Part shown: positions 1 to 64,000 of the stretch, piece after piece | How positions within the stretch are numbered: position 1 is the first letter of the stretch | How the letters are laid out: every line of letters begins with the position of its first letter | NCBI GenBank assembly: GCA_900498135.1 | Contig: LR026961.1 | Coordinates: 2,681,025-2,745,024, forward strand | Length of the DNA: 64,000 nt | Direction of reading: 5' to 3' | DNA from: an uncultured Desulfatiglans sp. | Lineage (GTDB): Bacteria; Desulfobacterota; DSM-4660; Desulfatiglandales; Desulfatiglandaceae | Position numbers and translations under genes: made by a program | The notes under the pieces: model-generated | Told to the model about the DNA's origin: nothing | Databases searched by the model: none | What the model saw: the letters and a program-made list of their open reading frames with translations, nothing else

Positions 1-257
1 GGTTGCTTGTGCGGCGACCTACAGGTCGCCTCCGCACAACCTCTTGATTTTCTTGATACGAGGCAAAAATCCTCGTTTTCGTGCCGGAAACGGGTCGAAG
101 CTGAAAACGGTCTTTTTGCCTCGTCTCTGCGTCAATCTGCGAGGTTGCTTGTGCGGCGACCTGCAGGTCGCCTCCGCGCAACCTCTTGATTTTCTTGATA
201 CGAGGCAAAAATCCTCGTTTTCGTGCCGGAAACGGGTCGAAGCTGAAAACGGTCTTT
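1..257 (+). repeat. R1 palindromic repeat, two tandem copies
   Basis: Two near-identical copies with a period of 142 bp. Each has the palindromic core GGCGACCTGCAGGTCGCC, or a one-base variant, flanked by long imperfect inverted arms and followed by a T- or A-tract. The same element recurs at about 1.27, 21.1, 26.8, 28.2, 34.4, 35.8, 44.2, 45.3 and 54.8 kb, always between genes. Short open frames read through the repeat are not genes. The first copy is cut by the window edge. Confidence 0.8.
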
Positions 258-360
258 TTCTTCACACGCTTCGCGTGCTCGGTCCCACCGCTTTGGGGCG
301 GATCCCGTTCTCTTCACACGCTTCGCGTGCTCAGTCCCACCGCTTCACAACGGGTCCCCG
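258..360 (+). repeat. R2 double-hairpin repeat, two 52-bp units
   Basis: Two 52-bp units, each holding one hairpin of the ACACGC-TTCG-CGTG type and a second with a CCACCGC stem. They start directly after the T-tract of an R1 copy, and R1-like sequence resumes at about 355-385. R2 therefore appears to lie inside R1. Nothing in the stretch looks coding. Confidence 0.7.
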
Positions 361-415
361 TTTGCCTTGTCTTTGTGTCAGCCGGCTGAACATTTGGTGA
401 TGCAGGGGTGGGGGC

Positions 416-913
416 CTATTTACGGGCGAGAAGGCAGTCGGCGAGGGGTTTCCGGCTGCCGGATCTCTTCTTTTCAGCCGGATGGCCCAGTGCGATGACC
501 GCCATCAGTTCGCAGGTCTCAGGGACTTCGAGGACGGCCTCGACGACGGAGCGGTTTTTCAGAATCTCCCCCAGCCAGACGCCGCCAAGCCCCATTTCGT
601 GGATCGCGAGGAGCATGTTCTGGATGCATGCGCCGACGGCCTGGATGTCCTTCACCCGGTCGTAGCTCTGTGCGTTGTCGAGGAAGACGGCGATGCAGAC
701 GGAGGCCCCGAGGATCACCCGGCTGTATCTGGTCTGTTCGGCCAGTCGGCCCTTCAGTGCCGGGTCGCGCACCACCATGAATTTCCACGGCTGATTGTTG
801 AGGCCCGACGGTGCCCATGTCCCGAGGGTCAGGATCCGGTCGACGATCGGGTCCTCGACCGGATCAGAGGTGAAGCTGCGTATGCTGCGTCGCTCGACGA
901 TCGCTTCGATCAT
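416..913 (-). CDS. Nitroreductase-family flavoprotein
   Basis: This 165-residue protein belongs to the small FMN-dependent nitroreductase family, which reduces nitro compounds, quinones or flavins with NAD(P)H in the cytosol. The family signature is visible: an N-terminal ERRSIRSF segment for FMN phosphate binding, WAPSGLNNQPW near residue 35, the GLGGVWLGEI segment, and a C-terminal ALGHPAEKK. The ATG at 913 was chosen because homologues begin just before ERRS, a purine-rich AAAGGGAAAG lies upstream, and the ATG overlaps the TGA of the upstream 94-residue gene (ATGA), which suggests translational coupling. The natural substrate cannot be read from the sequence. Confidence 0.85.
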   Translation of the reverse strand: MIEAIVERRSIRSFTSDPVEDPIVDRILTLGTWAPSGLNNQPWKFMVVRDPALKGRLAEQTRYSRVILGASVCIAVFLDNAQSYDRVKDIQAVGACIQNMLLAIHEMGLGGVWLGEILKNRSVVEAVLEVPETCELMAVIALGHPAEKKRSGSRKPLADCLLARK

Positions 914-1194
914 GGTCTTTCCCTTTTTGGTGATCCGCCGTCCGCCGGGCGGACGGTCTTGGTGCGAAAGTGAAGGCGCACCCAGTTCCGGGCTTCCGCC
1001 TCGCTGATCATCCTTCCCGTGAAGTCCGCCGCTGAAAAATCCGGACCGGCCACCCATACCCCTTCACGCCATACCTCGCAAAGCAGGCCGACCGCGAACT
1101 GTTTCCGGATGCGGCAAAGTTCCCCTTTGTAAAGGGCATACCAGAGGATGATCGGCTGATTTTTGGTTGTGTCCGAGTTCGAAAACATGTTCAT
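910..1194 (-). CDS. Hypothetical protein coupled to the nitroreductase
   Basis: A 94-residue protein without a recognised domain. It is rich in aromatic residues in the middle (ILWYALYKGELCRI, VWREGVWVAG). Its stop codon overlaps the nitroreductase start by ATGA, the best argument that it is a real gene. The start is uncertain: ATG at 1194 or 1188, with no clear ribosome binding site. No membrane segment or signal peptide is apparent. Confidence 0.5.
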   Translation of the reverse strand: MNMFSNSDTTKNQPIILWYALYKGELCRIRKQFAVGLLCEVWREGVWVAGPDFSAADFTGRMISEAEARNWVRLHFRTKTVRPADGGSPKRERP

Positions 1195-1267
1195 AGTATA
1201 GCGGAAACGGCTAGGCTCCAAAAGAGCGGATTTGAAAAATGTGCGGTCCGAAAAATGCTTTGACGGT

Positions 1268-1331
1268 TGGTGGTCGCCGCAGAAGCGAACATGCAGATTG
1301 ACGCCGAGACCGGCAAAAAAACCGTTTCCGA
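1268..1331 (-). repeat. R1 repeat, half element
   Basis: One arm of the R1 element in reverse orientation (GTCGCCGC, then GCAGATTGACGCCGAG, then an A-tract). The palindromic core and the second arm are missing. It lies between the hypothetical gene and the J-domain gene. Confidence 0.6.
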
Positions 1332-1341
1332 AGCGATTCGA

Positions 1342-2109
1342 TTACAGCGGGGGTGACCAGCGGTTGGTGGATCCGTCGTAGGACCAGCAGTCTTCGAGGG
1401 CCTTGCGAGAAGTGTATTGAGGGTTTTCGGCCCAGATGAGCATCTGTTCATGGGCTCGGCTGAGCTGTTTGAATTTCTCTGCGTCGCCGCCGACGTCCGG
1501 ATGGTATCGCTTGGCCATCTTTTTGTAGGCGTGCCTGATCTTGACCATGAGGGAATCGGAGGAAAGATCCTCGTTTTCCAGGTCCAGGATCTTCAGGCAG
1601 GACCTCTCGTCCTTCGAGAGCCGGGGCTTGCTGTTCCGATCGGGCATGATGCTTTGGGGGTCGATGCGCCCCTCCTGGTTGCGCTCGAGCATATAAAAAG
1701 AGGCGTAGCTCCTGGAGGTCCGGTTGTGGACCATATCGTGCCACTCCTCGCCGGAGCGGAGGATCAGATGCTTGAGATCCTGGGCGGGTTTGTTTCCGGG
1801 GGCGCGACGGGCGACGAAACGCGAGATGCGCTTCGAAAAGACCGGGAGGGTGTCGAGGATGACGTGGGTGCTGGTGAAAAAAAAAGCCGCGTAGCGGGTG
1901 TTGAGGGCTTTGAGGAGCCCCTTGGACAAGGAAAGCACCCAATTCATCTGCTGCCGGCATTCCTTCGAGCAGTACCGTCGCCCCCCTTTGACGGGCATGA
2001 TACCGCATGCAAGGCAGCGCTTCGCGCGCGGGGCCTCGGGCTGGACGGCGATTTCGAATGGCTCAATGGTTTGGGTGGCGGTGCGCATTTTCCGGAAACG
2101 TCGAATCAT
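1342..2109 (-). CDS. Zinc-finger protein with C-terminal J domain
   Basis: A protein of about 255 residues with two recognisable parts. Near residues 32-51 is a compact C-x2-C...C-x3-C zinc-binding motif (CLACG ... YCSKEC). Near residues 180-225 is a J domain with the diagnostic HPD in AYKKMAKRYHPDVGGD, the surface that stimulates Hsp70 (DnaK) ATPase. The middle, about 130 residues, has no recognised fold. Canonical DnaJ has an N-terminal J domain, so this reversed layout is a specialised co-chaperone rather than DnaJ. The start is uncertain: ATG at 2109 or 2091, or a TTG at 2172. It lies downstream of the epmA region on the same strand. Confidence 0.75.
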   Translation of the reverse strand: MIRRFRKMRTATQTIEPFEIAVQPEAPRAKRCLACGIMPVKGGRRYCSKECRQQMNWVLSLSKGLLKALNTRYAAFFFTSTHVILDTLPVFSKRISRFVARRAPGNKPAQDLKHLILRSGEEWHDMVHNRTSRSYASFYMLERNQEGRIDPQSIMPDRNSKPRLSKDERSCLKILDLENEDLSSDSLMVKIRHAYKKMAKRYHPDVGGDAEKFKQLSRAHEQMLIWAENPQYTSRKALEDCWSYDGSTNRWSPPL

Positions 2110-2179
2110 TCCTGACTGAATGGATTTTGGGAGACTCGCTTCCCTTATATCCTGAAATGACGCGGGAAGCAAGCACTTC

Positions 2180-3351
2180 CTAAAGATTCTCGGGGATGAA
2201 GGCGACGATGTCGTCTATGCAGATGCGGCCGGTGAAGATCATCACGAGGCGGTCGATGCCGAGGGCGATCCCGGCGGCTTCCCTGCCGGCCAGCCTTTCG
2301 AGATCACGCAGGAAACGCTCCGGTGCTGGATAGGCGTCCTTACCCGCCCTACGCCGGACCGAGGCTTCTTCTCGGAAGCGCCGGCGCTGTTCTTCGGCGT
2401 CGGTCAGCTCCGAGAAGCCGTTGGCGAGTTCCAGCCCGCCGATGTAGAGCTCGACGCGCTCCGCCCATCGGGGGTCCGCAGGCTTCAGCCGGGACAGGGA
2501 GCCGAGCGCGGCAGGGTAATCGTAGAGAAAAACGGGACGGGCTGTTCCGAGGCGGGGCTCGATGTGACAGACGAGGATTTCGTCAAAACGGTCCGCCGCG
2601 AGGGCTTCTTCGAGAGGAACGGGCGAGTGGCGTGTAAAGGCCTCCGCCACGGTCAGTCTTTCCCACGGCGGGGTGAGGTCGATCGACCGACCTTCGTAGC
2701 AGAGCAGGGGTCCGGAGTCGAAGGCCTCGGCAACCGCTCGAACGAGCTCTTCGCAGTCCGTCATCAGCCGAAGGTAGTCGGCGTCCAGCCGGTACCACTC
2801 CAGCATGGTGAACTCCGGCAGGTGCTGCCGTCCGCGCTCTCCCCTCCGGAAACATCTGCAGATCTGGAAGATGCGGTCGAAGCCATGGGCCAGCAGCCTT
2901 TTCATGCAGAGTTCAGGGGAGGTATGGAGATAACCTGCGTCGGTCCTTATGGCATCAATATGAACCGACGCAGGTTATCTCCATACCTCCCCTGAACTCT
3001 GCATGGAGACTCTTCATGCAGAGTTCAGGGGAGGTATGGAGATAACCTGCGTCGGTCCTTATGGCATCAATATGAACCGACGCAGGTTATCTCCATACCT
3101 CCCCTGAACTCTGCATGGAGACTCTTCATGCAGAGTTCAGGGGAGGTCTGCAGGAAGCCCCCTTCGGCCGGGATGGCGTCGATGTGGGTTTCCGGGGCGG
3201 GTCCGGGGATAAGGACGGGGGTTTCCACCTCCAGAAAGCCGTCTTCGAGAAAAAAACACCGCACCGCCTGGATCAGGCGGGCGCGCAGCCTGAGCAGGGC
3301 GGAGCGGTCGACGGCCAAGGAGGGGTGCTGCAGGAGGCTATTCTTTGACAC
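2180..3351 (-). pseudogene. epmA: EF-P lysine ligase EpmA (GenX/PoxA), interrupted by a 224-bp insert
   Basis: EpmA is a class II lysyl-tRNA-synthetase-like enzyme that attaches beta-lysine to EF-P. The 5' part (3351-3127) encodes FLEVETPVLIPGPAPETHID and LQTSPELCM; the 3' part (2902-2180) resumes with KRLLAHGFDRIFQICRCFR and ends with the motif-3 region GIALGIDRLVMIF. Deleting the two 112-bp repeats at 2903-3126 rejoins TSPELCM-KRLLAHG in frame. As given, the insert shifts frame and brings a stop, so no full-length protein is made. The GTG start at 3351 overlaps the end of efp by 14 bases, so the pair is an operon. The break may be an assembly error, since efp itself looks intact and suited to EpmA modification. 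Confidence 0.85.
2903..3126. repeat. Two exact 112-bp dumbbell repeats inside epmA
   Basis: Units 2903-3014 and 3015-3126 are identical. Each has a 41-base arm (2904-2944), a 19-base loop (2945-2963), the exact reverse complement of the arm (2964-3004) and a 10-base second loop (3005-3014). On the minus strand the non-host part translates as VHIDAIRTDAGYLHTSPELC, followed by METL, a divergent EpmA homologue at the same position. The host gene and the unit share 21 identical bases, which mark entry (from 2903) and exit (3127-3147). Confidence 0.9.
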
Positions 3352-3901
3352 GCGTAACGTATTCACCGGTGCGGGTGTCGATCTGAATCTTTTCCCCCTC
3401 CTGGATGAAGGGGGGAACCCGCAGAACATAACCGGTTTCGAGGGTGACGGGCTTCGAATCACCGGCCGCCGAATCCCCTTTGACCCAAGGGTCGGCCTTC
3501 GTAACGGTCAAATTGACGAAGTTGGGGAGGGTGATGCCGATCGCCTTTTCCCCGAAAAAGAGGATATCCACTTCCAGGTTGTCAATCAGGAAGTTCTTGG
3601 CGTCGCCGAGTTGATCTTCTTTGAGGAAGGCCTGTTCGTAGCTCTGGACGTCCATGAAGCAGAATTCGTTTTCCTGGTTGTAAAGGTACTGCATGCGGCG
3701 TTCCTCGAGGGCCGCCTGCTGAAACGTGTCACCGGATCGGTAGGTCCGGTCGAGGATGACCTCGGTGATCATGTTCTTGAGTTTGCATCGGTAAAGGGCC
3801 TGCCCCTTCCCGGGTTTCGAGAACTGAAACTCGGTGACGACGTAGGGTTCACCGTCGATTTCCACCTTGAGGCCTTTTCGCAGGTCGCTTGCTGTGTACA
3901 T
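3338..3901 (-). CDS. efp: Translation elongation factor P
   Basis: EF-P binds between the ribosomal P and E sites and relieves stalling at polyproline. The 187-residue length is normal and the three beta-barrel domains are present. The modified loop reads FSKPGKGQALYR; the lysine of PGKG is the residue beta-lysylated by EpmA in enterobacteria, which fits the adjacent epmA. The ATG at 3901 was chosen because AAGGA lies 8-9 bases upstream and homologues start at this Met-Tyr-Thr. A sigma70-like promoter lies upstream at 3978-4004. The conserved C-terminal segment KIQIDTRTGEYVTRVKE is intact. Confidence 0.95.
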   Translation of the reverse strand: MYTASDLRKGLKVEIDGEPYVVTEFQFSKPGKGQALYRCKLKNMITEVILDRTYRSGDTFQQAALEERRMQYLYNQENEFCFMDVQSYEQAFLKEDQLGDAKNFLIDNLEVDILFFGEKAIGITLPNFVNLTVTKADPWVKGDSAAGDSKPVTLETGYVLRVPPFIQEGEKIQIDTRTGEYVTRVKE

Positions 3902-3977
3902 AGGCTGCAATCCTTCATCGTGATGTGTGATGCCCCCGGAGGGGGCCGGGTTTCCGATCGTTTTGCCGATGCCTTGA

Positions 3978-4004
3978 TTTATATAGAAAAAGGGCTCGGG
4001 TCAA
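3978..4004 (-). promoter_or_regulatory. Putative sigma70 promoter for efp-epmA
   Basis: On the minus strand TTGACC (4004-3999) is followed after 15 bases by TATAAA (3983-3978), about 77 bases before the efp start. The spacing is two bases shorter than ideal. The region is AT-rich compared with its surroundings. Confidence 0.5.
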
Positions 4005-4036
4005 GAGAAAATCCTGTTACCGCAGAACGAAAAGAC

Positions 4037-4065
4037 TTGAGCGCGGAGGCCGAAACAGCTATAAA
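4037..4065 (+). promoter_or_regulatory. Putative sigma70 promoter for the acyl-CoA synthetase
   Basis: TTGAGC (4037-4042), 17 bases, TATAAA (4060-4065), 47 bases before the ATG at 4113. It is divergent from the efp promoter, so the two transcription units share this intergenic region. Confidence 0.6.
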
Positions 4066-4112
4066 AATGCTAACATAATCAGGTGAATAACGTTCACAAG
4101 GAGGCAGGCTTG

Positions 4113-5861
4113 ATGGAGAATCCCTTTTTTGTCCCGGAGTCACGGCCCTGGTTTCGCCCCGAGGCAGGCTGGCCGGAGCAGGTCCCCAGGAATTTCGATT
4201 TCCCCCGCATCTCCCTGTATCAGATGTTGGCCGAATCGGCGGCGAAGCATGCTGATCTGCAGGCGATGTGGTTCCTCGAAACCTTCATGAGCTATCGGGA
4301 ACTAGACCGCCATGTCAACGCCCTCGCGACGAGCCTGCATGGCCTGGGGCTCAGGAAAGGGGACGTCGTGGCCCTGGTTCTGCCGAACTCCTTCCAGTAC
4401 GTTATTTCCTACTATGCCTGCGCACGTCTCGGTCTGGTGGTGACTGGGGTCAATCCCACCTACAAACCGGCGGAGGTCCTCCATCAATTCAATGTGACGG
4501 GCGTGAAGGCGGCCATCGCCCTGGACGCTCTTTACGAGCCTTTGATCAAACCCATCGCGGAGGTCTACCCTCTCAAACCCGTGATCGTGACCGGCATCGT
4601 CGATCTGGCCCGGATGTCGGGGCTGAAGCGCTGGCTCGGGAAGAAGCTCAAGAAGATCCCGACCGGGGAGGTCCCGGCCTCGGCCATCCGCTTCAATGAT
4701 CTCCTCGCGGTGACGCCGGCCCCGCCGGATGTCTCCGTTCTGCCCGATGACCCGGCCACCTATATCATGACGGGCGGGACGACCGGCGTGCCCAAGGCGG
4801 CTGTGCTCACGCATTTCAACTGCGTGTCGAACGCGGTGCAGTGCGCCCTCTGGATGTGGATGGGGGGAAAGGGCTTCGCGGACGTCGGGGTTTTGCCGCT
4901 TTTCCACTCTTTTGCGATGACCACGGTCATGAACACCAGCGTCCGGGTCGGCATGTGGATGATGCTGTTCCCGAAGCCGCCCGAGACCGGTGAACTGATC
5001 AAGACGATCTGCCGGCTTGCGCCCGACAAACAGACCATCTACTGCGGTGCCGAGGTGCTTTTCCAGCGGATGGCGGATTATCCGGAGATCGGGAAATTCC
5101 CGATCGCCCGGAAGATGCGCGCCTGCATCTCGGGGGCGGGTCCTCTTCACCGTCCGGTTCAGGAGCGCTTCGAGAAGGCGACGAACGCAGTCATTGTCGA
5201 AGGGTATGGGCTCACGGAAAGCTCCCCGGTCATCTCCGCCGGACCGCTCACGGATTTTCGCACGACGGGCACCATCGGCCTGCCCCTGCCGGGGACCGAA
5301 TGGAAAATCATGGATATCGCCACGGGGACCGAGGAACTCCCTGTCGGCGAGCACGGCGAACTGGTGGCGAGCGGCCCGCAGGTTATGCTAGGATATTTGA
5401 ATCAACCGAAAGAGACGGCGGACACGATCCGGGAGTGGGACGGTAAGCGCTGGCTTTTTACCGGCGATATCGGCTACATGGATGAACAGGGGCGGGTCAC
5501 GATCAGCGACCGCAAGAAACAGCTCATCAAGGTGCGGGGCTACTCGGTGTTCCCGAAAGAGGTGGAGGAACTCGTCGGGCGGCATGAGTCGGTGCTGGAG
5601 GTGGCCGCCTCGGGTCTGCCTGACCCCGAGACGGGCGAACTCATCAAGGTCTGGGTGGTTCTCAAGGACAACTGGAAAGGGAAGATCACCGAACCGGAGC
5701 TGAGGGAGTGGTGCAAGGAGAATATCACCCACTACAAGGTGCCGAAGTTGATCGAATTCCGGGATGATCTTCCGAAGACGCTGGTCGGCAAGGTGATGCG
5801 CCGGCAGCTCATGGAGGCCGATCCGGTTTACATGGCCTTTCACGAGAAGCCCAAGGCGTGA
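4113..5861 (+). CDS. AMP-forming acyl-CoA synthetase (long-chain type)
   Basis: A 582-residue ANL-superfamily enzyme that activates a carboxylic acid with ATP and loads it onto CoA. The adenylation signatures are clear: the phosphate loop YIMTGGTTGVPKAAVLTH near residue 225, YGLTESSP near 365, and FTGDIGYMDEQG followed by ISDRKKQLIKVRG near 450-475, the hinge and C-terminal domain. The lysine of LPKTLVGKVMRR near the end is the catalytic lysine. The length and sequence style match long-chain fatty-acid CoA ligases, but the acyl specificity is inferred. The ATG at 4113 has an AAGGAGG site 8 bases upstream and is preferred over a GTG at 4083. A small hypothetical gene follows after 80 bases. 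Confidence 0.9.
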   Translation: MENPFFVPESRPWFRPEAGWPEQVPRNFDFPRISLYQMLAESAAKHADLQAMWFLETFMSYRELDRHVNALATSLHGLGLRKGDVVALVLPNSFQYVISYYACARLGLVVTGVNPTYKPAEVLHQFNVTGVKAAIALDALYEPLIKPIAEVYPLKPVIVTGIVDLARMSGLKRWLGKKLKKIPTGEVPASAIRFNDLLAVTPAPPDVSVLPDDPATYIMTGGTTGVPKAAVLTHFNCVSNAVQCALWMWMGGKGFADVGVLPLFHSFAMTTVMNTSVRVGMWMMLFPKPPETGELIKTICRLAPDKQTIYCGAEVLFQRMADYPEIGKFPIARKMRACISGAGPLHRPVQERFEKATNAVIVEGYGLTESSPVISAGPLTDFRTTGTIGLPLPGTEWKIMDIATGTEELPVGEHGELVASGPQVMLGYLNQPKETADTIREWDGKRWLFTGDIGYMDEQGRVTISDRKKQLIKVRGYSVFPKEVEELVGRHESVLEVAASGLPDPETGELIKVWVVLKDNWKGKITEPELREWCKENITHYKVPKLIEFRDDLPKTLVGKVMRRQLMEADPVYMAFHEKPKA

Positions 5862-5942
5862 TCCGCACGGCGCGCTGCTGGGATTCGGCCGGAGGCTCCG
5901 TGCCCCTTGACTTCCACCTCACAGAAAGGATGGTTTTGACCC

Positions 5943-6302
5943 GTGACGCATCAGGAAGCCATCATGGCGTTTTCCCAAAGCGAAAAGATCAAAGGCGGCA
6001 TCATCTGGGCGTCGACCGCCCTTCAGTCCATGGACGCCCTTCAGGGCATGGAAAAGCGCGGTGCAGAGGGGGTGATCAGGACCCTCGTGAACCTGATCGC
6101 CCATGACGTGCAGCTGTCCTCGCGCATCGCCCCCGACGAGGGCTGGGGAGAGGTCCAGTCTTTTTTGGATCAAGCGCTGGTGATGGTTGCCTCCGGCGTG
6201 GGCTTCGATGCGGTCCACCATCTGACGAAGGCCCTCAGCCGGGTGACGACGATCGGCCAGCGGGCCATGACGGTTCTGAAAGAGGAGCATCTCCTCGATT
6301 GA
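5943..6302 (+). CDS. Hypothetical protein, 119 residues
   Basis: No recognised domain. The protein looks mainly alpha-helical and soluble, with no signal peptide, membrane segment or metal motif. It starts with GTG at 5943 (or ATG at 5964); AGAAAGGA lies upstream at a somewhat long distance. It follows the acyl-CoA synthetase on the same strand after 81 bases, so co-transcription is likely. Its codon third-position GC matches its neighbours, which favours a real gene. Function unknown. Confidence 0.6.
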   Translation: MTHQEAIMAFSQSEKIKGGIIWASTALQSMDALQGMEKRGAEGVIRTLVNLIAHDVQLSSRIAPDEGWGEVQSFLDQALVMVASGVGFDAVHHLTKALSRVTTIGQRAMTVLKEEHLLD

Positions 6303-6562
6303 ACCGCCTGTGCGGGTCTGGCGAGAGAATGATCCCGGCGGGCCGTTTTCAGCCATCGCCTCCTCATGTCCGGCGGGTTCTTCTCTACGGTCCTCGAGGT
6401 TGCCGTCTGTGGCGTCTTTTGCAGGGAACAGCCCTGCAGCTTGGTTTGCCGAGCGGATCCTGCCGCGATGGATGGCGGTTGTCCGATGAATGAAGACCCG
6501 GCCGGCCGGCGGCTGAAAGGCGCCCTTTCGGCCCGAAGCGGAAGGGATGTGCGTGAAAGAGC

Positions 6563-7312
6563 GTGAATAGAGCGCAACTGGAAGGCATTCTGAGGGAGTT
6601 GAAGCGCGGAGAGACCACCGTCGAGGCGTGTCTCGATCGCCTGAAATCGCTCCCGTTCGAGGACATGGGGTTCGCCTGTCTCGATCATCACCGTCCGCTG
6701 CGGCGCGGCGCGGCCGAAGTGATCTACGGCGAAGGGAAGGATGCCGCCGACATCCAGGCGATCATGGGTCGGATGATCGACGCGGGGGACAACGTCCTCG
6801 TGACCCGCCTCGCCCCCGAAAAGGCCGAGGTCCTCGAGCGGGCCTTCCCGGGAAGCGTCTATCACCCCCGCGGGCGCGTCCTCACGTTCAACCGCGAAAC
6901 ACCCGTCCCGAGCGGCCGGGGGACGATCCTCGTCGTGAGCGCCGGGACCTCCGATATTCCCGTGGCCGAGGAGGCAGCCGTCACGGCGCGCTTTCTCGGC
7001 AACACGGTGGAGACGCTCTTCGACGTAGGCGTCGCCGGGTTGCACCGGCTGCTTCGGGCGCAGGAGCGCCTGCGGCAGGCCTCGGTCATCATCGTGGTCG
7101 CCGGTATGGAAGGGGCGCTTCCGAGTGTGGTGGGCGGGCTCGTAGACCGGCCGGTCATCGCGGTGCCCACGAGCATTGGCTACGGCGCGGGTTTTCAGGG
7201 TCTGGCGGCGCTTCTCGGCATGCTCAATTCCTGCGCGGCCGGGGTGACGGTGGTCAACATCGACAACGGCTTCGGTGCCGGCTATGCGGCGAGCCTGATC
7301 AACCGGACCTGA
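6563..7312 (+). CDS. larB: LarB, pyridinium-3,5-biscarboxylate mononucleotide synthase
   Basis: LarB carboxylates nicotinic acid adenine dinucleotide as the first step toward the nickel-pincer nucleotide cofactor. The 249-residue length is typical. An N-terminal region is followed by a PurE-like (AIR carboxylase) domain from about residue 115, seen in ILVVSAGTSDIPVAEEA, IVVAGMEGALPSVVGGL and PTSIGYGAGFQG. It starts with GTG at 6563. Its 3' end overlaps the convergent radical SAM gene by 14 bases. larC lies about 40 kb away at 46.8 kb; larA and larE were not found in the window. The cofactor's client could be a LarA-type racemase or epimerase encoded elsewhere. Confidence 0.9.
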   Translation: MNRAQLEGILRELKRGETTVEACLDRLKSLPFEDMGFACLDHHRPLRRGAAEVIYGEGKDAADIQAIMGRMIDAGDNVLVTRLAPEKAEVLERAFPGSVYHPRGRVLTFNRETPVPSGRGTILVVSAGTSDIPVAEEAAVTARFLGNTVETLFDVGVAGLHRLLRAQERLRQASVIIVVAGMEGALPSVVGGLVDRPVIAVPTSIGYGAGFQGLAALLGMLNSCAAGVTVVNIDNGFGAGYAASLINRT

Positions 7313-8708
7313 AGTCGGCTTCGGCCGTGACGGCATGCGGCGGGCGGGCGCTGCGGTCCCGGACGGACTCGCGGATGGTGCGCAGCCTGCCCCTGAGTTC
7401 CGGCAGGCGGGCTCGTTCGCGTGCATCCCAGCAGGGGAGCAGGGTGTTGTTGTGAAACAGGGGCTCGCCGGCCAGGTCATAGGCCGAGGAAGCCCGGGCC
7501 GCCTCCCAGAGGGCCGTGTGCGGGATCGGCGAGTATTCCGATATGAAGGGCATGACGCCCGCCTTTTCCACCAGGGATAGGGCCGCGTGGACGGCCTCTC
7601 CGGTTTGCCCCGGCAGGCCGGCCAGGAGGTAGGCCCCGATCTCCGTCCCCTGGAAGCCGGCGTACAGAAGGTTTTCCACCGCCCTTTCGAATTCCCCCTG
7701 CCGCACCTTTTCGTCCATGCGCCGGTCTGAGAAATCCGCCGATTCGAGCCCCAGCCGGATGGTTCGGAACCCCGCCTGACGCATTAGGAAGGCGGTCTCA
7801 CGCGTGATCTCCCGGACATGGAGGGCGTTCGGGGTGTGGAAGCGGACGCCCGGCGCCTCGCCGGCGATCCCTTCGAGGAGACTCCGGATCGAGTCCCTGG
7901 GGCCGGCGAGGAGGGCGTCGTCGTAAAAGGCCATGTCAACGACGCCCATTTCACGGCTCCAATAGCGGATCTCGTCGACGACGTCTTGCGCTTCTCTGCG
8001 CGCCGTGCGCGGGTTCAGAAAGGGGCCTGCGCAGTAGCGGCAGCGGTAGGGGCAGCCCCGCGAGGCGAGCAGGCAGATGTAATCGAGGCCGTGGAGGAGA
8101 TCGAAGGCCGGGTAGGGGTGCAAGGGCTGCTTGCGCACCGACGCGGGCGGCGGGGGCAGCCCGAGGCGGGTCAGCAGGGCGATGAGCGCCTGCGGGTCGT
8201 CCTCGCAAATCACGTGATCGGCGCCGCTTGTTGCCGCGGCGTGCCGCCGGCAGAGGCGCGCGTAGATCCCTCCGAGGATTACCGGCGCCTTGGGATGCAC
8301 GGCGCGCGCCGCGGCGATGGCGGCCTTGACGCCCGGATACCAGTAGGTCATGAGAGAGGTCACCAGGATGGCGTCCGGTTCGGGGAGGGCGGCCAGATCC
8401 GCCTGAAAGGCGGCCGGGCTGATGCCATAGCGGCTGTAGGGGCGGGTGACGAAGCTCAGGCAGGCGGGCTTCGGAATCTCGAGGCGCGGGTATTTCCCCG
8501 TTCCGTAAAGACGCCGCTTGACCGCGGAGGTTCCCTCGCCCTCGAGCAAGGACGGGTGGTGGACGTCGAGGCAATCGATCAGATGGATGCGGTAGCCGCT
8601 TCGCCGCAGCGCTGCGGCCAGGGTGAGCAGGCCGAGCGGCTTGGCCCAGAGGTCATAGGCGGCGAAATCGTGGATCCAGGGGTTGATCAGGACCAGGGTC
8701 GGGCCCAT
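7299..8708 (-). CDS. B12-binding-domain radical SAM protein
   Basis: About 469 residues. An N-terminal Rossmann-like cobalamin-binding-type domain (LVLINPWIHDFAAYDLWAKP onward, with VILGGIYARLC near residue 170) is followed by a radical SAM domain whose cluster motif is CPYRCRYC near residue 225. Later features are IRLGLESAD and YLLAGLPGQTGE. The protein binds a [4Fe-4S] cluster and S-adenosylmethionine, but the substrate cannot be told. The ATG at 8708 is preferred, since the remaining upstream open frame is not conserved in style and GAAAGGAA lies about 10 bases before this ATG. The gene stands alone, convergent with larB and divergent from dtd. Confidence 0.85.
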   Translation of the reverse strand: MGPTLVLINPWIHDFAAYDLWAKPLGLLTLAAALRRSGYRIHLIDCLDVHHPSLLEGEGTSAVKRRLYGTGKYPRLEIPKPACLSFVTRPYSRYGISPAAFQADLAALPEPDAILVTSLMTYWYPGVKAAIAAARAVHPKAPVILGGIYARLCRRHAAATSGADHVICEDDPQALIALLTRLGLPPPPASVRKQPLHPYPAFDLLHGLDYICLLASRGCPYRCRYCAGPFLNPRTARREAQDVVDEIRYWSREMGVVDMAFYDDALLAGPRDSIRSLLEGIAGEAPGVRFHTPNALHVREITRETAFLMRQAGFRTIRLGLESADFSDRRMDEKVRQGEFERAVENLLYAGFQGTEIGAYLLAGLPGQTGEAVHAALSLVEKAGVMPFISEYSPIPHTALWEAARASSAYDLAGEPLFHNNTLLPCWDARERARLPELRGRLRTIRESVRDRSARPPHAVTAEADFRSG

Positions 8709-8911
8709 CGGAGGCGGTTCCTTTCGTTTGAATGTATCCTGCGCAGCCGGTTCGCCGGCGCGACGCACCGTCCCTGCGCCCCGCAAATCTGCGACCGAGC
8801 GGGTCCGCGAGGTTTAGGTGCCGGCTGTAAGTTCCTGGGACCGGCCCGATCGCCCGCATGGCCTCTAGCCCGTTCAAGCAACCTCGGTCTTTCAAGGGAG
8901 GCTTTTAGACG

Positions 8912-9361
8912 ATGCGCGCCGTTATACAAAGGGTGAAAGAGTCGCGGGTGGATATCGACGGAACGGTCGTCGGACGGATCGGCCCCGGTCTCCTCGTGCT
9001 GCTGGGTGTCGGGGAGGCGGATACGGAGGCGGATGCGGCCTATCTGGCCCGGAAGATCGTCGAGATGCGGATCTTCGCGGATGCCGGCGGGGCCATGAAC
9101 CTTTCCGTCCAGGATGTGCAGGGGGAGGTGCTGGTGGTTTCCCAGTTCACCCTCTGGGCCGACTGCCGCAAGGGCCGCCGCCCCTCCTTCGTGCGCGCCG
9201 CCAGGCCGGAGAAGGCCCGCGAACTCTACGCCCGGTTCGTCGAGGAGATGAAGGGAACGGGCCTCACCGTGGCGACAGGCCGCTTTCAGGAGATGATGGA
9301 GGTCCACCTCGTCAATGACGGGCCAGTGACCATCCTCATCGACAGCCAAAAGACCTTCTGA
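8912..9361 (+). CDS. dtd: D-aminoacyl-tRNA deacylase
   Basis: Dtd hydrolyses D-aminoacyl-tRNAs, recycling the tRNA and keeping D-amino acids out of proteins. The 149-residue length is exact for the family. Diagnostic motifs are [13 protein letters not shown] at the start, [20 protein letters not shown] (the SQFTL motif) near residue 65-85, and [12 protein letters not shown] (the NXGPVT-type motif, with D in place of X) near the C terminus. The ATG at 8912 follows AAGGGAGG at a suitable distance. It is transcribed away from the radical SAM gene. Confidence 0.95.
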
Positions 9362-9444
9362 AAACCCGGTTTTGCGAAATACCTGCCGGTCGGCACCGGT
9401 TGGGCTTTTTCGGGTCCGACGGTCCTTTTCCGCACGACCCTGCG

Positions 9445-9615
9445 TCAGTCCATCTGCAGGTCGTGCTCCAGTTCCCTGATCCGCGCCTGAACGGCCTTCC
9501 GCGTTTCAGCGTCCATTTCCGATTCTTCGAGCTGCAGCTTCAGCCCAAGCAGTTCCATAGTCTTCCGATGTTGTTGACAGTTGACTTGCATGTCCTTTTC
9601 GTTGACCTCGTTCAA
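9445..9615 (-). CDS. Small hypothetical protein, 48-56 residues
   Basis: An open frame in the gap between dtd and the methyltransferase fusion. It encodes a charged, probably helical peptide ending in AVQARIRELEHDLQMD. Possible starts are TTG at 9615 (AAGGAA upstream, preceded by an in-frame stop), ATG at 9591 and ATG at 9558. Helical heptad-like spacing and a normal reading frame style support it; no family is recognised. The rest of 9362-9775 shows nothing else. Confidence 0.45.
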   Translation of the reverse strand: MNEVNEKDMQVNCQQHRKTMELLGLKLQLEESEMDAETRKAVQARIRELEHDLQMD

Positions 9616-9775
9616 TCCGATTCCTTCTGCGGGAATCCCTCAGACCGACGTCCAGGGGCACCGGTTCCGTCCGGGGCGGAGCCGGCGGCCCGGTCTGGAT
9701 TTCAAATATTCAGTCCGCAGCGCCGTAAGTATACGCCTTTTCCCGACCGTGATCGCCTTGAAGAAGGCCCGGGTT

Positions 9776-11248
9776 TCAGCCGCTGCTCAGTCCGCGCCGC
9801 CAGAGATACAGGGCGATGCCGGCGGCGAGCGCGGCGTTCAGCGATTCGACGCCGCGTGCCATGGGGATCGAGAGCGTCTCGGCCTCTGCCAGGGCGTCGG
9901 TCAGCCCGGGGCCCTCGAGGCCCGGTATCAGACAGAAGCGCTCCGGAAAACGGAACCGCCCGATGTCGCGCCCTGCCGGTGAGAGGGCGATCAGCGGGAG
10001 CCGGTCCGGCTGGAGCGCCTCGATGGACGGCCCCTCAAGCAGCGGCACCCGGAAAAGGGTGCTGCCCGCCGCCCGTACGGCCTTCGGGTGGAAGGGGTGC
10101 GAGGCTTCCTGCAGGAGCACGACGCGGTCTACCGCGAAGGCGGCGGCCGTGCGGATGACGGCCCCGACGTTGGCCGGGTCCTGGAACGGGACGAGCAGGG
10201 TGCAGCCCGGCGGCGCGCCGGCCGCGGACCATGTTTCCATCGAGGGCGGGCGCACGAGGAGGACCGGGTAGCGCGTGTCGAAGAGGTCGATCTGGCGGAA
10301 GAGCTCCCGGGCGAGCGCATAGGCCGGCAGGCCGTCCGGCAGGGGAAGGTCCGGCGCGTCTTCCCCCTGGCAGTAGATGATGCCGGCGGTCTGCGCCGCA
10401 AAGTCCGCGAGGACCTCGGCGATGTTTTTCGCCCCCCAGAAGAGGGCGGTTCCGAGCTTTTTGATCCCGCGCGCCCGGGTCATTTTCTGGAGGTCTTTGA
10501 AGAAGGGATTGGCCGCGCTGGTGATCTCCGCAACCTCTCGCTGCGGGGCGGCTGCCGCGCGCGGTGCGGCCCCGGCCGTCAGCGGTCTTCGCATCCGCGG
10601 CCCGGCCCCCTCCCGGCGTTTGAAGACGATGAGGCGGCGGCGGTGCGGGGTCTGCGGAATGATGTAAGCGATGTCCCTTTTCAGCTCATAGGTCTCCCCG
10701 AGCCGCCTCGATGCCTCTGCGAGTTCCTCGTCGCAGTGCGGTCCCTTCATGAGGATCACATCTCCCCCCGGGGGCAGAAAGGGCTCCACCCGCGCAAGCG
10801 TCCTCCCGATGGTTTCCACCGCCCGGGTGATAACCCCCTGGACCGGGAGGTCGAAATCGGGTTTAATGGTGGCATGAACGATGGTGACCCCGGACAGCCC
10901 CAGGAGATCGCAGACCTCCTGGAGAAAATCGACCCGTTTTCGGCGACCCTCGGCCAGGATCAGTTCGACCTCCGGCCGCCGGATCTTGATGGGGATGCCG
11001 GGAAACCCCGCGCCCGAGCCGATGTCGAGGAGCGGGGAGGGCAGGTCGATCAGTTGGGGCACCAGGGAGCAGTCTACATAGTGTTTGAGGACCATGTTGT
11101 CGAAATGGGTGATCCGCGTCAGGTCGAGTTCGGCGTTCCGTTCGCGCAGGTGCGTGTGGAACTGCCAGAACTGCCTGGCCTCCTGCTCCGAAAGGGTAAT
11201 GCCGCTGCGCTCGAAGAGGGCGATCATGGCCTTGAGGCCTGGACGCAT
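9776..11248 (-). CDS. RsmG - SpoU/TrmH RNA methyltransferase fusion
   Basis: A 490-residue fusion of two RNA methyltransferases. Residues 1-215 are RsmG, which makes m7G527 in 16S rRNA: LTRITHFDNMVLKHYVDC and the SAM loop LLDIGSGAGFPGIP are present. After a linker of about 30 residues rich in Ala, Pro and Arg, residues 240-490 form a SpoU-class (SPOUT) enzyme with an N-terminal substrate-binding domain and the knot motifs VPFQDPANVGAVIRTAAAF, IPGLEGPGL and IPMARGVESLNAALAAGI. The target of the second domain is unknown. The ATG at 11248 has AGAGGAG 5-6 bases upstream. The reading frame is unbroken, so the fusion does not depend on a frameshift. Confidence 0.85.
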   Translation of the reverse strand: MRPGLKAMIALFERSGITLSEQEARQFWQFHTHLRERNAELDLTRITHFDNMVLKHYVDCSLVPQLIDLPSPLLDIGSGAGFPGIPIKIRRPEVELILAEGRRKRVDFLQEVCDLLGLSGVTIVHATIKPDFDLPVQGVITRAVETIGRTLARVEPFLPPGGDVILMKGPHCDEELAEASRRLGETYELKRDIAYIIPQTPHRRRLIVFKRREGAGPRMRRPLTAGAAPRAAAAPQREVAEITSAANPFFKDLQKMTRARGIKKLGTALFWGAKNIAEVLADFAAQTAGIIYCQGEDAPDLPLPDGLPAYALARELFRQIDLFDTRYPVLLVRPPSMETWSAAGAPPGCTLLVPFQDPANVGAVIRTAAAFAVDRVVLLQEASHPFHPKAVRAAGSTLFRVPLLEGPSIEALQPDRLPLIALSPAGRDIGRFRFPERFCLIPGLEGPGLTDALAEAETLSIPMARGVESLNAALAAGIALYLWRRGLSSG

Positions 11249-11313
11249 GGGGTCTCCTCTCATGGGGTTGCGTTTCGCGCCGGCGCCGCCGGTCCGGAAG
11301 CGGGTGGTTCGAG

Positions 11314-11997
11314 ATGATCGGTCATCGAGAGACGGTTCGGGTCCTCTACGAGGACAACCACCTGCTGGGGCTTTACAAGCCGGCCGGGATGCTGGTGCAG
11401 GGCGACCACACCGGGGATTACTCGCTTCTGGATTGGGCGAAGGACTATATCCGGGCGCGTTACGCCAAGCCCGGCGAGGTCTTCGTGGGGCTGGTGCACC
11501 GGCTGGATCGCCCGGTTGCGGGGGTGGTCCTCCTGGCGCGCACCTCCAAGGCGGCGCGGCGGCTTTCGGAACAGTTCCGTGAGCGGAGCTGCCGGAAGAT
11601 CTATCGTGCCGTTGTCGTCGGCACGCCGCAACCCGTCGAAGGCGCCCTGACCGCCTATGTGAGCTGGAACGGAAAAAGGGCGCTCATCGTACCAGCAGAG
11701 CACCCTGATGCAAAAAAGGCCGAACTGCGCTATCGAACCCTGGACCAGGCGGGCGGATCGAGCCTGGTCGAGGTCGAACTTCTGAGCGGGCGCCACCACC
11801 AGATCCGGTTGCAGCTCGCCTCCATCGGCTGTCCCATTCTCGGAGACCGGCTTTACGGCGGCACGGCCAAAGGAAAAACCGGGCTCCTCGCGCTCCTGGC
11901 CTACAGCCTGACGGTCCGCCATCCTACCCGGGACGAAGCGGTCACCCTCGTTTCCCCGATCCCGCTCGCCTGGCCCTGGCCTCCCGGCAAGGACTGA
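11314..11997 (+). CDS. RluA-family pseudouridine synthase
   Basis: A 227-residue RNA pseudouridine synthase of the RluA family, without an S4 domain, as in the short RluA/TruC-like forms. The catalytic aspartate lies in VHRLDRPVAGVVLLART near residue 65; the C-terminal motif LLSGRHHQIRLQLASIGCPI and DRLYGG are present. It converts specific uridines in rRNA or tRNA, but the target cannot be assigned. It is divergent from the methyltransferase fusion, giving a local group of RNA-modification genes. Confidence 0.85.
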   Translation: MIGHRETVRVLYEDNHLLGLYKPAGMLVQGDHTGDYSLLDWAKDYIRARYAKPGEVFVGLVHRLDRPVAGVVLLARTSKAARRLSEQFRERSCRKIYRAVVVGTPQPVEGALTAYVSWNGKRALIVPAEHPDAKKAELRYRTLDQAGGSSLVEVELLSGRHHQIRLQLASIGCPILGDRLYGGTAKGKTGLLALLAYSLTVRHPTRDEAVTLVSPIPLAWPWPPGKD

Positions 11998-12021
11998 AGG
12001 GGTCAAGGGGAGAAGAATCGA

Positions 12022-12147
12022 TCAGGCCTGTGCCTGGCCTCCGCGCGCGAGGCGCTCTTCGCGGGCCCGCGCTTTGAGCCGCTTTTCCCGGCGGCGCCGA
12101 CGTCGTTCGATTTCTCGTTTTCTTTCGATCTTCTTGTGCTTGGCCAT
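12022..12147 (-). CDS. Small highly basic protein, 41 residues
   Basis: Starts MAKHKKIERKREIERRRRRR and is more than 40% Arg/Lys. The ATG at 12147 has AGGA close upstream, and an AT-rich stretch at about 12175-12215 could carry its promoter. The composition suggests nucleic-acid or ribosome binding, but no family is recognised. It is convergent with the pseudouridine synthase gene. Confidence 0.55.
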   Translation of the reverse strand: MAKHKKIERKREIERRRRRREKRLKARAREERLARGGQAQA

Positions 12148-12299
12148 GGGGTCCTGTTCCTCTCTGGTTTCCGAACGGAAACGATTTTTTCTTATCGATG
12201 AAAAAAATATGATCTTTCTTTCTAGCGGAGAAACCACCCCAGGTCAACGGTAAACTGCTGGTGAAGACTGTCTGGAAGAGGCTTTTTCCTGCAGTATTT

Positions 12300-13187
12300 T
12301 TACAGGAGCCCCGCCTCGGCCATGATCTCCGGGACGACCTCCTCCTTTCCGATAGCCATGATGTGCACGCCGTCGCAGATCTCCTCCTCCTTGATCCGGC
12401 GGATCATCCGTCCTGCGATTTCGATGCCTTTGCTTAGCGCGCCCCCTTTGGGGGCCGCGGCCATCTCATCGATCAGGGCTTGGGGCACCACCACCCCGGC
12501 GACGTTTTTGTTCATGAACCGGGCCATGGGGGCGGAGGTGAGCAGGATGATGCCCGCCAGGATCTTGACAGGGAAGCGCCGGGCGTAGTCCATGAAGCGC
12601 TTGAAGTTGTCGAGGTCGTAGACCGCCTGGGTCTGGATGAACTCAGCCCCGGCCTCGATTTTTTTCTCGAACTTGATCAACTGCGGCTCGATCGGGTTGG
12701 CCTCCGGCGTGACGATGGCCCCCGCGCACATGTCGATGGCCCCGTCGAGCTCGTTCCCGGCCATATCCTTGCCTCGCTCCATGGTGCGGATGGCAGCGAG
12801 GAGCTGGGAAGAGTCGAGGTCGAACACGCCCTTGGCCTCTTTGTGGTCGCCCAGCATGACCGAGTCGCCGGTCAGGCAGAGGACGTTGCGGATGCCGCGG
12901 CTGTGAGCGAAGAGGAGATCGGCCTGGAGGGCAAGGCGGTTTCGGTCCCGGCAGGTCATCTGGAGGATCGGCTCGCCGCCGTGCTCCTTGACCAGGAGTG
13001 CGCCCCCGAGGGACGGATAGCGCATGACCGAGCTCTGATGGTCGGTCACGTTCAGGCCATCCACCTTGTCCTTCAGTATCTCCACATGATGCTGCATCTT
13101 CTCGAGGCGGGTGCCCTTGGAGGGGGCCGCTTCGGCCGTTACCACAAACTTGCCGGAATCCAGGGCCTTCTTGAATGCAGAGGTCAT
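12300..13187 (-). CDS. metF: Methylenetetrahydrofolate reductase
   Basis: A 295-residue flavin TIM-barrel enzyme of the MetF family, which reduces 5,10-methylene-THF to 5-methyl-THF. Motifs: VVTAEAAPSKG at the start, GLNVTDHQSS near residue 45, LQMTCRDRNR near 78, NVLCLTGDS near 100 and FIQTQAVYDLDNF near 185. The ATG at 13187 has AAAGGATG upstream. It is the last gene of a minus-strand cluster with metV, nuoF-gltD, nuoE and nuoG-like genes, where it should be the catalytic subunit of a methylene-THF reductase complex in the methyl branch of the Wood-Ljungdahl pathway. Confidence 0.9.
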   Translation of the reverse strand: MTSAFKKALDSGKFVVTAEAAPSKGTRLEKMQHHVEILKDKVDGLNVTDHQSSVMRYPSLGGALLVKEHGGEPILQMTCRDRNRLALQADLLFAHSRGIRNVLCLTGDSVMLGDHKEAKGVFDLDSSQLLAAIRTMERGKDMAGNELDGAIDMCAGAIVTPEANPIEPQLIKFEKKIEAGAEFIQTQAVYDLDNFKRFMDYARRFPVKILAGIILLTSAPMARFMNKNVAGVVVPQALIDEMAAAPKGGALSKGIEIAGRMIRRIKEEEICDGVHIMAIGKEEVVPEIMAEAGLL

Positions 13188-13576
13188 GAGATCATCCTTT
13201 CCAGTTTCACACAGTGTGACATTGGGGCGTCCATTCATGCAGCCGTCCGGGCGCCTGCGGCCGCCGGCGGCTCGCCACCTGCCTGGCTGCCGGCTGCGCA
13301 GCATGCCGTCGGCAGCCTCTTTCCGCTCTCCAGGCCTGCTCGGCCTTTTGGGCTTCTTCGGTCGAGGCATGGATTTCCGGCCTGCCGTACCGAAGGGGAT
13401 CAGCCGTCGGCGCACGCAACTTGAAGACCGTTGCCCGATCTTCACTGCACGCCGGCCAAGCCCACCGTTCATCCTCGGCCGGGGCATCGATCTCCGGGCT
13501 GCCGTACCGAAGGGGATCGACCGCCGTCGCCGCAACGCCTTCTGGTTGGCCGTCCCATCACCAGACCGGCATCGCT
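13188..13576. other. Gap between metV and metF with a pair of degenerate repeats
   Basis: 389 bases of high-GC sequence without a convincing gene. A segment of about 45 bases containing CTGCCGTACCGAAGGGGATC occurs at 13365-13410 and again at 13482-13527, 117 bases apart, with a few differences. Long open frames here run through from metF and are not gene-like. Confidence 0.6.
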
Positions 13577-14233
13577 TCAGGAGGCTGCGGGCAGGCGATA
13601 GCGGCCGGGGCTCGGTTCGCCCAGGTGGTTGCGCGGGCGCTGGTAGCGGCGCATGGCATCGAGCCGGTCCAGCTCCTTCAAGCGGTTGTAGATCATCGTC
13701 CAGGCGCAGTCCTTGTCGGCGTCGATCTCGCACTTGCCGTTGTTCGTCCCGCCGCAGGGGCCGTTCACCAGGCCCTTGTGGCAGGCGGTGACGGGGCAGA
13801 TCCCTCCCGTCTCCCCGATGATGCAGGTGCCGCACTGGGTGCAGATCTCGTCGAACCGCCCGTCCGGACGTTCCTTTCCGATGAAGAGCGTGTTTTGGGC
13901 CGGGATCACCAGGCACCTCAGCTGACTCGCGATGGTCTGGACCCCGAAGGCGCAGGACATCACCAGCAGGGCATCGGCCTGGTCGATCCGGCCTCCCTGC
14001 TCGCTCAGGATCTGCGGGGTCAGGTTGTCGCAGGCCACCGGCACCACGGTCGTCCCGGTCACCACCTTGCCCTTCTCGGAGAGCGTCTGCTGCATGGCTG
14101 CGACTTCGGGTGCGCCGCCGGTGCGGGTCAGCGTGGTGCAGGTCCCGCAGCCGATGATGAATATCCTGTCCAACCCCTCGAGCAGGCGCTCGACTTCCTC
14201 GATGGGCTTTGGCTGGGTGATGGTCCGGATCAT
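13577..14233 (-). CDS. metV: MetV, zinc/iron-sulfur partner of methylene-THF reductase
   Basis: A 218-residue member of the MTHFR-C family. In acetogens MetV binds MetF and carries metal centres that pass electrons to it. Cysteine motifs are visible: IIGCGTCTTLT near residue 28, CTQCGTCIIGETGGICPVTAC near 130-155 and KGLVNGPCGG...CEID near 160-172. The ATG overlaps the TGA of nuoF-gltD by four bases (ATGA), so translation is coupled and the products probably form one complex. Confidence 0.88.
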   Translation of the reverse strand: MIRTITQPKPIEEVERLLEGLDRIFIIGCGTCTTLTRTGGAPEVAAMQQTLSEKGKVVTGTTVVPVACDNLTPQILSEQGGRIDQADALLVMSCAFGVQTIASQLRCLVIPAQNTLFIGKERPDGRFDEICTQCGTCIIGETGGICPVTACHKGLVNGPCGGTNNGKCEIDADKDCAWTMIYNRLKELDRLDAMRRYQRPRNHLGEPSPGRYRLPAAS

Positions 14234-17200
14234 GCTCGACTCCTCTCTTTTTCAAGGTCGCACCTGAGGCAGCGCCGTGCTTCCACGTGGGCCTGTTCGG
14301 CACTGAATCCCCTTTCAACCTCCCGAAAGTCGTGGACTCGTTCCGCGGGGTCCTCCATCTCGACCGGTATGCGCGGCCGGTCCTCCGTCGATTCTTCCTC
14401 GAGGGCGAGGCCCGTATCCTGCGCCAGGGGCGTCTTTTCATCCACCATTCGTATTCCAGACTTGTCCCCCTGCAGGTACTTGTCGATGGCCAGGGCCGCG
14501 CGGCGGCCGGAGGCGATCGCCCGGATCACAAAGGTCGGGCCGGTGGTGAAATCCCCGCCGGCGAAGACCCCGGGGATGTTGGTGGCGAGGGTGTTTTCGT
14601 TCACGGCGAGGGCGCCCCACAAAGCGCGTTCGAGCTGGCTGTCCTCGGGCAGGAACGACATGTCGGGCGCCTGGCCGATGGCGATGATGAGGTGGTCAGC
14701 CTTGATGAACTGGGTGTCGTCCGCGTCGCACTCCGGGCTGAAGCGGCCGTTCTGGTCGAAGACGGACAGACAGCGCATGAACTGAATGCCGCTGACCGCG
14801 CCGTTCGTATGTTCGATCTGAACCGGCGACCAGGCCGGGTTGATGACGATGCCCTCTTCGATGGTCTCCTCCACGTCCTTCTCCCAGGCGGGCATCTCGT
14901 CGCGCCTCTCGAGGCAGAAGAGCTGGACGTCCTCCGCCCCGGCGCGGAGGGCCGTGCGGGCCACGTCCATGGCCACGTTGCCCCCGCCGATGACCACGGT
15001 CTTCCCGGACAGTCGGCCGCCAAGCCCCATCCGCACATCTCTGAGGAACGTGAGGCCGTAATGCAGCCCGGCCAGCCCCTCCTCCTCCCCGGGGATGCCG
15101 ATCCGCTTGCTCGCCTGGGCGCCCGCGGCGATGAAGACGGCGCTGAAGCCCTCCTTGAGGAGATCGTTGATGGTGTGGTTGGCATCGATGGGATGGTTGC
15201 ACACGATCCGCACGCCCGCGTTGGCGATCGACTGGATCTCGAGGTCGATGACGGCGCGTGGGAGGCGGAACTCCGGGACGGCGATCCCGAGCATGCCCCC
15301 CGGCACCGGCTGGGCCTCGAAGACGGTCGCAGCGTATCCCATTTTGGCCAGGAAATAGGCGCAGGTGAGGCCCGCCGGCCCGGCGCCCACCACCGCCACC
15401 TTCTGGGGGCGGGTCACGGGAAATGGCGCATGGGCCGCCCCGTAGCGCTGGTAGTACCAGTCGGCGGCGAAGCGCTTGAGGGCGCGGATCGCGACCGGTT
15501 CGTCCAGTTCGCCGCGCCGGCACTTATACTCGCAGGGGTGGATGCAGACCCGCCCGCAGACGGCCGGAAAGGGATTGCGCTCCCGGATGATGTCGACCGC
15601 CGCCTTGTAGTCTCCCTGGGCGACCGCCGCCACGTAGTTGGGGACGTCGATGCCGGCCGGGCAGGCATGCTGGCAGGCCGAGATCACCATAGCGTCGCAG
15701 ACCGCTCCCGCGCAGCGGTGCTCCTGGATGTGCTCCCGGTATTCGTCCTCGAAGTACATCAGGGTGGACAGGGCCGGTTTGGGGCTTGCCTGCCCGAGGC
15801 CGCACAGGGACGCCTCGGTCATCGTGCGTCCGATCGATTGGATGGCCGCGATGTCTTCGGCGCGGCCGCGCCCGTCGGTGATGCGTGTCAGGGTCTCGAG
15901 GAGCTGGGTGGTCCCGAGCCGGCACGGGGCGCATTTGCCGCAGGACTCCGATTGGGTGAAGTTGAGGAAGAAGCGCGCGATTTCCACCATGCAGTTGTTC
16001 TCGTCCAGGACCACCATCCCGCCCGAGCCCATGATGGCGCCGATCCGCTGGATGGTGTCGTAGTCGATCGGCAGGTTCAGAAAGCGCGCCGGGACACAGC
16101 CGCCGGCCGGCCCGCCCATCTGAACGGCCTTGAAGCGTCGTCCCTTCGGTATGCCGCCCCCGATGTCGAAGACGACCTCCTTGATCGTCGTTCCGATGGG
16201 GACCTCCACAAGCCCGGTGTTGTTGACCTTGCCGGCCAGGGAGAAGATCTTGGTCCCGCGGCTGGCCTCCGTGCCCATCTCCGCGTACCAGGCCGCGCCG
16301 TTGGCGATGATGAGCGGGATGTTGGCCAGGGTCTCGACGTTGTTGATGTTGGTGGGCTTGCCGTCGACGCCGGCCTGCGCCGGGAAGGGCGGGCGGGGAC
16401 GGGGCATGCCGCGCCGGCCCTCGATGGAGGCCATGAGCGCGGTCTCTTCGCCGCAGACAAAGGCCCCGGCGCCCTTCTTGAGGGAAAGGTGAAAATCGAA
16501 GCCGGTGCCGAGGATGTTTTCGCCGGCGAGCCCGAGTTCCATGCACTGTTCGATGGCCAGGTTCAGGTGTTCGACGGCGATGGGGTACTCCTCGCGCACG
16601 TAGATGATGCCGTATTCGGCCCCCATGGCATAGCCGCCGATCATCATCCCCTCGATCACGGCGTGGGGGTCGCCTTCGAGCAGGGCCCGGTCCATGAAGG
16701 CCCCGGGGTCCCCCTCATCCGCGTTGCACACGACGTATTTCGGGGTGGTTTGGGACTGGCGGGCGAAGCGCCACTTGAGGCCGGTCGGGAACCCCGCCCC
16801 GCCGCGGCCCCGCAGCTTCGACTGGACGACCTCCTCGATCACCGATTCCGGGGTCATCTTCGTCAAGGCCTTGACGAGGGCCTTGTACCCGCCCGCGGCG
16901 ATGTAGTGTTCGATCCGGGTGGGGTCGATCCGTCCGCAGTGGGCCAGGACCCGGCGCACCTGCTTCTGATAGAAGGGGATCTGGTTGCGGTAGTAGATGG
17001 GCTGTCCGCTCTTCGGGTCGCGGTAGGCCAACCGATCGATCAACCGCCCCTCCTTCAGGGTGCTCCGGACGATCTCCGCCGCGTCCTGCGGGTCGACCTC
17101 CTGGTACTGGACGCCCAGGGGCTCGATCGCTACGACCGGCGCCTTGGCGCAGAAACCGTGGCACCCGGTCGAGCGGACCTCCACCTGGCGTTCGAGGCCG

Positions 17201-17361
17201 GCTTGGGCCACTTCTTCGAGCAGGGCATCCCGGACGGCGGCCGCCCCGTAAGCCCGGCAGCCGGTCATGCAGACGTGGATCTCGGTCCGCCCGGCGTCGG
17301 CCTCGGCCAGAATCTTGTTCCGCAGCCATTCCAGTTGGCCGATGGATGCGAGCTTCTGCAT
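14230..17361 (-). CDS. NuoF-type NADH-binding subunit fused to a GltD/NfnB-type flavoprotein
   Basis: A 1043-residue three-part protein. Residues 1-95 are a thioredoxin-like [2Fe-2S] domain (VCMTGC ... STGCHGFC). Residues 115-540 are NuoF: GRGGAGFPTGLKW for NADH, VCNADEGDPGAFMDR for FMN, ESCGKCAPCRLG for a [4Fe-4S] cluster. Residues 560-1040 resemble the small subunit of glutamate synthase and NfnB: cysteine motifs CQHACPAGID and CGRVCIHPCEYKC, an FAD site VAVVGAGPAGLTCAYFLAK near 660 and a second nucleotide site VVIGGGNVAMDVARTALRAG near 795. The enzyme should take electrons from NADH and possibly NADPH. It sits between nuoE and metV and overlaps metV, so methylene-THF reduction is the likely destination. 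Confidence 0.9.
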   Translation of the reverse strand: MQKLASIGQLEWLRNKILAEADAGRTEIHVCMTGCRAYGAAAVRDALLEEVAQAGLERQVEVRSTGCHGFCAKAPVVAIEPLGVQYQEVDPQDAAEIVRSTLKEGRLIDRLAYRDPKSGQPIYYRNQIPFYQKQVRRVLAHCGRIDPTRIEHYIAAGGYKALVKALTKMTPESVIEEVVQSKLRGRGGAGFPTGLKWRFARQSQTTPKYVVCNADEGDPGAFMDRALLEGDPHAVIEGMMIGGYAMGAEYGIIYVREEYPIAVEHLNLAIEQCMELGLAGENILGTGFDFHLSLKKGAGAFVCGEETALMASIEGRRGMPRPRPPFPAQAGVDGKPTNINNVETLANIPLIIANGAAWYAEMGTEASRGTKIFSLAGKVNNTGLVEVPIGTTIKEVVFDIGGGIPKGRRFKAVQMGGPAGGCVPARFLNLPIDYDTIQRIGAIMGSGGMVVLDENNCMVEIARFFLNFTQSESCGKCAPCRLGTTQLLETLTRITDGRGRAEDIAAIQSIGRTMTEASLCGLGQASPKPALSTLMYFEDEYREHIQEHRCAGAVCDAMVISACQHACPAGIDVPNYVAAVAQGDYKAAVDIIRERNPFPAVCGRVCIHPCEYKCRRGELDEPVAIRALKRFAADWYYQRYGAAHAPFPVTRPQKVAVVGAGPAGLTCAYFLAKMGYAATVFEAQPVPGGMLGIAVPEFRLPRAVIDLEIQSIANAGVRIVCNHPIDANHTINDLLKEGFSAVFIAAGAQASKRIGIPGEEEGLAGLHYGLTFLRDVRMGLGGRLSGKTVVIGGGNVAMDVARTALRAGAEDVQLFCLERRDEMPAWEKDVEETIEEGIVINPAWSPVQIEHTNGAVSGIQFMRCLSVFDQNGRFSPECDADDTQFIKADHLIIAIGQAPDMSFLPEDSQLERALWGALAVNENTLATNIPGVFAGGDFTTGPTFVIRAIASGRRAALAIDKYLQGDKSGIRMVDEKTPLAQDTGLALEEESTEDRPRIPVEMEDPAERVHDFREVERGFSAEQAHVEARRCLRCDLEKERSRA

Positions 17362-17365
17362 GGAC

Positions 17366-17854
17366 TTACGCCTCCTCTTTGTCTTTGCGATACTCGCTGA
17401 GCACGCTGGCCACCTTGGTCGGGTTGAGCCTGCCGAAGTAATCGCGGTTGACCATCATGGTCGGGGCCAGAAAGCAGGCCCCAAGGCAGGCGACGGTCTC
17501 GAGGGTGAACTGGTAGTCGGGGCTGGTTTCGCCCTCCTTCAGGTCGAGTTCCTTTTGAATCAGTCGGAGGATGCTGCGGCTGCCCTTGACGTGGCAGGCC
17601 GTGCCGCGGCAGACCTTCAGGACGCAGCGGCCTTTGGGCTTGAGGGAAAACCCCGAGTAGAAGGTCACCACCCCCTGGACCTGCGCCGGGAACAGCTGCA
17701 GGGCGTCGGCGATGGGCTCGATGGCCTCGGGCGGGACGTAGCCGAAGGCCTCCTGGACTTCCTGGAGGAGCGGGATCAGGCCCCAACTTTCCTCGCGGTG
17801 TCTGGCAATGATCCGGTCGAGTGTCTCGCTGTCGAAACGGGTCGTGTCTTCCAT
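17366..17854 (-). CDS. nuoE: NuoE-like [2Fe-2S] subunit
   Basis: A 162-residue thioredoxin-like [2Fe-2S] protein of the NuoE/HydC family. A helical N terminus (GLIPLLQEVQEAFGYVPPEA) is followed by VVTFYSGFSLKPKG and the four cluster cysteines in KVCRGTACHVKG and VACLGACFLAP. It passes electrons between the NuoF flavin and other centres. Only four bases separate it from nuoF-gltD. The order nuoG-like, nuoE, nuoF matches NAD-linked hydrogenase or formate dehydrogenase modules. Confidence 0.92.
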   Translation of the reverse strand: MEDTTRFDSETLDRIIARHREESWGLIPLLQEVQEAFGYVPPEAIEPIADALQLFPAQVQGVVTFYSGFSLKPKGRCVLKVCRGTACHVKGSRSILRLIQKELDLKEGETSPDYQFTLETVACLGACFLAPTMMVNRDYFGRLNPTKVASVLSEYRKDKEEA

Positions 17855-18166
17855 GGAAACGCTCCTTGGTCCTCAGGAATGTCCTGGGTCGATGATCCTC
17901 GGGAAGAATTCCGGGGCGATGGTTTTGAAACCCGGCCGGTTTTATACGGCTTCGTTTGCGGTTCTCCCTGCCTTATGCTCTTTCATTTGGATTGCCCTAA
18001 TGACGGCCGCGTTTCCGGCCCCCGCGTGACCGCGCAACCTGCGGCGCAAGGGGGTTTTTCATGGTCCGGAGGCCGGAAGCGGCTTTCCGGCGCCTTTCAG
18101 GGTCGAGACGGGCGGCGTTGGTGTCTGATGGCGCTTCTTCCCATCCCGGCCCGTCCGCGCCGACGC
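17855..18166. other. 312-base gap between nuoG-like and nuoE
   Basis: No credible gene, hairpin terminator or known repeat was seen. The gap is unexpectedly long inside an otherwise tight gene order, so an internal promoter for nuoE-nuoF-metV-metF is possible, but no clear -35/-10 pair was recognised. Confidence 0.5.
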
Positions 18167-20821
18167 CTAGGCCTTTTCGACCCGGACCGCGCAGGTCCGC
18201 CATCCCCCCTTGGAGCACGCCAGACGTTCGAAGCCGATCAGCCGCATGACATCGTTCCCCGCAAATCCCTGGGGGATGATCAGCCTCCCCGGCGGCAGTT
18301 CCCGGTTGACGGTGAAGCCGCGCTCGATGCTCCCCGCTGCGGATGTCACGCGGACCCTGCCTGCCGCACCAAGGGCGAGGGCGGACTGGTCGTGCGGAGA
18401 AAGTTCGATCTCTCCTTGTTTGCCCGAATCACGAATACGCTCCGAACGGCTGGTGCGGGTTCCGCTGCCGAGATGCCATCGCTGGGCGCCGATCAGGGCT
18501 TCATAAGGAAAAGCCGTCTCCAGGCGGCTCGGCTCCCACGAGGCCGGAGGCGCCAGCGCGAAGCGCAGGCCGTTTGACCCCTGGCCTTCCCGGGTCTCCG
18601 TCGCTGTGACCCAGCCCCATCGCCGCAAGCCGAGTTCGGCGTAGGCAGGCACGGCGGTCCGGATCTCCTGGCGGATCTTCTCCAGCGTGGCGTAATGCTC
18701 CGGATAGCCGAGGCTGCGGGCCAGCTGCGCCAGAATGGTCCAGTCGGGCAGAGCCTCGCCGGGGGGGGCGACCGCCGGCTCGAAGGCCTGCACCCGTCCT
18801 TCCAGGTTGGTGAAGGATCCCCCCTTTTCAGCGAATGCCGCCCCCGGAAGCACCACGTGGGCAAGACGCGCGGTGCGCGTCATCAGGATGTCCTGGACGA
18901 CGAGGAACTCCAGTTTTCCCAGCGCCTTGCCGACCCGCTCCGGGTCCGGCATCGACCGGAGAGGGTTTTCCCCCATGATGTAAAGGGCCTTCAGACGGCC
19001 CGCAAGCGCCGCCTCCACGATCTCCCTCGCATCGAGCCCGGGTCCGGCCGGCAGTTCGTTTCCCCAGAGGCTTTCGAACCTCTGCCGGGCGGCGGTGTCT
19101 TGAAGCCTGCGCCGCCCTGGCAGCAGGTCTGGCACGGCCCCCATATCGAACGCCCCCGTCAGATTGTTCTCGATGCCGAGGACGAAGATCCCCGCATTCC
19201 GCGGGCCGATGCTGCCGGTCAAGAACGCGAGGTTCATGACCGTGTCGAAGACGGCGGGGCCTTGGTCGCGCTCCAGCAGATCGTGGCCGATCACGAAGGC
19301 GATCTTGCGGTTACGGAGCAGGAGGGCGGCCTTTTCCATCTCATTCTGGAGGGCTGGATCTTCTGCGGCGGCCTTTTCAGGGGCGAGCGTACGGAAGCGG
19401 GCTGCCCAGTCCTCCCAGCCCGTCGTCCGTCCCTCGATGAAGATCCGGTCGAAGGCCCGGGTCTTGTCCAGCTCCGCCGTGAGGGCGTTCAGTACCTCCA
19501 AAGACGGACGCCCTCCCCGGCCCAGCCAGGCCGAGGCGATCTCACAGCAGCCGGTGCGGATCTGGTCCACCACCACCAGAGGGACGCCCCGCCGGGCTGC
19601 TCGCCGGATGTGGTAAGCCGCCACCGGCACGGTGTGGTCGGGGTCCGCCTCGACGATCACGATCGCGTCGGCCTGCTCGAGGCCGGCGAGGGGGCGCACG
19701 CGGCCGGCGCCCTGCAGCCGGTCTTCGACCGCGCGTAGCAGCGCGTACCCGTTCAGGCTGCCGCCGCTCGTCACATGGGGGGAGCGGAAGCAGACCCGGG
19801 CGATCTTCTGCAGGAGGTAGTTCTCCTCGTTGCTGCACTTGCTCGAACCAAGGAAGGCGATGCTTTCGGGGCCGTGCCGGCGTTTCACTTCGGCCAGCCG
19901 CCCGCCGACCAGAGAGAGGGCCTCGTTCCAATCGGCCTGCTGGAGGCTGTCCTCGCCGTTTTCCCCCTTGCTGCGGACCAGGGGATGGCGCAGACGGTCG
20001 GCCGCCGACAGGAAGTCGTGCGCGAAATGCCCCCGGACGCACAAGGTGACGCCGTTGACCGTGTCCGGTTCGCGCGACGGATGGACCTCGACGACGCGCC
20101 CGTCCGAGACCCCGAGGGCCAGGCTGCAGCCGGCGCTGCAGAACCCGCAGACGGTGTTGCGCTCGTGCTCGGGGGTGCCGACGAAGGCGCTGCTGCGGGT
20201 GGACAGCGCCCCGGTGGGGCACAGGGAGACGCACGTGCCGCAGAAGGTGCAGCGGGAGGATTCGAGCGGCCGTTCGTGGAGCGTCGCAGGGCGGGAGGCG
20301 AAGCCGCGCCCGTAGTAATCGATGGCCCCCGCCGCGACGAGTTCGTGGTCGGCCCGGATGCACTTGCCGCAGAGGATGCACTTGGAGAGGTCGCGGACGA
20401 TGAAGGGGTTGAGCGTCTCGAAGGGTTTGTAGTTCGGCATGGGGTAGAGCCCGGATTCCCCCACGCCTAGTTCGGCAGCCAGCCGGCGCAGTTCGCAGCG
20501 GTTCCCCTTGCTGCAGACGATGCACGATTCGGGGTGTTCGGCCATCATCAGGCGCACGATGTTCCGCCGGTGCTCCATGACGCGCGGTGAGTGGGTGAGG
20601 ACGGCCATGTCCTGCGCGGCCGGTGTCACGCAGGCGGCCATCAGCCGGCCGCTCTTCTCATCCTCCACCAGGCACATGCGGCAGGCGCCATAGGGCGCGA
20701 GATCGCGGTGGTGGCACAAAGTGGGAATCGAAAAGCCGTTCTTCTCGGCGATGCTCAGAACGGACGCACCGGGCGGGCCGGATACCCTCTTGCCGTTGAT
20801 GGACAGGACAATGGACTGCAC
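18167..20821 (-). CDS. NuoG-like / molybdopterin-oxidoreductase-family iron-sulfur protein
   Basis: 884 residues. Residues 1-75 are a [2Fe-2S] ferredoxin domain (CHHRDLAPYGACRMCLVE), followed by NuoG-type C-rich segments (ESCIVCSKGNRCELRR), two [4Fe-4S] motifs near 145-205 (CILCGKCIRAD, CTFCGTCVSLCPTGAL) and a molybdopterin-oxidoreductase domain with TVCGFCSAGCSLALG. At the position where formate dehydrogenases have a Sec/Cys-His active site, this protein reads SGGSLNGYALL with neither residue, so it is more likely an electron-transfer subunit than a formate dehydrogenase. The GTG at 20821 was chosen because AGGAG lies 8 bases upstream and the ferredoxin domain starts there. Confidence 0.82.
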   Translation of the reverse strand: MQSIVLSINGKRVSGPPGASVLSIAEKNGFSIPTLCHHRDLAPYGACRMCLVEDEKSGRLMAACVTPAAQDMAVLTHSPRVMEHRRNIVRLMMAEHPESCIVCSKGNRCELRRLAAELGVGESGLYPMPNYKPFETLNPFIVRDLSKCILCGKCIRADHELVAAGAIDYYGRGFASRPATLHERPLESSRCTFCGTCVSLCPTGALSTRSSAFVGTPEHERNTVCGFCSAGCSLALGVSDGRVVEVHPSREPDTVNGVTLCVRGHFAHDFLSAADRLRHPLVRSKGENGEDSLQQADWNEALSLVGGRLAEVKRRHGPESIAFLGSSKCSNEENYLLQKIARVCFRSPHVTSGGSLNGYALLRAVEDRLQGAGRVRPLAGLEQADAIVIVEADPDHTVPVAAYHIRRAARRGVPLVVVDQIRTGCCEIASAWLGRGGRPSLEVLNALTAELDKTRAFDRIFIEGRTTGWEDWAARFRTLAPEKAAAEDPALQNEMEKAALLLRNRKIAFVIGHDLLERDQGPAVFDTVMNLAFLTGSIGPRNAGIFVLGIENNLTGAFDMGAVPDLLPGRRRLQDTAARQRFESLWGNELPAGPGLDAREIVEAALAGRLKALYIMGENPLRSMPDPERVGKALGKLEFLVVQDILMTRTARLAHVVLPGAAFAEKGGSFTNLEGRVQAFEPAVAPPGEALPDWTILAQLARSLGYPEHYATLEKIRQEIRTAVPAYAELGLRRWGWVTATETREGQGSNGLRFALAPPASWEPSRLETAFPYEALIGAQRWHLGSGTRTSRSERIRDSGKQGEIELSPHDQSALALGAAGRVRVTSAAGSIERGFTVNRELPPGRLIIPQGFAGNDVMRLIGFERLACSKGGWRTCAVRVEKA

Positions 20822-21176
20822 GGGGGCGGCTCCTTTCTCATGCGGGTGAAGGCCCTGCACCGGACGACCGCTGGCAGGCGGCAAATGCATCTCTCCGCGG
20901 CGGGACTGCCGGCGTCCGAACACACGCTTTCAAATTGCAACATCAGGTGTCGCTGGGACAGGTCTTTCTGGGAACTCGACGGTCCAGTCAGGGTCTGTTG
21001 GAACTCATGTTCCGTTTTTTAGACGGACTTGGATTTTTTCATTCCTTCGGGGTGGCGTCCCTTCCGCCAGGATCGAGGGAGCACATGTTGGCGATGAGGC
21101 GATCCCTGGCCCGCTGCACAAGCATACGCGCAGGTAGACGCCGGGATTGGCCGAAAAGACCCTTGGCGGGTGGACA
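20822..21176. other. 355-base gap with an R1 remnant
   Basis: No gene is supported. At about 21130-21166 the bases around GTAGACGCCGGGATTGGCC match the right-hand arm of the R1 repeat in reverse orientation, a degraded half element. Confidence 0.5.
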
Positions 21177-22055
21177 CTACCGCAGCTTGGCGGCGTCCAG
21201 ATACTGCCGCAGCTTCGACTCCCCGCCGATGGTGATGATGTGCACGCCGTCGCAGATCTCCCTGAGTCCTTTGATCGTGTCGGCGAACAACTCCAGGCTC
21301 GCCTTTTCGATGTCCGCGGCCTGGGCGAGTTTCCGGATCACCCAGTCGGGCACAAGCCCGCTCCTGAGGTGGCGGTTGAGAAAACGGGCTACGCCGGCTG
21401 TCCGCAGGATGAGGACTTCCGCGATGACCGGCACCCCGAAGGTGTTGGTGCGGGAGAGGAATTTCTGAAAGCGGTCCAGATCGAAGACCGGAGTGGTCAG
21501 GAAGTAGCCGGTGCCGACTCGGACCATTTCCTCCATCTCCCGGAGTTCGAGATCCGGGACGTTCCGCCCCCAGACCGATTCGACCCCCGACCCCAGGAGG
21601 AAATTCGCCTTCTCCGGGATCTCCCGCCCGTCCACCGTGTGTCCTTCGCGGATGTGATCGAGAACGGACTTCAGCTTGCCGGCGTCCACGTGGAAGAACA
21701 TCATCTCCTGTAAGCTGTCTCCCGTGATCCGGTAGTCCTCCGTGAAGACGAGCAGGTTTTCCACACCCGCCTGGTGGGCGGCGATCAGGTCTTTCTGGAG
21801 CTGGATTCGGTTCTTTTCCCGGGTGGTCGTCTGATAGATCGATTCGAAGCGGTTCTGTTTCAGGAGTTCGCAGGTTTTGATCGTGTCGCCCACGACGCCC
21901 TCGAGTTCGGTCTCGGACAGAGTGACCCCGTCGACGCGCCCGCGGATCCGCTCGAGGTTCTGGATGATCAGCCCGCCGGATTCCTGGTCGAGCGGCGTCT
22001 GGATCTCGGTCGTGACGACGAATCGTTTCTTTTGCAGCGCCTCCTTGAGTTTCAT
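21177..22055 (-). CDS. Second methylenetetrahydrofolate reductase-like protein
   Basis: A 292-residue MetF-family protein, divergent from the one at 12.3 kb. Visible are FVVTTEIQTPLDQESGG near residue 12, GVTLSETELEGVVGD near 43, TTREKNRIQLQ near 75 and VGTGYFLTTPVFDLDRFQKF near 180. The family Asp/Glu and flavin-contact regions are only partly conserved, so it could be a paralogue with another substrate or a structural partner. The ATG at 22055 has GGAGG upstream. It precedes the nuoG-like gene on the same strand and may head the redox cluster. Confidence 0.78.
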   Translation of the reverse strand: MKLKEALQKKRFVVTTEIQTPLDQESGGLIIQNLERIRGRVDGVTLSETELEGVVGDTIKTCELLKQNRFESIYQTTTREKNRIQLQKDLIAAHQAGVENLLVFTEDYRITGDSLQEMMFFHVDAGKLKSVLDHIREGHTVDGREIPEKANFLLGSGVESVWGRNVPDLELREMEEMVRVGTGYFLTTPVFDLDRFQKFLSRTNTFGVPVIAEVLILRTAGVARFLNRHLRSGLVPDWVIRKLAQAADIEKASLELFADTIKGLREICDGVHIITIGGESKLRQYLDAAKLR

Positions 22056-22129
22056 GAACGACCTCCTCCCCTCTCTGCCGGATAGAGATCCGGCCTATGC
22101 AATCCAGGTGCGGCGGCGGGTGGACCCGC

Positions 22130-22705
22130 TTACGCCCTGTCCTCCAGTTGACGGTGCACCTCTTCCTTGAGGCGGGGCAGGGGCAGCGGCTTGGAAAAAC
22201 AGGCGTCTGCACCGTTCTCCTTCATGCGCTCGAACTTCTCGTCGTCCAGATAGGCGGAAAGAACGATGATCCGGGTGTCGCACGTGTCTGGAGACGACTT
22301 GATCTTCCTGCAGACCTCGTAGCCTTTGATATCCGGCATCATGATGTCCAGGATGAGGAGATCGGGCTGGAAGTGCGCGACCTGCAAGCCGGCTTCGAAG
22401 CCGTCGGAGGCGGAGATGACGTCGTAATCATGCTCGTCCTCCTCCAGCGCCTGAACGATGCTTTCTACGATGATCGGGTCGTCATCGACCACCAGGATCC
22501 GGCGGCGGGTGGCGGCCGGCCCCTCCGTCGGGATGGGGATCCTCTCTTCCCGCATGAACTGTTCCAGGTCGCTGCGCTTGATGCGCCGGTGCCCCCCGGC
22601 GGTTTCATGGGCCTTGATGCGCCCCCCTTCGATCCACTCGATGATGGTCCTGGAAGGGACGTTGCAATACTGGCCGGCGGCGAAAACGGTGAAGACGTCG
22701 TCCAT
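22130..22705 (-). CDS. Response regulator with N-terminal excisionase/MerR-like helix-turn-helix
   Basis: 191 residues with reversed domain order. Residues 1-55 form an excisionase-type DNA-binding domain (VFTVFAAGQYCNVPSRTIIE, then WIEGGRIKAHETAGGHRRI), and residues 68-190 are a receiver domain: acidic pocket VVDDDP, phospho-acceptor Asp in LLILDIMMPD, VLSAY and the lysine of SKPLPLP. Most response regulators carry the receiver first. It is about 75% alike by eye to the protein at 25485-26063, and both promoters share the same layout, which points to duplication. No kinase is adjacent; the PAS kinase at 23.5 kb may serve both. Confidence 0.88.
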   Translation of the reverse strand: MDDVFTVFAAGQYCNVPSRTIIEWIEGGRIKAHETAGGHRRIKRSDLEQFMREERIPIPTEGPAATRRRILVVDDDPIIVESIVQALEEDEHDYDVISASDGFEAGLQVAHFQPDLLILDIMMPDIKGYEVCRKIKSSPDTCDTRIIVLSAYLDDEKFERMKENGADACFSKPLPLPRLKEEVHRQLEDRA

Positions 22706-22745
22706 GGGAGCCCCCTTCGTGGCATGAGTTGTAAGTTTTTTAGGT

Positions 22746-22778
22746 ATTATACTAATTATAGATTTCGATGCTTGTCAA
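22746..22778 (-). promoter_or_regulatory. Promoter of the first HTH-receiver gene
   Basis: Reading on the minus strand: TTGACA (22778-22773), 12 bases, TATAAT (22760-22755), 3 bases, TATAAT (22751-22746). The arrangement is repeated exactly before the paralogous regulator at 26.1 kb. Neither spacing is the standard 17, so one hexamer may be an operator or an unusual -10. Confidence 0.6.
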
Positions 22779-23123
22779 TAGAAAAATCACCGATTCTCGA
22801 AAATAAAACATAATATATTAGAATAAATAGATTTATTGTTCAGGTGTCGCCCTCGAAGACCTCGTTGGCAGGAATTATCGTTTTTAATTTTATTATAGAT
22901 GTGATCTTGTAGATGTGATTTTTCTACTTCAGCATCGACGGGCTCAAATCCCGCTCAACAGCCCGGGCGCCCATTCCATGAAACGGGACTGCAGGACGGG
23001 ATGGCAGGACCGGCCGGCAGACGGAGCGGCAGACGCAAAACGATGCCGCTTTGGAAATGCCAACCGAAATTGAATCCGCTCCTCTTCAGCTGGTGATGGC
23101 CGCCGGCGAAGGAGAACGCGTAG
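22779..23123. other. AT-rich intergenic region
   Basis: About 345 bases, the first 150 strongly AT-rich compared with the rest of the window. No gene, hairpin terminator or known repeat was recognised. The low GC content may mark a regulatory region or acquired DNA next to the toxin remnant. Confidence 0.4.
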
Positions 23124-23495
23124 ACAGACATCCTTGGGCTGATCGTCCGGGGCAGGCTTCGCCTGGTCCTTTCAGAGCCTATTCTCGGTGAGATCAGAGC
23201 CGTTCTGAACTATCCCAAGATAAGAAAAATGCTCGAAAAACGATGTGTTTCCAAAGAGGAAGCGGAAGCGGGCTTATCCGGATTGGAAAAGCTCGCTCTC
23301 CTGACTCCGGCGGAACTGGCGATAGAAGCCGTGGAAAAAGATCCCTCCGACAACATGTTCCTCTCCGCCGCGGCGGAGGGCCGGGCCGACTATATCATCA
23401 GCGGCGATCATCACCTCACCGGACTTGGATTCTTTCGGGGGATACCCATTGTGACACCCAGCCGATTTTTCGAGGTGTTCAGGGCTGCGCCTTGA
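23124..23495 (+). pseudogene. PIN-domain toxin remnant, 5' end missing
   Basis: From 23124, directly after an in-frame TAG at 23121-23123, the frame reads a typical middle and end of a PIN-domain ribonuclease: RLRLVLSEPILGEIRAVLNY, then DNMFLSAAAEGRADYIISGD and HHLTGLG. The N-terminal strand with the first catalytic Asp (usually VxDTN) is absent, and no good start codon precedes the ATG at 23229, which would leave only 88 residues. It is probably a decayed VapC-like or PIN_3 toxin; no antitoxin gene was seen beside it. Confidence 0.65.
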
Positions 23496-23507
23496 TCTGG
23501 TTGGCAT

Positions 23508-25334
23508 TCAGCTGTTTTCAGCTTTGTGGGCCGGGAGCGTGATGGTGAAGGTGGTCCCCTGATTGGGCTTCGATTGGACGGTGATGTCGCCGCCGTGGTC
23601 CTGGATGAACGCGTAGCATACCGCCAATCCCAGCCCGACCCCCTTGATGCTGTCCTTGGTGGTGAAAAAGCTCTCGAAGACGCGGTGGACGTTTTCCTCC
23701 GCGATGCCTTGCCCGGTGTCCGCGATTTCGATCAAGGCCTGCTTGCCTTTCCGGCGGGTCCGGAAGGTCAGGGTGCCGCCGCCCGGCATGGCGTCTCGGG
23801 CGTTCGAGATCATGTTGAGGATGACCTGGCGCATCTGGTTTTTCGAGACGTACACCTCCCCGACATCGTCGGCCAGTTCGCGGACGATCCAGATGCTGTT
23901 TTCCTGGAGGATCCGTTCGTGGAGCAGGAGGAGTTCTTCGATGATCTGGTTGGGGTTGGTCGGGCAGCGTTCTTCCTGATCCGGCTTGGAAAACGAAAGC
24001 ATCTTCTTGAGCATGTCGGCGAGCCTGACCGTTTCGGAAAGGGACATCTCCAGAAGCCTGCGCCGCTTGTTTTTGGGCGGTATCTCTGTTTTCAGCAGTT
24101 CGAGCGTGTTCATGATGCCGTAGAGCGGATTGTTCAGCTCGTGGGCGATCTGTGAGGTCAGTTTGCCCATGGCGGCGAGCTTCTCGGATTGCAGGAGCTG
24201 TTCCTGGATCTTGTGCAAAGCCCTCTCCATGCCGATCCTCTCCGTCATGTCGACGAAGGAGCCCACGGTCGCTACCTCGCGCCCTTCGTCGTCGTAGATC
24301 ATGGCCGCCGAGAGGGTCCCGTCGATGATCTGGCCATCCCTCCGCACATAGAGCATGGCGTGATTCTGCAGCAAACCTTTTCCTCCGTGCTCGGGGCTGC
24401 GGATCATCTTCATGATCTTGCGGGCCACACCTTCGGGGTAGATGCGGGAGATGTGCATCTTGCCAACCGTTTCATCCGCCAGGTAGCCCAGAGTCTTTTC
24501 AGCCGCCCGGTTCCAGAGGATGATCCTCCCCGTGAGATCGGCGGCCATGATCGGATTGGGCGAGCTCTGGATGATCTTGTTCAGGAAATCGTGGGCCTCC
24601 TTCAGCTTGCGCTCCATCCGGTAGCGCTCTGTCTGGTCGACGTTGATGCCTTCGTAGCCGATGACGTTGCCGAGATGGTCATGCCGCAGGTGGCCGGTGA
24701 CCCACACCACAATGGGGTTGCCGTCCTTTCGCTTGAACTCGACCTCGTAATCCTTGACAAACCCTTCCCGCTCGATCAACTGCTGGAACCGGACCCGGTC
24801 CTCCGGTCGGACGTAGAGGTCCCTGGAGATGTCGATGTTCAGGAACTCTTCCTTGCTCTCGTAGCCGAGCATCTGCAGCAGGGCCTTGTTCGCGTCGAGG
24901 AACTTCCCTTCTTTGCTGCTGATGTAGACACCGACGTTGACGTGTTCGAAAAGGCTGCGGAATTTTTCTTCGGACAGGCGGAGCTCGGCCTCTCTTCGCT
25001 TCCGGTCGGTGATGTCCTTGAAGAACCGGATCCGGGACTGGCTGCCGTCGAGGTAGGTCACGGGTTTTTCCGTGACCTCGAAGGTCCGGTTCACCTTGGG
25101 GATATAGATTTCGCCGCGCCGCTCTTTAGATAGGGGTGTTTCTTGGGCCCAGCACCATGGGCACAAGGTGTCCTGATCGTTGAGCACCTTGTGGCATTTC
25201 TGCCCGACCCCTTGCCCGAAACATTCGATCATGGTTCGATTCATATACTCCACGGTGAAGTCAGGGTCGATGACGTAAACGCCTTCGTCGATCGATTCCA
25301 CGATGGAGGCCAGCATACGCTTTTCCTTGTCCAT
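23508..25334 (-). CDS. Soluble PAS-domain sensor histidine kinase
   Basis: 608 residues without membrane segments. There are three PAS domains (about 5-115, 122-240, 250-375). The first has a cysteine-rich insert GQKCHKVLNDQDTLCPWCW, which may bind a metal or sense redox state. The HisKA domain has the phospho-acceptor histidine in IAHELNNPLYG near residue 398, followed by ATPase boxes NMISNARDAM, DTGQGI, FFTTK and GVGLGLAV. It lies 150 bases downstream of the second HTH-receiver gene on the same strand, so that regulator is its most likely partner. The signal is probably cytoplasmic. Confidence 0.9.
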   Translation of the reverse strand: MDKEKRMLASIVESIDEGVYVIDPDFTVEYMNRTMIECFGQGVGQKCHKVLNDQDTLCPWCWAQETPLSKERRGEIYIPKVNRTFEVTEKPVTYLDGSQSRIRFFKDITDRKRREAELRLSEEKFRSLFEHVNVGVYISSKEGKFLDANKALLQMLGYESKEEFLNIDISRDLYVRPEDRVRFQQLIEREGFVKDYEVEFKRKDGNPIVVWVTGHLRHDHLGNVIGYEGINVDQTERYRMERKLKEAHDFLNKIIQSSPNPIMAADLTGRIILWNRAAEKTLGYLADETVGKMHISRIYPEGVARKIMKMIRSPEHGGKGLLQNHAMLYVRRDGQIIDGTLSAAMIYDDEGREVATVGSFVDMTERIGMERALHKIQEQLLQSEKLAAMGKLTSQIAHELNNPLYGIMNTLELLKTEIPPKNKRRRLLEMSLSETVRLADMLKKMLSFSKPDQEERCPTNPNQIIEELLLLHERILQENSIWIVRELADDVGEVYVSKNQMRQVILNMISNARDAMPGGGTLTFRTRRKGKQALIEIADTGQGIAEENVHRVFESFFTTKDSIKGVGLGLAVCYAFIQDHGGDITVQSKPNQGTTFTITLPAHKAENS

Positions 25335-25484
25335 GGCCGACCCTTTCGGGATGATGCCGCCGGTTCATCTCCCGGCGGAAAAAGATGTTCGATCGGAGAA
25401 TGGGACGCAGGATGGAGGCCCGCGGCTGCAGATGGACGCTCTCGGAGTCTGCGGGTGTGCGCAGCATGGCGGCCGGCTGTGGCT

Positions 25485-26063
25485 TTACCGGTCGAGCCCG
25501 AGCTGGCGGGCCACTTCCTCCAGAAGCTGCGGCAGGGGCAAGGGCTTGTTGAAGCAGACATCGGCCCCCTCTGCCGTCATGCGGTTGAATTTCTCTTCAT
25601 CGAGGTAGGCCGAAAGAACGATGATCTTGATGTGCCGGGTCTCGGGAGAGGCCTTGATCCTGCGGCAGACCTCGTAGCCTTTGATGTCCGGCATCATGAT
25701 GTCGAGGATCAGCAGGTCCGGCTTGAAGTGGGTGACCTGCAGCCCCGCCTCGAACCCGTCCGCGGCGGAGACGACCTCGTAATCATGTGCGTCTTCTTCG
25801 AGGGCCTGCACGATGCTCTCGACGATGATGGGATCGTCGTCCACCACCAGGATTCTTTTTTTGCGGCCTTCATCCGCCTCTGCCTGGGGAACCGGGATCC
25901 CCTGCCGAAGCATGAATGCTTCCAGGTCCTCGCGGCTGATCCGGCGGTGCCCCCCGACAGTGCGATAGGCCTTGATGTGGCCCGCGTCGATCCAGTTGAT
26001 GATCGTCTTGGAAGAAACGTTGCAGTATTGACTGGCAGTAAAAACGGTAAAAACATCACGCAT
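25485..26063 (-). CDS. Response regulator with N-terminal excisionase/MerR-like helix-turn-helix (paralogue)
   Basis: 192 residues, same layout as the protein at 22.1 kb: DNA-binding domain at 1-55 (VFTVFTASQYCNVSSKTIIN, then WIDAGHIKAYRTVGGHRRI), receiver at 68-185 with VVDDDP, LLILDIMMPD, VLSAY and NKPLPLP. The receiver halves of the two paralogues are nearly identical, while the DNA-recognition segments differ (EGGRIKAHETA against DAGHIKAYRTV), so they may bind related but distinct sites. It is upstream of the PAS kinase on the same strand. The ATG at 26063 was taken from alignment with the paralogue. Confidence 0.88.
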   Translation of the reverse strand: MRDVFTVFTASQYCNVSSKTIINWIDAGHIKAYRTVGGHRRISREDLEAFMLRQGIPVPQAEADEGRKKRILVVDDDPIIVESIVQALEEDAHDYEVVSAADGFEAGLQVTHFKPDLLILDIMMPDIKGYEVCRRIKASPETRHIKIIVLSAYLDEEKFNRMTAEGADVCFNKPLPLPQLLEEVARQLGLDR

Positions 26064-26102
26064 GCAGAAAAGCCCCCCGTTTTGAGGCGATGAATTTTAT
26101 TT

Positions 26103-26135
26103 ATTACATTTATTATAGTCTTTGAAAAATGTCAA
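26103..26135 (-). promoter_or_regulatory. Promoter of the second HTH-receiver gene
   Basis: On the minus strand: TTGACA (26135-26130), 12 bases, TATAAT (26117-26112), 3 bases, TGTAAT (26108-26103). Spacing is identical to the promoter of the paralogue although the bases between differ, so the hexamers look conserved by function. Confidence 0.6.
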
Positions 26136-26290
26136 ACAAAAAGGTCTGACGCGCTATCTGGTTCGGCAGGCTTCATGTTCCGGACGCAGTTTTGTTCCGG
26201 AGAGAATCAAAAAGATCCTGGGCATGGACCGGAAAGCATTCCGGTCTCTCCCGGGGCGACGAGGCTGCAGAGGCCATGTCTTGGCGCATT

Positions 26291-26710
26291 TCACATGTGG
26301 AAGATCAGCTCATTCAAAGAGGCTCCGATCTCGTCTGCAGAGGGTCGGTTCCTCCCGTAGAAGTAGAGCAGAAGATCTTCGAATTTCCTCCGCAGCTGCT
26401 TGTCGGCTACGGCCTCGGCAAGCGTGAGCCGGTTTTTCGGGTCGTAGAAACGTTTCAGGCTGAGGAAGATTTCCCGGGTGGTAATGCCGAGGTCGTCCCT
26501 GAAGGATGGCGAGCGGGAGATGGTTTCGAGCAGGGAGAGCAAGGGTTTGCGGTAGGCTGAAATGGTGCGGTAGTTGTAATAGTGGGTCAGCCTTTCGATG
26601 TTGTACTCCCTGGGTGAACGGGATTCGATCAGCCGCACGAAATGCTCCACCTCCTCGTCGACCGGTTCTCGCGGCACTTTGTGTGCAGGGGTGAAAATGG
26701 GCCATTTCAT
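26291..26710 (-). CDS. Hypothetical protein, 139 residues
   Basis: No recognised family. It begins MKWPIFTPAHKVPREPVDEE and looks soluble and mainly alpha-helical, with a conserved-looking YYNYRT segment and a Tyr/Arg-rich C terminus (LLLYFYGRNRPSADEIG). GGAGG lies before the ATG at 26710. It stands alone on the minus strand next to an R1 element. The clean frame and the ribosome binding site favour a real gene; function unknown. Confidence 0.6.
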   Translation of the reverse strand: MKWPIFTPAHKVPREPVDEEVEHFVRLIESRSPREYNIERLTHYYNYRTISAYRKPLLSLLETISRSPSFRDDLGITTREIFLSLKRFYDPKNRLTLAEAVADKQLRRKFEDLLLYFYGRNRPSADEIGASLNELIFHM

Positions 26711-26744
26711 CCTGTTCTACCCTCCTTAATTCGTCTCCATCCGG

Positions 26745-26915
26745 CGGAAATGATTTCCCGGTACCACCCAGTTTCCAATCCGGAAATGAGGATTTTTTCC
26801 AATATCAAGGAAATCAAGCATTTGCGGAGAGGCGACCTGTGGGTCGCCGCACAAGCAAACGTGCAGATTGACGCCGAGATTGGCAAAAAAGACCATTTCC
26901 GGATGGAAACTGTTC
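26745..26915 (-). repeat. R1 palindromic repeat, complete copy
   Basis: Complete element in reverse orientation: outer ends around TCCGGAAATGAGGATTTT and its partner AAAAAGACCATTTCCGGA, inner arms and a core GGCGACCTGTGGGTCGCC. The remainder of the gap to speE, about 26916-27309, shows no further gene or repeat. Confidence 0.8.
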
Positions 26916-27309
26916 ATGGACGAGCGGCGTTGGTTAGAGTTGTCTTGCCGGATAGGCCCGCCGCTATGAACGACCCCCGTCCGGCTCCGTCCGGGGGAGG
27001 CCCGTGCTGTCAGGGCAATTTTGCTCTCATTACGTTGTTGTTCCGCCGGAACAGCCGACTTCGGGCACCATGCCTGCTCCCGGCTCTGTCTGATCTCTAC
27101 CGGCCCTTGGAAGCGGCATCGCGGCCCGGCGCTTCCGGCTGGGTCTGTGTTGCTTTCTTTCCAGTAAAATCAGGTGTTGACCCTCTTTTGACATTTGCCT
27201 ATAGTTCCCCCTGATGCTTTTGAAATGAAGCTATGATGGAACGATCAATCACCGCGGCGGTGGAGGCGTTTGTCCGCTTCGAATGCGTGCGGGATCGAAG
27301 AGGGGAGAA

Positions 27310-28209
27310 ATGACGCAAACGACACCCGAGAAGCATGTTGGTTTCAAAGTCGATGAGGCGGCGGGACAGGCGCTCAGCCTCTGGTTCAATGACAGTATAG
27401 AATTCGCCCACGGCTGCAGGATCAGCGTGAGGATCAAAGACGTTTTGTGCCACTACCGTTCCAGGTTTCAGGAGATCGCCGTCTTCGAAACGGAGCGGCT
27501 GGGCCGGATGCTGGTGCTCGACAATATCACCATGCTGACCGAATTCGATGAGGCAGCCTATCACGAAATGATTGCGCATGTTCCCCTGTTGACTCATCCC
27601 AGACCGGTAAAAGTCCTGGTGATCGGCGGCGGCGACGGCGGTACGATCCGCGAGGTGTTGAAACACCCGTCCGTGGAAGAGGTGCATCTGTGCGAACTCG
27701 ACGAAGAGGTCGTCAAGGCCTGCCGCGCCCACATCCCGTCGCTCGCCTGCGCATTCGACGATCCCAGGGTCAAGGCCTACTATGAAGACGGTGCGAAGTT
27801 CGTCAAGGAGCGCACCGCCGCCTACGATGTCATTATCGTCGATTCGACCGATCCTATCGGACCCGGTCAGGTCCTTTTTCAACGGCCCTTTTACGCGGAT
27901 ATGTACAGCGCCTTGAAAGAGGACGGGATGGTCGTAACCCAGTGCGAATCCATCCACCTCCACAGGGAAGTGATCCGCGGCGTGGCGGACTTCGCCAAAG
28001 AGATCTATCCCAGAATCGGTTATTACTACACCCTCGTACCGACCTATCCGAGCGGCGTGATCGGATTCATGTGTTGTTCCCGCCGCTATGATCCCCTGAG
28101 GGACTTCGATGAAAAGCGGGCGGAGGTGCTCAGGGATCTGCGATATTACACGCCGGAGATTCACCGGGCGGCCTTCGTGCTGCCGCGGTTTGCACACGGC
28201 CTGGTCTAG
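27310..28209 (+). CDS. speE: Polyamine aminopropyltransferase (spermidine synthase)
   Basis: SpeE moves the aminopropyl group of decarboxylated S-adenosylmethionine to putrescine. The 299-residue protein has the family motifs GRMLVLDNITMLTEFDEAAY (near residue 67), VLVIGGGDGGTIREVLKHP (near 105), ELDEEVV, YDVIIVDSTDPIGPG (near 175; Asp is catalytic) and VPTYPSGVIGFMCCS. The ATG at 27310 has GAGGGGAG just before it; an ATG 27 bases upstream is also possible. No speD or putrescine gene is adjacent. An R1 fragment follows the stop. Confidence 0.93.
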   Translation: MTQTTPEKHVGFKVDEAAGQALSLWFNDSIEFAHGCRISVRIKDVLCHYRSRFQEIAVFETERLGRMLVLDNITMLTEFDEAAYHEMIAHVPLLTHPRPVKVLVIGGGDGGTIREVLKHPSVEEVHLCELDEEVVKACRAHIPSLACAFDDPRVKAYYEDGAKFVKERTAAYDVIIVDSTDPIGPGQVLFQRPFYADMYSALKEDGMVVTQCESIHLHREVIRGVADFAKEIYPRIGYYYTLVPTYPSGVIGFMCCSRRYDPLRDFDEKRAEVLRDLRYYTPEIHRAAFVLPRFAHGLV

Positions 28210-28245
28210 CGGCAAAGGTCTTTTTGGCCCATCTCTGCGTCAAGG
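28209..28245 (+). repeat. R1 repeat fragment
   Basis: GGTCTTTTTGGCCCATCTCT followed by GCGTCAAG matches only the left end of R1, directly behind speE. Confidence 0.55.
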
Positions 28246-28248
28246 AAT

Positions 28249-29073
28249 TCAGTCCCTGGTGCTGGTGGACCCCGGTTTGATCCGGTACGAAAAGGCGGAC
28301 AGGAAGAAGGCCGTCCCGGCCACCAGGATGATGGTGGCCCCGGATGTCAGATCGAACCGGTAGGACAGCCACAACCCCACCACCGTAAAACCCATGCCCA
28401 GGAGGGAGGACAGCACCATCATCCTCCCGAGGGTGTGGGTGTACTTTTCAGCGATGTATGGCGGGATGGTCAGCAGGGCGATGACCAGGATCAGGCCGAC
28501 GACCCGGATGATCATGACCACCGCCAGGGCGATCATCCCCAGCAGGGTGAAGTAAAGGATCTTGACCGGTATCCCCACCACGAAGGCGAACTCCTCGTCG
28601 AAGGACATCGCGATGAATTCCTTGTAAAAGACGAAGACGGTCAGGCAGATCAGCAGATTCATGGGAAGCATGAACCACAGGTCGATCATGGGCACGGCCA
28701 GGATGCTGCCGAAGAGGTAGCTCATGAGGTCGACATGGTACCCCGGGGTCAGGTCGATCAGGATGATGCCGACCGCCATTCCGACGGCCCAGAGGACACC
28801 GATGATGGTATCGGCCCGGTGACGGTTTCTGAAGCTGACGGCGCCCATGATCATGGCCACCGCCATGGAAAAGATGCCCGCCCCAAGCGTGGGAGGGATC
28901 CCGGCATAAAAGGCCAGGCCGATGCCGCCGTAAGCCGCGTGGGCGATTCCACCGGAGATGAAAACGATCCGGTTGACGACCACGAGCGTCCCGATGACCC
29001 CGCAGACGATGCTGACCAGGATGCCCGCGGCGAGGGCATTGCGCATGAATTCGTACTGAAGGGCTTCCCACAC
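28249..29073 (-). CDS. znuB: Zinc/manganese-type ABC transporter permease
   Basis: A 274-residue membrane protein of the ABC-3 family (ZnuB/MntB), with about eight hydrophobic helices, for example LVSIVCGVIGTLVVVNRIVF, VVGLILVIALLTIPPYIAEK and TSGATIILVAGTAFFLSAF. It forms the channel for uptake of zinc or a related divalent metal. It starts with GTG at 29073, one base after the restored stop codon of znuC (TGA at 29075-29077), so the two are a tight operon. The substrate-binding protein znuA is not in the window. Metal specificity is inferred. Confidence 0.88.
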   Translation of the reverse strand: MWEALQYEFMRNALAAGILVSIVCGVIGTLVVVNRIVFISGGIAHAAYGGIGLAFYAGIPPTLGAGIFSMAVAMIMGAVSFRNRHRADTIIGVLWAVGMAVGIILIDLTPGYHVDLMSYLFGSILAVPMIDLWFMLPMNLLICLTVFVFYKEFIAMSFDEEFAFVVGIPVKILYFTLLGMIALAVVMIIRVVGLILVIALLTIPPYIAEKYTHTLGRMMVLSSLLGMGFTVVGLWLSYRFDLTSGATIILVAGTAFFLSAFSYRIKPGSTSTRD

Positions 29074-29074
29074 G

Positions 29075-30054
29075 TCAATGCTCCTCGTGTTTCGGCAGGA
29101 CGCGATGCGGGATCCCGTGCGCGATGAGGTCGACCGGGCACTGATAGGCCATGTCAATCATCTCAGGGGTAATCTTTCCCTGTTCGTGGAATATCATGGT
29201 GTATCAGTGCCCGGTTGATCTGGTGGCCCACGGCTTAATCAACCGGGCACTGATAGGCCATGTCAATCATCTCAGGGGTAATCTTTCCCTGTTCGTGGAA
29301 TATCATGGTGTATCAGTGCCCGGTTGATCTGGTGGCCCACGGCTTAATCAACCGGGCACTGATAGGCCATGTTGAGCATCTCCGTGGTGATCTGGCCTTC
29401 GCCGTGAAAGATCATCTTGCGGTTGATGCAGGCGACCGACTTGACGTGCCTCGAAATGACGCCGATATCGTGCGTGATCACTACGATCGTTACGCTGCGG
29501 TTCAGGTCCCGAAGAAAGTCATAGAGGTCGACCTGAAACTCGGCGTCCACGCTGGAGGTCGGTTCGTCCAGAAAGAGGATCTTGGGGTCCGTGGCGAGCG
29601 CCCGGGCGATGAAGACCCGCTGGCGCTGCCCGCCTGAAAGATGTCCGATGGGGGTGGCCCGCTCTTCCCACATCCCCACCCTTTTCAGGGCCTCCTCGAC
29701 CTTGCTGCGGTCCTCCCGGCTGTACCGTCTGCCGATCCGGGCCTGGGAAAGGCGACCCATCAGCGCCAGTTCCAGAGCCGAGATGGGAAAGCTGATGTTG
29801 AAGTCGGTATGCTGTGGGACGTAGCCGACCCGGTGGCTTGCATCACGCGGCTCCTGCCCGAGGATCCGGATGGTGCCCTTGTCCGGTTTCAGCAGCCCCA
29901 GCAGCAGCTTCAGGAGGGTCGTCTTGCCGCCCCCGTTGGGGCCGAGAATCCCCAGGAAATCGCCCTGTTCCAGGCGGAAATTGACATCCTGGATGATAGG
30001 GCGCTCATCGAACGCGAACCAGAGATGTTCGACATCGATTGCGGGGAGACTCAT
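29075..30054 (-). pseudogene. znuC: Zinc/manganese-type ABC transporter ATPase, 3' end interrupted by a 218-bp insert
   Basis: The ATPase partner of znuB. Walker A GPNGGGKTTLLK near residue 38, signature LSGGQRQRVFIARAL, Walker B ILFLDEPTSSVD and the switch histidine VVITHD are intact. As printed, the frame stops at 29344 after YQCPVD, 236 residues. Removing the two 109-bp repeats (29133-29350) restores the normal tail CPVDLIAHGIPHRVLPKHEE, then His and a stop at 29075, just before znuB. Even truncated, all catalytic motifs remain. The break may be an assembly error. Confidence 0.85.
29133..29350. repeat. Two exact 109-bp dumbbell repeats inside znuC
   Basis: Units 29133-29241 and 29242-29350 are identical. 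An 18-base stem (29202-29219 with 29238-29255) separates an 18-base loop (29220-29237) and a 55-base loop (29256-29310). The non-host part encodes a divergent ZnuC homologue: MIFHEQGKITPEMIDMAYQC on the minus strand and YQCPVDLVAHGL on the plus strand. Host and unit share 22 identical bases where the path enters and leaves. Confidence 0.9.
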
Positions 30055-30185
30055 GGCGTTTCAGATCTCCTTAAAAGGCGCTTGAGCGGGGCAGGGGCTT
30101 CACCCCGGGCGCGGGTCCAGCGAGGCCCTCATGTCTGGCGCGTCCGCAAGTCGCGGCCTTCTGCATCGTCTGCGGCTTCTTCCCT

Positions 30186-32834
30186 TCAGGAACGGATCTC
30201 CTCGAAGAAGTGGAGGTTCTGCTGCAGCTTTTCGAACTCGGCCTGCTGAGCCGCCAGTTTTTCACGCACCTCCTGTACGACCTCGGCCGGGGCCTTGTCC
30301 AGAAAGCCAGGATTGCCGAGCTTCCGTTCGGCGGTCTGCATGTCTTTCTGCAATTTCTGCATGGCCTTGCTGATGCGCTTTTTCTCCTCCTCGAAATCGA
30401 GCAGTCCGCGCAGGAGGACATGCACCTGGTTCTGCTGGAATACCGCGGTCGCAGAGGCTTCGGGCTTGTCAAGGCCGGTTCCGAGGGTGATCCCGTCGAC
30501 CCTGGCGAGCGTGTGGACGTGTTTGAGGTCCCGCCGCAGAAGCTCTTCGTCTTCGGCCCGGGCGAGGTCGATCACCACGCTGACCGTTTTGGAGGGTGCG
30601 ATGTTCATCTCGCCGCGGATATTGCGGATGCCGGTGATCACCCCCATCAGAAGGTCCATTTCGCGGATCGCCTGGGCATCCTCGGGGTAGTCCCCCGCCT
30701 TGGGGAAAGGCGCCGTCATGATGCTTTGCCGGGTGCCGGGCAGACGCTGCCAGATCTCTTCGGTCACGAAGGGCATGAAGGGATGGAGCAGCTTGAGGGA
30801 CGCAGCGAGCACCTGCTGTGCAGCCGCCTGGGCCGATTCCTTGACCGCGGGGTCGTCGCTGTAGAAGCCCTGCTTGGCCATCTCGAGGTACCAATCGCAG
30901 AATTCGTGCCAGACGAACTGGTAGGCGAGCATCGCCGCCTCGTTGAACTTGTAATCGTCGATGGCTGCGGCCATGCCTTCGCTTACCTGCCCGAGACGGG
31001 TGAAGATCCACCGGTCGGCGAGCGTGAGGTCCCGGGGCGCCTCCGTCACGGGAGGGTCGTCCAGGTTCATCAGCACGAGGCGCGCGGCATTCCAGATCTT
31101 GTTCACAAAGTGACGGTAGCCGAGGATGCGCTCCTCCGAGAGCTTGATGTCGCGCCCCTGGGCCGCAAGGGCGGCCAGTGTAAATCGGAATGCGTCCGTG
31201 CCGAACTCATCCATAACTACAAGGGGATCAATGACATTTCCTTTGGACTTGCTCATCTTTTTACCCTCAGCATCCCTGACCAGGGCGTGGATGTAGACGT
31301 CCCGGAAGGGGACCCGTCCCATGAAATGGATGCCCATCATCATCATCCGGGCGACCCAGAAAAAGAGGATGTCAAAGCCGGTCACGAGGGCTGACGTGGG
31401 GTAAAAGGTCTTGAGCTCCGGGGTTTGGTCGGGCCAGCCCAGGGTGGAGAAGGGCCAGAGGGCTGAGCTGAACCAGGTGTCGAGGACGTCGGTCTCCTGG
31501 GTCAACCGCGTCGATCCGCAGGCCATGCAGGAGGTCGGCGCCTCCTTGGCCACCTGGACCTCCCCGCAGTCTTCACAGGTCCAGGCCGGTATGCGGTGCC
31601 CCCACCAGATTTGGCGGGAGACGCACCAGTCTTTGATATTGGTCATCCACTCTTCGTAAACGGCCTCCCAGTTGGAGGGGTAGATGCGGGTCTCCCCCTG
31701 CTTGACCGCCTCCAGGGCCTTTGCGGCGAGCGGCGCGACCCGCACGAACCACTGCTTCGACAGCAGGGGCTCGATCATGGTCTTGCAGCGATAGCAATGC
31801 CCGACGGCGTGGCGATAGGGCTCGATCTTCTCCAGGAGGCCCTGCGCCTCCAGGTCGGCCAGGACCTTTCTGCGGCATTCGAAGCGGTCGAGGCCCCGGT
31901 ACACCCCTGCAAGATCGTTCATCCGGCCGTTCTCGTCGATGACCTTGATCTGCTCGAGGCCGAACCTGCGGCCGATCTCGAAGTCGTTCGGATCGTGGGC
32001 GGGTGTGATCTTGAGGGCCCCGGTCCCGAACTCCTTGTCGACATAGGCATCGAAGATGATGGGGATCGGTTTGTTGAGCAGGGGCAGGATGACATGCAGC
32101 CCGGAAAACCGGCTGTAGCGCTCGTCCTCAGGATTCACGGCCACCGCCGTGTCCCCGAGCATGGTCTCCGGCCGCGTGGTGGCTACGACGAGATGGCTGT
32201 CCCGGCCTTCGACGGGGTAGCGGATGTAGTACAGGTGGCTGTCCAGCTCTTCGTGTTCGACCTCGAGATCCGCCAAAGCGGTGTGGCAGCGCGGGCACCA
32301 GTTGATGATATAGTCGCCGCGATAGATCAGACCTTCATCGTAGAGTTGAACGAAGACCTCCCGGACGGCCTTCGAAAGCCCTTCATCCATCGTGAAACGC
32401 TCCCGGCTCCAGTCGCAGCAGCATCCGAGGCGCTTCAGTTGATTGATGATGAGCCCGCCGTATTTCTTGCGCCATTCCCATACGAGGTCGATGAACGCGT
32501 CCCTGCCGACCGTATGCCGATCCTTGCCCTCGGCGGCCAAGGCCTTTTCCACGACGTTCTGAGTGGCGATGCCGGCGTGGTCCGTACCGGGCTGCCACAG
32601 GACGTTATAGCCCCGCATCCGCTTGAAGCGGCAGAGAATGTCCTGCAGGGTGTTGTTGAGGGCGTGTCCCATGTGCAAGGTCCCCGTGACGTTCGGCGGG
32701 GGGATGACGATGCAGTAGGGAGGGGCATCCGAGGTGGCGGCGGCGCGGAAAAGCCCGTTGTCTTCCCAGTGGCTATACCACCGTTTTTCCACGTCACCCG
32801 GTTCGTAGCTTTTCGGCAGGGTTTCACGTTCCAT
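30186..32834 (-). CDS. valS: Valyl-tRNA synthetase
   Basis: An 882-residue class I synthetase charging tRNA-Val. The HIGH-type motif is in PPNVTGTLHMGHALNN near residue 45, the KMSKS motif in KKMSKSKGN near residue 525. The editing domain lies between (TTRPETMLGDTAVAVNPEDE near 220), the anticodon-binding helices follow, and a C-terminal coiled coil (EEEKKRISKAMQKLQKDMQT) ends the protein, as usual. The ATG at 32834 has AAGGAG upstream. It lies upstream of znuC with a gap of 131 bases. Confidence 0.97.
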   Translation of the reverse strand: MERETLPKSYEPGDVEKRWYSHWEDNGLFRAAATSDAPPYCIVIPPPNVTGTLHMGHALNNTLQDILCRFKRMRGYNVLWQPGTDHAGIATQNVVEKALAAEGKDRHTVGRDAFIDLVWEWRKKYGGLIINQLKRLGCCCDWSRERFTMDEGLSKAVREVFVQLYDEGLIYRGDYIINWCPRCHTALADLEVEHEELDSHLYYIRYPVEGRDSHLVVATTRPETMLGDTAVAVNPEDERYSRFSGLHVILPLLNKPIPIIFDAYVDKEFGTGALKITPAHDPNDFEIGRRFGLEQIKVIDENGRMNDLAGVYRGLDRFECRRKVLADLEAQGLLEKIEPYRHAVGHCYRCKTMIEPLLSKQWFVRVAPLAAKALEAVKQGETRIYPSNWEAVYEEWMTNIKDWCVSRQIWWGHRIPAWTCEDCGEVQVAKEAPTSCMACGSTRLTQETDVLDTWFSSALWPFSTLGWPDQTPELKTFYPTSALVTGFDILFFWVARMMMMGIHFMGRVPFRDVYIHALVRDAEGKKMSKSKGNVIDPLVVMDEFGTDAFRFTLAALAAQGRDIKLSEERILGYRHFVNKIWNAARLVLMNLDDPPVTEAPRDLTLADRWIFTRLGQVSEGMAAAIDDYKFNEAAMLAYQFVWHEFCDWYLEMAKQGFYSDDPAVKESAQAAAQQVLAASLKLLHPFMPFVTEEIWQRLPGTRQSIMTAPFPKAGDYPEDAQAIREMDLLMGVITGIRNIRGEMNIAPSKTVSVVIDLARAEDEELLRRDLKHVHTLARVDGITLGTGLDKPEASATAVFQQNQVHVLLRGLLDFEEEKKRISKAMQKLQKDMQTAERKLGNPGFLDKAPAEVVQEVREKLAAQQAEFEKLQQNLHFFEEIRS

Positions 32835-32871
32835 CAATCAATGACTCCTTCAGAGAAAATCGAAAACATTA

Positions 32872-32900
32872 CTTTTACCAGGATAAACGCCGACGATCAA
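32872..32900 (-). promoter_or_regulatory. Putative sigma70 promoter for valS
   Basis: On the minus strand TTGATC (32900-32895), 17 bases, TAAAAG (32877-32872), about 40 bases before the ATG. The rest of 32901-33238 holds no gene that could be supported; open frames there are antisense extensions. Confidence 0.45.
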
Positions 32901-33238
32901 GATGCTTCTTCGTCGGCCCGTAAGGGCGTCGCTGCCTTGATGCCGGAGCGGGGACCCGCGGACACCGGGCACATGGGATCGGTCCTGTCGGTCGAAACCC
33001 GTGCCCGGCCTTCCCGGGCGAGGAGTCCGGGCGCTGTCTTGTCGACTGCCGGAAATCGTGGGGAGATTCGACTGGCTGCCTCGGCAATTCGAGCGCTTCA
33101 AACAGAGAACCGGCGGGTTTGCAGGGGTTGCACGCGTTTCCGCGCACCGGCACGGCTGGCTCGGGTTCGGGTAGGCAGAAGATCGATCGGATCTTTGGCT
33201 GCGGCGGGAAACCCTGGATACGACCTGGTGGATCGGCG

Positions 33239-33781
33239 TCAATCCTGCTCGGACTGAAGACTTTCCTTCAGGGAGTCGATGGCCTCGCGTATCAGTTTTT
33301 CTGCAACCGTTGTCAGTGTTTCCCTTGCAACACGTTCAACGGTTTCTCCAACGACCCGCCGGATGATCTCCTCGACCCGATCCTCCGAAATGGCCACAGG
33401 ATGATCCGGGGGGTGTCCTTCCGCTCGAGCCTTGGCCGGGGTGCTCTCCGGCTGCAGTACATAGATGTCCTCGTTCGCTCCGCCGCCTTCGAATCCGCTT
33501 AAACGCGGGCCTTCGCCCATGCCCTTGGAGTAGTACCCCGGAATCTCTTCCGACTCCTCGGATTCAAGCGCCCTTTCCTGCCTCGAAGCGGCGTCCAGGT
33601 TGGACAGAGTGATAGCCTCAGCTTCTTCGTAACCGGGTCCTCGTTCCACCACGTCTGTCAGTTCGAGGATGTCTGAACCGGCGTCGGGATCCGCGGCATC
33701 CAGATTGGAATAGGCGGTGTGATTGTTATCGAATGAAAAATCAAGCGGGGGCTTTTCTCGGGAATCTTTGTCATCAGCCAT
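33239..33781 (-). CDS. Acidic protein with PopZ/DUF2497-like C terminus
   Basis: 180 residues. The first 120 are acidic, low in hydrophobic residues and probably disordered (VERGPGYEEAEAITLSNLDA). The last 55 form a strong amphipathic helix region, ISEDRVEEIIRRVVGETVER followed by VARETLTTVAEKLIREAIDS. This resembles the C-terminal assembly helices of PopZ-type (DUF2497) polar scaffold proteins and similar tails in deltaproteobacterial proteins; the assignment rests on style, not on a search. It may be a scaffold or adaptor. It has its own promoter at 33824-33852. Confidence 0.6.
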   Translation of the reverse strand: MADDKDSREKPPLDFSFDNNHTAYSNLDAADPDAGSDILELTDVVERGPGYEEAEAITLSNLDAASRQERALESEESEEIPGYYSKGMGEGPRLSGFEGGGANEDIYVLQPESTPAKARAEGHPPDHPVAISEDRVEEIIRRVVGETVERVARETLTTVAEKLIREAIDSLKESLQSEQD

Positions 33782-33823
33782 GGGCAGCCTCGGGGATCGG
33801 GGTGAAAATCCATCTACACGCGG

Positions 33824-33852
33824 ACCCTAACACAGCCTCCCTTGATTGTCAA
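33824..33852 (-). promoter_or_regulatory. Sigma70 promoter for the PopZ-like gene
   Basis: On the minus strand TTGACA (33852-33847), exactly 17 bases, TAGGGT (33829-33824), 43 bases before the start codon. Confidence 0.6.
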
Positions 33853-34388
33853 CGGTTCAGAATCACAACGAAAAGGGTGGAAAATCCCGGTGCGATCGCA
33901 TCCGGCTGCAGTAGCGCCGCAGGTCCGAGGGTGCCGTCAAGGGGGCAGGCCGCCTCGAGGTGCGCGGTTCGGATAGGCCGTGGTTGTTCACTTTTTTTGG
34001 GCAAACGAGGCGGGAACGTGTAAAATAATGCGACGAAGCCGCATGGTTCGACCAGGTGCGTGGATTCGGAGCGGTGTGATGGCGCTGCCCCGGACGTATG
34101 CCGATGCCCGTTCGGGGTGATTCTCGGCCTCGAGGATTGATCCATCGCGGGTCGTTTTCCATCTCAGGCCCAAAACCGCGGTTGGACCGGGGAAGCCATT
34201 GACAGAACGTTGAAGGGAACCCATGGGCTGAGTTTTGCCGATCCCCCCGGCACCGAGTCATGGTGGTTTGAAGGTCGCATTCGCCGGAATTTCACAGGCT
34301 TTGCGTGCGGAAATTCTTCCGTTCCTTGTGAACAACGGGTTTCTCTGCACGAGTTGATCCGTATTTGACGCAGAAGCCGAGAATGGTT
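33853..34388. other. Long non-coding stretch
   Basis: About 535 bases without a frame that resembles a protein. The stretch between the PopZ-like promoter and the next R1 element shows no recognised RNA gene or terminator; it may be decayed coding sequence. Confidence 0.45.
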
Positions 34389-34590
34389 AGCATCCGGAAA
34401 TGTTCTTTTTGGCCAATCTCGGCGTCAATCCGCGCGTTTGCTTGTGTGGCGATCTACAGGTCGCCTCCGCGCAAAGACTTGATTTCCTTGATATTGGCCA
34501 AACCGGGAGCCGCCGCGAAGCGGTGGGACTGAGCACCCGATGCGTGTGAAGAAAAACCCTCATTTCCGGATTGAAAACTGAATTCTACCG
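34389..34590 (+). repeat. R1 repeat with an R2 unit lodged in it
   Basis: R1 runs from about 34395 (CATCCGGAAATG) through the core GGCGATCTACAGGTCGCC to GGCCAAA at 34502, where it is interrupted by one reverse R2 unit (about 34503-34554, with GCCGCCGCGAAGCGGTGGGA). It resumes with AAAAACCCTCATTTCCGG. Intact copies elsewhere run GGCCAAAAATCCTCATTTCC without a break. Confidence 0.75.
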
Positions 34591-34661
34591 CGGAATCATT
34601 TTCGTCCGGATGGAAAACAGAATAGCAGGTCTGGTGGCCTTTTGATGGAGGGAACAAGAAG

Positions 34662-35780
34662 ATGAGGATACGCTGCGCAAAGGGGTGGTTGGGAATGGTG
34701 GTCGTCGTCGCATGCACCATGGGTTGCTGGCGGCCTGCGGCAGCCTCTGAAGAGAGGAATGAAGACGCTTATCTCGCCGGTTATGCGACGGCGGTGATCG
34801 AGCGCGAGTTCCAGGTGGGGTGCCGCTCTGTCAGCGTCCGGAACGGCGTCATCACCCTGGAGTTGTCGGGCCTGCCGAGCGACGTGGAAGAGCGCCTTCG
34901 GAAGACGCTGCTCGAGGTTCAGGGGGTCGAGCAGGTGGAGATCGTGGAGGTTCAGACGGTGGAGCCGGCTCCAGCTCCGGCTGCTTCCGAAAGGGTTTGC
35001 GCCATGAAAGAAGCTTCTTTTTTCCCGAAAGGGGGAAGCCTTTTCGAGCCGCTCATCGCCGATCCCCGCTGGCCCCACTTTTCCGCGAGTTTCGTCTGGC
35101 TCCTCGACGGCGAGGAGTTCAGCCACATGGGTGCGGTCAGTTTCGGCGAGCGCTTTCCGTTATACAGGGAAGTCTTTCCCTCGGGGCGAAGCTGGGAACT
35201 CGGGATCGAGGCCGCGGTCTTCTCCCTCTTCGATATGGACGCTGATTCCTATGATCTGATCAACAGCGATTTCTGGGTCTCTTTTCCCTCTTTGACTTAC
35301 CGGGATCGCGATTTCAGCGCCCTGATGCGTTTCTACCACCAGAGTTCCCATCTGGGAGACGAGTATATCCTGAGAGGCGGGGTAGACCGGGTCAACCTCA
35401 GTTACGAGGCCCTGAGTCTGACGCTTTCACAGCGCCTTTTGACGTCTTTCCGCGTCTACGGGGGCGGCGGCTACCTCGTTCGGAGGAGCCCTTCCGAGCT
35501 CGAACCCTGGTTTTCCCATCTGGGCTTCGAATATGAAAGCCCGCGCCAGTATCTGAAGGATTGGGTGACGCCGCTGATGGGGGTGGATCTGCAGTTCAAT
35601 CAGGAGAACGATTGGAGCACGGACCTGTCGCTGCGGGTGGGCGTCCGGTTCAAGTCGCTCGAAACGGGCACCCGGCGCTATCTCCTGACCCTCGATTATT
35701 ACAACGGGCATGCCCCGAGCGGGCAGTTTTACGACCGCAAGATCGAAAGTCTGGGGGTCGGCACCCATTTTTATTTCTAG
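34662..35780 (+). CDS. Outer-membrane protein with BON-like and DUF1207-like regions
   Basis: 372 residues. An N-terminal export signal (GMVVVVACTMGCWRPAAAS) is followed by a BON-like segment at about 35-95 (VSVRNGVITLELSGLPSDVE). Residues 110-372 alternate aromatic and polar positions like a beta barrel and end in phenylalanine (GVGTHFYF), the usual signature for outer-membrane insertion; the style matches DUF1207 proteins. A cysteine at residue 17 or 22 could make it a lipoprotein, but that is uncertain. R1 repeats flank the gene on both sides. Its role is unknown. Confidence 0.7.
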   Translation: MRIRCAKGWLGMVVVVACTMGCWRPAAASEERNEDAYLAGYATAVIEREFQVGCRSVSVRNGVITLELSGLPSDVEERLRKTLLEVQGVEQVEIVEVQTVEPAPAPAASERVCAMKEASFFPKGGSLFEPLIADPRWPHFSASFVWLLDGEEFSHMGAVSFGERFPLYREVFPSGRSWELGIEAAVFSLFDMDADSYDLINSDFWVSFPSLTYRDRDFSALMRFYHQSSHLGDEYILRGGVDRVNLSYEALSLTLSQRLLTSFRVYGGGGYLVRRSPSELEPWFSHLGFEYESPRQYLKDWVTPLMGVDLQFNQENDWSTDLSLRVGVRFKSLETGTRRYLLTLDYYNGHAPSGQFYDRKIESLGVGTHFYF

Positions 35781-35784
35781 ATAG

Positions 35785-36105
35785 TTTCCATCCGGAAATG
35801 GTCTTTTTGGCCAATCTCGGCGTCAATCTGCACGTTTGCTTGTGCGGCGACCTGCAGGTCGCCTCCGCGCAAACGCTTGATTTCCTTGATATTGGCCAAA
35901 AATCCTCATTTCCGCATGAAAACTCGATCGAGCCATCGGGAAATGGTCTTTTTGGCCAATCTCGGCGTCAATCTGCACGTTTGCTTGTGCGGCGACCTGC
36001 AGGTCGCTGCCACGCAACTGATGGTTTTGATTGAATTAGAGAAAGGTCCTCATTGCCGGATGGGAAACCGGGCTTTACCGGGAAATCATTTCCGGATGGA
36101 CACGA
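35785..36105 (+). repeat. R1 palindromic repeat, two tandem copies
   Basis: Two copies with a period of 145 bp. The first is the best-preserved in the window: outer ends CATCCGGAAATGGTC ... CCTCATTTCCG, inner arms TTGGCCAATCTCGGCGTC and CTTGATATTGGCCAA, core GGCGACCTGCAGGTCGCC. The second has a diverged right arm. Confidence 0.85.
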
Positions 36106-36127
36106 ACGACACACTCGAAAAGAAGGC

Positions 36128-36235
36128 ATTTTCTTCACACCCTGCGGGTGCACAGTCCCACCGCTTCGCGGCGGGTCCCGGTTTCTTCACACGCTGCAGG
36201 TGTTCAGTCCCGGGCCTTCGGGAGGATTCGCGCTT
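36128..36235 (+). repeat. R2 double-hairpin repeat, two 52-bp units
   Basis: Units begin at 36132 and 36184, exactly 52 bases apart. The stems differ between units but pairing is kept (CACCC-TGC-GGGTG against CACGC-TGC-AGGTG; CCGC-TTC-GCGG against CCCGGGCC-TTC-GGGAGG). From 36236 to 36540 no gene or further repeat was seen. Confidence 0.75.
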
Positions 36236-36540
36236 GTTCATGTTTGGAAAATCAGGTGGTTGGGTGGAGGGATTGATGTTCCATCTAAACGTTTTACGGC
36301 AAGAGTCGGTTTTCCGCGTAAGCGAATGAGGCATTTGGGCTTTCTGACCGGACACAAGCCGGGGTCGGGCGAAACGGAAGGGCGTTTCAACCGGGGATAG
36401 GGCGTTGCATCCACCGAGGGATTGGGGACGGAGCGTCGGCGGAGAGCGGCTCGATAGGCAGGATTTCAAGGACGGCGCTCCGGGCGTGTTCGAAGGCCGT
36501 CTCAGGAAGAGGGCCGGAGGATGGACGGGAGTCGGAAGAT

Positions 36541-38118
36541 ATGAAGATTGCACGGGTTTCACAGATGCGGGATATGGACCGGATGGCGATCGAGCGGTAC
36601 GGTATCCGGGAGGAACTCCTGATGGAAAACGCCGGGGAAGCGGTTTATTTCGCTCTCTCGCGGCGGTATGCAATGAGCGGGAAGCGTTTTGCGGTTTTCT
36701 GCGGCGGGGGCAACAACGGAGGGGACGGGTTTGTCGTTGCACGGAAGCTGCACGCCGCAGGCGCCGCCGTCGATGTCTGCCTGCTGGCGGATCCCGAGAG
36801 GTTCAGCGGCGCGGCGCAGTTGAACCGGGAGATCGTCATGGCCCTCGGCCTGCCGGTGAAGAGGATCGTGGATGCAGGGGAGGCCGCCCGCGTCGCCCAG
36901 GGGGCGGATGTCATGATCGACGCCATCTTCGGAACGGGCCTCGCGCGGGAGGTGTCGGGGATCTACCTCGAGGTGATCGAGGCGGTCAACCGGTGCGGGA
37001 AGCCCGTGGTAAGCGTCGACATCCCCTCCGGGGTGCAGGGCGACACCGGCCGTGTGATGGGTGCGGCCGTCAAGGCGGATCTGACCGTCACCTTCGGGCT
37101 GCCGAAGATCGGCAACCTGCTGTATCCGGGTTATGACCTGTGCGGGGACCTTTTCGTCACCCACATCTCCTTTCCCCCGGAGCTGCAGGAGGCCCCCTGG
37201 CTGGATGTCGCCTTGAACCTTCCCGGGGTTCTGCCGCCGCGTGATCCGGACGGGCACAAGGGGTCTTTCGGGCAGGCGCTCTTCATCTGCGGTGCCGCGA
37301 GCTACTATGGGGCCCCTTTTCTGGCGGCCTATGCCTTTCTGAGGGCCGGGGGCGGGTATTCCCGGCTTGCCGTGCCGGCGGCCATGGCCCCCTTCATCGC
37401 CGTCGAGGGGCGGGAGATCGTGCTGGTTCCCATGGCGGAAACCAGCACCGGCAGCATCTCGGAAGAAAATGCGGACGGGCTCCTGACGCTGTCGGAAGAC
37501 ATGGAAATGGTCGTTATGGGTCCGGGACTGTCGCTGGATCAGGAGACGCAGCGCCTGGTCGTGGATCTCGCCGTCCGGATTGAACGGCCGCTGCTGCTCG
37601 ATGGGGATGGCATCACCGCAGTTTGTCGCGACCTCGACTGCATCCGGCACCGCAAGGCCCCGACGGTGCTGACGCCGCACCCGGGCGAAATGGCCCGGAT
37701 TGCGGGCGTGGCGACAGCGGAGATCCAGGCCGACCGGGTGGCCGCTGTCCAGAAGGCTGCACGCGATCTGGGCGTACACATCGTGCTGAAGGGGGCGCAC
37801 TCTCTGATCGGGTGTCCGGACGGCCGGGTCTATGTGAATCTGAGTGGAAACAGCGGCATGGGCAGCGCCGGTTCGGGCGATGTCCTGACGGGGGCCATCG
37901 CCGCCATGCTGGGCCTGGGGCTGGGGTTCGAAGAGGCGGTGCTGAAGGGGGTTTTCATCCACGGGCTGGCCGGGGATCTGGCGGCCCAGTCGATGGGAGA
38001 GGACGGCATGACGGCCCGGGACGTCCTCGAACACCTCCCGCAGGCGGTTCGGCTCGACCGCGAGGGCCGCGCGGAGGACGTGCTCGGACGCTCCTACCGG
38101 GGCCCCATCATCATTTAG
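36541..38118 (+). CDS. nnr: Bifunctional NAD(P)HX epimerase / dehydratase
   Basis: A 525-residue repair enzyme. The N-terminal half (YjeF_N, about 1-215) epimerises hydrated NAD(P)H: the motif CGGGNNGGDGFVVARKL is near residue 60. The C-terminal half (carbohydrate-kinase-like, about 230-515) dehydrates S-NAD(P)HX with ADP or ATP: LTPHPGEMARIAG near 380 and GNSGMGSAGSGDVLTGAIAA near 440 are diagnostic. The ATG at 36541 follows GGAAGAT. It is convergent with the hdrA operon, separated by a strong hairpin. Confidence 0.93.
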   Translation: MKIARVSQMRDMDRMAIERYGIREELLMENAGEAVYFALSRRYAMSGKRFAVFCGGGNNGGDGFVVARKLHAAGAAVDVCLLADPERFSGAAQLNREIVMALGLPVKRIVDAGEAARVAQGADVMIDAIFGTGLAREVSGIYLEVIEAVNRCGKPVVSVDIPSGVQGDTGRVMGAAVKADLTVTFGLPKIGNLLYPGYDLCGDLFVTHISFPPELQEAPWLDVALNLPGVLPPRDPDGHKGSFGQALFICGAASYYGAPFLAAYAFLRAGGGYSRLAVPAAMAPFIAVEGREIVLVPMAETSTGSISEENADGLLTLSEDMEMVVMGPGLSLDQETQRLVVDLAVRIERPLLLDGDGITAVCRDLDCIRHRKAPTVLTPHPGEMARIAGVATAEIQADRVAAVQKAARDLGVHIVLKGAHSLIGCPDGRVYVNLSGNSGMGSAGSGDVLTGAIAAMLGLGLGFEEAVLKGVFIHGLAGDLAAQSMGEDGMTARDVLEHLPQAVRLDREGRAEDVLGRSYRGPIII

Positions 38119-38137
38119 AAAGGGGGCCGAAGCCCCC
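38119..38137 (-). terminator. Rho-independent terminator of the hdr operon
   Basis: A six-base GC stem (38122-38127 with 38132-38137) closes a four-base loop that reads TTCG on the minus strand, followed by TTTCT. It lies 10 bases after the hdrA stop, between convergent genes, and may serve nnr weakly as well. Confidence 0.65.
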
Positions 38138-38146
38138 GTCTGGTGT

Positions 38147-41100
38147 TCAACCGACCTGGTCGATCATGGCCATGATCTGAGAGGTGTCGAATCCCTTGAG
38201 GTGAATGGCCCCTGACCGGCAGGAGGCGGCGCAAAGACCGCAGCCCTTGCAAAGCTCCGACTGGATTTCGGCCTTGCCGGTCTTCTCGTTGAACCGGGGG
38301 GCCGAGTAGGGGCAGATGGTCACGCAGACGCCGCACTGGCTGCAGAAGTTCGGGTCGACCTGGGCGACCGTGCCGCTGACCGGGATGATCTTGGCGGAGA
38401 GCAGCGTGACTGCCCGGGCGGCGGCCGCCTGGGCCTGGGTGATGGATTCGTCGATCGGTTTGGGCGCATGGGCGAGCCCGCAGACGAACACACCGTCCGT
38501 GGCGAAATCCACCGGGCGCAGCTTGACGTGGGCCTCGGCGTAGAATCCGTCATCGTTCTGGGAAACCTTGTAGAACTGGGCGAGCGGGCTTTCCTTTTCG
38601 GGGACCACGGCCGAGGCGAGCACCAGGAAGTCCGGCTGGATCTCCATGGGACGCCGCAGGACGCGGTCGATGAAGCCGACCGAGAGCTTATTGTCTTTGA
38701 CGGCGACATCCAGGCCCTTCTCGGAGTTGTAGCGCACAAAGTGGATGCCGCGGGTGCGCGCCTCCCGGTAGAGGTCTTCGCGCAGTCCGTAGGGGCGCAT
38801 ATCCCGGTAGACAATGAAGATGTCCATCCGCGGATTGATGTCCTTCAGCTTGAGGGCGCTCTTGATGGACTGGGTGCAGCAGACCTTCGAGCAGTAGGGG
38901 CGCTCTGGGATGCGGGAGCCCACGCACTGGACGAAGACCGCCGTGTCGGCCTTTTCGAGTTCCGGGTCCTGATCGATGAAACGCTGCTGGAGTTCGAGCC
39001 CCGTCATGACGCGGGGATCCTGTCCGTAGAGATACTGGTCGGGCTTGTACTCGGAGGCCCCCGAAGCGAAGATCGTTACGCCGTGCTCCAAGACCTGATC
39101 TTCGCCCTTCGTCCGGATCGTGGTGCGGAAGTTCCCGACAAACCCGTCGACCTGCGTGATCTGGGAGTCGAGAAAGACCTGGATCCGCTCGTTGGACCGG
39201 GTGGCTTCGATCATCTTGGCGAGCTGAGCCTGAATGTCTTCCCCTCTCCAGGTCTCGTGCAGATGGATGGCATTGCCGCCGAGCGCGCCGGTCTTCTCGA
39301 CCAGGTACGTGGTGTATCCCTGGTCGGCCAGATTGCGTGCGGCGGCCATGCCGGCGATTCCTCCGCCGATGATCAGGGCCGACGGGGTGATCTGGAGCTT
39401 CGGCTCGGGAAGCGGTTCGAGAAGGGCGACCTTCGCGACGGCCATCCGGACCAGGTCCTTGGCTTTCGCCGTGGCGGCGTCCGGATCGTCCTTGTGGACC
39501 CAGGAGCACTGATTCCGGATATTGGCCATCTCGAACAGATATTTGTTGATGCCCGCGTTGGTCAGCGTCTCCTGGAAGAGCGGCTCGTGCGTCTTGGGTG
39601 TACAGGCGGCGACCACCACGCGGTTGAGGTGTTGTTCCTCGATCACCTGCCGCATCTTGTCCTGGGTGTCCTGGGAGCAGCTGAACATGTTCTGTTCGGC
39701 GTAAGCGACACCCGGCAGCCCCTTGGCGAACTCGACGACGGACGGCACGTCCACCGTACCGGCGATATTGGTGCCGCAGCAGCACACGAACACCCCGATC
39801 CGGGTCGGCTCGCCGCGGATGTCGATCTCTTTCGGGATCTCTTTGGTCTTCGTCAAGGACCAGCGCGCCTCGGTGAGCCGGCTGCCGGCCACCCCGGCCG
39901 CCGCGCTGGAATCCACGACGGAGGTGGGGATGTCCTTCGGGCCCTGACAGACGCCGCAGACGTAAACGCCCGGGCGCGAGCTTTCGACCGGGGCGAAGCT
40001 GCTGGTGCTGGCGAAGTTGTAGTGGTCCAGCTTGACCCCGAAGCGGGCGGCGAGCTCCGCCGACTCCGGGTTGGCCTCGAGGCCCACCGAAAGGACCACG
40101 ATGTCGAAGTCCTCCTCGATCCGTTTGCCGGCTTCGTCCACATAAAGGAGCAGGAGGCGTCCGTCTTCGAGGGGAGTGATGTTGGTGACCCTGGACTTGA
40201 CGAAGCGCACACCCATCTGATCCTTGGCGCGGTTGTAATAGCGCTCGAAATCCTTCCCGTAGGTCCGGATGTCGATATAGAAGATGGTCGTGTCGAGCCC
40301 TTCCTTGCTGTGCTCCTTGGCGAGCATCGCTTCTTTGATGGCGTAGGTGCAGCAGACGCCGGAGCAATACCCCTTCGCCCCCAGGTGTTCGTCCCGTGAC
40401 CCGATGCACTGCAGCCAGGCGATCTTCTTCGGCTCCTTGTGGTCCAGGGGCCTGACCAGATGACCGCCGTATGGGCCGGATGAAGAGAGGATCCGCTCGA
40501 ACTCGAGGCTCGTCACGATGTTGGGGTGTTTGGCGTAGCCGTAAGTGTCGTGGACTGCGGGGTCGAAGACCTGGCCGCCGAGCGCGAGGACGATGGAGCC
40601 GACCTGCAGGTCGAGGTCTCTGCCTTTGTCTTCGTAGTTGATCGCCCCGGCCGGGCAGACCTTTTCGCAGGTCCTGCACTTTCCCTTCGTCAGATAGATG
40701 CAGTTCTTGTCGTCGATCGCGTATTTGAGCGGCACCGCCTGCGGATATTTGACATAGATGGCCTTCCGCTTGACCAGCCGCTCGTCATATTCGTTGTCCA
40801 CCTTCTTGGGGCATTTTTCGGCGCAGAGCCCGCAGGCGATGCACTTGTCGACGTCCACGTACCTCGGGTGCTGTTTGACCTTGACGCGGAAATCCCCTTC
40901 AGTCCCCGAGACGTCTGTAACCTCGGAGAGGGTCAACAGTTCGATATTGATGTGCCGGCCGACCTCGACCAGTTTGGGAGAGATAATTCACATGGCGCAG
41001 TCGTTGGTCGGGAAGGTCTTGTCCAACTGGGACATCATGCCGCCGATGGAACTGGATCTCTCGACCAGGTAAACGAAATAACCGGAATCGGCCAGGTCAA

Positions 41101-41167
41101 GCGCGGCCTGCATCCCCGTTATGCCACCCCCAACGACCATCACAGCGCCGGTTTTATTTTGTGACAT
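38147..41167 (-). CDS. hdrA: HdrA-type flavoprotein with two HdrA units, predicted selenoprotein
   Basis: Read through the UGA at 40988-40990, this is one protein of about 1006 residues with Sec at 60. Residues 8-58 hold an FAD site ([20 protein letters not shown]) and TFPTNDCAM-Sec-IISPKL, where other HdrA proteins have cysteine. The first HdrA unit has [4Fe-4S] motifs [14 protein letters not shown] near 105. A second unit begins near residue 585 ([20 protein letters not shown]), and the protein ends with [14 protein letters not shown] and [14 protein letters not shown]. HdrA is the flavin-containing, electron-bifurcating subunit of heterodisulfide-reductase-type complexes. It lies 3 bases after hdrB. 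The same frame continues without gaps on both sides of the UGA. Sec insertion genes are not in the window. Confidence 0.88.
40955..40972 (-). promoter_or_regulatory. Bacterial SECIS-like hairpin in hdrA
   Basis: In the mRNA, CUGGUC (40972-40967) pairs with GGCCGG (40960-40955), with two G-U pairs, around the apical loop GAGGUC. The loop starts 21 bases after the UGA. Its GGUC is the feature of the Escherichia coli fdhF SECIS loop bound by SelB. Confidence 0.7.
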
Positions 41168-41170
41168 GGT

Positions 41171-42055
41171 TTACTCCTCTTTGCCGGTATCGAAAAAAGA
41201 CGTGACACCGCTGATGTCGATCTTGTTCCGCTTGATCCCGAGCGTCTCGGCATCGATGCCCATGCAGAGCCCGAGCAGTTGTGGATAAAGGATCGAAGCG
41301 AGATATTCCTTGTTGCCGTTATGGGAAACGATCGTCTGCTGGACCGTGTCGAACTGCTGCTGGCACCAGGGGCAGGCCGTGCAGAGAAAGTCGGCTCCGG
41401 CTTTTTTCCCGTCCCGCAGTTTCTTGCGCGTCAGATCGAGCGATACGCGATCATTGATGCCAAGAAGCGGGGCACCGCAGCACTCGAGGCGCGTAGGCCA
41501 GTCGACCGGTTTGGCTCCGAGCAGTTTCACGAGCTCTTCGAAAAGGGTGGGAGCAACCGGATCGTCGAACTGGGTGACCTCGCTCGGGCGCAGGGCGTGA
41601 CAGCCGTAATGGGCGGCGATGCTGAGCCCTTTGAAGCTGGTCTTCAGGGTGTCTTTGAGCGTTTTGATGCCGATCTCGCGGTGCAGGAAGGGCAGAAGAT
41701 GTTTGATCTCGGTCTTGCCCTCGTAATGGAACCCCTCCCGCTCCAGGATCCGGTTGACCTCGCGTTTGAGGTCTTCATCCCCCCGGAGGATGTATTGAGC
41801 CTTCCTGAGCGTGCCGTAGCAGCACTTGCACAGGGTCAGCATGTCCAGACCGGCCTGTTCGGCGAGGGCCAGGTTCTTGGCGGAGGAGACCAGAAATGCC
41901 ATCTCGTCGATATTGCGCAGCGGGTAGCCGCAGCAGTTGAATTCGCGGAAATCCCGGAGTTCGACTCCGAGGCGCGCCAGGACGGCGCGTGAAGCCGTTT
42001 CGTATTGTGGAACACGGGCCGGGATGTTGCAGCCTAGGAAAAATGCAAAGTTCAT
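41171..42055 (-). CDS. hdrB: HdrB-type CCG-domain protein
   Basis: A 294-residue member of the HdrB family, which carries the noncubane iron-sulfur clusters where disulfides are reduced. Two cysteine-rich CCG-type motifs are seen: FNCCGYPLRN near residue 40 with CKCCYGTLRKA near 77, and LECCGAPLLG near 190 with CTACPWCQQQF near 228. The start MNFAFFLGCNIPARVPQYE is typical. It is encoded between the hdrC/cytochrome gene and hdrA, in the usual C-B-A order, so the three probably form one complex. Confidence 0.9.
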   Translation of the reverse strand: MNFAFFLGCNIPARVPQYETASRAVLARLGVELRDFREFNCCGYPLRNIDEMAFLVSSAKNLALAEQAGLDMLTLCKCCYGTLRKAQYILRGDEDLKREVNRILEREGFHYEGKTEIKHLLPFLHREIGIKTLKDTLKTSFKGLSIAAHYGCHALRPSEVTQFDDPVAPTLFEELVKLLGAKPVDWPTRLECCGAPLLGINDRVSLDLTRKKLRDGKKAGADFLCTACPWCQQQFDTVQQTIVSHNGNKEYLASILYPQLLGLCMGIDAETLGIKRNKIDISGVTSFFDTGKEE

Positions 42056-42203
42056 GGTTGGTACCTCAATTCCGTTCCATCATGCACAGACCCGGTCGGT
42101 CTGGCTCGAAGACTCTTACCGGCCCGCACCCGGATCGCCCCGCCCTTGGCGGTTTGAATCTACGGAAGCGGCCCGGCAGGATTGTTCCCAGAAGGACAGC
42201 CGA

Positions 42204-43976
42204 TCAGGCGGCCTGGCTTGCGGCGCCAGCCTTCCCGCCGGATTTCCCCTGATTGCGGATCGCCACATGCTTCAGTTCGTAAAGGATGTCCGTGACCCGC
42301 ACGTTCTGTGGGCAGTGCTCCTGGCACTGGTAACAGGTCAGGCAGTCCCAGATCATACGGGAGCCGGCGGCCATATCGACAAGGCCCAGCCCGAGGGAGC
42401 ACATGATCTGATGCGGCAGGAGCCCGAGGGCCTTTTCAGGTTCCTCGTAACTGCCGACGACGGGGCAGACCGTGGTGCAGTTCTGGCACCCGAAGCAGTA
42501 GCTGAAGGTGTTCGCGCGGCTCATCGCCGCCGCGGTGCCCGAAGCCGGCGCATGGAGGGCGATGGGGCGGTTCTGGGCCCTCAGGGCCTCGAAATCCAGG
42601 GCGAACCGGCGTTTGGCCGATTCGCTCGGCTCCGGGTAATCATCGGAGGCGAGGCCTTTGCGGAACATCCCGATGACGTACGACAGCGGGGAGAGGACGA
42701 CCGGGTCGGCGTAGCCTTTCTCGAACTGCACCTCCCGGAGGTTGAGCCACATCTCCCTCAGGTTGATGCCGGAGGGGCAGACGACGGTGCAGCGGTCGCA
42801 GCTCGTGCAGACCCAGATGCCTTCGATCAACGCGCGGTTCTCCTCGGGGCTGAGGGTCTTACGCGAAGCCCATTTCTTGAGCACGGCCATTTTTTCGGAC
42901 GGAAGAATGCATTCGTTCCCGATGGCGGCGAAGGCCCCGGCGGCCGAACAGCGCAGGCTGCAGGTGCCGCAGTGCGTACAGGCATCGAGCTCCATCACCT
43001 GACGGGTGGCGACGTTGGCTGGATCGGACGTTGCGGGGTCCATCACAGCGTTGGCCAGCAGGCTCACCGGTGTGGCAAAAAGGTGGAACATCTTGCTGAA
43101 AGGCAGATAGGCCAGACCGAAGAAGCAGGACCACAAATGGATGTACCAGAGGAAGGTGCCTGCCCCGGCCCGGTCGAGGCCGAGGGCGATGGGGCTGATG
43201 AGCTTCGCCAGCGGATATCCGGTGAAGGCCCACTGCGGTGCGGAGTGGCATGCCGCGCAGCTCATTTCGTGCATATCCCCGCCGTCGGCAAGGATCTCGG
43301 CCTCGAAGGGCGGTTTGACGCCGGGGGAGACGACGCCGAAATGTTCGACCCAGTAGCTCTCGAGCGGCCTGACGTCTTCCGGGTCGGTCGAGTCGGCATA
43401 GTCTTCCACCATGCGCATGAAGTCGGAGTGAGACGTGATCTTGACCGCCTCGAAGAAGATGCCCGAAAGAATGATCACGGCGACGATGAGGATCGCGTAT
43501 TTATCCATGCCGCTGGTTCTGAAGCGGGGTACCTTGAGGATGAACCGCCGGTAGACGGCGATGGCCACGCCGACCACGACCATGGCACCGAAGAGGTTTC
43601 TCAGGAACATGTAGGGATTGAGGGTCGAGGCGTAATCCGGGAAGACCGCGACGGTCAGGATGCTTCCTAGGGCGTGCATCAGCAGGAGCAGGGTGAATCC
43701 CCAGAAAATCAGCATGTGCATGACCCAGCGCAGGGCGCTTTCTTTGAGGATGCGCTGCTGCCAGAGGACGTCGACGAAGAAGGCCTTGATCAGGGTTCCC
43801 AGTCTGGCGCTGAACAGGACCGCCAGGATGCCTTTGATGGCGGCTCCGATGCGCTCGCCTGTCGAAAAGCTCTTCCCGCCCATGCCCATATGACGGGTGA
43901 ACCATGTGCCGATCTTGTAAATCAGGCCGATGAGAAAGATGGCCAAAGAGGTATAGAGCGAGACGGTGAAAAACAT
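42204..43976 (-). CDS. HdrC-type iron-sulfur protein fused to a cytochrome b membrane domain with a heme c motif
   Basis: 590 residues. Residues 1-180 have about five membrane helices with histidines, as in the NarI/DsrM cytochrome b family. A single heme c motif CAACH lies at residues 240-244, and another hydrophobic region covers about 256-315. The C-terminal half has HdrC-type [4Fe-4S] motifs CTHCGTCSLRC and CTSCDRCTVVCPSG, then CFGCQNCTTVCP and CLTCYQCQEHCPQN. It can pass electrons between menaquinone or a periplasmic cytochrome and the soluble HdrB/HdrA pair. AGGAGG lies 7 bases before the ATG at 43976, behind a good promoter. Confidence 0.88.
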   Translation of the reverse strand: MFFTVSLYTSLAIFLIGLIYKIGTWFTRHMGMGGKSFSTGERIGAAIKGILAVLFSARLGTLIKAFFVDVLWQQRILKESALRWVMHMLIFWGFTLLLLMHALGSILTVAVFPDYASTLNPYMFLRNLFGAMVVVGVAIAVYRRFILKVPRFRTSGMDKYAILIVAVIILSGIFFEAVKITSHSDFMRMVEDYADSTDPEDVRPLESYWVEHFGVVSPGVKPPFEAEILADGGDMHEMSCAACHSAPQWAFTGYPLAKLISPIALGLDRAGAGTFLWYIHLWSCFFGLAYLPFSKMFHLFATPVSLLANAVMDPATSDPANVATRQVMELDACTHCGTCSLRCSAAGAFAAIGNECILPSEKMAVLKKWASRKTLSPEENRALIEGIWVCTSCDRCTVVCPSGINLREMWLNLREVQFEKGYADPVVLSPLSYVIGMFRKGLASDDYPEPSESAKRRFALDFEALRAQNRPIALHAPASGTAAAMSRANTFSYCFGCQNCTTVCPVVGSYEEPEKALGLLPHQIMCSLGLGLVDMAAGSRMIWDCLTCYQCQEHCPQNVRVTDILYELKHVAIRNQGKSGGKAGAASQAA

Positions 43977-44064
43977 GCGTGGACCTCCTCATGATTCCCT
44001 TGAAGAGCGAAAAAGCGCCGGGTTTCAAGGCGATTCGCCCCAGATTGGCTTTTTACGATCAACC

Positions 44065-44093
44065 CTTATAACGATTGTGATGAGTTTTGTCAA
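44065..44093 (-). promoter_or_regulatory. Sigma70 promoter of the hdrC-hdrB-hdrA operon
   Basis: On the minus strand TTGACA (44093-44088), exactly 17 bases, TATAAG (44070-44065), 89 bases before the first start codon. It is one of the best matches in the window. Confidence 0.7.
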
Positions 44094-44189
44094 AAGAATA
44101 TATTCACAAACTTTTCCGGTTGTTGTGTTATGATGCCGCCTTCCGGGGTCTGCGGACCGTGGAGGGCGGGAGCGATTTCTTCCGCCCGC

Positions 44190-44305
44190 TTCGGAGCCGA
44201 TCTGCGCGGCAGCTTGTGAGGCGGCCTGCAGGCCGTCTCCGCGCAGACGGCGGATCCTCTCCGATGATCGACGAGAAAATTCCTCCTTTTCTGATCGGAA
44301 ACAGG
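44190..44305 (+). repeat. R1 repeat, diverged copy
   Basis: The core is GGCGGCCTGCAGGCCGTC: the A-T pair next to the centre of other copies is replaced by G-C on both arms, a compensatory change. Flanking arms CTGCGCGGCAGC and CTCCGCGCAGACG keep their positions. It lies in the divergent gap before the radical SAM gene. Confidence 0.65.
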
Positions 44306-44336
44306 GTGCAGGATATTATTTTAAGATGAATTTGAG

Positions 44337-45296
44337 ATGAATACCCATTACAAAGCCTTGTACAACGAATGCCGTCTTTGCCCGCGCGACTGCAGGGTGG
44401 ACCGCTCGGTCCGCCGGGGGGTTTGCGGAGAGGCCGACACCCTGCGGGTGGCCTATGTCGGGCCGCATTTCGGCGAGGAGCCGCCGATCAGCGGGGAAAG
44501 GGGATCGGGCACCGTCTTTTTCACCGGCTGCGCCCTGCGCTGCAGCTTCTGTCAGAATCATCAGATCTCCCGCGGTGGGTTGGGGGAGGCGCTCACGGCA
44601 GAGGATCTGGCGGGGCGGATCATCGATATGGCGGGGCGGCACCGTGTGCACAATGTCAATTTTGTCACGCCGGACCATTTTTTCCCCGATGTCTTCGAGG
44701 TCGTGTCGATTTGCCGGGATAGGAGGGGAATCCGTCTACCTCTGGTATACAACCTCTCGGGTTATCAGCGGATCGAGTCGCTGCAGCAGGCGGAGCCTTT
44801 TGCGGATATCTACCTGCCGGATTTCAAGTATTCGGACTCGGAACTCGCGCGCAAACTGTCGCGGTGTCCGCATTATCCGGGGAAGGCTTTGGAGGCGGTC
44901 GCCGAGATGATCCGGCAGAAGGGATTTCTGGATTCGTTTGAAACGGACGGCGCGCAGGCCGGAAAGGGCGTACTGGTCCGGCACCTGATCCTCCCCGGGG
45001 AGGTGGAAAATTCGGTGGACGCCTTGACCATGCTTTTCCTGGAATTTGGTGACAGGCTCCCTTTGAGTCTGATGTCGCAGTACCACCCCGTGACCCCCCA
45101 GGTGCACGCCCCCCTCAACCGCCGGCTTTGCAAGGATGAGTTCGACCGGGTCTTCGATCACGCTCTGGCCCTGGGATTCAGAAACCTGTTCGTACAGTTC
45201 CCTGAGGAGGTTCCGGCGGGGGGTGAAGGATTCTCATGGAGACCGCTCGTCCCCGATTTCACCGCCGAGGAGCCTTTCGCCCCCATCCTCGGGTAG
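44337..45296 (+). CDS. Radical SAM protein of the COG1313/PflA-like type
   Basis: A 319-residue radical SAM protein. An N-terminal cysteine cluster (CRLCPRDCRVDRSVRRGVCG, residues 12-31) precedes the radical SAM motif CALRCSFC near residue 67; VNFVTPDHFFPD and DIYLPDFKYSD follow. The layout matches the uncharacterised COG1313 group, related to pyruvate formate-lyase activases and to AmrS. It is not next to a glycyl-radical enzyme or a MEMO1-type gene, so the substrate is unknown. The ATG at 44337 is the first of the frame; its ribosome binding site is weak. Confidence 0.82.
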   Translation: MNTHYKALYNECRLCPRDCRVDRSVRRGVCGEADTLRVAYVGPHFGEEPPISGERGSGTVFFTGCALRCSFCQNHQISRGGLGEALTAEDLAGRIIDMAGRHRVHNVNFVTPDHFFPDVFEVVSICRDRRGIRLPLVYNLSGYQRIESLQQAEPFADIYLPDFKYSDSELARKLSRCPHYPGKALEAVAEMIRQKGFLDSFETDGAQAGKGVLVRHLILPGEVENSVDALTMLFLEFGDRLPLSLMSQYHPVTPQVHAPLNRRLCKDEFDRVFDHALALGFRNLFVQFPEEVPAGGEGFSWRPLVPDFTAEEPFAPILG

Positions 45297-45304
45297 ACCG
45301 GAGG

Positions 45305-45365
45305 GGTCGTGAAGATTGACGCCGGGATTGGTAAAAGAGCCCGTTTGCGGAGGGAAACTGTTTTT
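45305..45365 (-). repeat. R1 repeat, half element
   Basis: GAAGATTGACGCCGGGATTG and an A-tract match the right arm of reverse R1. The core is absent. Confidence 0.5.
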
Positions 45366-45476
45366 TGCGGCGGTCCGGTTTCCGCTCCCGGCGGGGAGCG
45401 AGGTGCTCTGCAGGCAGGAGCTTTCGGCATCTCGTGTGCCGCAGGGAGGCCCTGTCTTCTCACCCGTCATCTTCTG

Positions 45477-45505
45477 TTGACATTGATGAAGGCGTTTGTT
45501 AAAAA
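45477..45505 (+). promoter_or_regulatory. Putative promoter of the HdrD-like gene
   Basis: TTGACA (45477-45482), 17 bases, TAAAAA (45500-45505), 72 bases before the ATG at 45578. Confidence 0.5.
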
Positions 45506-45577
45506 AATCACATTCTTTGGATTGCCCCCGTCCGGCTGAACCGGAGAGGCCAAAATTCTGAAAGGAGCACACACCTC

Positions 45578-46726
45578 ATGGAAGCATTAACCCCGCTGTA
45601 TGAAGTCAATGAGGCCCTCGTGGCGATGGGGGCCGAGAAACTCAATCTCTGTATGCAGTGCGGCATGTGCGCCGGGTCCTGTCCATGGCGGATCGTCGAC
45701 GGGCCGTTCAATATCCGCAAGATGATTCGCATGGCGCAACTCGGCGTGGAAGGCTACGAATCGGATGACGTTCTTTTCGGCTGCACGACCTGCAACAAGT
45801 GCGTTTTGAAATGCCCCAGGGGCGTCACCATTATCGACATCGTCAAGGCCATGCGCGGTATGATGGTCGAGGCCGGTTCGCTCCCGGGCGTCCTCAAGAC
45901 CGCCACCGGGAGTGTCCACAGCCAGGGCAACCCATGGTCCGAACCACGTGAAAAGCGCGTGCAGTGGATGAGCGGACTCGATGTCCCGAAGTTCGACGGC
46001 AGCCAGGAATACTTCCTGTTCGTCTGCTGCACCTCCACGATCGACGCGCGCAGCCAGAAGATCGCCAAGGCCATGGTGAAGGTGCTCAAGGCGGCCGGGG
46101 TCTCCTTCGGCGTGATCGGCGAGGAGGAGAACTGCTGCGCGGAATCGGTCCGCAAGATCGGCGACGAAGAGCTCTTCACGAAGACGGCCGAGAAAAACAT
46201 CAAGCTGTACAGCGAAAAGGGCGTCAAAAAGGTCATCACCACCTCCCCCCATTGTTTTTATACGTTTTCCAAGGAATACCCGGAATTCGGCGCGGATTTC
46301 GAGGTGATGCATTACACGCAGTTCCTGGCGAAGCTCCTGGAAGAAGGCAAGCTCAAGCTGTCCAAGACCCTGGACACCACGGTCACCTATCATGATCCTT
46401 GCTATCTCGGCCGGCACAGCGAGGTGTACGACGAGCCGAGGGCTCTCATCTCCGCGGCGACCGGCGGAAAGCTCGTCGAGATGAAGCGCATCCGGAAAGA
46501 CAGCCTGTGCTGCGGCGCCGGCGGCGGGCGGCTTTGGATGGAAACCCCGCCCGAGTGGCGTTTTTCGGACCTGCGGATCCACGAGGCGTGCGAGACTGGG
46601 GCCAAGATCCTCGCGACAGCCTGTCCCTATTGCATCTCCATGCTCGAGGACAGCCGCAAGACCACCAACAAGGAAGACGAAATCGAGATCAAGGATATCT
46701 CCGAGCTGATTGCCGAAGCGCTCTAG
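45578..46726 (+). CDS. HdrD/TmcB-like iron-sulfur oxidoreductase
   Basis: A 382-residue protein combining HdrC and HdrB functions in one chain. Two [4Fe-4S] motifs are near residues 25-80 (CMQCGMCAGSCPW, CTTCNKCVLKCPRG). Two CCG-type cysteine clusters follow (ENCCAES with CFYTF near 186-225; DPCYLGRHSEVYD, LCCGAGGG and ATACPYC near 270-350). Similar proteins occur in Tmc and DsrK-type membrane complexes and in lactate or glycolate oxidases; without a neighbouring partner the electron donor stays open. AAGGAG lies before the ATG, and a strong terminator follows, so it is a single-gene unit. Confidence 0.87.
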   Translation: MEALTPLYEVNEALVAMGAEKLNLCMQCGMCAGSCPWRIVDGPFNIRKMIRMAQLGVEGYESDDVLFGCTTCNKCVLKCPRGVTIIDIVKAMRGMMVEAGSLPGVLKTATGSVHSQGNPWSEPREKRVQWMSGLDVPKFDGSQEYFLFVCCTSTIDARSQKIAKAMVKVLKAAGVSFGVIGEEENCCAESVRKIGDEELFTKTAEKNIKLYSEKGVKKVITTSPHCFYTFSKEYPEFGADFEVMHYTQFLAKLLEEGKLKLSKTLDTTVTYHDPCYLGRHSEVYDEPRALISAATGGKLVEMKRIRKDSLCCGAGGGRLWMETPPEWRFSDLRIHEACETGAKILATACPYCISMLEDSRKTTNKEDEIEIKDISELIAEAL

Positions 46727-46747
46727 TCCATCGATGGTTCCTTCATG

Positions 46748-46777
46748 AAAGCCTTACCTTTACGGGTAAGGCTTTTT
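46748..46777 (+). terminator. Rho-independent terminator after the HdrD-like gene
   Basis: A perfect 11-base stem (46748-46758 with 46765-46775), six-base loop and T-run to 46777, 22 bases after the stop codon. Confidence 0.85.
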
Positions 46778-46812
46778 AGCGCGTGGGCCTCGAGCCCGCA
46801 GGGCCTGACCCG

Positions 46813-47985
46813 ATGAAAACGGCCTATTTCGACTGCTATGCCGGTGTCAGCGGCGACATGTTCATCGGGTCGCTGCTGGATGCCGGTCTGCCCTTCGAGG
46901 AGCTCCAGGCGGCACTCGAAACGCTGCCGCTCGAAGGATACCGCCTGGGCATGCGCGAAGAACTGCGCCAGGGGATCCGGGGGACGCGCTTTCTGGTGGA
47001 GATGCTCCAGCATGAGCACGCCCATCGGCGTTTGGGGGACGTCCGGCGCATCATCCGCAGTTCCGCCCTGAGTGCATGGGCGAAGGGCACCGCGGAGGCG
47101 GTCTTCGAGATCCTGGCCCGGGCGGAGGGGAAGGTCCACGGGCTTTCTCCGGATGCGGTGACCTTCCACGAGGTCGGAGCGGTCGATTCGATTGTGGATA
47201 TCGTGGGCGGTGTGTTCGGGGTCGAACGGCTGGGGATCGAAAGAATGCACGCGTCACCCCTGCCACTCGGTCGTGGATTTACCCCGTCGGCCCACGGGAG
47301 GCTGCCTTTGCCCGCACCCGCCACCCTCGAGATCCTGGCGGGCCTGGAGGTGAGGGACGCCGGCACGGAGACGGAGACGGTGACCCCGACCGGGGCGGCA
47401 CTGCTCAAAGTCCTGGCTTCATCCTGGGGTCCGATGCCCGCCATGCGCATCCAGCGGATAGGGTACGGTGCCGGCTCGCGCGATCTGCCGGACAGGCCGA
47501 ATTGCCTGAGGGTGCTCATCGGAGATGCAGCGGTTGCTGGAAACGCCGAGACTGTCCTCATGCTCGAGACGAACCTCGACGATGCGAGCTCGGAGTTTAT
47601 GGGCTACATGATGGAGAGGCTTTTCGGCGCCGGAGCGCTGGATGTGGTGTTCATCCCTGTGCAGATGAAGAAGAACCGTCCTGGGACGCAGGTACAGGTC
47701 ATGGCGCATCCGGTTCGGAAAGACGACCTGACCCGAATTCTGTTCGAAGAGAGTCTCACGCTCGGTGTCCGGGTTCGGATGTGCGAGCGAGAGGTGCTCG
47801 AGCGTGAGGTCGTGACGGTTGAGAGCCCTTGGGGACCCCTCGAGGTCAAACGCGTGAAGGGTCCGGGAGGCCGCTGGAGGCTTGTGCCGGAATACGAGGC
47901 CTGCCGGGCGGTGGCTGTGGGCCGGCGGGTCCCCCTGAGAGACGTTTATGCCTGGGTGACGGGGCTGGAGGATTCCGGTCTGTGA
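46813..47985 (+). CDS. larC: LarC, nickel insertion protein of the nickel-pincer cofactor
   Basis: LarC inserts nickel into the pyridinium-dithiocarboxylate nucleotide, using CTP. The protein of about 390 residues covers both LarC1 and LarC2 in one frame, without the ribosomal frameshift of Lactobacillus. Motifs: FDCYAGVSGDMFIGSLLDAG at the start, HEHAHRRLGDVRRII near 75, FHEVGAVDSIVDIVGG near 115, TPTGAALLKVLA near 195 and LETNLDDASSEFMGYMMERL near 245. ATG at 46813 is preferred; a GTG at 46783 is possible. It is the first gene of a run with pgpA, cinA and thpR. larB is at 6.6 kb. Confidence 0.9.
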   Translation: MKTAYFDCYAGVSGDMFIGSLLDAGLPFEELQAALETLPLEGYRLGMREELRQGIRGTRFLVEMLQHEHAHRRLGDVRRIIRSSALSAWAKGTAEAVFEILARAEGKVHGLSPDAVTFHEVGAVDSIVDIVGGVFGVERLGIERMHASPLPLGRGFTPSAHGRLPLPAPATLEILAGLEVRDAGTETETVTPTGAALLKVLASSWGPMPAMRIQRIGYGAGSRDLPDRPNCLRVLIGDAAVAGNAETVLMLETNLDDASSEFMGYMMERLFGAGALDVVFIPVQMKKNRPGTQVQVMAHPVRKDDLTRILFEESLTLGVRVRMCEREVLEREVVTVESPWGPLEVKRVKGPGGRWRLVPEYEACRAVAVGRRVPLRDVYAWVTGLEDSGL

Positions 47986-48109
47986 TGTTTCCACCATCTC
48001 AGGGGGGTGTTGTAAAATCCCTTGTGTGCAAGCCATTGAAAAGTGGCTGGGCGGAAGGTTTGCGAATTCCCGTGCAAAGGGGGATGGAAGCGGAGGCAAT
48101 CCCTGCTTG

Positions 48110-48625
48110 ATGTCCACAGACCGATCTGATACCTTGACTCCCGCAGCCGCGTTCAAGACCGCCTCTCTTTCGGGCAAGGCGGCCCTCATCCTGTCGACTT
48201 GGTTCGGAAGCGGCCTCGCCCCGGTTGCCTCGGGAACCTTCGGAACCCTGGCGGCCCTGCCTCTGGCCTACGTGGTGAGCCTTGCGGGAGGCGCAGGAGG
48301 GGTGCTGGTGACGCTTGCCCTGATCGGGCTGGCATTCTGGTCCTCGGAGCGGACACGACGGCTGCTCCGAAAGGATGATCCTTCGCCCGTGGTGATCGAC
48401 GAAGTCGCGGGCACCCTGGTGACCCTCTTTCTGGTCCCGCCCTCCTGGCTGGGTTGGACCGCCGGTTTTTTTCTGTTTCGTTTCTTCGACATCCTCAAGC
48501 CTTATCCGATCAGGCGGCTCGAGAGGTTGAGGGGCGGCTTGGGGATTGTCGCCGATGATCTTCTGGCGGGGGTGTATGCCCGGGTCGTGCTCGGCCTGAT
48601 CCTATGGCTGGTGCATCCCGCGTGA
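48110..48625 (+). CDS. pgpA: Phosphatidylglycerophosphatase A
   Basis: PgpA removes the phosphate from phosphatidylglycerophosphate to make phosphatidylglycerol at the inner membrane. About 171 residues with three to four hydrophobic helices; family motifs GLAPVASGTFGTLAALPL near residue 35 and PVVIDEVAGTLVTLF near 88 (the DE pair binds metal), then FRFFDILKPYPIRRLER and GIVADDLLAGVYA. The ATG at 48110 is preferred because the extra N terminus of the longer frame has no family features. cinA follows after 87 bases. Confidence 0.93.
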   Translation: MSTDRSDTLTPAAAFKTASLSGKAALILSTWFGSGLAPVASGTFGTLAALPLAYVVSLAGGAGGVLVTLALIGLAFWSSERTRRLLRKDDPSPVVIDEVAGTLVTLFLVPPSWLGWTAGFFLFRFFDILKPYPIRRLERLRGGLGIVADDLLAGVYARVVLGLILWLVHPA

Positions 48626-48712
48626 GGGCGGAATCCCGCTCCGGTGGCATAAATTCGACCATCGCGGCGGCCGCCCGCCGTCCGCCCTTGAAAAACATCC
48701 GGCACGCGAAAT

Positions 48713-49969
48713 ATGTACGGAGAAATCATCACCATAGGCACTGAGCTCATTTCGGGCAGAACCCTCGACCTGAACGCCTGGTACGCTGCGGGGCGGTTGA
48801 CGGCGTCGGGCCTTCGGGTGACGCGGATGACGGCTGTTGGAGATGACCGGGAAAGAGTCACGGATGCCCTTTCGCGCGCACTCGGCGAATCGCTGTTCGT
48901 CATTGTAACCGGGGGCCTCGGCTCCACCGAAGACGACATGACCACCGCGATTGTGGCCGATGCCTTGAAGCGGCCGCTCTGTCTCGACCGGCGGATGTTC
49001 GATCTGATCAAGAGCCATGCCGAGGCACGCGGGATGGAGATGACGGCGGCCCTTGAAAAGATGGCCTGGATGCCGGGCGGCGCGCAGGTTCTGAAACCGG
49101 AGGGAAATGCCTGCGGGTTTCGAATGGTCGAGGGGGCTGTCCGGCTGTATTTTCTGCCCGGGGTGCCGGATCAGATGCGTTACTTGATGGATGAGTGCGT
49201 GCTGCCTGATCTTTTGCAGCGGTTCCAGACCCTGCCGGTGCTCCGCCAGCGCATCCTGAAGCTTTACGGCGTCAGTGAACCTGTCATTGCGGAGACGTTC
49301 AAGAGTCTGGAGGCCAAATCCCCGGATGTTCAATTCGGTTTCTACCCGCGCTTTCCCGAAAACCACATCACGATCAGCCTGAGAGGCCCCGACGAGCCCT
49401 CCGTGAGCCGTGAACTCGACCAGGCCGAATCGGCCGTCCGGGGGCTTTTGGGGGAGTACGTCTTCTCCGCAGGAAGCGACACGATGGAAGAGGTCGTCGG
49501 GCGGGGCCTGATAGAGGCCGGCCTGAAACTGGCATCGGCCGAGTCCTGCACCGGGGGGATGATCGGGCAGATGTTGACCAACGTACCAGGGAGCTCCGAC
49601 TACTTCGAAGGAGGCGTGATCTCTTACAGCAACGCCGCGAAGGTGGATTTCCTGGGGGTTCGGCGGAGGACGCTCGAGCGGCACGGTGCCGTCAGCCGCG
49701 AGACGGCGCTCGAGATGGCCGAAGGGGTCCGCGGACGTATGCACGTGGATATCGGTCTGTCCGTGACAGGCATCGCGGGGCCTGCGGGCGGTTCGGCTGA
49801 AAAACCCGTTGGTACGGTCTATTTCGGCTTGGCGCATGAGCGAGCCTCGTTTGCAGAACGATACCGTTTTTGGGGCACCCGGAAACAGATCCGGAAGAAT
49901 GCCGCCATGATGGCACTTGATTGGGTGAGGCGTTTTTTGCATGGAGATCCGTTCCTTTCTGGCGTTTGA
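48713..49969 (+). CDS. cinA: CinA, nucleotide-repair / nicotinamide-nucleotide amidase protein
   Basis: 418 residues with two domains. Residues 1-170 are the MoCF/COG1058 domain, active on ADP-ribose-type pyrophosphates: IITIGTELISGRTLDLNAWY and VTGGLGSTEDDMTT are typical. Residues 255-418 are the PncC-type deamidase of nicotinamide mononucleotide: ESCTGGMIGQMLTNVPGSSD, YFEGGVISYSN and SVTGIAGPAGGSAEKPVGTV. Its 3' end overlaps thpR by 29 bases. With nnr in the window, it is a second gene for nicotinamide-nucleotide repair. Confidence 0.93.
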   Translation: MYGEIITIGTELISGRTLDLNAWYAAGRLTASGLRVTRMTAVGDDRERVTDALSRALGESLFVIVTGGLGSTEDDMTTAIVADALKRPLCLDRRMFDLIKSHAEARGMEMTAALEKMAWMPGGAQVLKPEGNACGFRMVEGAVRLYFLPGVPDQMRYLMDECVLPDLLQRFQTLPVLRQRILKLYGVSEPVIAETFKSLEAKSPDVQFGFYPRFPENHITISLRGPDEPSVSRELDQAESAVRGLLGEYVFSAGSDTMEEVVGRGLIEAGLKLASAESCTGGMIGQMLTNVPGSSDYFEGGVISYSNAAKVDFLGVRRRTLERHGAVSRETALEMAEGVRGRMHVDIGLSVTGIAGPAGGSAEKPVGTVYFGLAHERASFAERYRFWGTRKQIRKNAAMMALDWVRRFLHGDPFLSGV

Positions 49970-50516
49970 CTTGCCCGGTGTCCTGCGCGAGGGGTTCGAT
50001 GAGATCCACCGCGGCCTGGTTCCCGCTATTCGGGACGTTCGCTGGGTGGCGCCGGGCAATGTGCATTTGACCGTGGTTTTTCTCGGTCAGGTGCGGCAGG
50101 GAGATCTCGATGCCATAGGGTCCGCCGCCGCCGTCGTTTGCCATGCCTTCAGCCCTTTCAGGATCGCGCTCGAAGGGCTGGGAACCTTCGGTGGAAGCCG
50201 CCGGCCGAGAGTCCTATGGATCGGCCTCGCGGGGGACATCGACCGGATGGGGGTTTTTCGGGACGCCCTGCAGGACGAGCTGCAACCTTTCGGCATCCAG
50301 CGTGAGACGCGCCCTTTCCGGCCGCATCTGACCCTGGGAAGATTCCGGGAGAACGCACGGCCCGGCGAGGCGCTCGATCGATGTCTGAAAGAGCGGGCGG
50401 GATGGACAACGCCCCCGGCCGTCCTCGATGAACTGGTGCTCTACCGGAGCGACCTGAGGCCTGGTGGGGCAGTGTATACGCGCCTCGGGGCCTGGCCGCT
50501 CTCCGGGTCGAGTTGA
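49941..50516 (+). CDS. thpR: RNA 2',3'-cyclic phosphodiesterase (2H family)
   Basis: A 191-residue member of the 2H phosphoesterase family, formerly called 2'-5' RNA ligase. The two catalytic HxTx motifs are present, HLTVVFLG near residue 42 and HLTLGRFRE near 130. The start MEIRSFLAFDLPG is typical. It overlaps the end of cinA, so it is translated from the same mRNA; the cinA-thpR-recA order is common in deltaproteobacteria and clostridia. Confidence 0.92.
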   Translation: MEIRSFLAFDLPGVLREGFDEIHRGLVPAIRDVRWVAPGNVHLTVVFLGQVRQGDLDAIGSAAAVVCHAFSPFRIALEGLGTFGGSRRPRVLWIGLAGDIDRMGVFRDALQDELQPFGIQRETRPFRPHLTLGRFRENARPGEALDRCLKERAGWTTPPAVLDELVLYRSDLRPGGAVYTRLGAWPLSGSS

Positions 50517-50642
50517 CCCGCGCCCCGGTTCTCCGGCGGGATGACCGAAGGCCACCGCCGGTTTTATCTTCAGGAAGCCTTTTGGGCGGGATATGGATCC
50601 CCTCCCGAAAGGGGGACCGATCGGGCGAGGCCTGTGAAGGTA

Positions 50643-50798
50643 CCGGGACCCATCCCGCAGGGATGGGACTGAGCACCCGAAGGATGTGAAGAAACCGGGA
50701 CCCGCCCTACAGGGGTGGGACTAAGCGCACGAAGGGAGTGAACAATCTGGGACCCATCCCCCAGGGACGGGACGGAGCAGGCGAAGTCTGCGAAGAGA
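50643..50798 (-). repeat. R2 double-hairpin repeat, three 52-bp units
   Basis: Three units start near 50643, 50695 and 50747, exactly 52 bases apart. Each has a GGGACCC-type entry, a first stem (CATCCC-GCA-GGGATG, GCCC-TACA-GGGGT, CATCCC-CCA-GGGACG) and a second stem (GCACCC-GAA-GGATGT and variants). Both pairing partners change between units. The array occupies most of the thpR-recA gap and ends 84 bases before recA. Confidence 0.8.
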
Positions 50799-50881
50799 AT
50801 TCCCCATATCCGGACTGGAAAGGTGCAGGTGTTTTTTATTCATGCCCGGTTGGAAACCGGCACAGCAGGAGGGTGGATGCG

Positions 50882-51922
50882 ATGGACCGAGGAAAGGCCG
50901 TAGAACAAGCGATTTCACAGATAGAAAAGCAGTTCGGCCGGGGCTCGATCATGAAGATGGGGGAGCAGAAGGTTCTGGACGTCCCTGCTATTTCAACCGG
51001 TTCGCTGGCACTCGACCTTGCCCTCGGGGTCGGCGGGGTGCCCCGCGGACGGGTGGTGGAGATCTATGGCCCGGAGTCGTCGGGGAAGACCACCCTGGCG
51101 CTCCACATCGCGGCGGAGGCCCAGGCAAAGGGTGGAATGGTGGCCTTCATCGACGCGGAGCACGCCCTCGATATCTCCTATGCCCGAAACCTGGGAGTGG
51201 ATGTCGACAGCCTCCTGGTTTCGCAGCCGGATACCGGGGAGCAGGCCCTGGATATCGCCGAAATTCTGGTGAGGAGCGGGGCCATCGATGTCCTGGTAAT
51301 CGATTCGGTCGCCGCGTTGGTCCCCCGTGCGGAAATCGAGGGGGAAATGGGAGACCAGCATGTCGGACTGCAGGCGCGGCTCATGAGCCAGGCCCTGCGC
51401 AAGCTGACGGCCACCATCAGCAAATCCCACACCTGCGTGATCTTCATCAATCAGATCCGCATGAAGATCGGCGTAATGTTCGGGAGCCCCGAGACCACCA
51501 CGGGCGGGAACGCGCTCAAGTTTTATGCCAGCCAGCGTCTAGACATCCGGCGGATCGCCGCCATCAAAGAGGGCGCCGACACGATCGGGAACCGCACCCG
51601 GGTAAAGGTGGTCAAGAACAAGATCGCCCCGCCGTTCAAAGAGGCCGAGTTCGACATCATCTACGGCAAGGGAATTTCAAAAGAGGGGGATATCCTGGAC
51701 CTCGGCGTGGAGCTGGGCATCGTAGAGAAGAGCGGCGCCTGGTACTCTTTCGGAGAGGACCGGATCGGGCAGGGCCGCGAAAACGTGAAGCGTTTCCTGG
51801 CGGAGAACCCCGATATACGGGATCGGATCGCGGAGATGATCCTGGAAAAGACCGGCCTGAAGCAGATCGTTTCCAAGGCGGCCGGAGGGGAGCCGGTTGA
51901 GTCCGCCCCCGAATCCGCCTGA
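50882..51922 (+). CDS. recA: RecA recombinase
   Basis: A 346-residue DNA-dependent ATPase for strand exchange and SOS induction. Walker [14 protein letters not shown] near residue 65, Walker [13 protein letters not shown] near 140, the L1/L2 loops ([29 protein letters not shown]) and a short C terminus are present. The ATG at 50882 has AGGAGG at a good distance and starts at [20 protein letters not shown]. No recX follows; alaS comes directly after a weak terminator-like hairpin. No clear LexA box was recognised upstream. Confidence 0.98.
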
Positions 51923-51978
51923 AAGAGAACCGGCGGGTCGACGCCCATCGAGAAAGGGCATCCGTCTGGAGGCGCCTT

Positions 51979-51998
51979 CCCCCGCAGGGGGTATTTTT
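51979..51998 (+). terminator. Possible terminator between recA and alaS
   Basis: A CCCCC-GCA-GGGGG hairpin followed by TATTTTT. The stem is short, so partial readthrough into alaS is likely. Confidence 0.5.
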
Positions 51999-52018
51999 GA
52001 ACAGGATGGAACACGTTC

Positions 52019-54673
52019 ATGACGAAGCCAATGGATTTTAGACAGATCAGGCAGGCATTCCTGGATTACTTCAAAGGCCGGGGCCATGCGATTGTGGAGA
52101 GTTCTTCGCTTATCCCGAGGGACGACCCGACCCTGCTTTTCACCAATGCAGGGATGGTGCAGTTCAAACGAATGTTTCTGGGAGAGGAAAAGCGGGGCTA
52201 TACCCGGGCGGCCACCTGCCAGAAATGCGTACGGGCAGGCGGGAAGCACAACGACCTGGACAACGTGGGCTACACGGCCCGCCATCATACCTTCTTCGAG
52301 ATGCTCGGCAATTTTTCCTTCGGCGACTATTTCAAGGAAGAAGCTATCGTGTGGGCCTGGGAGCTTCTTACGCAGGTCTACGGCTTGCCCGAGGAGCGGC
52401 TCTATGTCTCCGTCTTCAAGGATGACGACGAAGCGCGGAGAATCTGGGCCGAGAAGGTAGGCGTCCCGGCGGAGAAGATCGTTCCCCTCGGGGAGAAGGA
52501 CAATTTCTGGGCCATGGGGGATACGGGGCCCTGCGGACCCTGCTCCGAGATTTATATCGATCAGGGACCCGAGATTGGATGCGGCCGCCCCGACTGCCAC
52601 CCCGGCTGCGACTGCGACCGGTTTCTGGAGATCTGGAATCTGGTCTTCACGCAGTTCGATCGCAGCCCGGATGGAAGCCTGACCCCGCTCCCGCGCCCCA
52701 ATATCGACACAGGGATGGGGCTCGAACGTCTGGCGGCGGTCATCCAGGGGGCTTCTTCCAACTACGGATCGGATATCTTCAAGGATATCCTGGACTGCAT
52801 CGGCGAATTTTCCGGAAGACGCTACGGAGAAGATGCGCGCCAGGACGTCGCCTTCCGCGTGATCGCGGATCATTCGCGCGCGGTCACGTTTCTGATCAAC
52901 GACGGGGTGATGCCTTCGAACGAGGGTCGCGGGTACGTCCTGCGGCGGATCATCCGGCGGGCAGTCCGTTTCGGCCAGGTGCTCGGAATGCAGGACGTGT
53001 TTCTCAACCGGGTGTGCAGCCGGGTGATCGCCGTCATGGCGCCGGATTACCCCGATCTGATCCGTTCGCAGGCCTTTATCGAAGGGGTGGTGACGAACGA
53101 GGAGAAGCGTTTTGCGGATACGCTTCACTACGGGATGCGCGTCCTGGAAGAGGAGATCGAGCGTCTGCGCGCCGGAGGCGCACGCGTCGTTCCGGGCGAT
53201 GTCCTGTTCAAACTCTACGACACCTACGGGCTTTCGGCCGATATCGTCGAGGACGTCGTACGGGATGAGGGCTTTGCCCTCGATATGGAGGGCTACGGGG
53301 AGGCGATGTCGCGGCAGCGGACGCAGTCCCAGGAATCCTGGAAGGGGAGCGGTGAAGAGGCGATACCCGAGGGCTACCGGGCGGTTCTTTCGCGGGGTGT
53401 GGCTACACCCTTTGTAGGGTACACCGACCTCGCGTCTGAGGCGGAGGTGGCGGCGGTCCTGGTAGACGGGCGTGAACAGGATGCCGTTTCGAGCGGTGTC
53501 GAGGCCGAATTGATTTTGAGCCGCACACCGTTTTACGGCCAGGCCGGCGGGCAGATGGGTGACCGGGGCTGGATCGAGTCCGACGGGGCGCGGTTCTTGG
53601 TAAAGGATACGCGCAAATACGGCCAGGATCTGATCGTGCACCAGGGCGTGCTCGAGAGCGGCCGGATCGGCGTAGGGGCGAAGGTCAAGGCCGTCGTGGA
53701 CGAAACGCTTCGGCGGGCGACAGCCGCCAACCATTCAGCGACCCACCTCCTGCATGCGGCGCTGCGGGAGGTCCTGGGGGATCATGTGAAGCAGGCCGGT
53801 TCGATGGTGTCCGCCGAGCGGCTGCGTTTCGACTTCAGCCATTTCACGCAGGTGTCGGCCGACAAGCTTCTGGATGTGGAGCGGCGGGTCAATGCCCGTA
53901 TCCGCGAGAATCATCCTCTCGAGACCGAGGTCATGACAAGGGAAGAGGCGGCGCATACGGGCGCCATGGCTATCTTCGAAGAGCGGTACGGCGAGCGGGT
54001 GCGGGTGGTCAGCGTCGGAGAGGATGTGAGCAAGGAACTGTGCGGCGGTACGCACACCGCGCGGACAGGTGACATCGGTCTTTTCCGGATCGTGAGCGAA
54101 GCGGGCGTGGCGGCCAATGTCCGGCGCATCGAGGCCCTGACCGGAGAGGCTGCGCTTCTGCACGACGAGGCGGAGTCTGAGACGATTCGGCGTTCGTCCG
54201 CCCTCCTCAAGACGACGCCGGATGCCCTGCTCGAGAGGGTCGAGCGGTTGGTGCGCGAGCATCGCGAGAAAGACCGGGAGATCGAGGCCTTGAAGGCCCG
54301 TCTGCTGACCCGCAGGTCTGACGAATGGCTGCAGGATGTCCGTCGAATCGGGGATGTTTCCGTGCTCGCTCAAAAGCTGGATGCCGATGGACCGAAGGCC
54401 TTGCGTGAGGCCGCGGACCGGATCAGGGACAAGCTCGGTTCGGGGGTGATTCTTCTCGGTGCCGTGCACGAGCAGAAGGTGATGCTGATCTGCGTGGTGA
54501 CGGCCGATCTTCAGGACCGCTTCAAGGCCGGGGAGATCGTCCGCCGGCTTTCTCCCATCGTAGGGGGGAAAGGCGGCGGGCGGCCCGACATGGCGCAGGG
54601 CGGAGGCACCCGTCCGGATAAACTCGCCGAGACGATCGAGGCCTTCTACGACCTCATGAGCGGCCACCCGTGA
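52019..54673 (+). CDS. alaS: Alanyl-tRNA synthetase
   Basis: An 884-residue class II synthetase. The start MDFRQIRQAFLDYFKGRGH and SSLIPRDDPTLLFTNAGMVQ are canonical; RHHTFFEMLGNFSFGDYFKE is motif 2; GMGLERLAAVIQG is motif 3. A cysteine-rich insert CGRPDCHPGCDCDRFLEIWN lies near residue 190. The editing domain has NHSATHLLHAALREVLG near 565 and CGGTHTARTGDIG near 670; the C-Ala domain ends with GGGRPDMAQGG. Confidence 0.98.
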   Translation: MTKPMDFRQIRQAFLDYFKGRGHAIVESSSLIPRDDPTLLFTNAGMVQFKRMFLGEEKRGYTRAATCQKCVRAGGKHNDLDNVGYTARHHTFFEMLGNFSFGDYFKEEAIVWAWELLTQVYGLPEERLYVSVFKDDDEARRIWAEKVGVPAEKIVPLGEKDNFWAMGDTGPCGPCSEIYIDQGPEIGCGRPDCHPGCDCDRFLEIWNLVFTQFDRSPDGSLTPLPRPNIDTGMGLERLAAVIQGASSNYGSDIFKDILDCIGEFSGRRYGEDARQDVAFRVIADHSRAVTFLINDGVMPSNEGRGYVLRRIIRRAVRFGQVLGMQDVFLNRVCSRVIAVMAPDYPDLIRSQAFIEGVVTNEEKRFADTLHYGMRVLEEEIERLRAGGARVVPGDVLFKLYDTYGLSADIVEDVVRDEGFALDMEGYGEAMSRQRTQSQESWKGSGEEAIPEGYRAVLSRGVATPFVGYTDLASEAEVAAVLVDGREQDAVSSGVEAELILSRTPFYGQAGGQMGDRGWIESDGARFLVKDTRKYGQDLIVHQGVLESGRIGVGAKVKAVVDETLRRATAANHSATHLLHAALREVLGDHVKQAGSMVSAERLRFDFSHFTQVSADKLLDVERRVNARIRENHPLETEVMTREEAAHTGAMAIFEERYGERVRVVSVGEDVSKELCGGTHTARTGDIGLFRIVSEAGVAANVRRIEALTGEAALLHDEAESETIRRSSALLKTTPDALLERVERLVREHREKDREIEALKARLLTRRSDEWLQDVRRIGDVSVLAQKLDADGPKALREAADRIRDKLGSGVILLGAVHEQKVMLICVVTADLQDRFKAGEIVRRLSPIVGGKGGGRPDMAQGGGTRPDKLAETIEAFYDLMSGHP

Positions 54674-54674
54674 G

Positions 54675-54700
54675 CCCCGGTAAAACCGGGGTCCTTTGTT
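54675..54700 (+). terminator. Terminator after alaS
   Basis: CCCCGG (54675-54680), five-base loop, CCGGGG (54686-54691), then TCCTTTGTT, directly after the stop codon. Confidence 0.65.
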
Positions 54701-54749
54701 AAACGATGGACCGCTGAAAAGCCCGGGATGCGCGAAAAGGCCCTTTGGG

Positions 54750-54892
54750 TTCCAGTCCCGCCGCTTCGCGGCGGGATTGGGTTTTCCCCTATCGAGGGAA
54801 TCGAGCGTCAGTGCAGGGGCGACCGGTAGGTCGCCGCGCAGGAAAGGGTGCGGGTTGACGCCGAGATGGGCCGGAAACCATCTTCCTGAAGG
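54750..54892 (-). repeat. R2 fragment followed by a diverged R1 copy
   Basis: 54752-54785 carries one R2 hairpin (GTCCCGCCGCTTCGCGGCGG). From about 54786 comes reverse R1: CGAGGGAATCGAGCG, core GGCGACCGGTAGGTCGCC and GTTGACGCCGAGATGGGCC, with both arms recognisable but diverged. Confidence 0.65.
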
Positions 54893-54895
54893 AAT

Positions 54896-55654
54896 CTAAT
54901 CGAAGAGGCGTGCCGGCAGATTCCACCAGGCCGGTTTCTTTTTCACCGGTTCGGCGGTTTCATCGGCAGGCGGGGCGTCGGCCAGTTTCTCACGGCTTTT
55001 TGACAGGTTGGTCAGGGCTTCGTGGTATTGCCCCAGGTCGGGGTAGTTTTGAATCAGATATTCATACCGGCTGGCAGCGGCGCCGTAGCGGCCGGTTTTG
55101 TAATAAAAGTTACCGACATAGAGTTCGTGCCCCGCGAGCGATTCGTAGCAGTCCCGAACCTTCAGTTTTGCTGACTGGGCGTAAGGGGAATCCGGAAAGC
55201 GCCTGATCAGCCGCTCGAAATGCTCTTTGGCCTTGAGCGTGTATTCCTGATCGCGGTCGATGGATTTCATGCGCTCGTAGTGGCAGAGCCCCATGCGGTA
55301 GATGACATAGGGGATCTCAGGGTGATTCGGGTGGAGTTTTTCGAAATCGCCGTAGGCGCCGAAGGCTTCCTCGAAAAGCCTTCGGGCGAAATAGGCGTCG
55401 GCCAGCTTGAGTTCGGCGGTCAAGGCTTCACGGCTGTAAGGGTACCGGTCGGTGATCTGCTGGAATGCGTCGATGGCTTCTTGATAATAGCCCCTGTCCA
55501 TGGCGTCCATGCCGTCGCTCAGGAGCAGCGCCGGCCCCTTCTCCGCTTCTTTCTCAGGGGGGAAGGCCCAGTGCCACAACGAGCAACCGTTCAGGAGAAA
55601 CCCCATCAGAACGAGGGTGGCACACCATTGTAATATAAAACGAGGCGTTTTCAT
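54896..55654 (-). CDS. bamD: BamD-type outer-membrane assembly lipoprotein
   Basis: A protein of about 252 residues with a lipoprotein signal: hydrophobic CATLVLMGFLLNGC, with the lipobox LNGC placing the lipidated Cys near residue 24. TPR-like repeats follow (LLSDGMDAMDRGYYQEAIDA, FQQITDRYPYSREALTAELK, FERLIRRFPDSPYAQSAKLK), as in BamD (ComL/YfiO), which works with BamA in inserting beta-barrel proteins. The ATG at 55654 starts at MKTPRFILQW. The length is typical. It sits next to trxB on the same strand. Confidence 0.9.
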   Translation of the reverse strand: MKTPRFILQWCATLVLMGFLLNGCSLWHWAFPPEKEAEKGPALLLSDGMDAMDRGYYQEAIDAFQQITDRYPYSREALTAELKLADAYFARRLFEEAFGAYGDFEKLHPNHPEIPYVIYRMGLCHYERMKSIDRDQEYTLKAKEHFERLIRRFPDSPYAQSAKLKVRDCYESLAGHELYVGNFYYKTGRYGAAASRYEYLIQNYPDLGQYHEALTNLSKSREKLADAPPADETAEPVKKKPAWWNLPARLFD

Positions 55655-55690
55655 CTGATCCGTTCGATGCTCACCGTTTTTCAAAGATGT

Positions 55691-56626
55691 TCACCCGAAG
55701 GTTTCCCGGTGGGCCTTCAGGTCTTCGATATACTTCTCCGCTGCGAAGGTGGCGGCGGCCCCTTCTCCGACGGCTGTGGAAACCTGCCGCAGCTGTTTGG
55801 AGCGGATATCCCCGCCTGCGAAAACACCAGGAACGGAGGTTTGCATGTTTTCGTCGGTGACCACGAACCCGTAGTCGTCCGTTTTGAGAAGCCCATCGAC
55901 CAGTTGGTTGTTGGGACTATACCCGATGAAAATGAAGGCGCCCTGCACGGGCAGGAAGGAGATCTCCCCGGTCTTTACATTTCGAAGGTCGAGGCCCTCG
56001 ACGCCGGTCGCCCCGGTGATCCGGGCGCAGACCGTATCCCAGATGATGTGGATCTTCTCCGAGGCCATGGCGCGCTCCTGCAGGAGCTGAGTAGCCCTGA
56101 GCTTGTCGCGGCGGTGGATGAGGTGGACCTTGCTCGCGAAGCGCGTCAGAAAGAGGGCCTCCTCCACGGCGGTGTCGCCGCCTCCGATGACGGCGACTTC
56201 CTGGTCGCGGTAGAAGGGGCCGTCACAGGTGGCGCAGTAGGATACCCCTTTCCCGGTCAGCAGGCCTTCGCCCTCGACCCCCAGTTTCTGGGGGAAGGCG
56301 CCGGTTGCAAGCACGATCCCCACCGTTTCCAGTTTTCCTTTGTCGGTGTGGACGATCTTGGTCTCTCCATCGAGGTCCAGACGGATGACTTCCTGGCTCT
56401 CGATGCTCAGGCCGAATTTCTCCGCCTGGTTCTTCATCCGGTCAATCAGCTCGAAGCCGGAGATGCCGTCCGGAAAACCCGGGTAGTTCTCCACCCAATC
56501 CGTTGTGAGAATTTGCCCGCCCGGGGCGAATTTCTCCAGCAGTATCGTGTTGAGCCTGGCCCTGGCGGCATAGAGACCCGCGGTTAAACCGGCTGGACCC
56601 CCTCCGATGATAATGAGGTCATACAT
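55691..56626 (-). CDS. trxB: Thioredoxin reductase
   Basis: A 311-residue low-molecular-weight thioredoxin reductase using FAD and NADPH. The FAD motif LIIIGGGPAGLTAGLYAARA is near residue 5, the redox disulfide in YCATCDGPFY near 137, the NADPH motif VAVIGGGDTAVEEALFLT near 153, and the C-terminal FAD contact GVFAGGDIRSKQLRQVSTAV near 275. trxA lies upstream on the same strand, so electrons pass NADPH - TrxB - TrxA. Confidence 0.95.
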   Translation of the reverse strand: MYDLIIIGGGPAGLTAGLYAARARLNTILLEKFAPGGQILTTDWVENYPGFPDGISGFELIDRMKNQAEKFGLSIESQEVIRLDLDGETKIVHTDKGKLETVGIVLATGAFPQKLGVEGEGLLTGKGVSYCATCDGPFYRDQEVAVIGGGDTAVEEALFLTRFASKVHLIHRRDKLRATQLLQERAMASEKIHIIWDTVCARITGATGVEGLDLRNVKTGEISFLPVQGAFIFIGYSPNNQLVDGLLKTDDYGFVVTDENMQTSVPGVFAGGDIRSKQLRQVSTAVGEGAAATFAAEKYIEDLKAHRETFG

Positions 56627-56806
56627 GATGTCGCTCCAAAAACCGTCTCAAGGTGCGAACAGTCCTTCCCTTCGCAGGCCGCTCAGTCCTCCTCGAGGGA
56701 CGGAACCAGGGAAAAACCGGAGGTTCCGGCATCCAGCATACCCGCACCCTTGCAGACAGTCGCTCAGACTGGCGGGCGAGCCGTTTGCATAGACGAAAGG
56801 CCCGCT

Positions 56807-57130
56807 CTACAGCAGCTTTTTCAGCTCCTCTTCGATGTGGCTTTTGGGGTGGGCCCCGATGACCGTTTGCACCAGTTCACCATTCTTGAAAAAAAGGAGG
56901 GTCGGGATGTTGCGGATGCCGAAACGGGGGGCCGTCTGACGGTTTTCGTCCACATTCATCTTGGCGACCTTGACCTTGCCCTGGTATTCCTTGGCCAATT
57001 CTTCGATCGCGGGCGCCACCATTTTGCAGGGGCCGCACCACTCCGCCCAGAAATCGACCATGGCCGGAATGTCGGATTTCAAAATCTCGTCATCGAAGGT
57101 GCTGTCGGTTACATAAAGCATGTCAGACAT
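56807..57130 (-). CDS. trxA: Thioredoxin
   Basis: A 107-residue classical thioredoxin with the active site WCGPC in VDFWAEWCGPCKMVAPAIEE near residue 32 and the cis-proline in IPTLLFFKNGE. AAGGAGAA lies before the ATG at 57130. It precedes trxB on the same strand with a gap of 180 bases in which nothing else was seen. Confidence 0.96.
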   Translation of the reverse strand: MSDMLYVTDSTFDDEILKSDIPAMVDFWAEWCGPCKMVAPAIEELAKEYQGKVKVAKMNVDENRQTAPRFGIRNIPTLLFFKNGELVQTVIGAHPKSHIEEELKKLL

Positions 57131-57341
57131 GGATCTTCTCCTTATGATGATTCACGAATAATGTTGGAGCAATCGCTTCGCCGCGCACGCACCGTCCACA
57201 GTTATCCTCTCCCGAACGGCGTTCCCGCCGGGGCAGGTCGGCATAGCTGCTTCCTCTTCGACCGTCGGACGATGTGCGCACTTCAACGGCTCGCAGCCCG
57301 AGCGGCCATAGGTTCGAAAAGAGGGCAGTGCACGGGTCCGA

Positions 57342-57524
57342 TCAGGCCGCCGGTTCTTCCAGAACCTTTTGGAGATTCTTCAGGACGGTGACCGGCACAG
57401 GGCCCGATTTAGCGTACAAATTCAGTAAATCATGGGAAATTTTGGCTTTTTCCTGGACTTTGTCCCAGCCGATCCCTTTTTCTTCGATCTGTTTCATCAA
57501 TTCGATGAGCTCCGGTGATTCCAT
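57342..57524 (-). CDS. Hypothetical protein, 60 residues
   Basis: A small helical protein starting MESPELIELMKQIEEKGIGW, without cysteines or membrane segments. It begins 15 bases after the rhodanese gene, with an AAGGAGGA site before the ATG, so the two are co-transcribed. The pattern of helices (EEKGIGWDKVQEKAKI, LLNLYAKSGPVPVTVLKNL) resembles a small DNA- or protein-binding helix bundle, but no family is recognised. Confidence 0.6.
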   Translation of the reverse strand: MESPELIELMKQIEEKGIGWDKVQEKAKISHDLLNLYAKSGPVPVTVLKNLQKVLEEPAA

Positions 57525-57538
57525 TTCTGAGGTCCTCC

Positions 57539-58162
57539 TTATTTTTCGGCCGGTGCAAGATCGGGCGGATAGATGTATTTTGGGTCCATCTCGTAGGTCC
57601 AGGGCAACCCCCACCACTGCCAGCCGTTGTGCCGCCTGTGGTTGAATCCATGGATCTTGTTGCGTTTGGCCAACTGCCTGAAATATTTGTGGCGGTTGCT
57701 GTCCTCGGAAAACGGAAAAAGCGACCCTTCGAAGCCGTCTTCCACATTATAGACGTTTTTGAAGCCGGCTTTCAAGAGTTCATCCGCCGCCTGGGCGCTG
57801 CGCTCACCGTCCCGGCAGATGACGAGCAGATTGTCCGTCTTCTTGAAGACTTTGGCCACCTGCTCCATGAATTTCTCGTTTTTTGCACTCAGCTGGTAGG
57901 CGTATTCCTCATCCGATTTTTTGAATGTATCCGTCAAGAACCGGTAAGGGAAGAGATAAGCTCCCATGGGGTGGCCGACGAACTGGTACTCGGCCCGTGT
58001 CCGTACGTCTATGAGGTAGGTGTCGGGGACCGTGCTGATCATGTCGAAGGCTTCGATGCTCAAGATCTTCTTCGGCTCCTGAGCGTCGACCGGTCCGGCG
58101 GCGCCGAAGGCGCCCAAAAGCGCCGAAAGCAGTATGACCGTGATGTGAAGCGCGTATTTCAT
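57539..58162 (-). CDS. Exported rhodanese-like protein
   Basis: 207 residues. A signal peptide (ITVILLSALLGAFGAAGPVDA, with cleavage after VDA likely) directs it to the periplasm. A rhodanese domain follows: YLIDVRTRAEYQFVGHPMGA near residue 48 and the active-site loop VICRDGERSAQAADELL near 115, whose Cys can carry persulfide. The C terminus has an unusual aromatic tail (NGWQWWGLPWTYEMD). A role in periplasmic sulfur transfer is inferred. Confidence 0.82.
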   Translation of the reverse strand: MKYALHITVILLSALLGAFGAAGPVDAQEPKKILSIEAFDMISTVPDTYLIDVRTRAEYQFVGHPMGAYLFPYRFLTDTFKKSDEEYAYQLSAKNEKFMEQVAKVFKKTDNLLVICRDGERSAQAADELLKAGFKNVYNVEDGFEGSLFPFSEDSNRHKYFRQLAKRNKIHGFNHRRHNGWQWWGLPWTYEMDPKYIYPPDLAPAEK

Positions 58163-58439
58163 GGTGTCTTTTGTGTGAGGTTGTAAAAAAGCACCGAGCC
58201 TCTCAAGGGCCTTGCCCTGAAGACGTATGCATGGCCGCGACCCAGGAATTGGACGCCCTAACCCGGGGGCGGTCATCCTCGAAGATCAGATTTGTCCGCC
58301 CGGTCGTACCGCAATCGGAACAGTCGGTGAGGTCATGTCGCAGACTTTCCCAGCCTGCTTTTTCGAGGCAATGCCTAAGGTTTTTAATCCAACGGGACTT
58401 TTCCTGTCAATGAAAATCATGGGTTGCGGACCATGGCCC
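58163..58439. other. Intergenic region between divergent genes
   Basis: 277 bases before the promoter of the DUF362 gene; no gene, repeat or terminator was recognised. Confidence 0.5.
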
Positions 58440-58468
58440 TTGACAGCCAATTCCGGAATACATTAGAT
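58440..58468 (+). promoter_or_regulatory. Putative sigma70 promoter of the DUF362 gene
   Basis: TTGACA (58440-58445), exactly 17 bases, TTAGAT (58463-58468). It is 172 bases before the ATG at 58641, leaving a long untranslated leader. Confidence 0.55.
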
Positions 58469-58640
58469 TTCAGGCTGCTCGATGCGCAAGGGTACTGATG
58501 CCGACCCAGCGCGCGTGGATGAGCATTCCGCAAGGGATGTTCCACCCTGGGACCTTGCACCGCCCGGGCCATTCTTTACCCGGGGACTGGTCGACGGCCC
58601 ATTGGACGGCCGTCCAGCCATACCATTCAGGAGGACAGCC

Positions 58641-59750
58641 ATGTCGAAAAGCCAGGTCTTTTTCGCTGACTTGCGGACCTCCATCAAGGAGAGTCTCCTC
58701 GGTAAATTGAGCCGTCTCATGGAGACGGCAGGACTGAAAGAGGTCGTGCCCGCACGTGGTCTTGTTGCGGTGAAGCTCCATTTTGGTGAACTAGGCAACA
58801 CGGCCTTCATCCGGCCGCTTTTTCTCCGCCAGGTGGTTGCAGACATCAAGGCCCTGGGTGCACACCCCTTTCTGACCGACAGCAATACCCTCTATGCCGG
58901 CACACGGAGCGACAGCGTCTCTCACCTCGACACGGCTGTAGCCAACGGTTTTTCCTACAGCGTGGTCGGGGCGCCGGTCATCATCGCCGACGGGATGCGG
59001 GGGGCGACGTGCGCCGAGGTCGAGATCCCCGGGGAGTTGATCAAACGGGCCTATATCGGCAAGGAAATCGTCGAGTCGGACGCCTTGATCAGCGTGGCCC
59101 ACTTCAAGGGGCATGAGCTGTCCGGGTTCGGCGGGACCATCAAAAACCTCGGGATGGGGTGCGCCAGCCGAAGGGGCAAACTGGATCAGCACAGCGACCT
59201 TTCACCGAAGGTCAAGGCCAAGAAGTGCGTGGGGTGTGGAGCCTGCGTGGAGCACTGCGCCCACGGCGCCCCTTCGATCGAAAAAGGCAAGGCCCGGATC
59301 GACCCGGAACGATGCGTCGGCTGCGGGGAGTGCATTCTCATCTGTCCGAACGGGGCGATCGAGGTGCAGTGGAATGCGGACATTCCGATCTTTCTGAAGA
59401 AGATGGTCGAGTACACCCAGGCGGTGCTGCTCGGGAAGAGCGGACGGGCCTTCTTCATCAACTTTCTGACGAACATCTCTCCGGCTTGCGACTGCTACGG
59501 TTTTAGCGACGCCCCCATCGTCCAGGACATCGGGATCCTCGCTTCCAGGGATCCGGTTGCCGTCGACCAGGCCTCCGTGGATCTCGTCAACCGCCAGCCG
59601 GTGTCGGGAACGGCCTGCCTGGCCGATAAGGCGGAAACCGCGCACGACAAATTCCGCTGCCTGTACCCCAAGGTCGATTGGGAGGCGCAATTCGTGCACG
59701 CCGAACGGATAGGGCTCGGCAGCCGCGATTATGAACTGATAACCATCTGA
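58641..59750 (+). CDS. DUF362-domain protein with two [4Fe-4S] ferredoxin motifs
   Basis: 369 residues. A DUF362 domain (about 5-185 and 255-369) is interrupted by a bacterial two-cluster ferredoxin insert near 190-250: CVGCGACVEHCAHG and CVGCGECILICPNG. The motif DALISVAHFKGHELSGFGGT is typical of DUF362. The family is uncharacterised but common in strict anaerobes, with suggested roles in electron transfer. GAGGACAG lies just before the ATG. No operon partner: the next gene starts 199 bases later. Confidence 0.85.
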   Translation: MSKSQVFFADLRTSIKESLLGKLSRLMETAGLKEVVPARGLVAVKLHFGELGNTAFIRPLFLRQVVADIKALGAHPFLTDSNTLYAGTRSDSVSHLDTAVANGFSYSVVGAPVIIADGMRGATCAEVEIPGELIKRAYIGKEIVESDALISVAHFKGHELSGFGGTIKNLGMGCASRRGKLDQHSDLSPKVKAKKCVGCGACVEHCAHGAPSIEKGKARIDPERCVGCGECILICPNGAIEVQWNADIPIFLKKMVEYTQAVLLGKSGRAFFINFLTNISPACDCYGFSDAPIVQDIGILASRDPVAVDQASVDLVNRQPVSGTACLADKAETAHDKFRCLYPKVDWEAQFVHAERIGLGSRDYELITI

Positions 59751-59949
59751 TCGGCTGCCCGATGCGCCTTCTTCGCGTCTTCGGGGAGTGGGGAGCGACT
59801 GCACGCCAGGGAGCCTGCGCGGCACCCCTGCGTCGGTTTTTACCTGATTGCGTGGAAAGGGCGGCGGACGAGGTCGCCATGGAAAGCGTCTGTTGTTGGA
59901 TACTTGCGGCTTATAATGAAGGTGAATGCATCCAGATGAGCATCCCGGC

Positions 59950-60894
59950 ATGATCGTCGTAGAGGGTTTGAGCAAATACTACGGACGGATACCCGCTGTC
60001 ACGGACGTTTCGTTCCATGTCGAACCGGGCGAGATCGTGGGTCTCCTGGGGCCGAACGGGGCCGGGAAGACCACGATCCTTCGGGTCCTCACCGGATATA
60101 TGCCGCCGACGTCGGGCCGTGTGCTCGTCGGAGGCCGGGATGCCAGCCTCGAGTCGCTCGCCGTCCGGGAGGGGATCGGGTTTCTGCCCGAGAACGTTCC
60201 GCTCTACAGCGATCTGAGCGTGATGCAGTTTCTGCGCTTCGCCGCTTCCGCCAAAGGAGTCGCCCGTGACCGGCTGAACGCCGAGATCCGCCGCGTCCTC
60301 GAGGTCAGCGCCCTCATGGGGTACGAAAGCCGGTTGATCCGGCATCTTTCGAAGGGTTTGCGGCAGCGTGTGGGTTTGGCGCAGGCCCTCCTGAACGATC
60401 CACCGCTGTTGATCCTGGATGAGCCGACAACGGGTCTCGATCCCTCGCAGATCGTCGAGATGCGGGAGATGATCCGCGGGCTTGGAGGTGAGCGCACGGT
60501 GGTGCTGAGCACGCATATCCTTCCCGAAGTAAGCCAGCTTTGCCGCCGGGTGATCATCATCAACAAGGGACGGATCGTCGCAGAGGATACGCCTGAGGGG
60601 TTGGGCACCAGGCTCGCGTCCCGGCGGGGCATCCGGACGACCATTCGAGTGGATGCGCCCGAGACCGCTCTGAAAGAGGGGCTTCTGGCTCTGGAGGGGG
60701 TTCTGGTCGTTCATGCGGGTTCCGAACCGGGCTCCTACGAGGTGGAAAGCGAGCAGGGCCGGGAAGTCCGGGCTGCGATCGCCCGCTTCGTCGTCTCCTC
60801 CGGCTGGCCGCTTTACGAGATGACCCAGCGCGATCCCAGCCTGGAGGAGATTTTTGTCCGGCTGGTGACGGAAGAAGAGGGAGGGACGCGGTGA
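59950..60894 (+). CDS. ABC transporter ATPase of the GldA/ABC-2 type
   Basis: A 314-residue ATPase: Walker A GPNGAGKTTILR near residue 38, signature LSKGLRQRVGLAQAL near 133, Walker B LLILDEPTTGLD near 153 and a switch His in VLSTHI. A C-terminal domain of about 100 residues follows, as in GldA and other ABC-2 exporters. ATG 59950 begins at MIVVEGLSKYYG; an ATG at 59926 is also possible. It overlaps the permease by ATGA-type coupling and is the first gene of a four-gene operon. Confidence 0.92.
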   Translation: MIVVEGLSKYYGRIPAVTDVSFHVEPGEIVGLLGPNGAGKTTILRVLTGYMPPTSGRVLVGGRDASLESLAVREGIGFLPENVPLYSDLSVMQFLRFAASAKGVARDRLNAEIRRVLEVSALMGYESRLIRHLSKGLRQRVGLAQALLNDPPLLILDEPTTGLDPSQIVEMREMIRGLGGERTVVLSTHILPEVSQLCRRVIIINKGRIVAEDTPEGLGTRLASRRGIRTTIRVDAPETALKEGLLALEGVLVVHAGSEPGSYEVESEQGREVRAAIARFVVSSGWPLYEMTQRDPSLEEIFVRLVTEEEGGTR

Positions 60895-61664
60895 CAAGGC
60901 AGATTGGCGCCGTTATGCGCAAGGAACTGGCTGTGACGTTCACGTCCCCCATCTTTTACGCCGTCGCCTTCATTTTTCTGTTGATCAGCGGGTATTTCTT
61001 CTACTCGGATGTCGCCTATTTCAACTTTCTGAGCCTGCAGGCGGCCAGCAACCCGTTTATCGTCGAGGGGTTGAATCCGGAAACCATGGTGATCCAACCC
61101 TTTTTCGGAAACATTTCGATCATCCTGCTCTTGATGTTGCCGCTCCTCACGATGCGTTTGTACGCCGAGGAGAAGAAGACGGGGACGATCGAACTCCTCT
61201 TCACCTACCCGTTGAGCGATGTCGCAACGCTGACCGGCAAGGTGCTCGCCACGTTTACCGCGCTTCTGGCCCTCCTCGCCGCGGGTTTTCCGTGCTTCCT
61301 CCTTTTTTCTACCGTAAGTTTCGTGGACTGGGGCATGGTGGGCGCCGGGTATCTCGGCCTGCTCCTGATGGGGGGCGCCTTTGTCTCGTTGGGGGTGTTC
61401 ACCTCTTCCCTGACGGAAAACCAAGTGGTCGCCGCGGCCTTGAGCTTCGGTCTGCTGCTTCTCTTCTGGGCCCTCGGCTGGGCCGAGCCTTTGGTCGGCG
61501 GACGGGCGGGCCGGGTCCTTGCTCATCTGGCGATTGCCTCGCACATGGATTCGTTCGCTCAGGGGCTTCTCGATACCCGTGATGTTCTGTACTACCTTTG
61601 CTTCGGATTCTTCTGGCTTTTTCTGACCTTGCGCAGCCTGAACTCGCGTTCCTGGAGGAGTTGA
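60891..61664 (+). CDS. ABC-2 type permease, GldF-like
   Basis: A 257-residue membrane protein with six hydrophobic segments, for example PIFYAVAFIFLLISGYFFYS, ISIILLLMLPLLTM and VVAAALSFGLLLLFWALGWA. The cytoplasmic motif LYAEEKKTGTIELLFTYPLS is characteristic of GldF/NosY-like ABC-2 permeases. Starts with GTG at 60891, overlapping the ATPase stop by four bases. The cargo is unknown. Confidence 0.9.
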   Translation: MTRQIGAVMRKELAVTFTSPIFYAVAFIFLLISGYFFYSDVAYFNFLSLQAASNPFIVEGLNPETMVIQPFFGNISIILLLMLPLLTMRLYAEEKKTGTIELLFTYPLSDVATLTGKVLATFTALLALLAAGFPCFLLFSTVSFVDWGMVGAGYLGLLLMGGAFVSLGVFTSSLTENQVVAAALSFGLLLLFWALGWAEPLVGGRAGRVLAHLAIASHMDSFAQGLLDTRDVLYYLCFGFFWLFLTLRSLNSRSWRS

Positions 61665-61669
61665 GACGA

Positions 61670-63082
61670 ATGGCGGGATCCGCTCGAAAGAAACGGCTGT
61701 TGAAGTCCGGCGGTACAGGCGCCGCCGTCGCGGCCGTGCTCGCGCTGCTGGTGTTCCTGAACCTTCTTTCCGATAGGTACTATCTTCGTTGGGATCTGAC
61801 CGACTCGAAACAGAACAGCCTTTCCGCAGAAACGATCAAGGTATTGGAAAACATTCAAGAACCGGTTCAGATCAAGGCCTTTCTGGTCGACGGAAGGGAC
61901 GAGACCCGCAAGGTCGAAGACCTTCTGGCGGCCTACCGTTACCACAATCGGCAGGTGGATTATTCGGTGATCGACCCGACCCGGAACCCCTCCGAGGCCC
62001 GCCTTTATGATGTTACCAGCGAAAAGACGCTGATTCTGGAGGGCTACGGCCGGAGCCAGACCGTCAAGATCCCGGACGAGCAGAAGATCACCAATGCCCT
62101 CCACCGTTTGATGGAGAGTGCTCCGCGCCGCGTTTACTGGCTCAGCGGCCATGGCGAGCGATCCTTCGAAGGGAAGGAACCCGAGCATCTGAAATCCTTT
62201 GCAGACGCCCTCGAAGCCGAAAACTGCGAGAATAGCGCGTTGAATCTCATGCGCGGCGAGCCGCCGCGGGATGCCGATGCGATCATCGTCGCCGCCCCGG
62301 AAAAGCCGCTTTTCCCGGAAGAGATCGGATGGCTCGATGCCTTCCTGGAGGACGGGGGGCGGATTCTGGTCCTGCTCGAACCTTTTCGTGACGGGGGTCT
62401 GGAGTCCTTCCTGCGCCGCCACGGGATCGGAATCAGTGACGACATTGTGGTGGATCCCTTCAGCCGGGTCATGGGGGGTGACTACCTGATGCCGATGGTC
62501 AGTGACTACGGGGATCATGAGATTACCAAGGGATTCGATCTGACTTCGATTTTCCCCATGAGCCGCTCCCTCGACGTGCTCGATGCGGAGGAGGCATCTT
62601 CGGGAGAGGCGGTTTGCCTGGCCTATACATCGGAAGATTCCTGGGCGGAGACGGATCGCGCCGCGTTGGACGAGGCCCGCGTGGAGTTGAATACCACGGA
62701 CCGGAAGGGCCCCCTTTGTTTGGCGGCCTTGGTCGAGACGGCGGGTCCCGGACGGAATCCGGGTGAAGGCCTTTCCGGGGAGGCGGCGGAGGAAGGGCAG
62801 GCGGATTTAGAAAACGGGAGACTCGCGGTCTTTGGCGATTGCGATTTCGCCTCGAATCAGTTCCTGAGCGTGGCAGGCAATCAGCGGTTCATCGTCAACA
62901 CGTTTCGCTACCTTGCCGGGAAATCCGATTTCATCACCGTCGAACCACGGCGCGGGAGGCTCGAATCTCTGACCTTGAGCCGATCCCAGGGGCGGATCTT
63001 CTTCCTCTTTCCCGTGGTGGTTCTGCCCGCGCTTGTTTTGTTGGCGGGCGTCTGGATCTGGATGCGGAGACGCCCCAAATGA
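61670..63082 (+). CDS. GldG-like ABC-associated membrane protein
   Basis: 470 residues: an N-terminal helix (VAAVLALLVFLNLLSDRYYL), an extracytoplasmic domain related to IFT52/GldG (SLSAETIKVLENIQEPVQIK, VYWLSGHGERSFEGKE, DADAIIVAAPEKPLFPEEIG) and a C-terminal helix (FFLFPVVVLPALVLLAGVWI). GldG-type proteins accompany GldA/GldF exporters in gliding Bacteroidetes but also occur in non-gliding bacteria. GGAGGAG lies 9 bases before the ATG at 61670. Its stop overlaps the next start by ATGA. Confidence 0.88.
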   Translation: MAGSARKKRLLKSGGTGAAVAAVLALLVFLNLLSDRYYLRWDLTDSKQNSLSAETIKVLENIQEPVQIKAFLVDGRDETRKVEDLLAAYRYHNRQVDYSVIDPTRNPSEARLYDVTSEKTLILEGYGRSQTVKIPDEQKITNALHRLMESAPRRVYWLSGHGERSFEGKEPEHLKSFADALEAENCENSALNLMRGEPPRDADAIIVAAPEKPLFPEEIGWLDAFLEDGGRILVLLEPFRDGGLESFLRRHGIGISDDIVVDPFSRVMGGDYLMPMVSDYGDHEITKGFDLTSIFPMSRSLDVLDAEEASSGEAVCLAYTSEDSWAETDRAALDEARVELNTTDRKGPLCLAALVETAGPGRNPGEGLSGEAAEEGQADLENGRLAVFGDCDFASNQFLSVAGNQRFIVNTFRYLAGKSDFITVEPRRGRLESLTLSRSQGRIFFLFPVVVLPALVLLAGVWIWMRRRPK

Positions 63083-64000
63083 ACCTTAGACCTGTCATCG
63101 TCTATGCCGTCCTGGCTCTTGCGGCAGCGGCCCTTTATTTCTTCGACCGCAGCCGCCGAGGAGCCGAGGAGGAGGCCGAAAGGCAGGCGCGGTTCGTCTT
63201 CGATACGGCTGTGGAAGACATCGACCGGCTGACGATCAAGCGCCCGGGGGAGGCGATCATCATCGACAAAGAGGCCTGTCCCGGGAAGGAGGGCTGCTGG
63301 CGGGTCCTCGAACCGGTTGCGACGGCGGCGGATACGGTTGCAGTGGAGCGGGTGGCCGCTGACCTGACAGGGCTCATGGCGCTGAGGACTTTCAAGGATG
63401 AAAAAGGGGATCTCTCGGCCTTCGGCCTCGATCGGCCCGCGCTGAGCATTCTATATGAGACGGATTCCGGGTTCTCCAGCGGGATCACGTTCGGTGAACT
63501 GAGCCCGGTCCGGGAGGGGTATTACGCCCGCCGGACCGGAAGCCGGGAGATTATGCTCGTGCCGCGGGACATGCGCGAGAAGCTGGACAAGACCCTTTTC
63601 GACCTGCGGGACAGGCGCTTGTTCCACTTCGATCCGCGGGAGGTCGTCGAGGCGGATATCGACGGCCCGGAGGTCAGTTGGCGTTTCTCCCGCAGCGAAG
63701 ACCAGTGGAGGCTGCGGGATGACCCTGATTTCACCCCGGACGGCCGCCGGGTTGACACGATCGTAGGTCGTTTCATCTGGGCGGAGGCGGCTTCCTTCGA
63801 AGGATCGGACCTCTTCGACGCTGCGGCTTTCGGTTTGGATTCCCCTCGATACCGTGTACGGCTCTCCGACGGCCGGCGTGCCGAGACGCTGCTGGTCGGC
63901 AATCCCGTGGGCGGTGACGAGGGGCGCTTTTACGGATGCATGTTGGAGGGTGCCGAGATTTTTACGGTGCATGACTGGGTGGTCGAGCATCTGCCGGCCG
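63079..64000 (+). CDS. DUF4340 protein, cut by the window end
   Basis: At least 307 residues, still open at 64000. One N-terminal membrane helix (PVIVYAVLALAAAALYFF) is followed by an extracytoplasmic region with the DUF4340 repeats: DIDRLTIKRPGEAIIIDKE, SAFGLDRPALSILYE, LRDRRLFHFDPREVVEADI and AFGLDSPRYRVRLSDG. DUF4340 genes regularly follow gldG-like genes, as here, where the ATG overlaps the gldG stop by four bases. Probably a periplasmic, membrane-anchored partner of the exporter. Confidence 0.88.
   Translation, partial: MNLRPVIVYAVLALAAAALYFFDRSRRGAEEEAERQARFVFDTAVEDIDRLTIKRPGEAIIIDKEACPGKEGCWRVLEPVATAADTVAVERVAADLTGLMALRTFKDEKGDLSAFGLDRPALSILYETDSGFSSGITFGELSPVREGYYARRTGSREIMLVPRDMREKLDKTLFDLRDRRLFHFDPREVVEADIDGPEVSWRFSRSEDQWRLRDDPDFTPDGRRVDTIVGRFIWAEAASFEGSDLFDAAAFGLDSPRYRVRLSDGRRAETLLVGNPVGGDEGRFYGCMLEGAEIFTVHDWVVEHLPA

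Follow-up and report, generated by a model that had tools for sequence, protein, structure and literature searches.

A separate clade of RsmG-like domains, fused to a SpoU-type methyltransferase, recurs across many bacterial groups

RsmG commonly serves as a well-conserved indicator of 16S m7G527, and losing it is regarded as one cause of low-level streptomycin resistance. In the genome of an uncultured Desulfatiglans sp., a gene with an RsmG-type N-terminus and a SpoU-type C-terminus raises the question of what each half does, and whether the first half is RsmG at all. The gene lies in a 64,000-nucleotide stretch of DNA, referred to here as the window (Table 1). A sequence-only reading had claimed that one unbroken frame joins two methyltransferase domains of different folds through an Ala/Pro/Arg linker, and our analysis bears this out. 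The open-frame translation gives a single uninterrupted gene of 490 codons (490 aa), which starts with ATG at 11248, just downstream of an AGAGGAG ribosome site, and stops with TGA at 9778-9776. Both Pfam matches lie far above their cut-offs (GidB PF02527 at aa 25-183, 114.8 bits versus 27; SpoU PF00588 at aa 352-481, 86.6 bits versus 29.7), the linker is present at about aa 213-238, and the two folds are supported by structure matches as well as Pfam, with catalytic residues conserved in both.

Table 1 Features of the fusion gene and its neighbour in the window.
Feature	Position	Strand	Basis
RsmG-like/SpoU fusion gene, 490 aa	9776..11248 (stop 9776-9778 included)	-	Open frame, Pfam, relatives
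RsmG/GidB-like domain, aa 1-215, Rossmann methyltransferase of RsmG-B clade	10604..11248	-	PF02527, 1xdz/3g8b fold, tree clade
Ala/Pro/Arg-rich linker, aa 216-238, middle predicted disordered	10535..10603	-	pLDDT < 50 at 219-233
L30e-like RNA-binding subdomain, aa 239-348	10205..10534	-	7qiu aligned over model 238-485, 9h1k over 239-490
SPOUT (SpoU) catalytic domain, aa 349-490, motif residues N360, R366, E445, S469, N471	9779..10204	-	Pfam, alignment
RluA-family pseudouridine synthase, divergent	11314..11997	+	PF00849; recurs beside RsmG-like half in many carriers

Other frames were seen close to the gene. A 409-aa frame antisense to it (window 10088-11317, +) is probably a by-product of high GC rather than a gene. 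A B12-binding radical SAM protein is encoded nearby (window 7299-8786, -), and in G040, a genome of another family, a frame whose N-terminus is similar by eye (L041 8607-8999) starts about 3 kb from the fusion.

Relatives were drawn from three sets: a survey of 61 genomes (the window's own and others from the same genus, family and order), 118 genomes sampled evenly across the phylum, and a scan of a species-genome collection, from which the best 80 of 125 relatives were kept as named loci (about ten of these share contigs with the 61-genome survey). Across these sets the architecture is widespread, both active sites are conserved, the RsmG-like domain belongs to a separate clade (RsmG-B), and a pseudouridine-synthase gene is a recurrent neighbour. 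We think it probable that the protein is a bifunctional rRNA methyltransferase, combining an active RsmG-B half that would methylate N7 of guanine with an active RlmP-like 2'-O-methylating half, and that the unfused copy serves as the ordinary RsmG.

The N-half had been read as "the" 16S m7G527 methyltransferase. This label is doubtful and is not supported as stated, since the domain falls in a separate clade and a second GidB gene of the genome groups with known RsmG. When 150 N-domains were placed on a tree, the 83 rows that are fused or of RsmG-B type came out together as a single clade (SH-aLRT 100). A bootstrapped tree of 86 thinned rows, from which the long L223, L224, L208 and L045 were left out, separated 43 RsmG-B rows from 43 others with a split of 100/100; RsmG from E. 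coli, B. subtilis, T. thermophilus and M. tuberculosis (three of these four rows being partial segments) and 13 mnmG-linked copies lay on the opposite side from RsmG-B, with a bootstrap correlation (0.926) that had not settled. The N-domain tree has no root, so the clade could be sister to RsmG as a whole or a fast-evolving lineage that arose inside it; the branch leading to RsmG-B is long. Going by these comparisons, the N-half looks like a sister of RsmG rather than RsmG itself. The second, unfused GidB gene of the window's genome (C1:1321891-1322352) is, by its grouping with known RsmG, the likely ordinary RsmG. The other GidB copy adjoins mnmG in five carriers (L220, L158, L222, L221 and L159), as in E. 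coli, and no mnmG match was found beside the ordinary copy of the window's own genome in L040.

A rival reading, which we take seriously and rate somewhat short of even, is that the N-half makes 16S m7G527, either redundantly with the other GidB copy or in its place, the fusion just coupling 16S and 23S methylation. The fold and the invariant catalytic positions are those of RsmG: all 83 RsmG-B domains share D56, D71, R101, R139, K165, G166 and R197 (E. coli numbering), and we take R123, R139, K165 and R197 to be catalytic or functional positions of that enzyme. The NCBI RsmG equivalog model (TIGR00138, cut-off 99.5 bits) accepts both the fused copy (111.2 bits) and the unfused one (114.5 bits). 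Among 34 carriers tested from the genomes behind the best 80 of 125 loci, the fusion was the single GidB match in nine, whose completeness is unstated, and G104 and G140, each 99% complete, likewise had no GidB match besides it. Finding the fusion alone is no proof of an m7G527 role, however, because 12 of the 118 genomes in the phylum sample lack any RsmG, with no GidB match over the cut-off. The other 25 of the 34 carriers each had two or more GidB matches above the cut-off (the extra matches in G066 are fragments), which, like the separate clade and long branch of the fused N-domain, stands against the m7G527 role.

The condition of the ordinary copies bears on the same question. We compared 104 of these, 36 from genomes with RsmG-B and 68 from genomes without; K or R occupied position 165 in 8/36 and 35/68, respectively, which leans a little towards the fusion making m7G527. 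Within the window's order, the corresponding counts were 0/13 in carriers and 9/35 in genomes without RsmG-B (seven of these nine from one family), but D56 and R197 of the ordinary copy were intact in 13/13 carriers, and the loss of K165 in all 13 was matched in 26 of the 35 non-carriers (L049, L204, L236-L255 and L258-L270), where the replacement was mostly Q or L. Because K165 is also lost in these non-carriers, lineage may explain the decay in this order, and we do not count it there as support for a takeover of m7G527 by the fusion. The alignments also suggest that lysine at 165 may not be needed in all RsmG. The mnmG-linked copies of four carriers (L220, L158, L221 and L222) had lost D56 (4/4), K165 (4/4) and, by alignment, R197 (3/4), as if released and no longer working as RsmG; three of them are titled spirochaete and one is unlabelled, all belong to one tree group, and they have no fusion-free spirochaete control. 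The separate clade, the usual presence of a second GidB and the 23S-type partners of the domain all point to a possible target other than G527.

The predicted structure agrees with two enzymes on one chain. An AlphaFold2 model built from 54 fused sequences had a mean pLDDT of 91.7 (at least 90 at 389 of 490 residues) and consisted of two well-ordered modules, the sole disordered stretch being residues 219-233 (pLDDT under 50). The pTM of the model was 0.61, so it does not fix the placing of the modules relative to each other. Treating Z-scores within 1 of each other as ties, the N-module matched the RsmG crystal structures 1xdz (Z 25.7, rmsd 2.8 over 217) and 3g8b (Z 25.1, rmsd 2.4 over 215), while the C-module matched RlmP 7qiu (Z 24.4, rmsd 2.8 over 241), S. 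meliloti 5kzk (Z 24.4, rmsd 3.2 over 245) and RlmR 9h1k (Z 24.1, rmsd 3.2 over 248), in each case at full length.

Two L30e-SPOUT enzymes serve for comparison with the C-half: RlmP (YsgA) makes 23S Gm2553 and RlmR makes 23S Um2552. The C-half, described earlier as a 2'-O-methyltransferase-like SPOUT enzyme, has an L30e-like domain followed by SPOUT with motifs I-III. N360, G362, R366, E445, S469 and N471 were invariant in 74/74 fusions, and the active sites of both halves look intact in alignment. The RlmR residue aligned with R366 is R128, a catalytic arginine; according to excerpts of PMC12123411, little activity is left when it is replaced by alanine. The same excerpts supply the L30-like name for the corresponding part of RlmP and RlmR. 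By sequence, the nearest solved structures to the C-half were YsgA/RlmP, S. meliloti 5kzk and RlmR. Of 17 RNA-contact positions of RlmR compared, ten differ between RlmP and RlmR; at these ten, the commonest letter in the fusions was that of RlmP at four (E278, T325, Q356 and E468), that of RlmR at none, and that of neither at six. In the C-domain tree, RlmP, AviRb and the fusions met at one fork without a resolved order, nor did the tree settle where the fusions stand relative to RlmR. By sequence RlmP is the nearest among solved structures, and the resemblance in residues is partial.

Two other identities were considered for the C-half. An RlmB (23S Gm2251) identity was rejected, with a score of 54.9 bits against the NCBI RlmB equivalog (TIGR00186, cut-off 160.15) and a separate gene of the genome (L003) that groups with E. 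coli RlmB. Um2552 is a less likely target because the window's genome contains two strong matches to the FtsJ/RlmE family (153 and 149 bits); the contact residues also lean to RlmP.

The divergent pseudouridine synthase encoded beside the fusion matched the RluA subfamily best among NCBI models, at a score below that model's cut-off, and its best solved-structure matches were RluA, RluC and RluD. We counted a homologue as a neighbour if it ended at most 900 bases from the start of the domain on the opposite strand, a limit that misses L085, L093, L095, L101 and L102, where the neighbour is seen. Among the best 80 of 125 loci, such a homologue lay beside 49 of 71 fusions (a total that includes the broken L127; the homologue was missing at 20, and two had no room), beside 4/4 lone RsmG-B genes and beside 0/5 loci with the halves in separate frames. 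At the threshold used, no homologue was seen at the spirochaete loci, nor at L119, the planctomycete locus with room. No pseudouridine synthase was found beside the lone SPOUT gene in 20 loci (19 with 1.36-1.58 kb upstream, and L036 without any). Presence at RsmG-B loci and absence beside lone SPOUT genes indicate that the pseudouridine synthase follows the RsmG half.

From the observations on both halves we infer an activity, dimerisation, substrates and timing for the bifunctional enzyme. The N-half would be catalytically active, a class I methyltransferase from an old clade of RsmG paralogs that most likely methylates N7 of an rRNA guanine. The C-half would likewise be active, as an L30e-SPOUT 2'-O-methyltransferase that resembles RlmP most and probably works as a dimer on the 23S A-loop (Gm2553-like). 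The flexible linker would tether the halves, in which case SPOUT dimerisation would gather two RsmG-B and two SPOUT sites. The substrate would be early, largely naked rRNA. Excerpts of PMC12123411 describe RlmR as a dimer that methylates protein-free RNA and not 50S or 70S, and because of this the fusion enzyme, too, probably acts early in assembly.

A bolder proposal, which we put forward tentatively, is that RsmG-B has been redirected to the large subunit and methylates N7 of a 23S guanine near the SPOUT site; with the pseudouridine synthase, the two activities would then serve one region early in assembly. What favours this is that the SPOUT half resembles 23S A-loop enzymes, that the neighbour resembles RluA, RluC and RluD, and that a second GidB is usual. 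If it were true, RsmG-B would represent a new m7G methyltransferase class, filed in databases under the name RsmG.

The SPOUT half might instead be the sole catalyst, with the RsmG-like half reduced to an RNA-binding or positioning module. Of the 21 relatives in the 61-genome survey that have an unfused SPOUT half, 18 yielded no RsmG-B, though many of these assemblies are incomplete, and three residues usual in ordinary copies are not conserved in RsmG-B (W34 in 0/83, E125 in 0/83 and R123 in 12/83 domains). We nevertheless regard this as improbable given that the SAM-binding glycines, R139, K165 and R197 are invariant in 83/83 RsmG-B domains, a stricter conservation than in the ordinary copies.

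The fusion arrangement is real and common to many bacterial groups. A search of relatives for the same architecture, which the sequence-only reading had suggested, found it uninterrupted in a genome of the same genus (G001, 94% identity to the window protein) and in 70 of the best 80 of 125 loci (one of them, L060, reaching the contig end); in the remaining loci the gene was broken inside the RsmG half (L127), the RsmG half stood alone (four), or the halves were in separate frames (L122, L124, L126, L130 and L135). That two genes were joined in annotation or sequencing through a lost stop, or that the gene is a chimera, is therefore practically inconceivable: the same fusion recurs uninterrupted in the same genus and many groups, and we found nothing in favour of an artefact, though relatives do have separate genes. 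Separate genes in close relatives, together with evidence of a sequencing error, had been named as what would tell against the fusion; the separate genes exist (19 lone SpoU-type and 3 lone RsmG-like), while no evidence of such an error was found.

One-frame fusions were present in 10 of the 61 surveyed genomes, across three families, and in four of the 118 genomes sampled from the phylum (G000, G007, G104 and G140). In that sample, copies lacking a long frame were classified only where their sequence was retrieved, so the count does not cover lone RsmG-B genes. Record titles among the best 80 of 125 loci include Desulfosarcina, Desulfacinum, Desulfatitalea, Desulforhabdus and Syntrophobacteraceae as well as Spirochaetes, Planctomycetes, Latescibacterota, Leptospiraceae and Bdellovibrionota, and the carriers include the named isolates Desulfosarcina widdelii, D. 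alkanivorans, Desulfacinum infernum and Desulfatitalea alkaliphila. Among 62 phage records matching the fusion query, none covered 80% of it. Two records call for comment in their own right. In Desulfosarcina cetonica JCM 12296 (L135 5968-7409) the halves are out of frame, unlike in D. widdelii and D. alkanivorans, which may reflect either a sequence error or a real break. L111 (CAMDBH010000012.1) is titled as a Klebsiella pneumoniae MAG, a species label that is probably wrong; its fusion N-domain groups with that of a MAG labelled Myxococcales.

The unfused halves give some indication of the history of the gene. The SPOUT half is a separate gene in 19 relatives of the 61-genome survey and is present as pieces in two more (G029 and G035); among these 21, three carry a lone RsmG-B as well, on a different contig. 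All five genomes with a lone RsmG-B, which form one small group on the tree, also have a lone SPOUT gene, and in the named genomes G208 and G209 a further GidB match is present as well. This co-occurrence is suggestive, and among the genomes examined there was no RsmG-B without a SPOUT relative. Outside Bdellovibrionota, lone RsmG-B copies nest among the fusions in the N-domain tree, and lone SPOUT copies lie among the fusions in the C-domain tree, partly at weak forks. Copies from Bdellovibrionota group among themselves on both trees, at open forks. In four loci of this group (L122, L124, L126 and L130), the RsmG-B gene directly neighbours the SPOUT gene, in frame with it and one stop away, and a plausible new start follows closely on the stop of the RsmG half; either a split fusion or an unfused ancestral pair would fit this arrangement. 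We read these trees as a single old association with later fission and loss of the RsmG half, in an order of events that is unproved.

If the name RsmG covers two old paralogs, one of which is tied to a SPOUT enzyme, m7G527 cannot safely be called from annotation in carriers among Desulfobacterota, spirochaetes and other groups. In that case a bifunctional enzyme, which may connect two methylations of rRNA, has also escaped notice. Two-activity rRNA methyltransferase fusions such as RlmKL and SPOUT fusions are already known, and the protein sequences themselves are in public records. What is added here is that the RsmG-like/SpoU protein forms a separate, widespread clade with a recurrent partner. 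Among the papers listed by our searches of open-licence PubMed Central, none described the RsmG-SpoU fusion or the RsmG-B paralog clade in its title or the start of its abstract.

Among known systems, RsmG/GidB (1xdz, 3g8b, 1jsx and 7cfe) has the same fold as residues 1-219 of the fusion (Z 22.9-25.7) and shares the catalytic positions R139, K165 and R197 with the N-half, whereas the N-half differs in its separate clade, its lack of W34 and E125 (0/83) and usually R123 (12/83), its fusion to SPOUT, and the second GidB in 25/34 carriers. RlmP and RlmR share the L30e plus SPOUT fold and the motif residues with the C-half (7qiu Z 24.4; 9h1k Z 24.1), to which they are 27% and 22% identical, respectively, in structural alignments; unlike them, the fusion has a second methyltransferase at its N-terminus and a C-half whose target is predicted. 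SPOUT modules fused to other modules, among them TrmD-COG4752, are described in excerpts of PMC1829167, deltaproteobacteria included, and the RsmG-like/SpoU fusion resembles that type; neither GidB nor RsmG is mentioned in the main text of that paper. A further parallel is RlmKL (23S m7G2069 and m2G2445), which excerpts of PMC4119055 call a fused-domain enzyme and list as class I. Like RlmKL, the fusion carries two rRNA methyltransferase domains on one chain, with m7G formation among the activities of RlmKL and predicted for the fusion, but where RlmKL is class I, the fusion joins a class I domain to a SPOUT domain.
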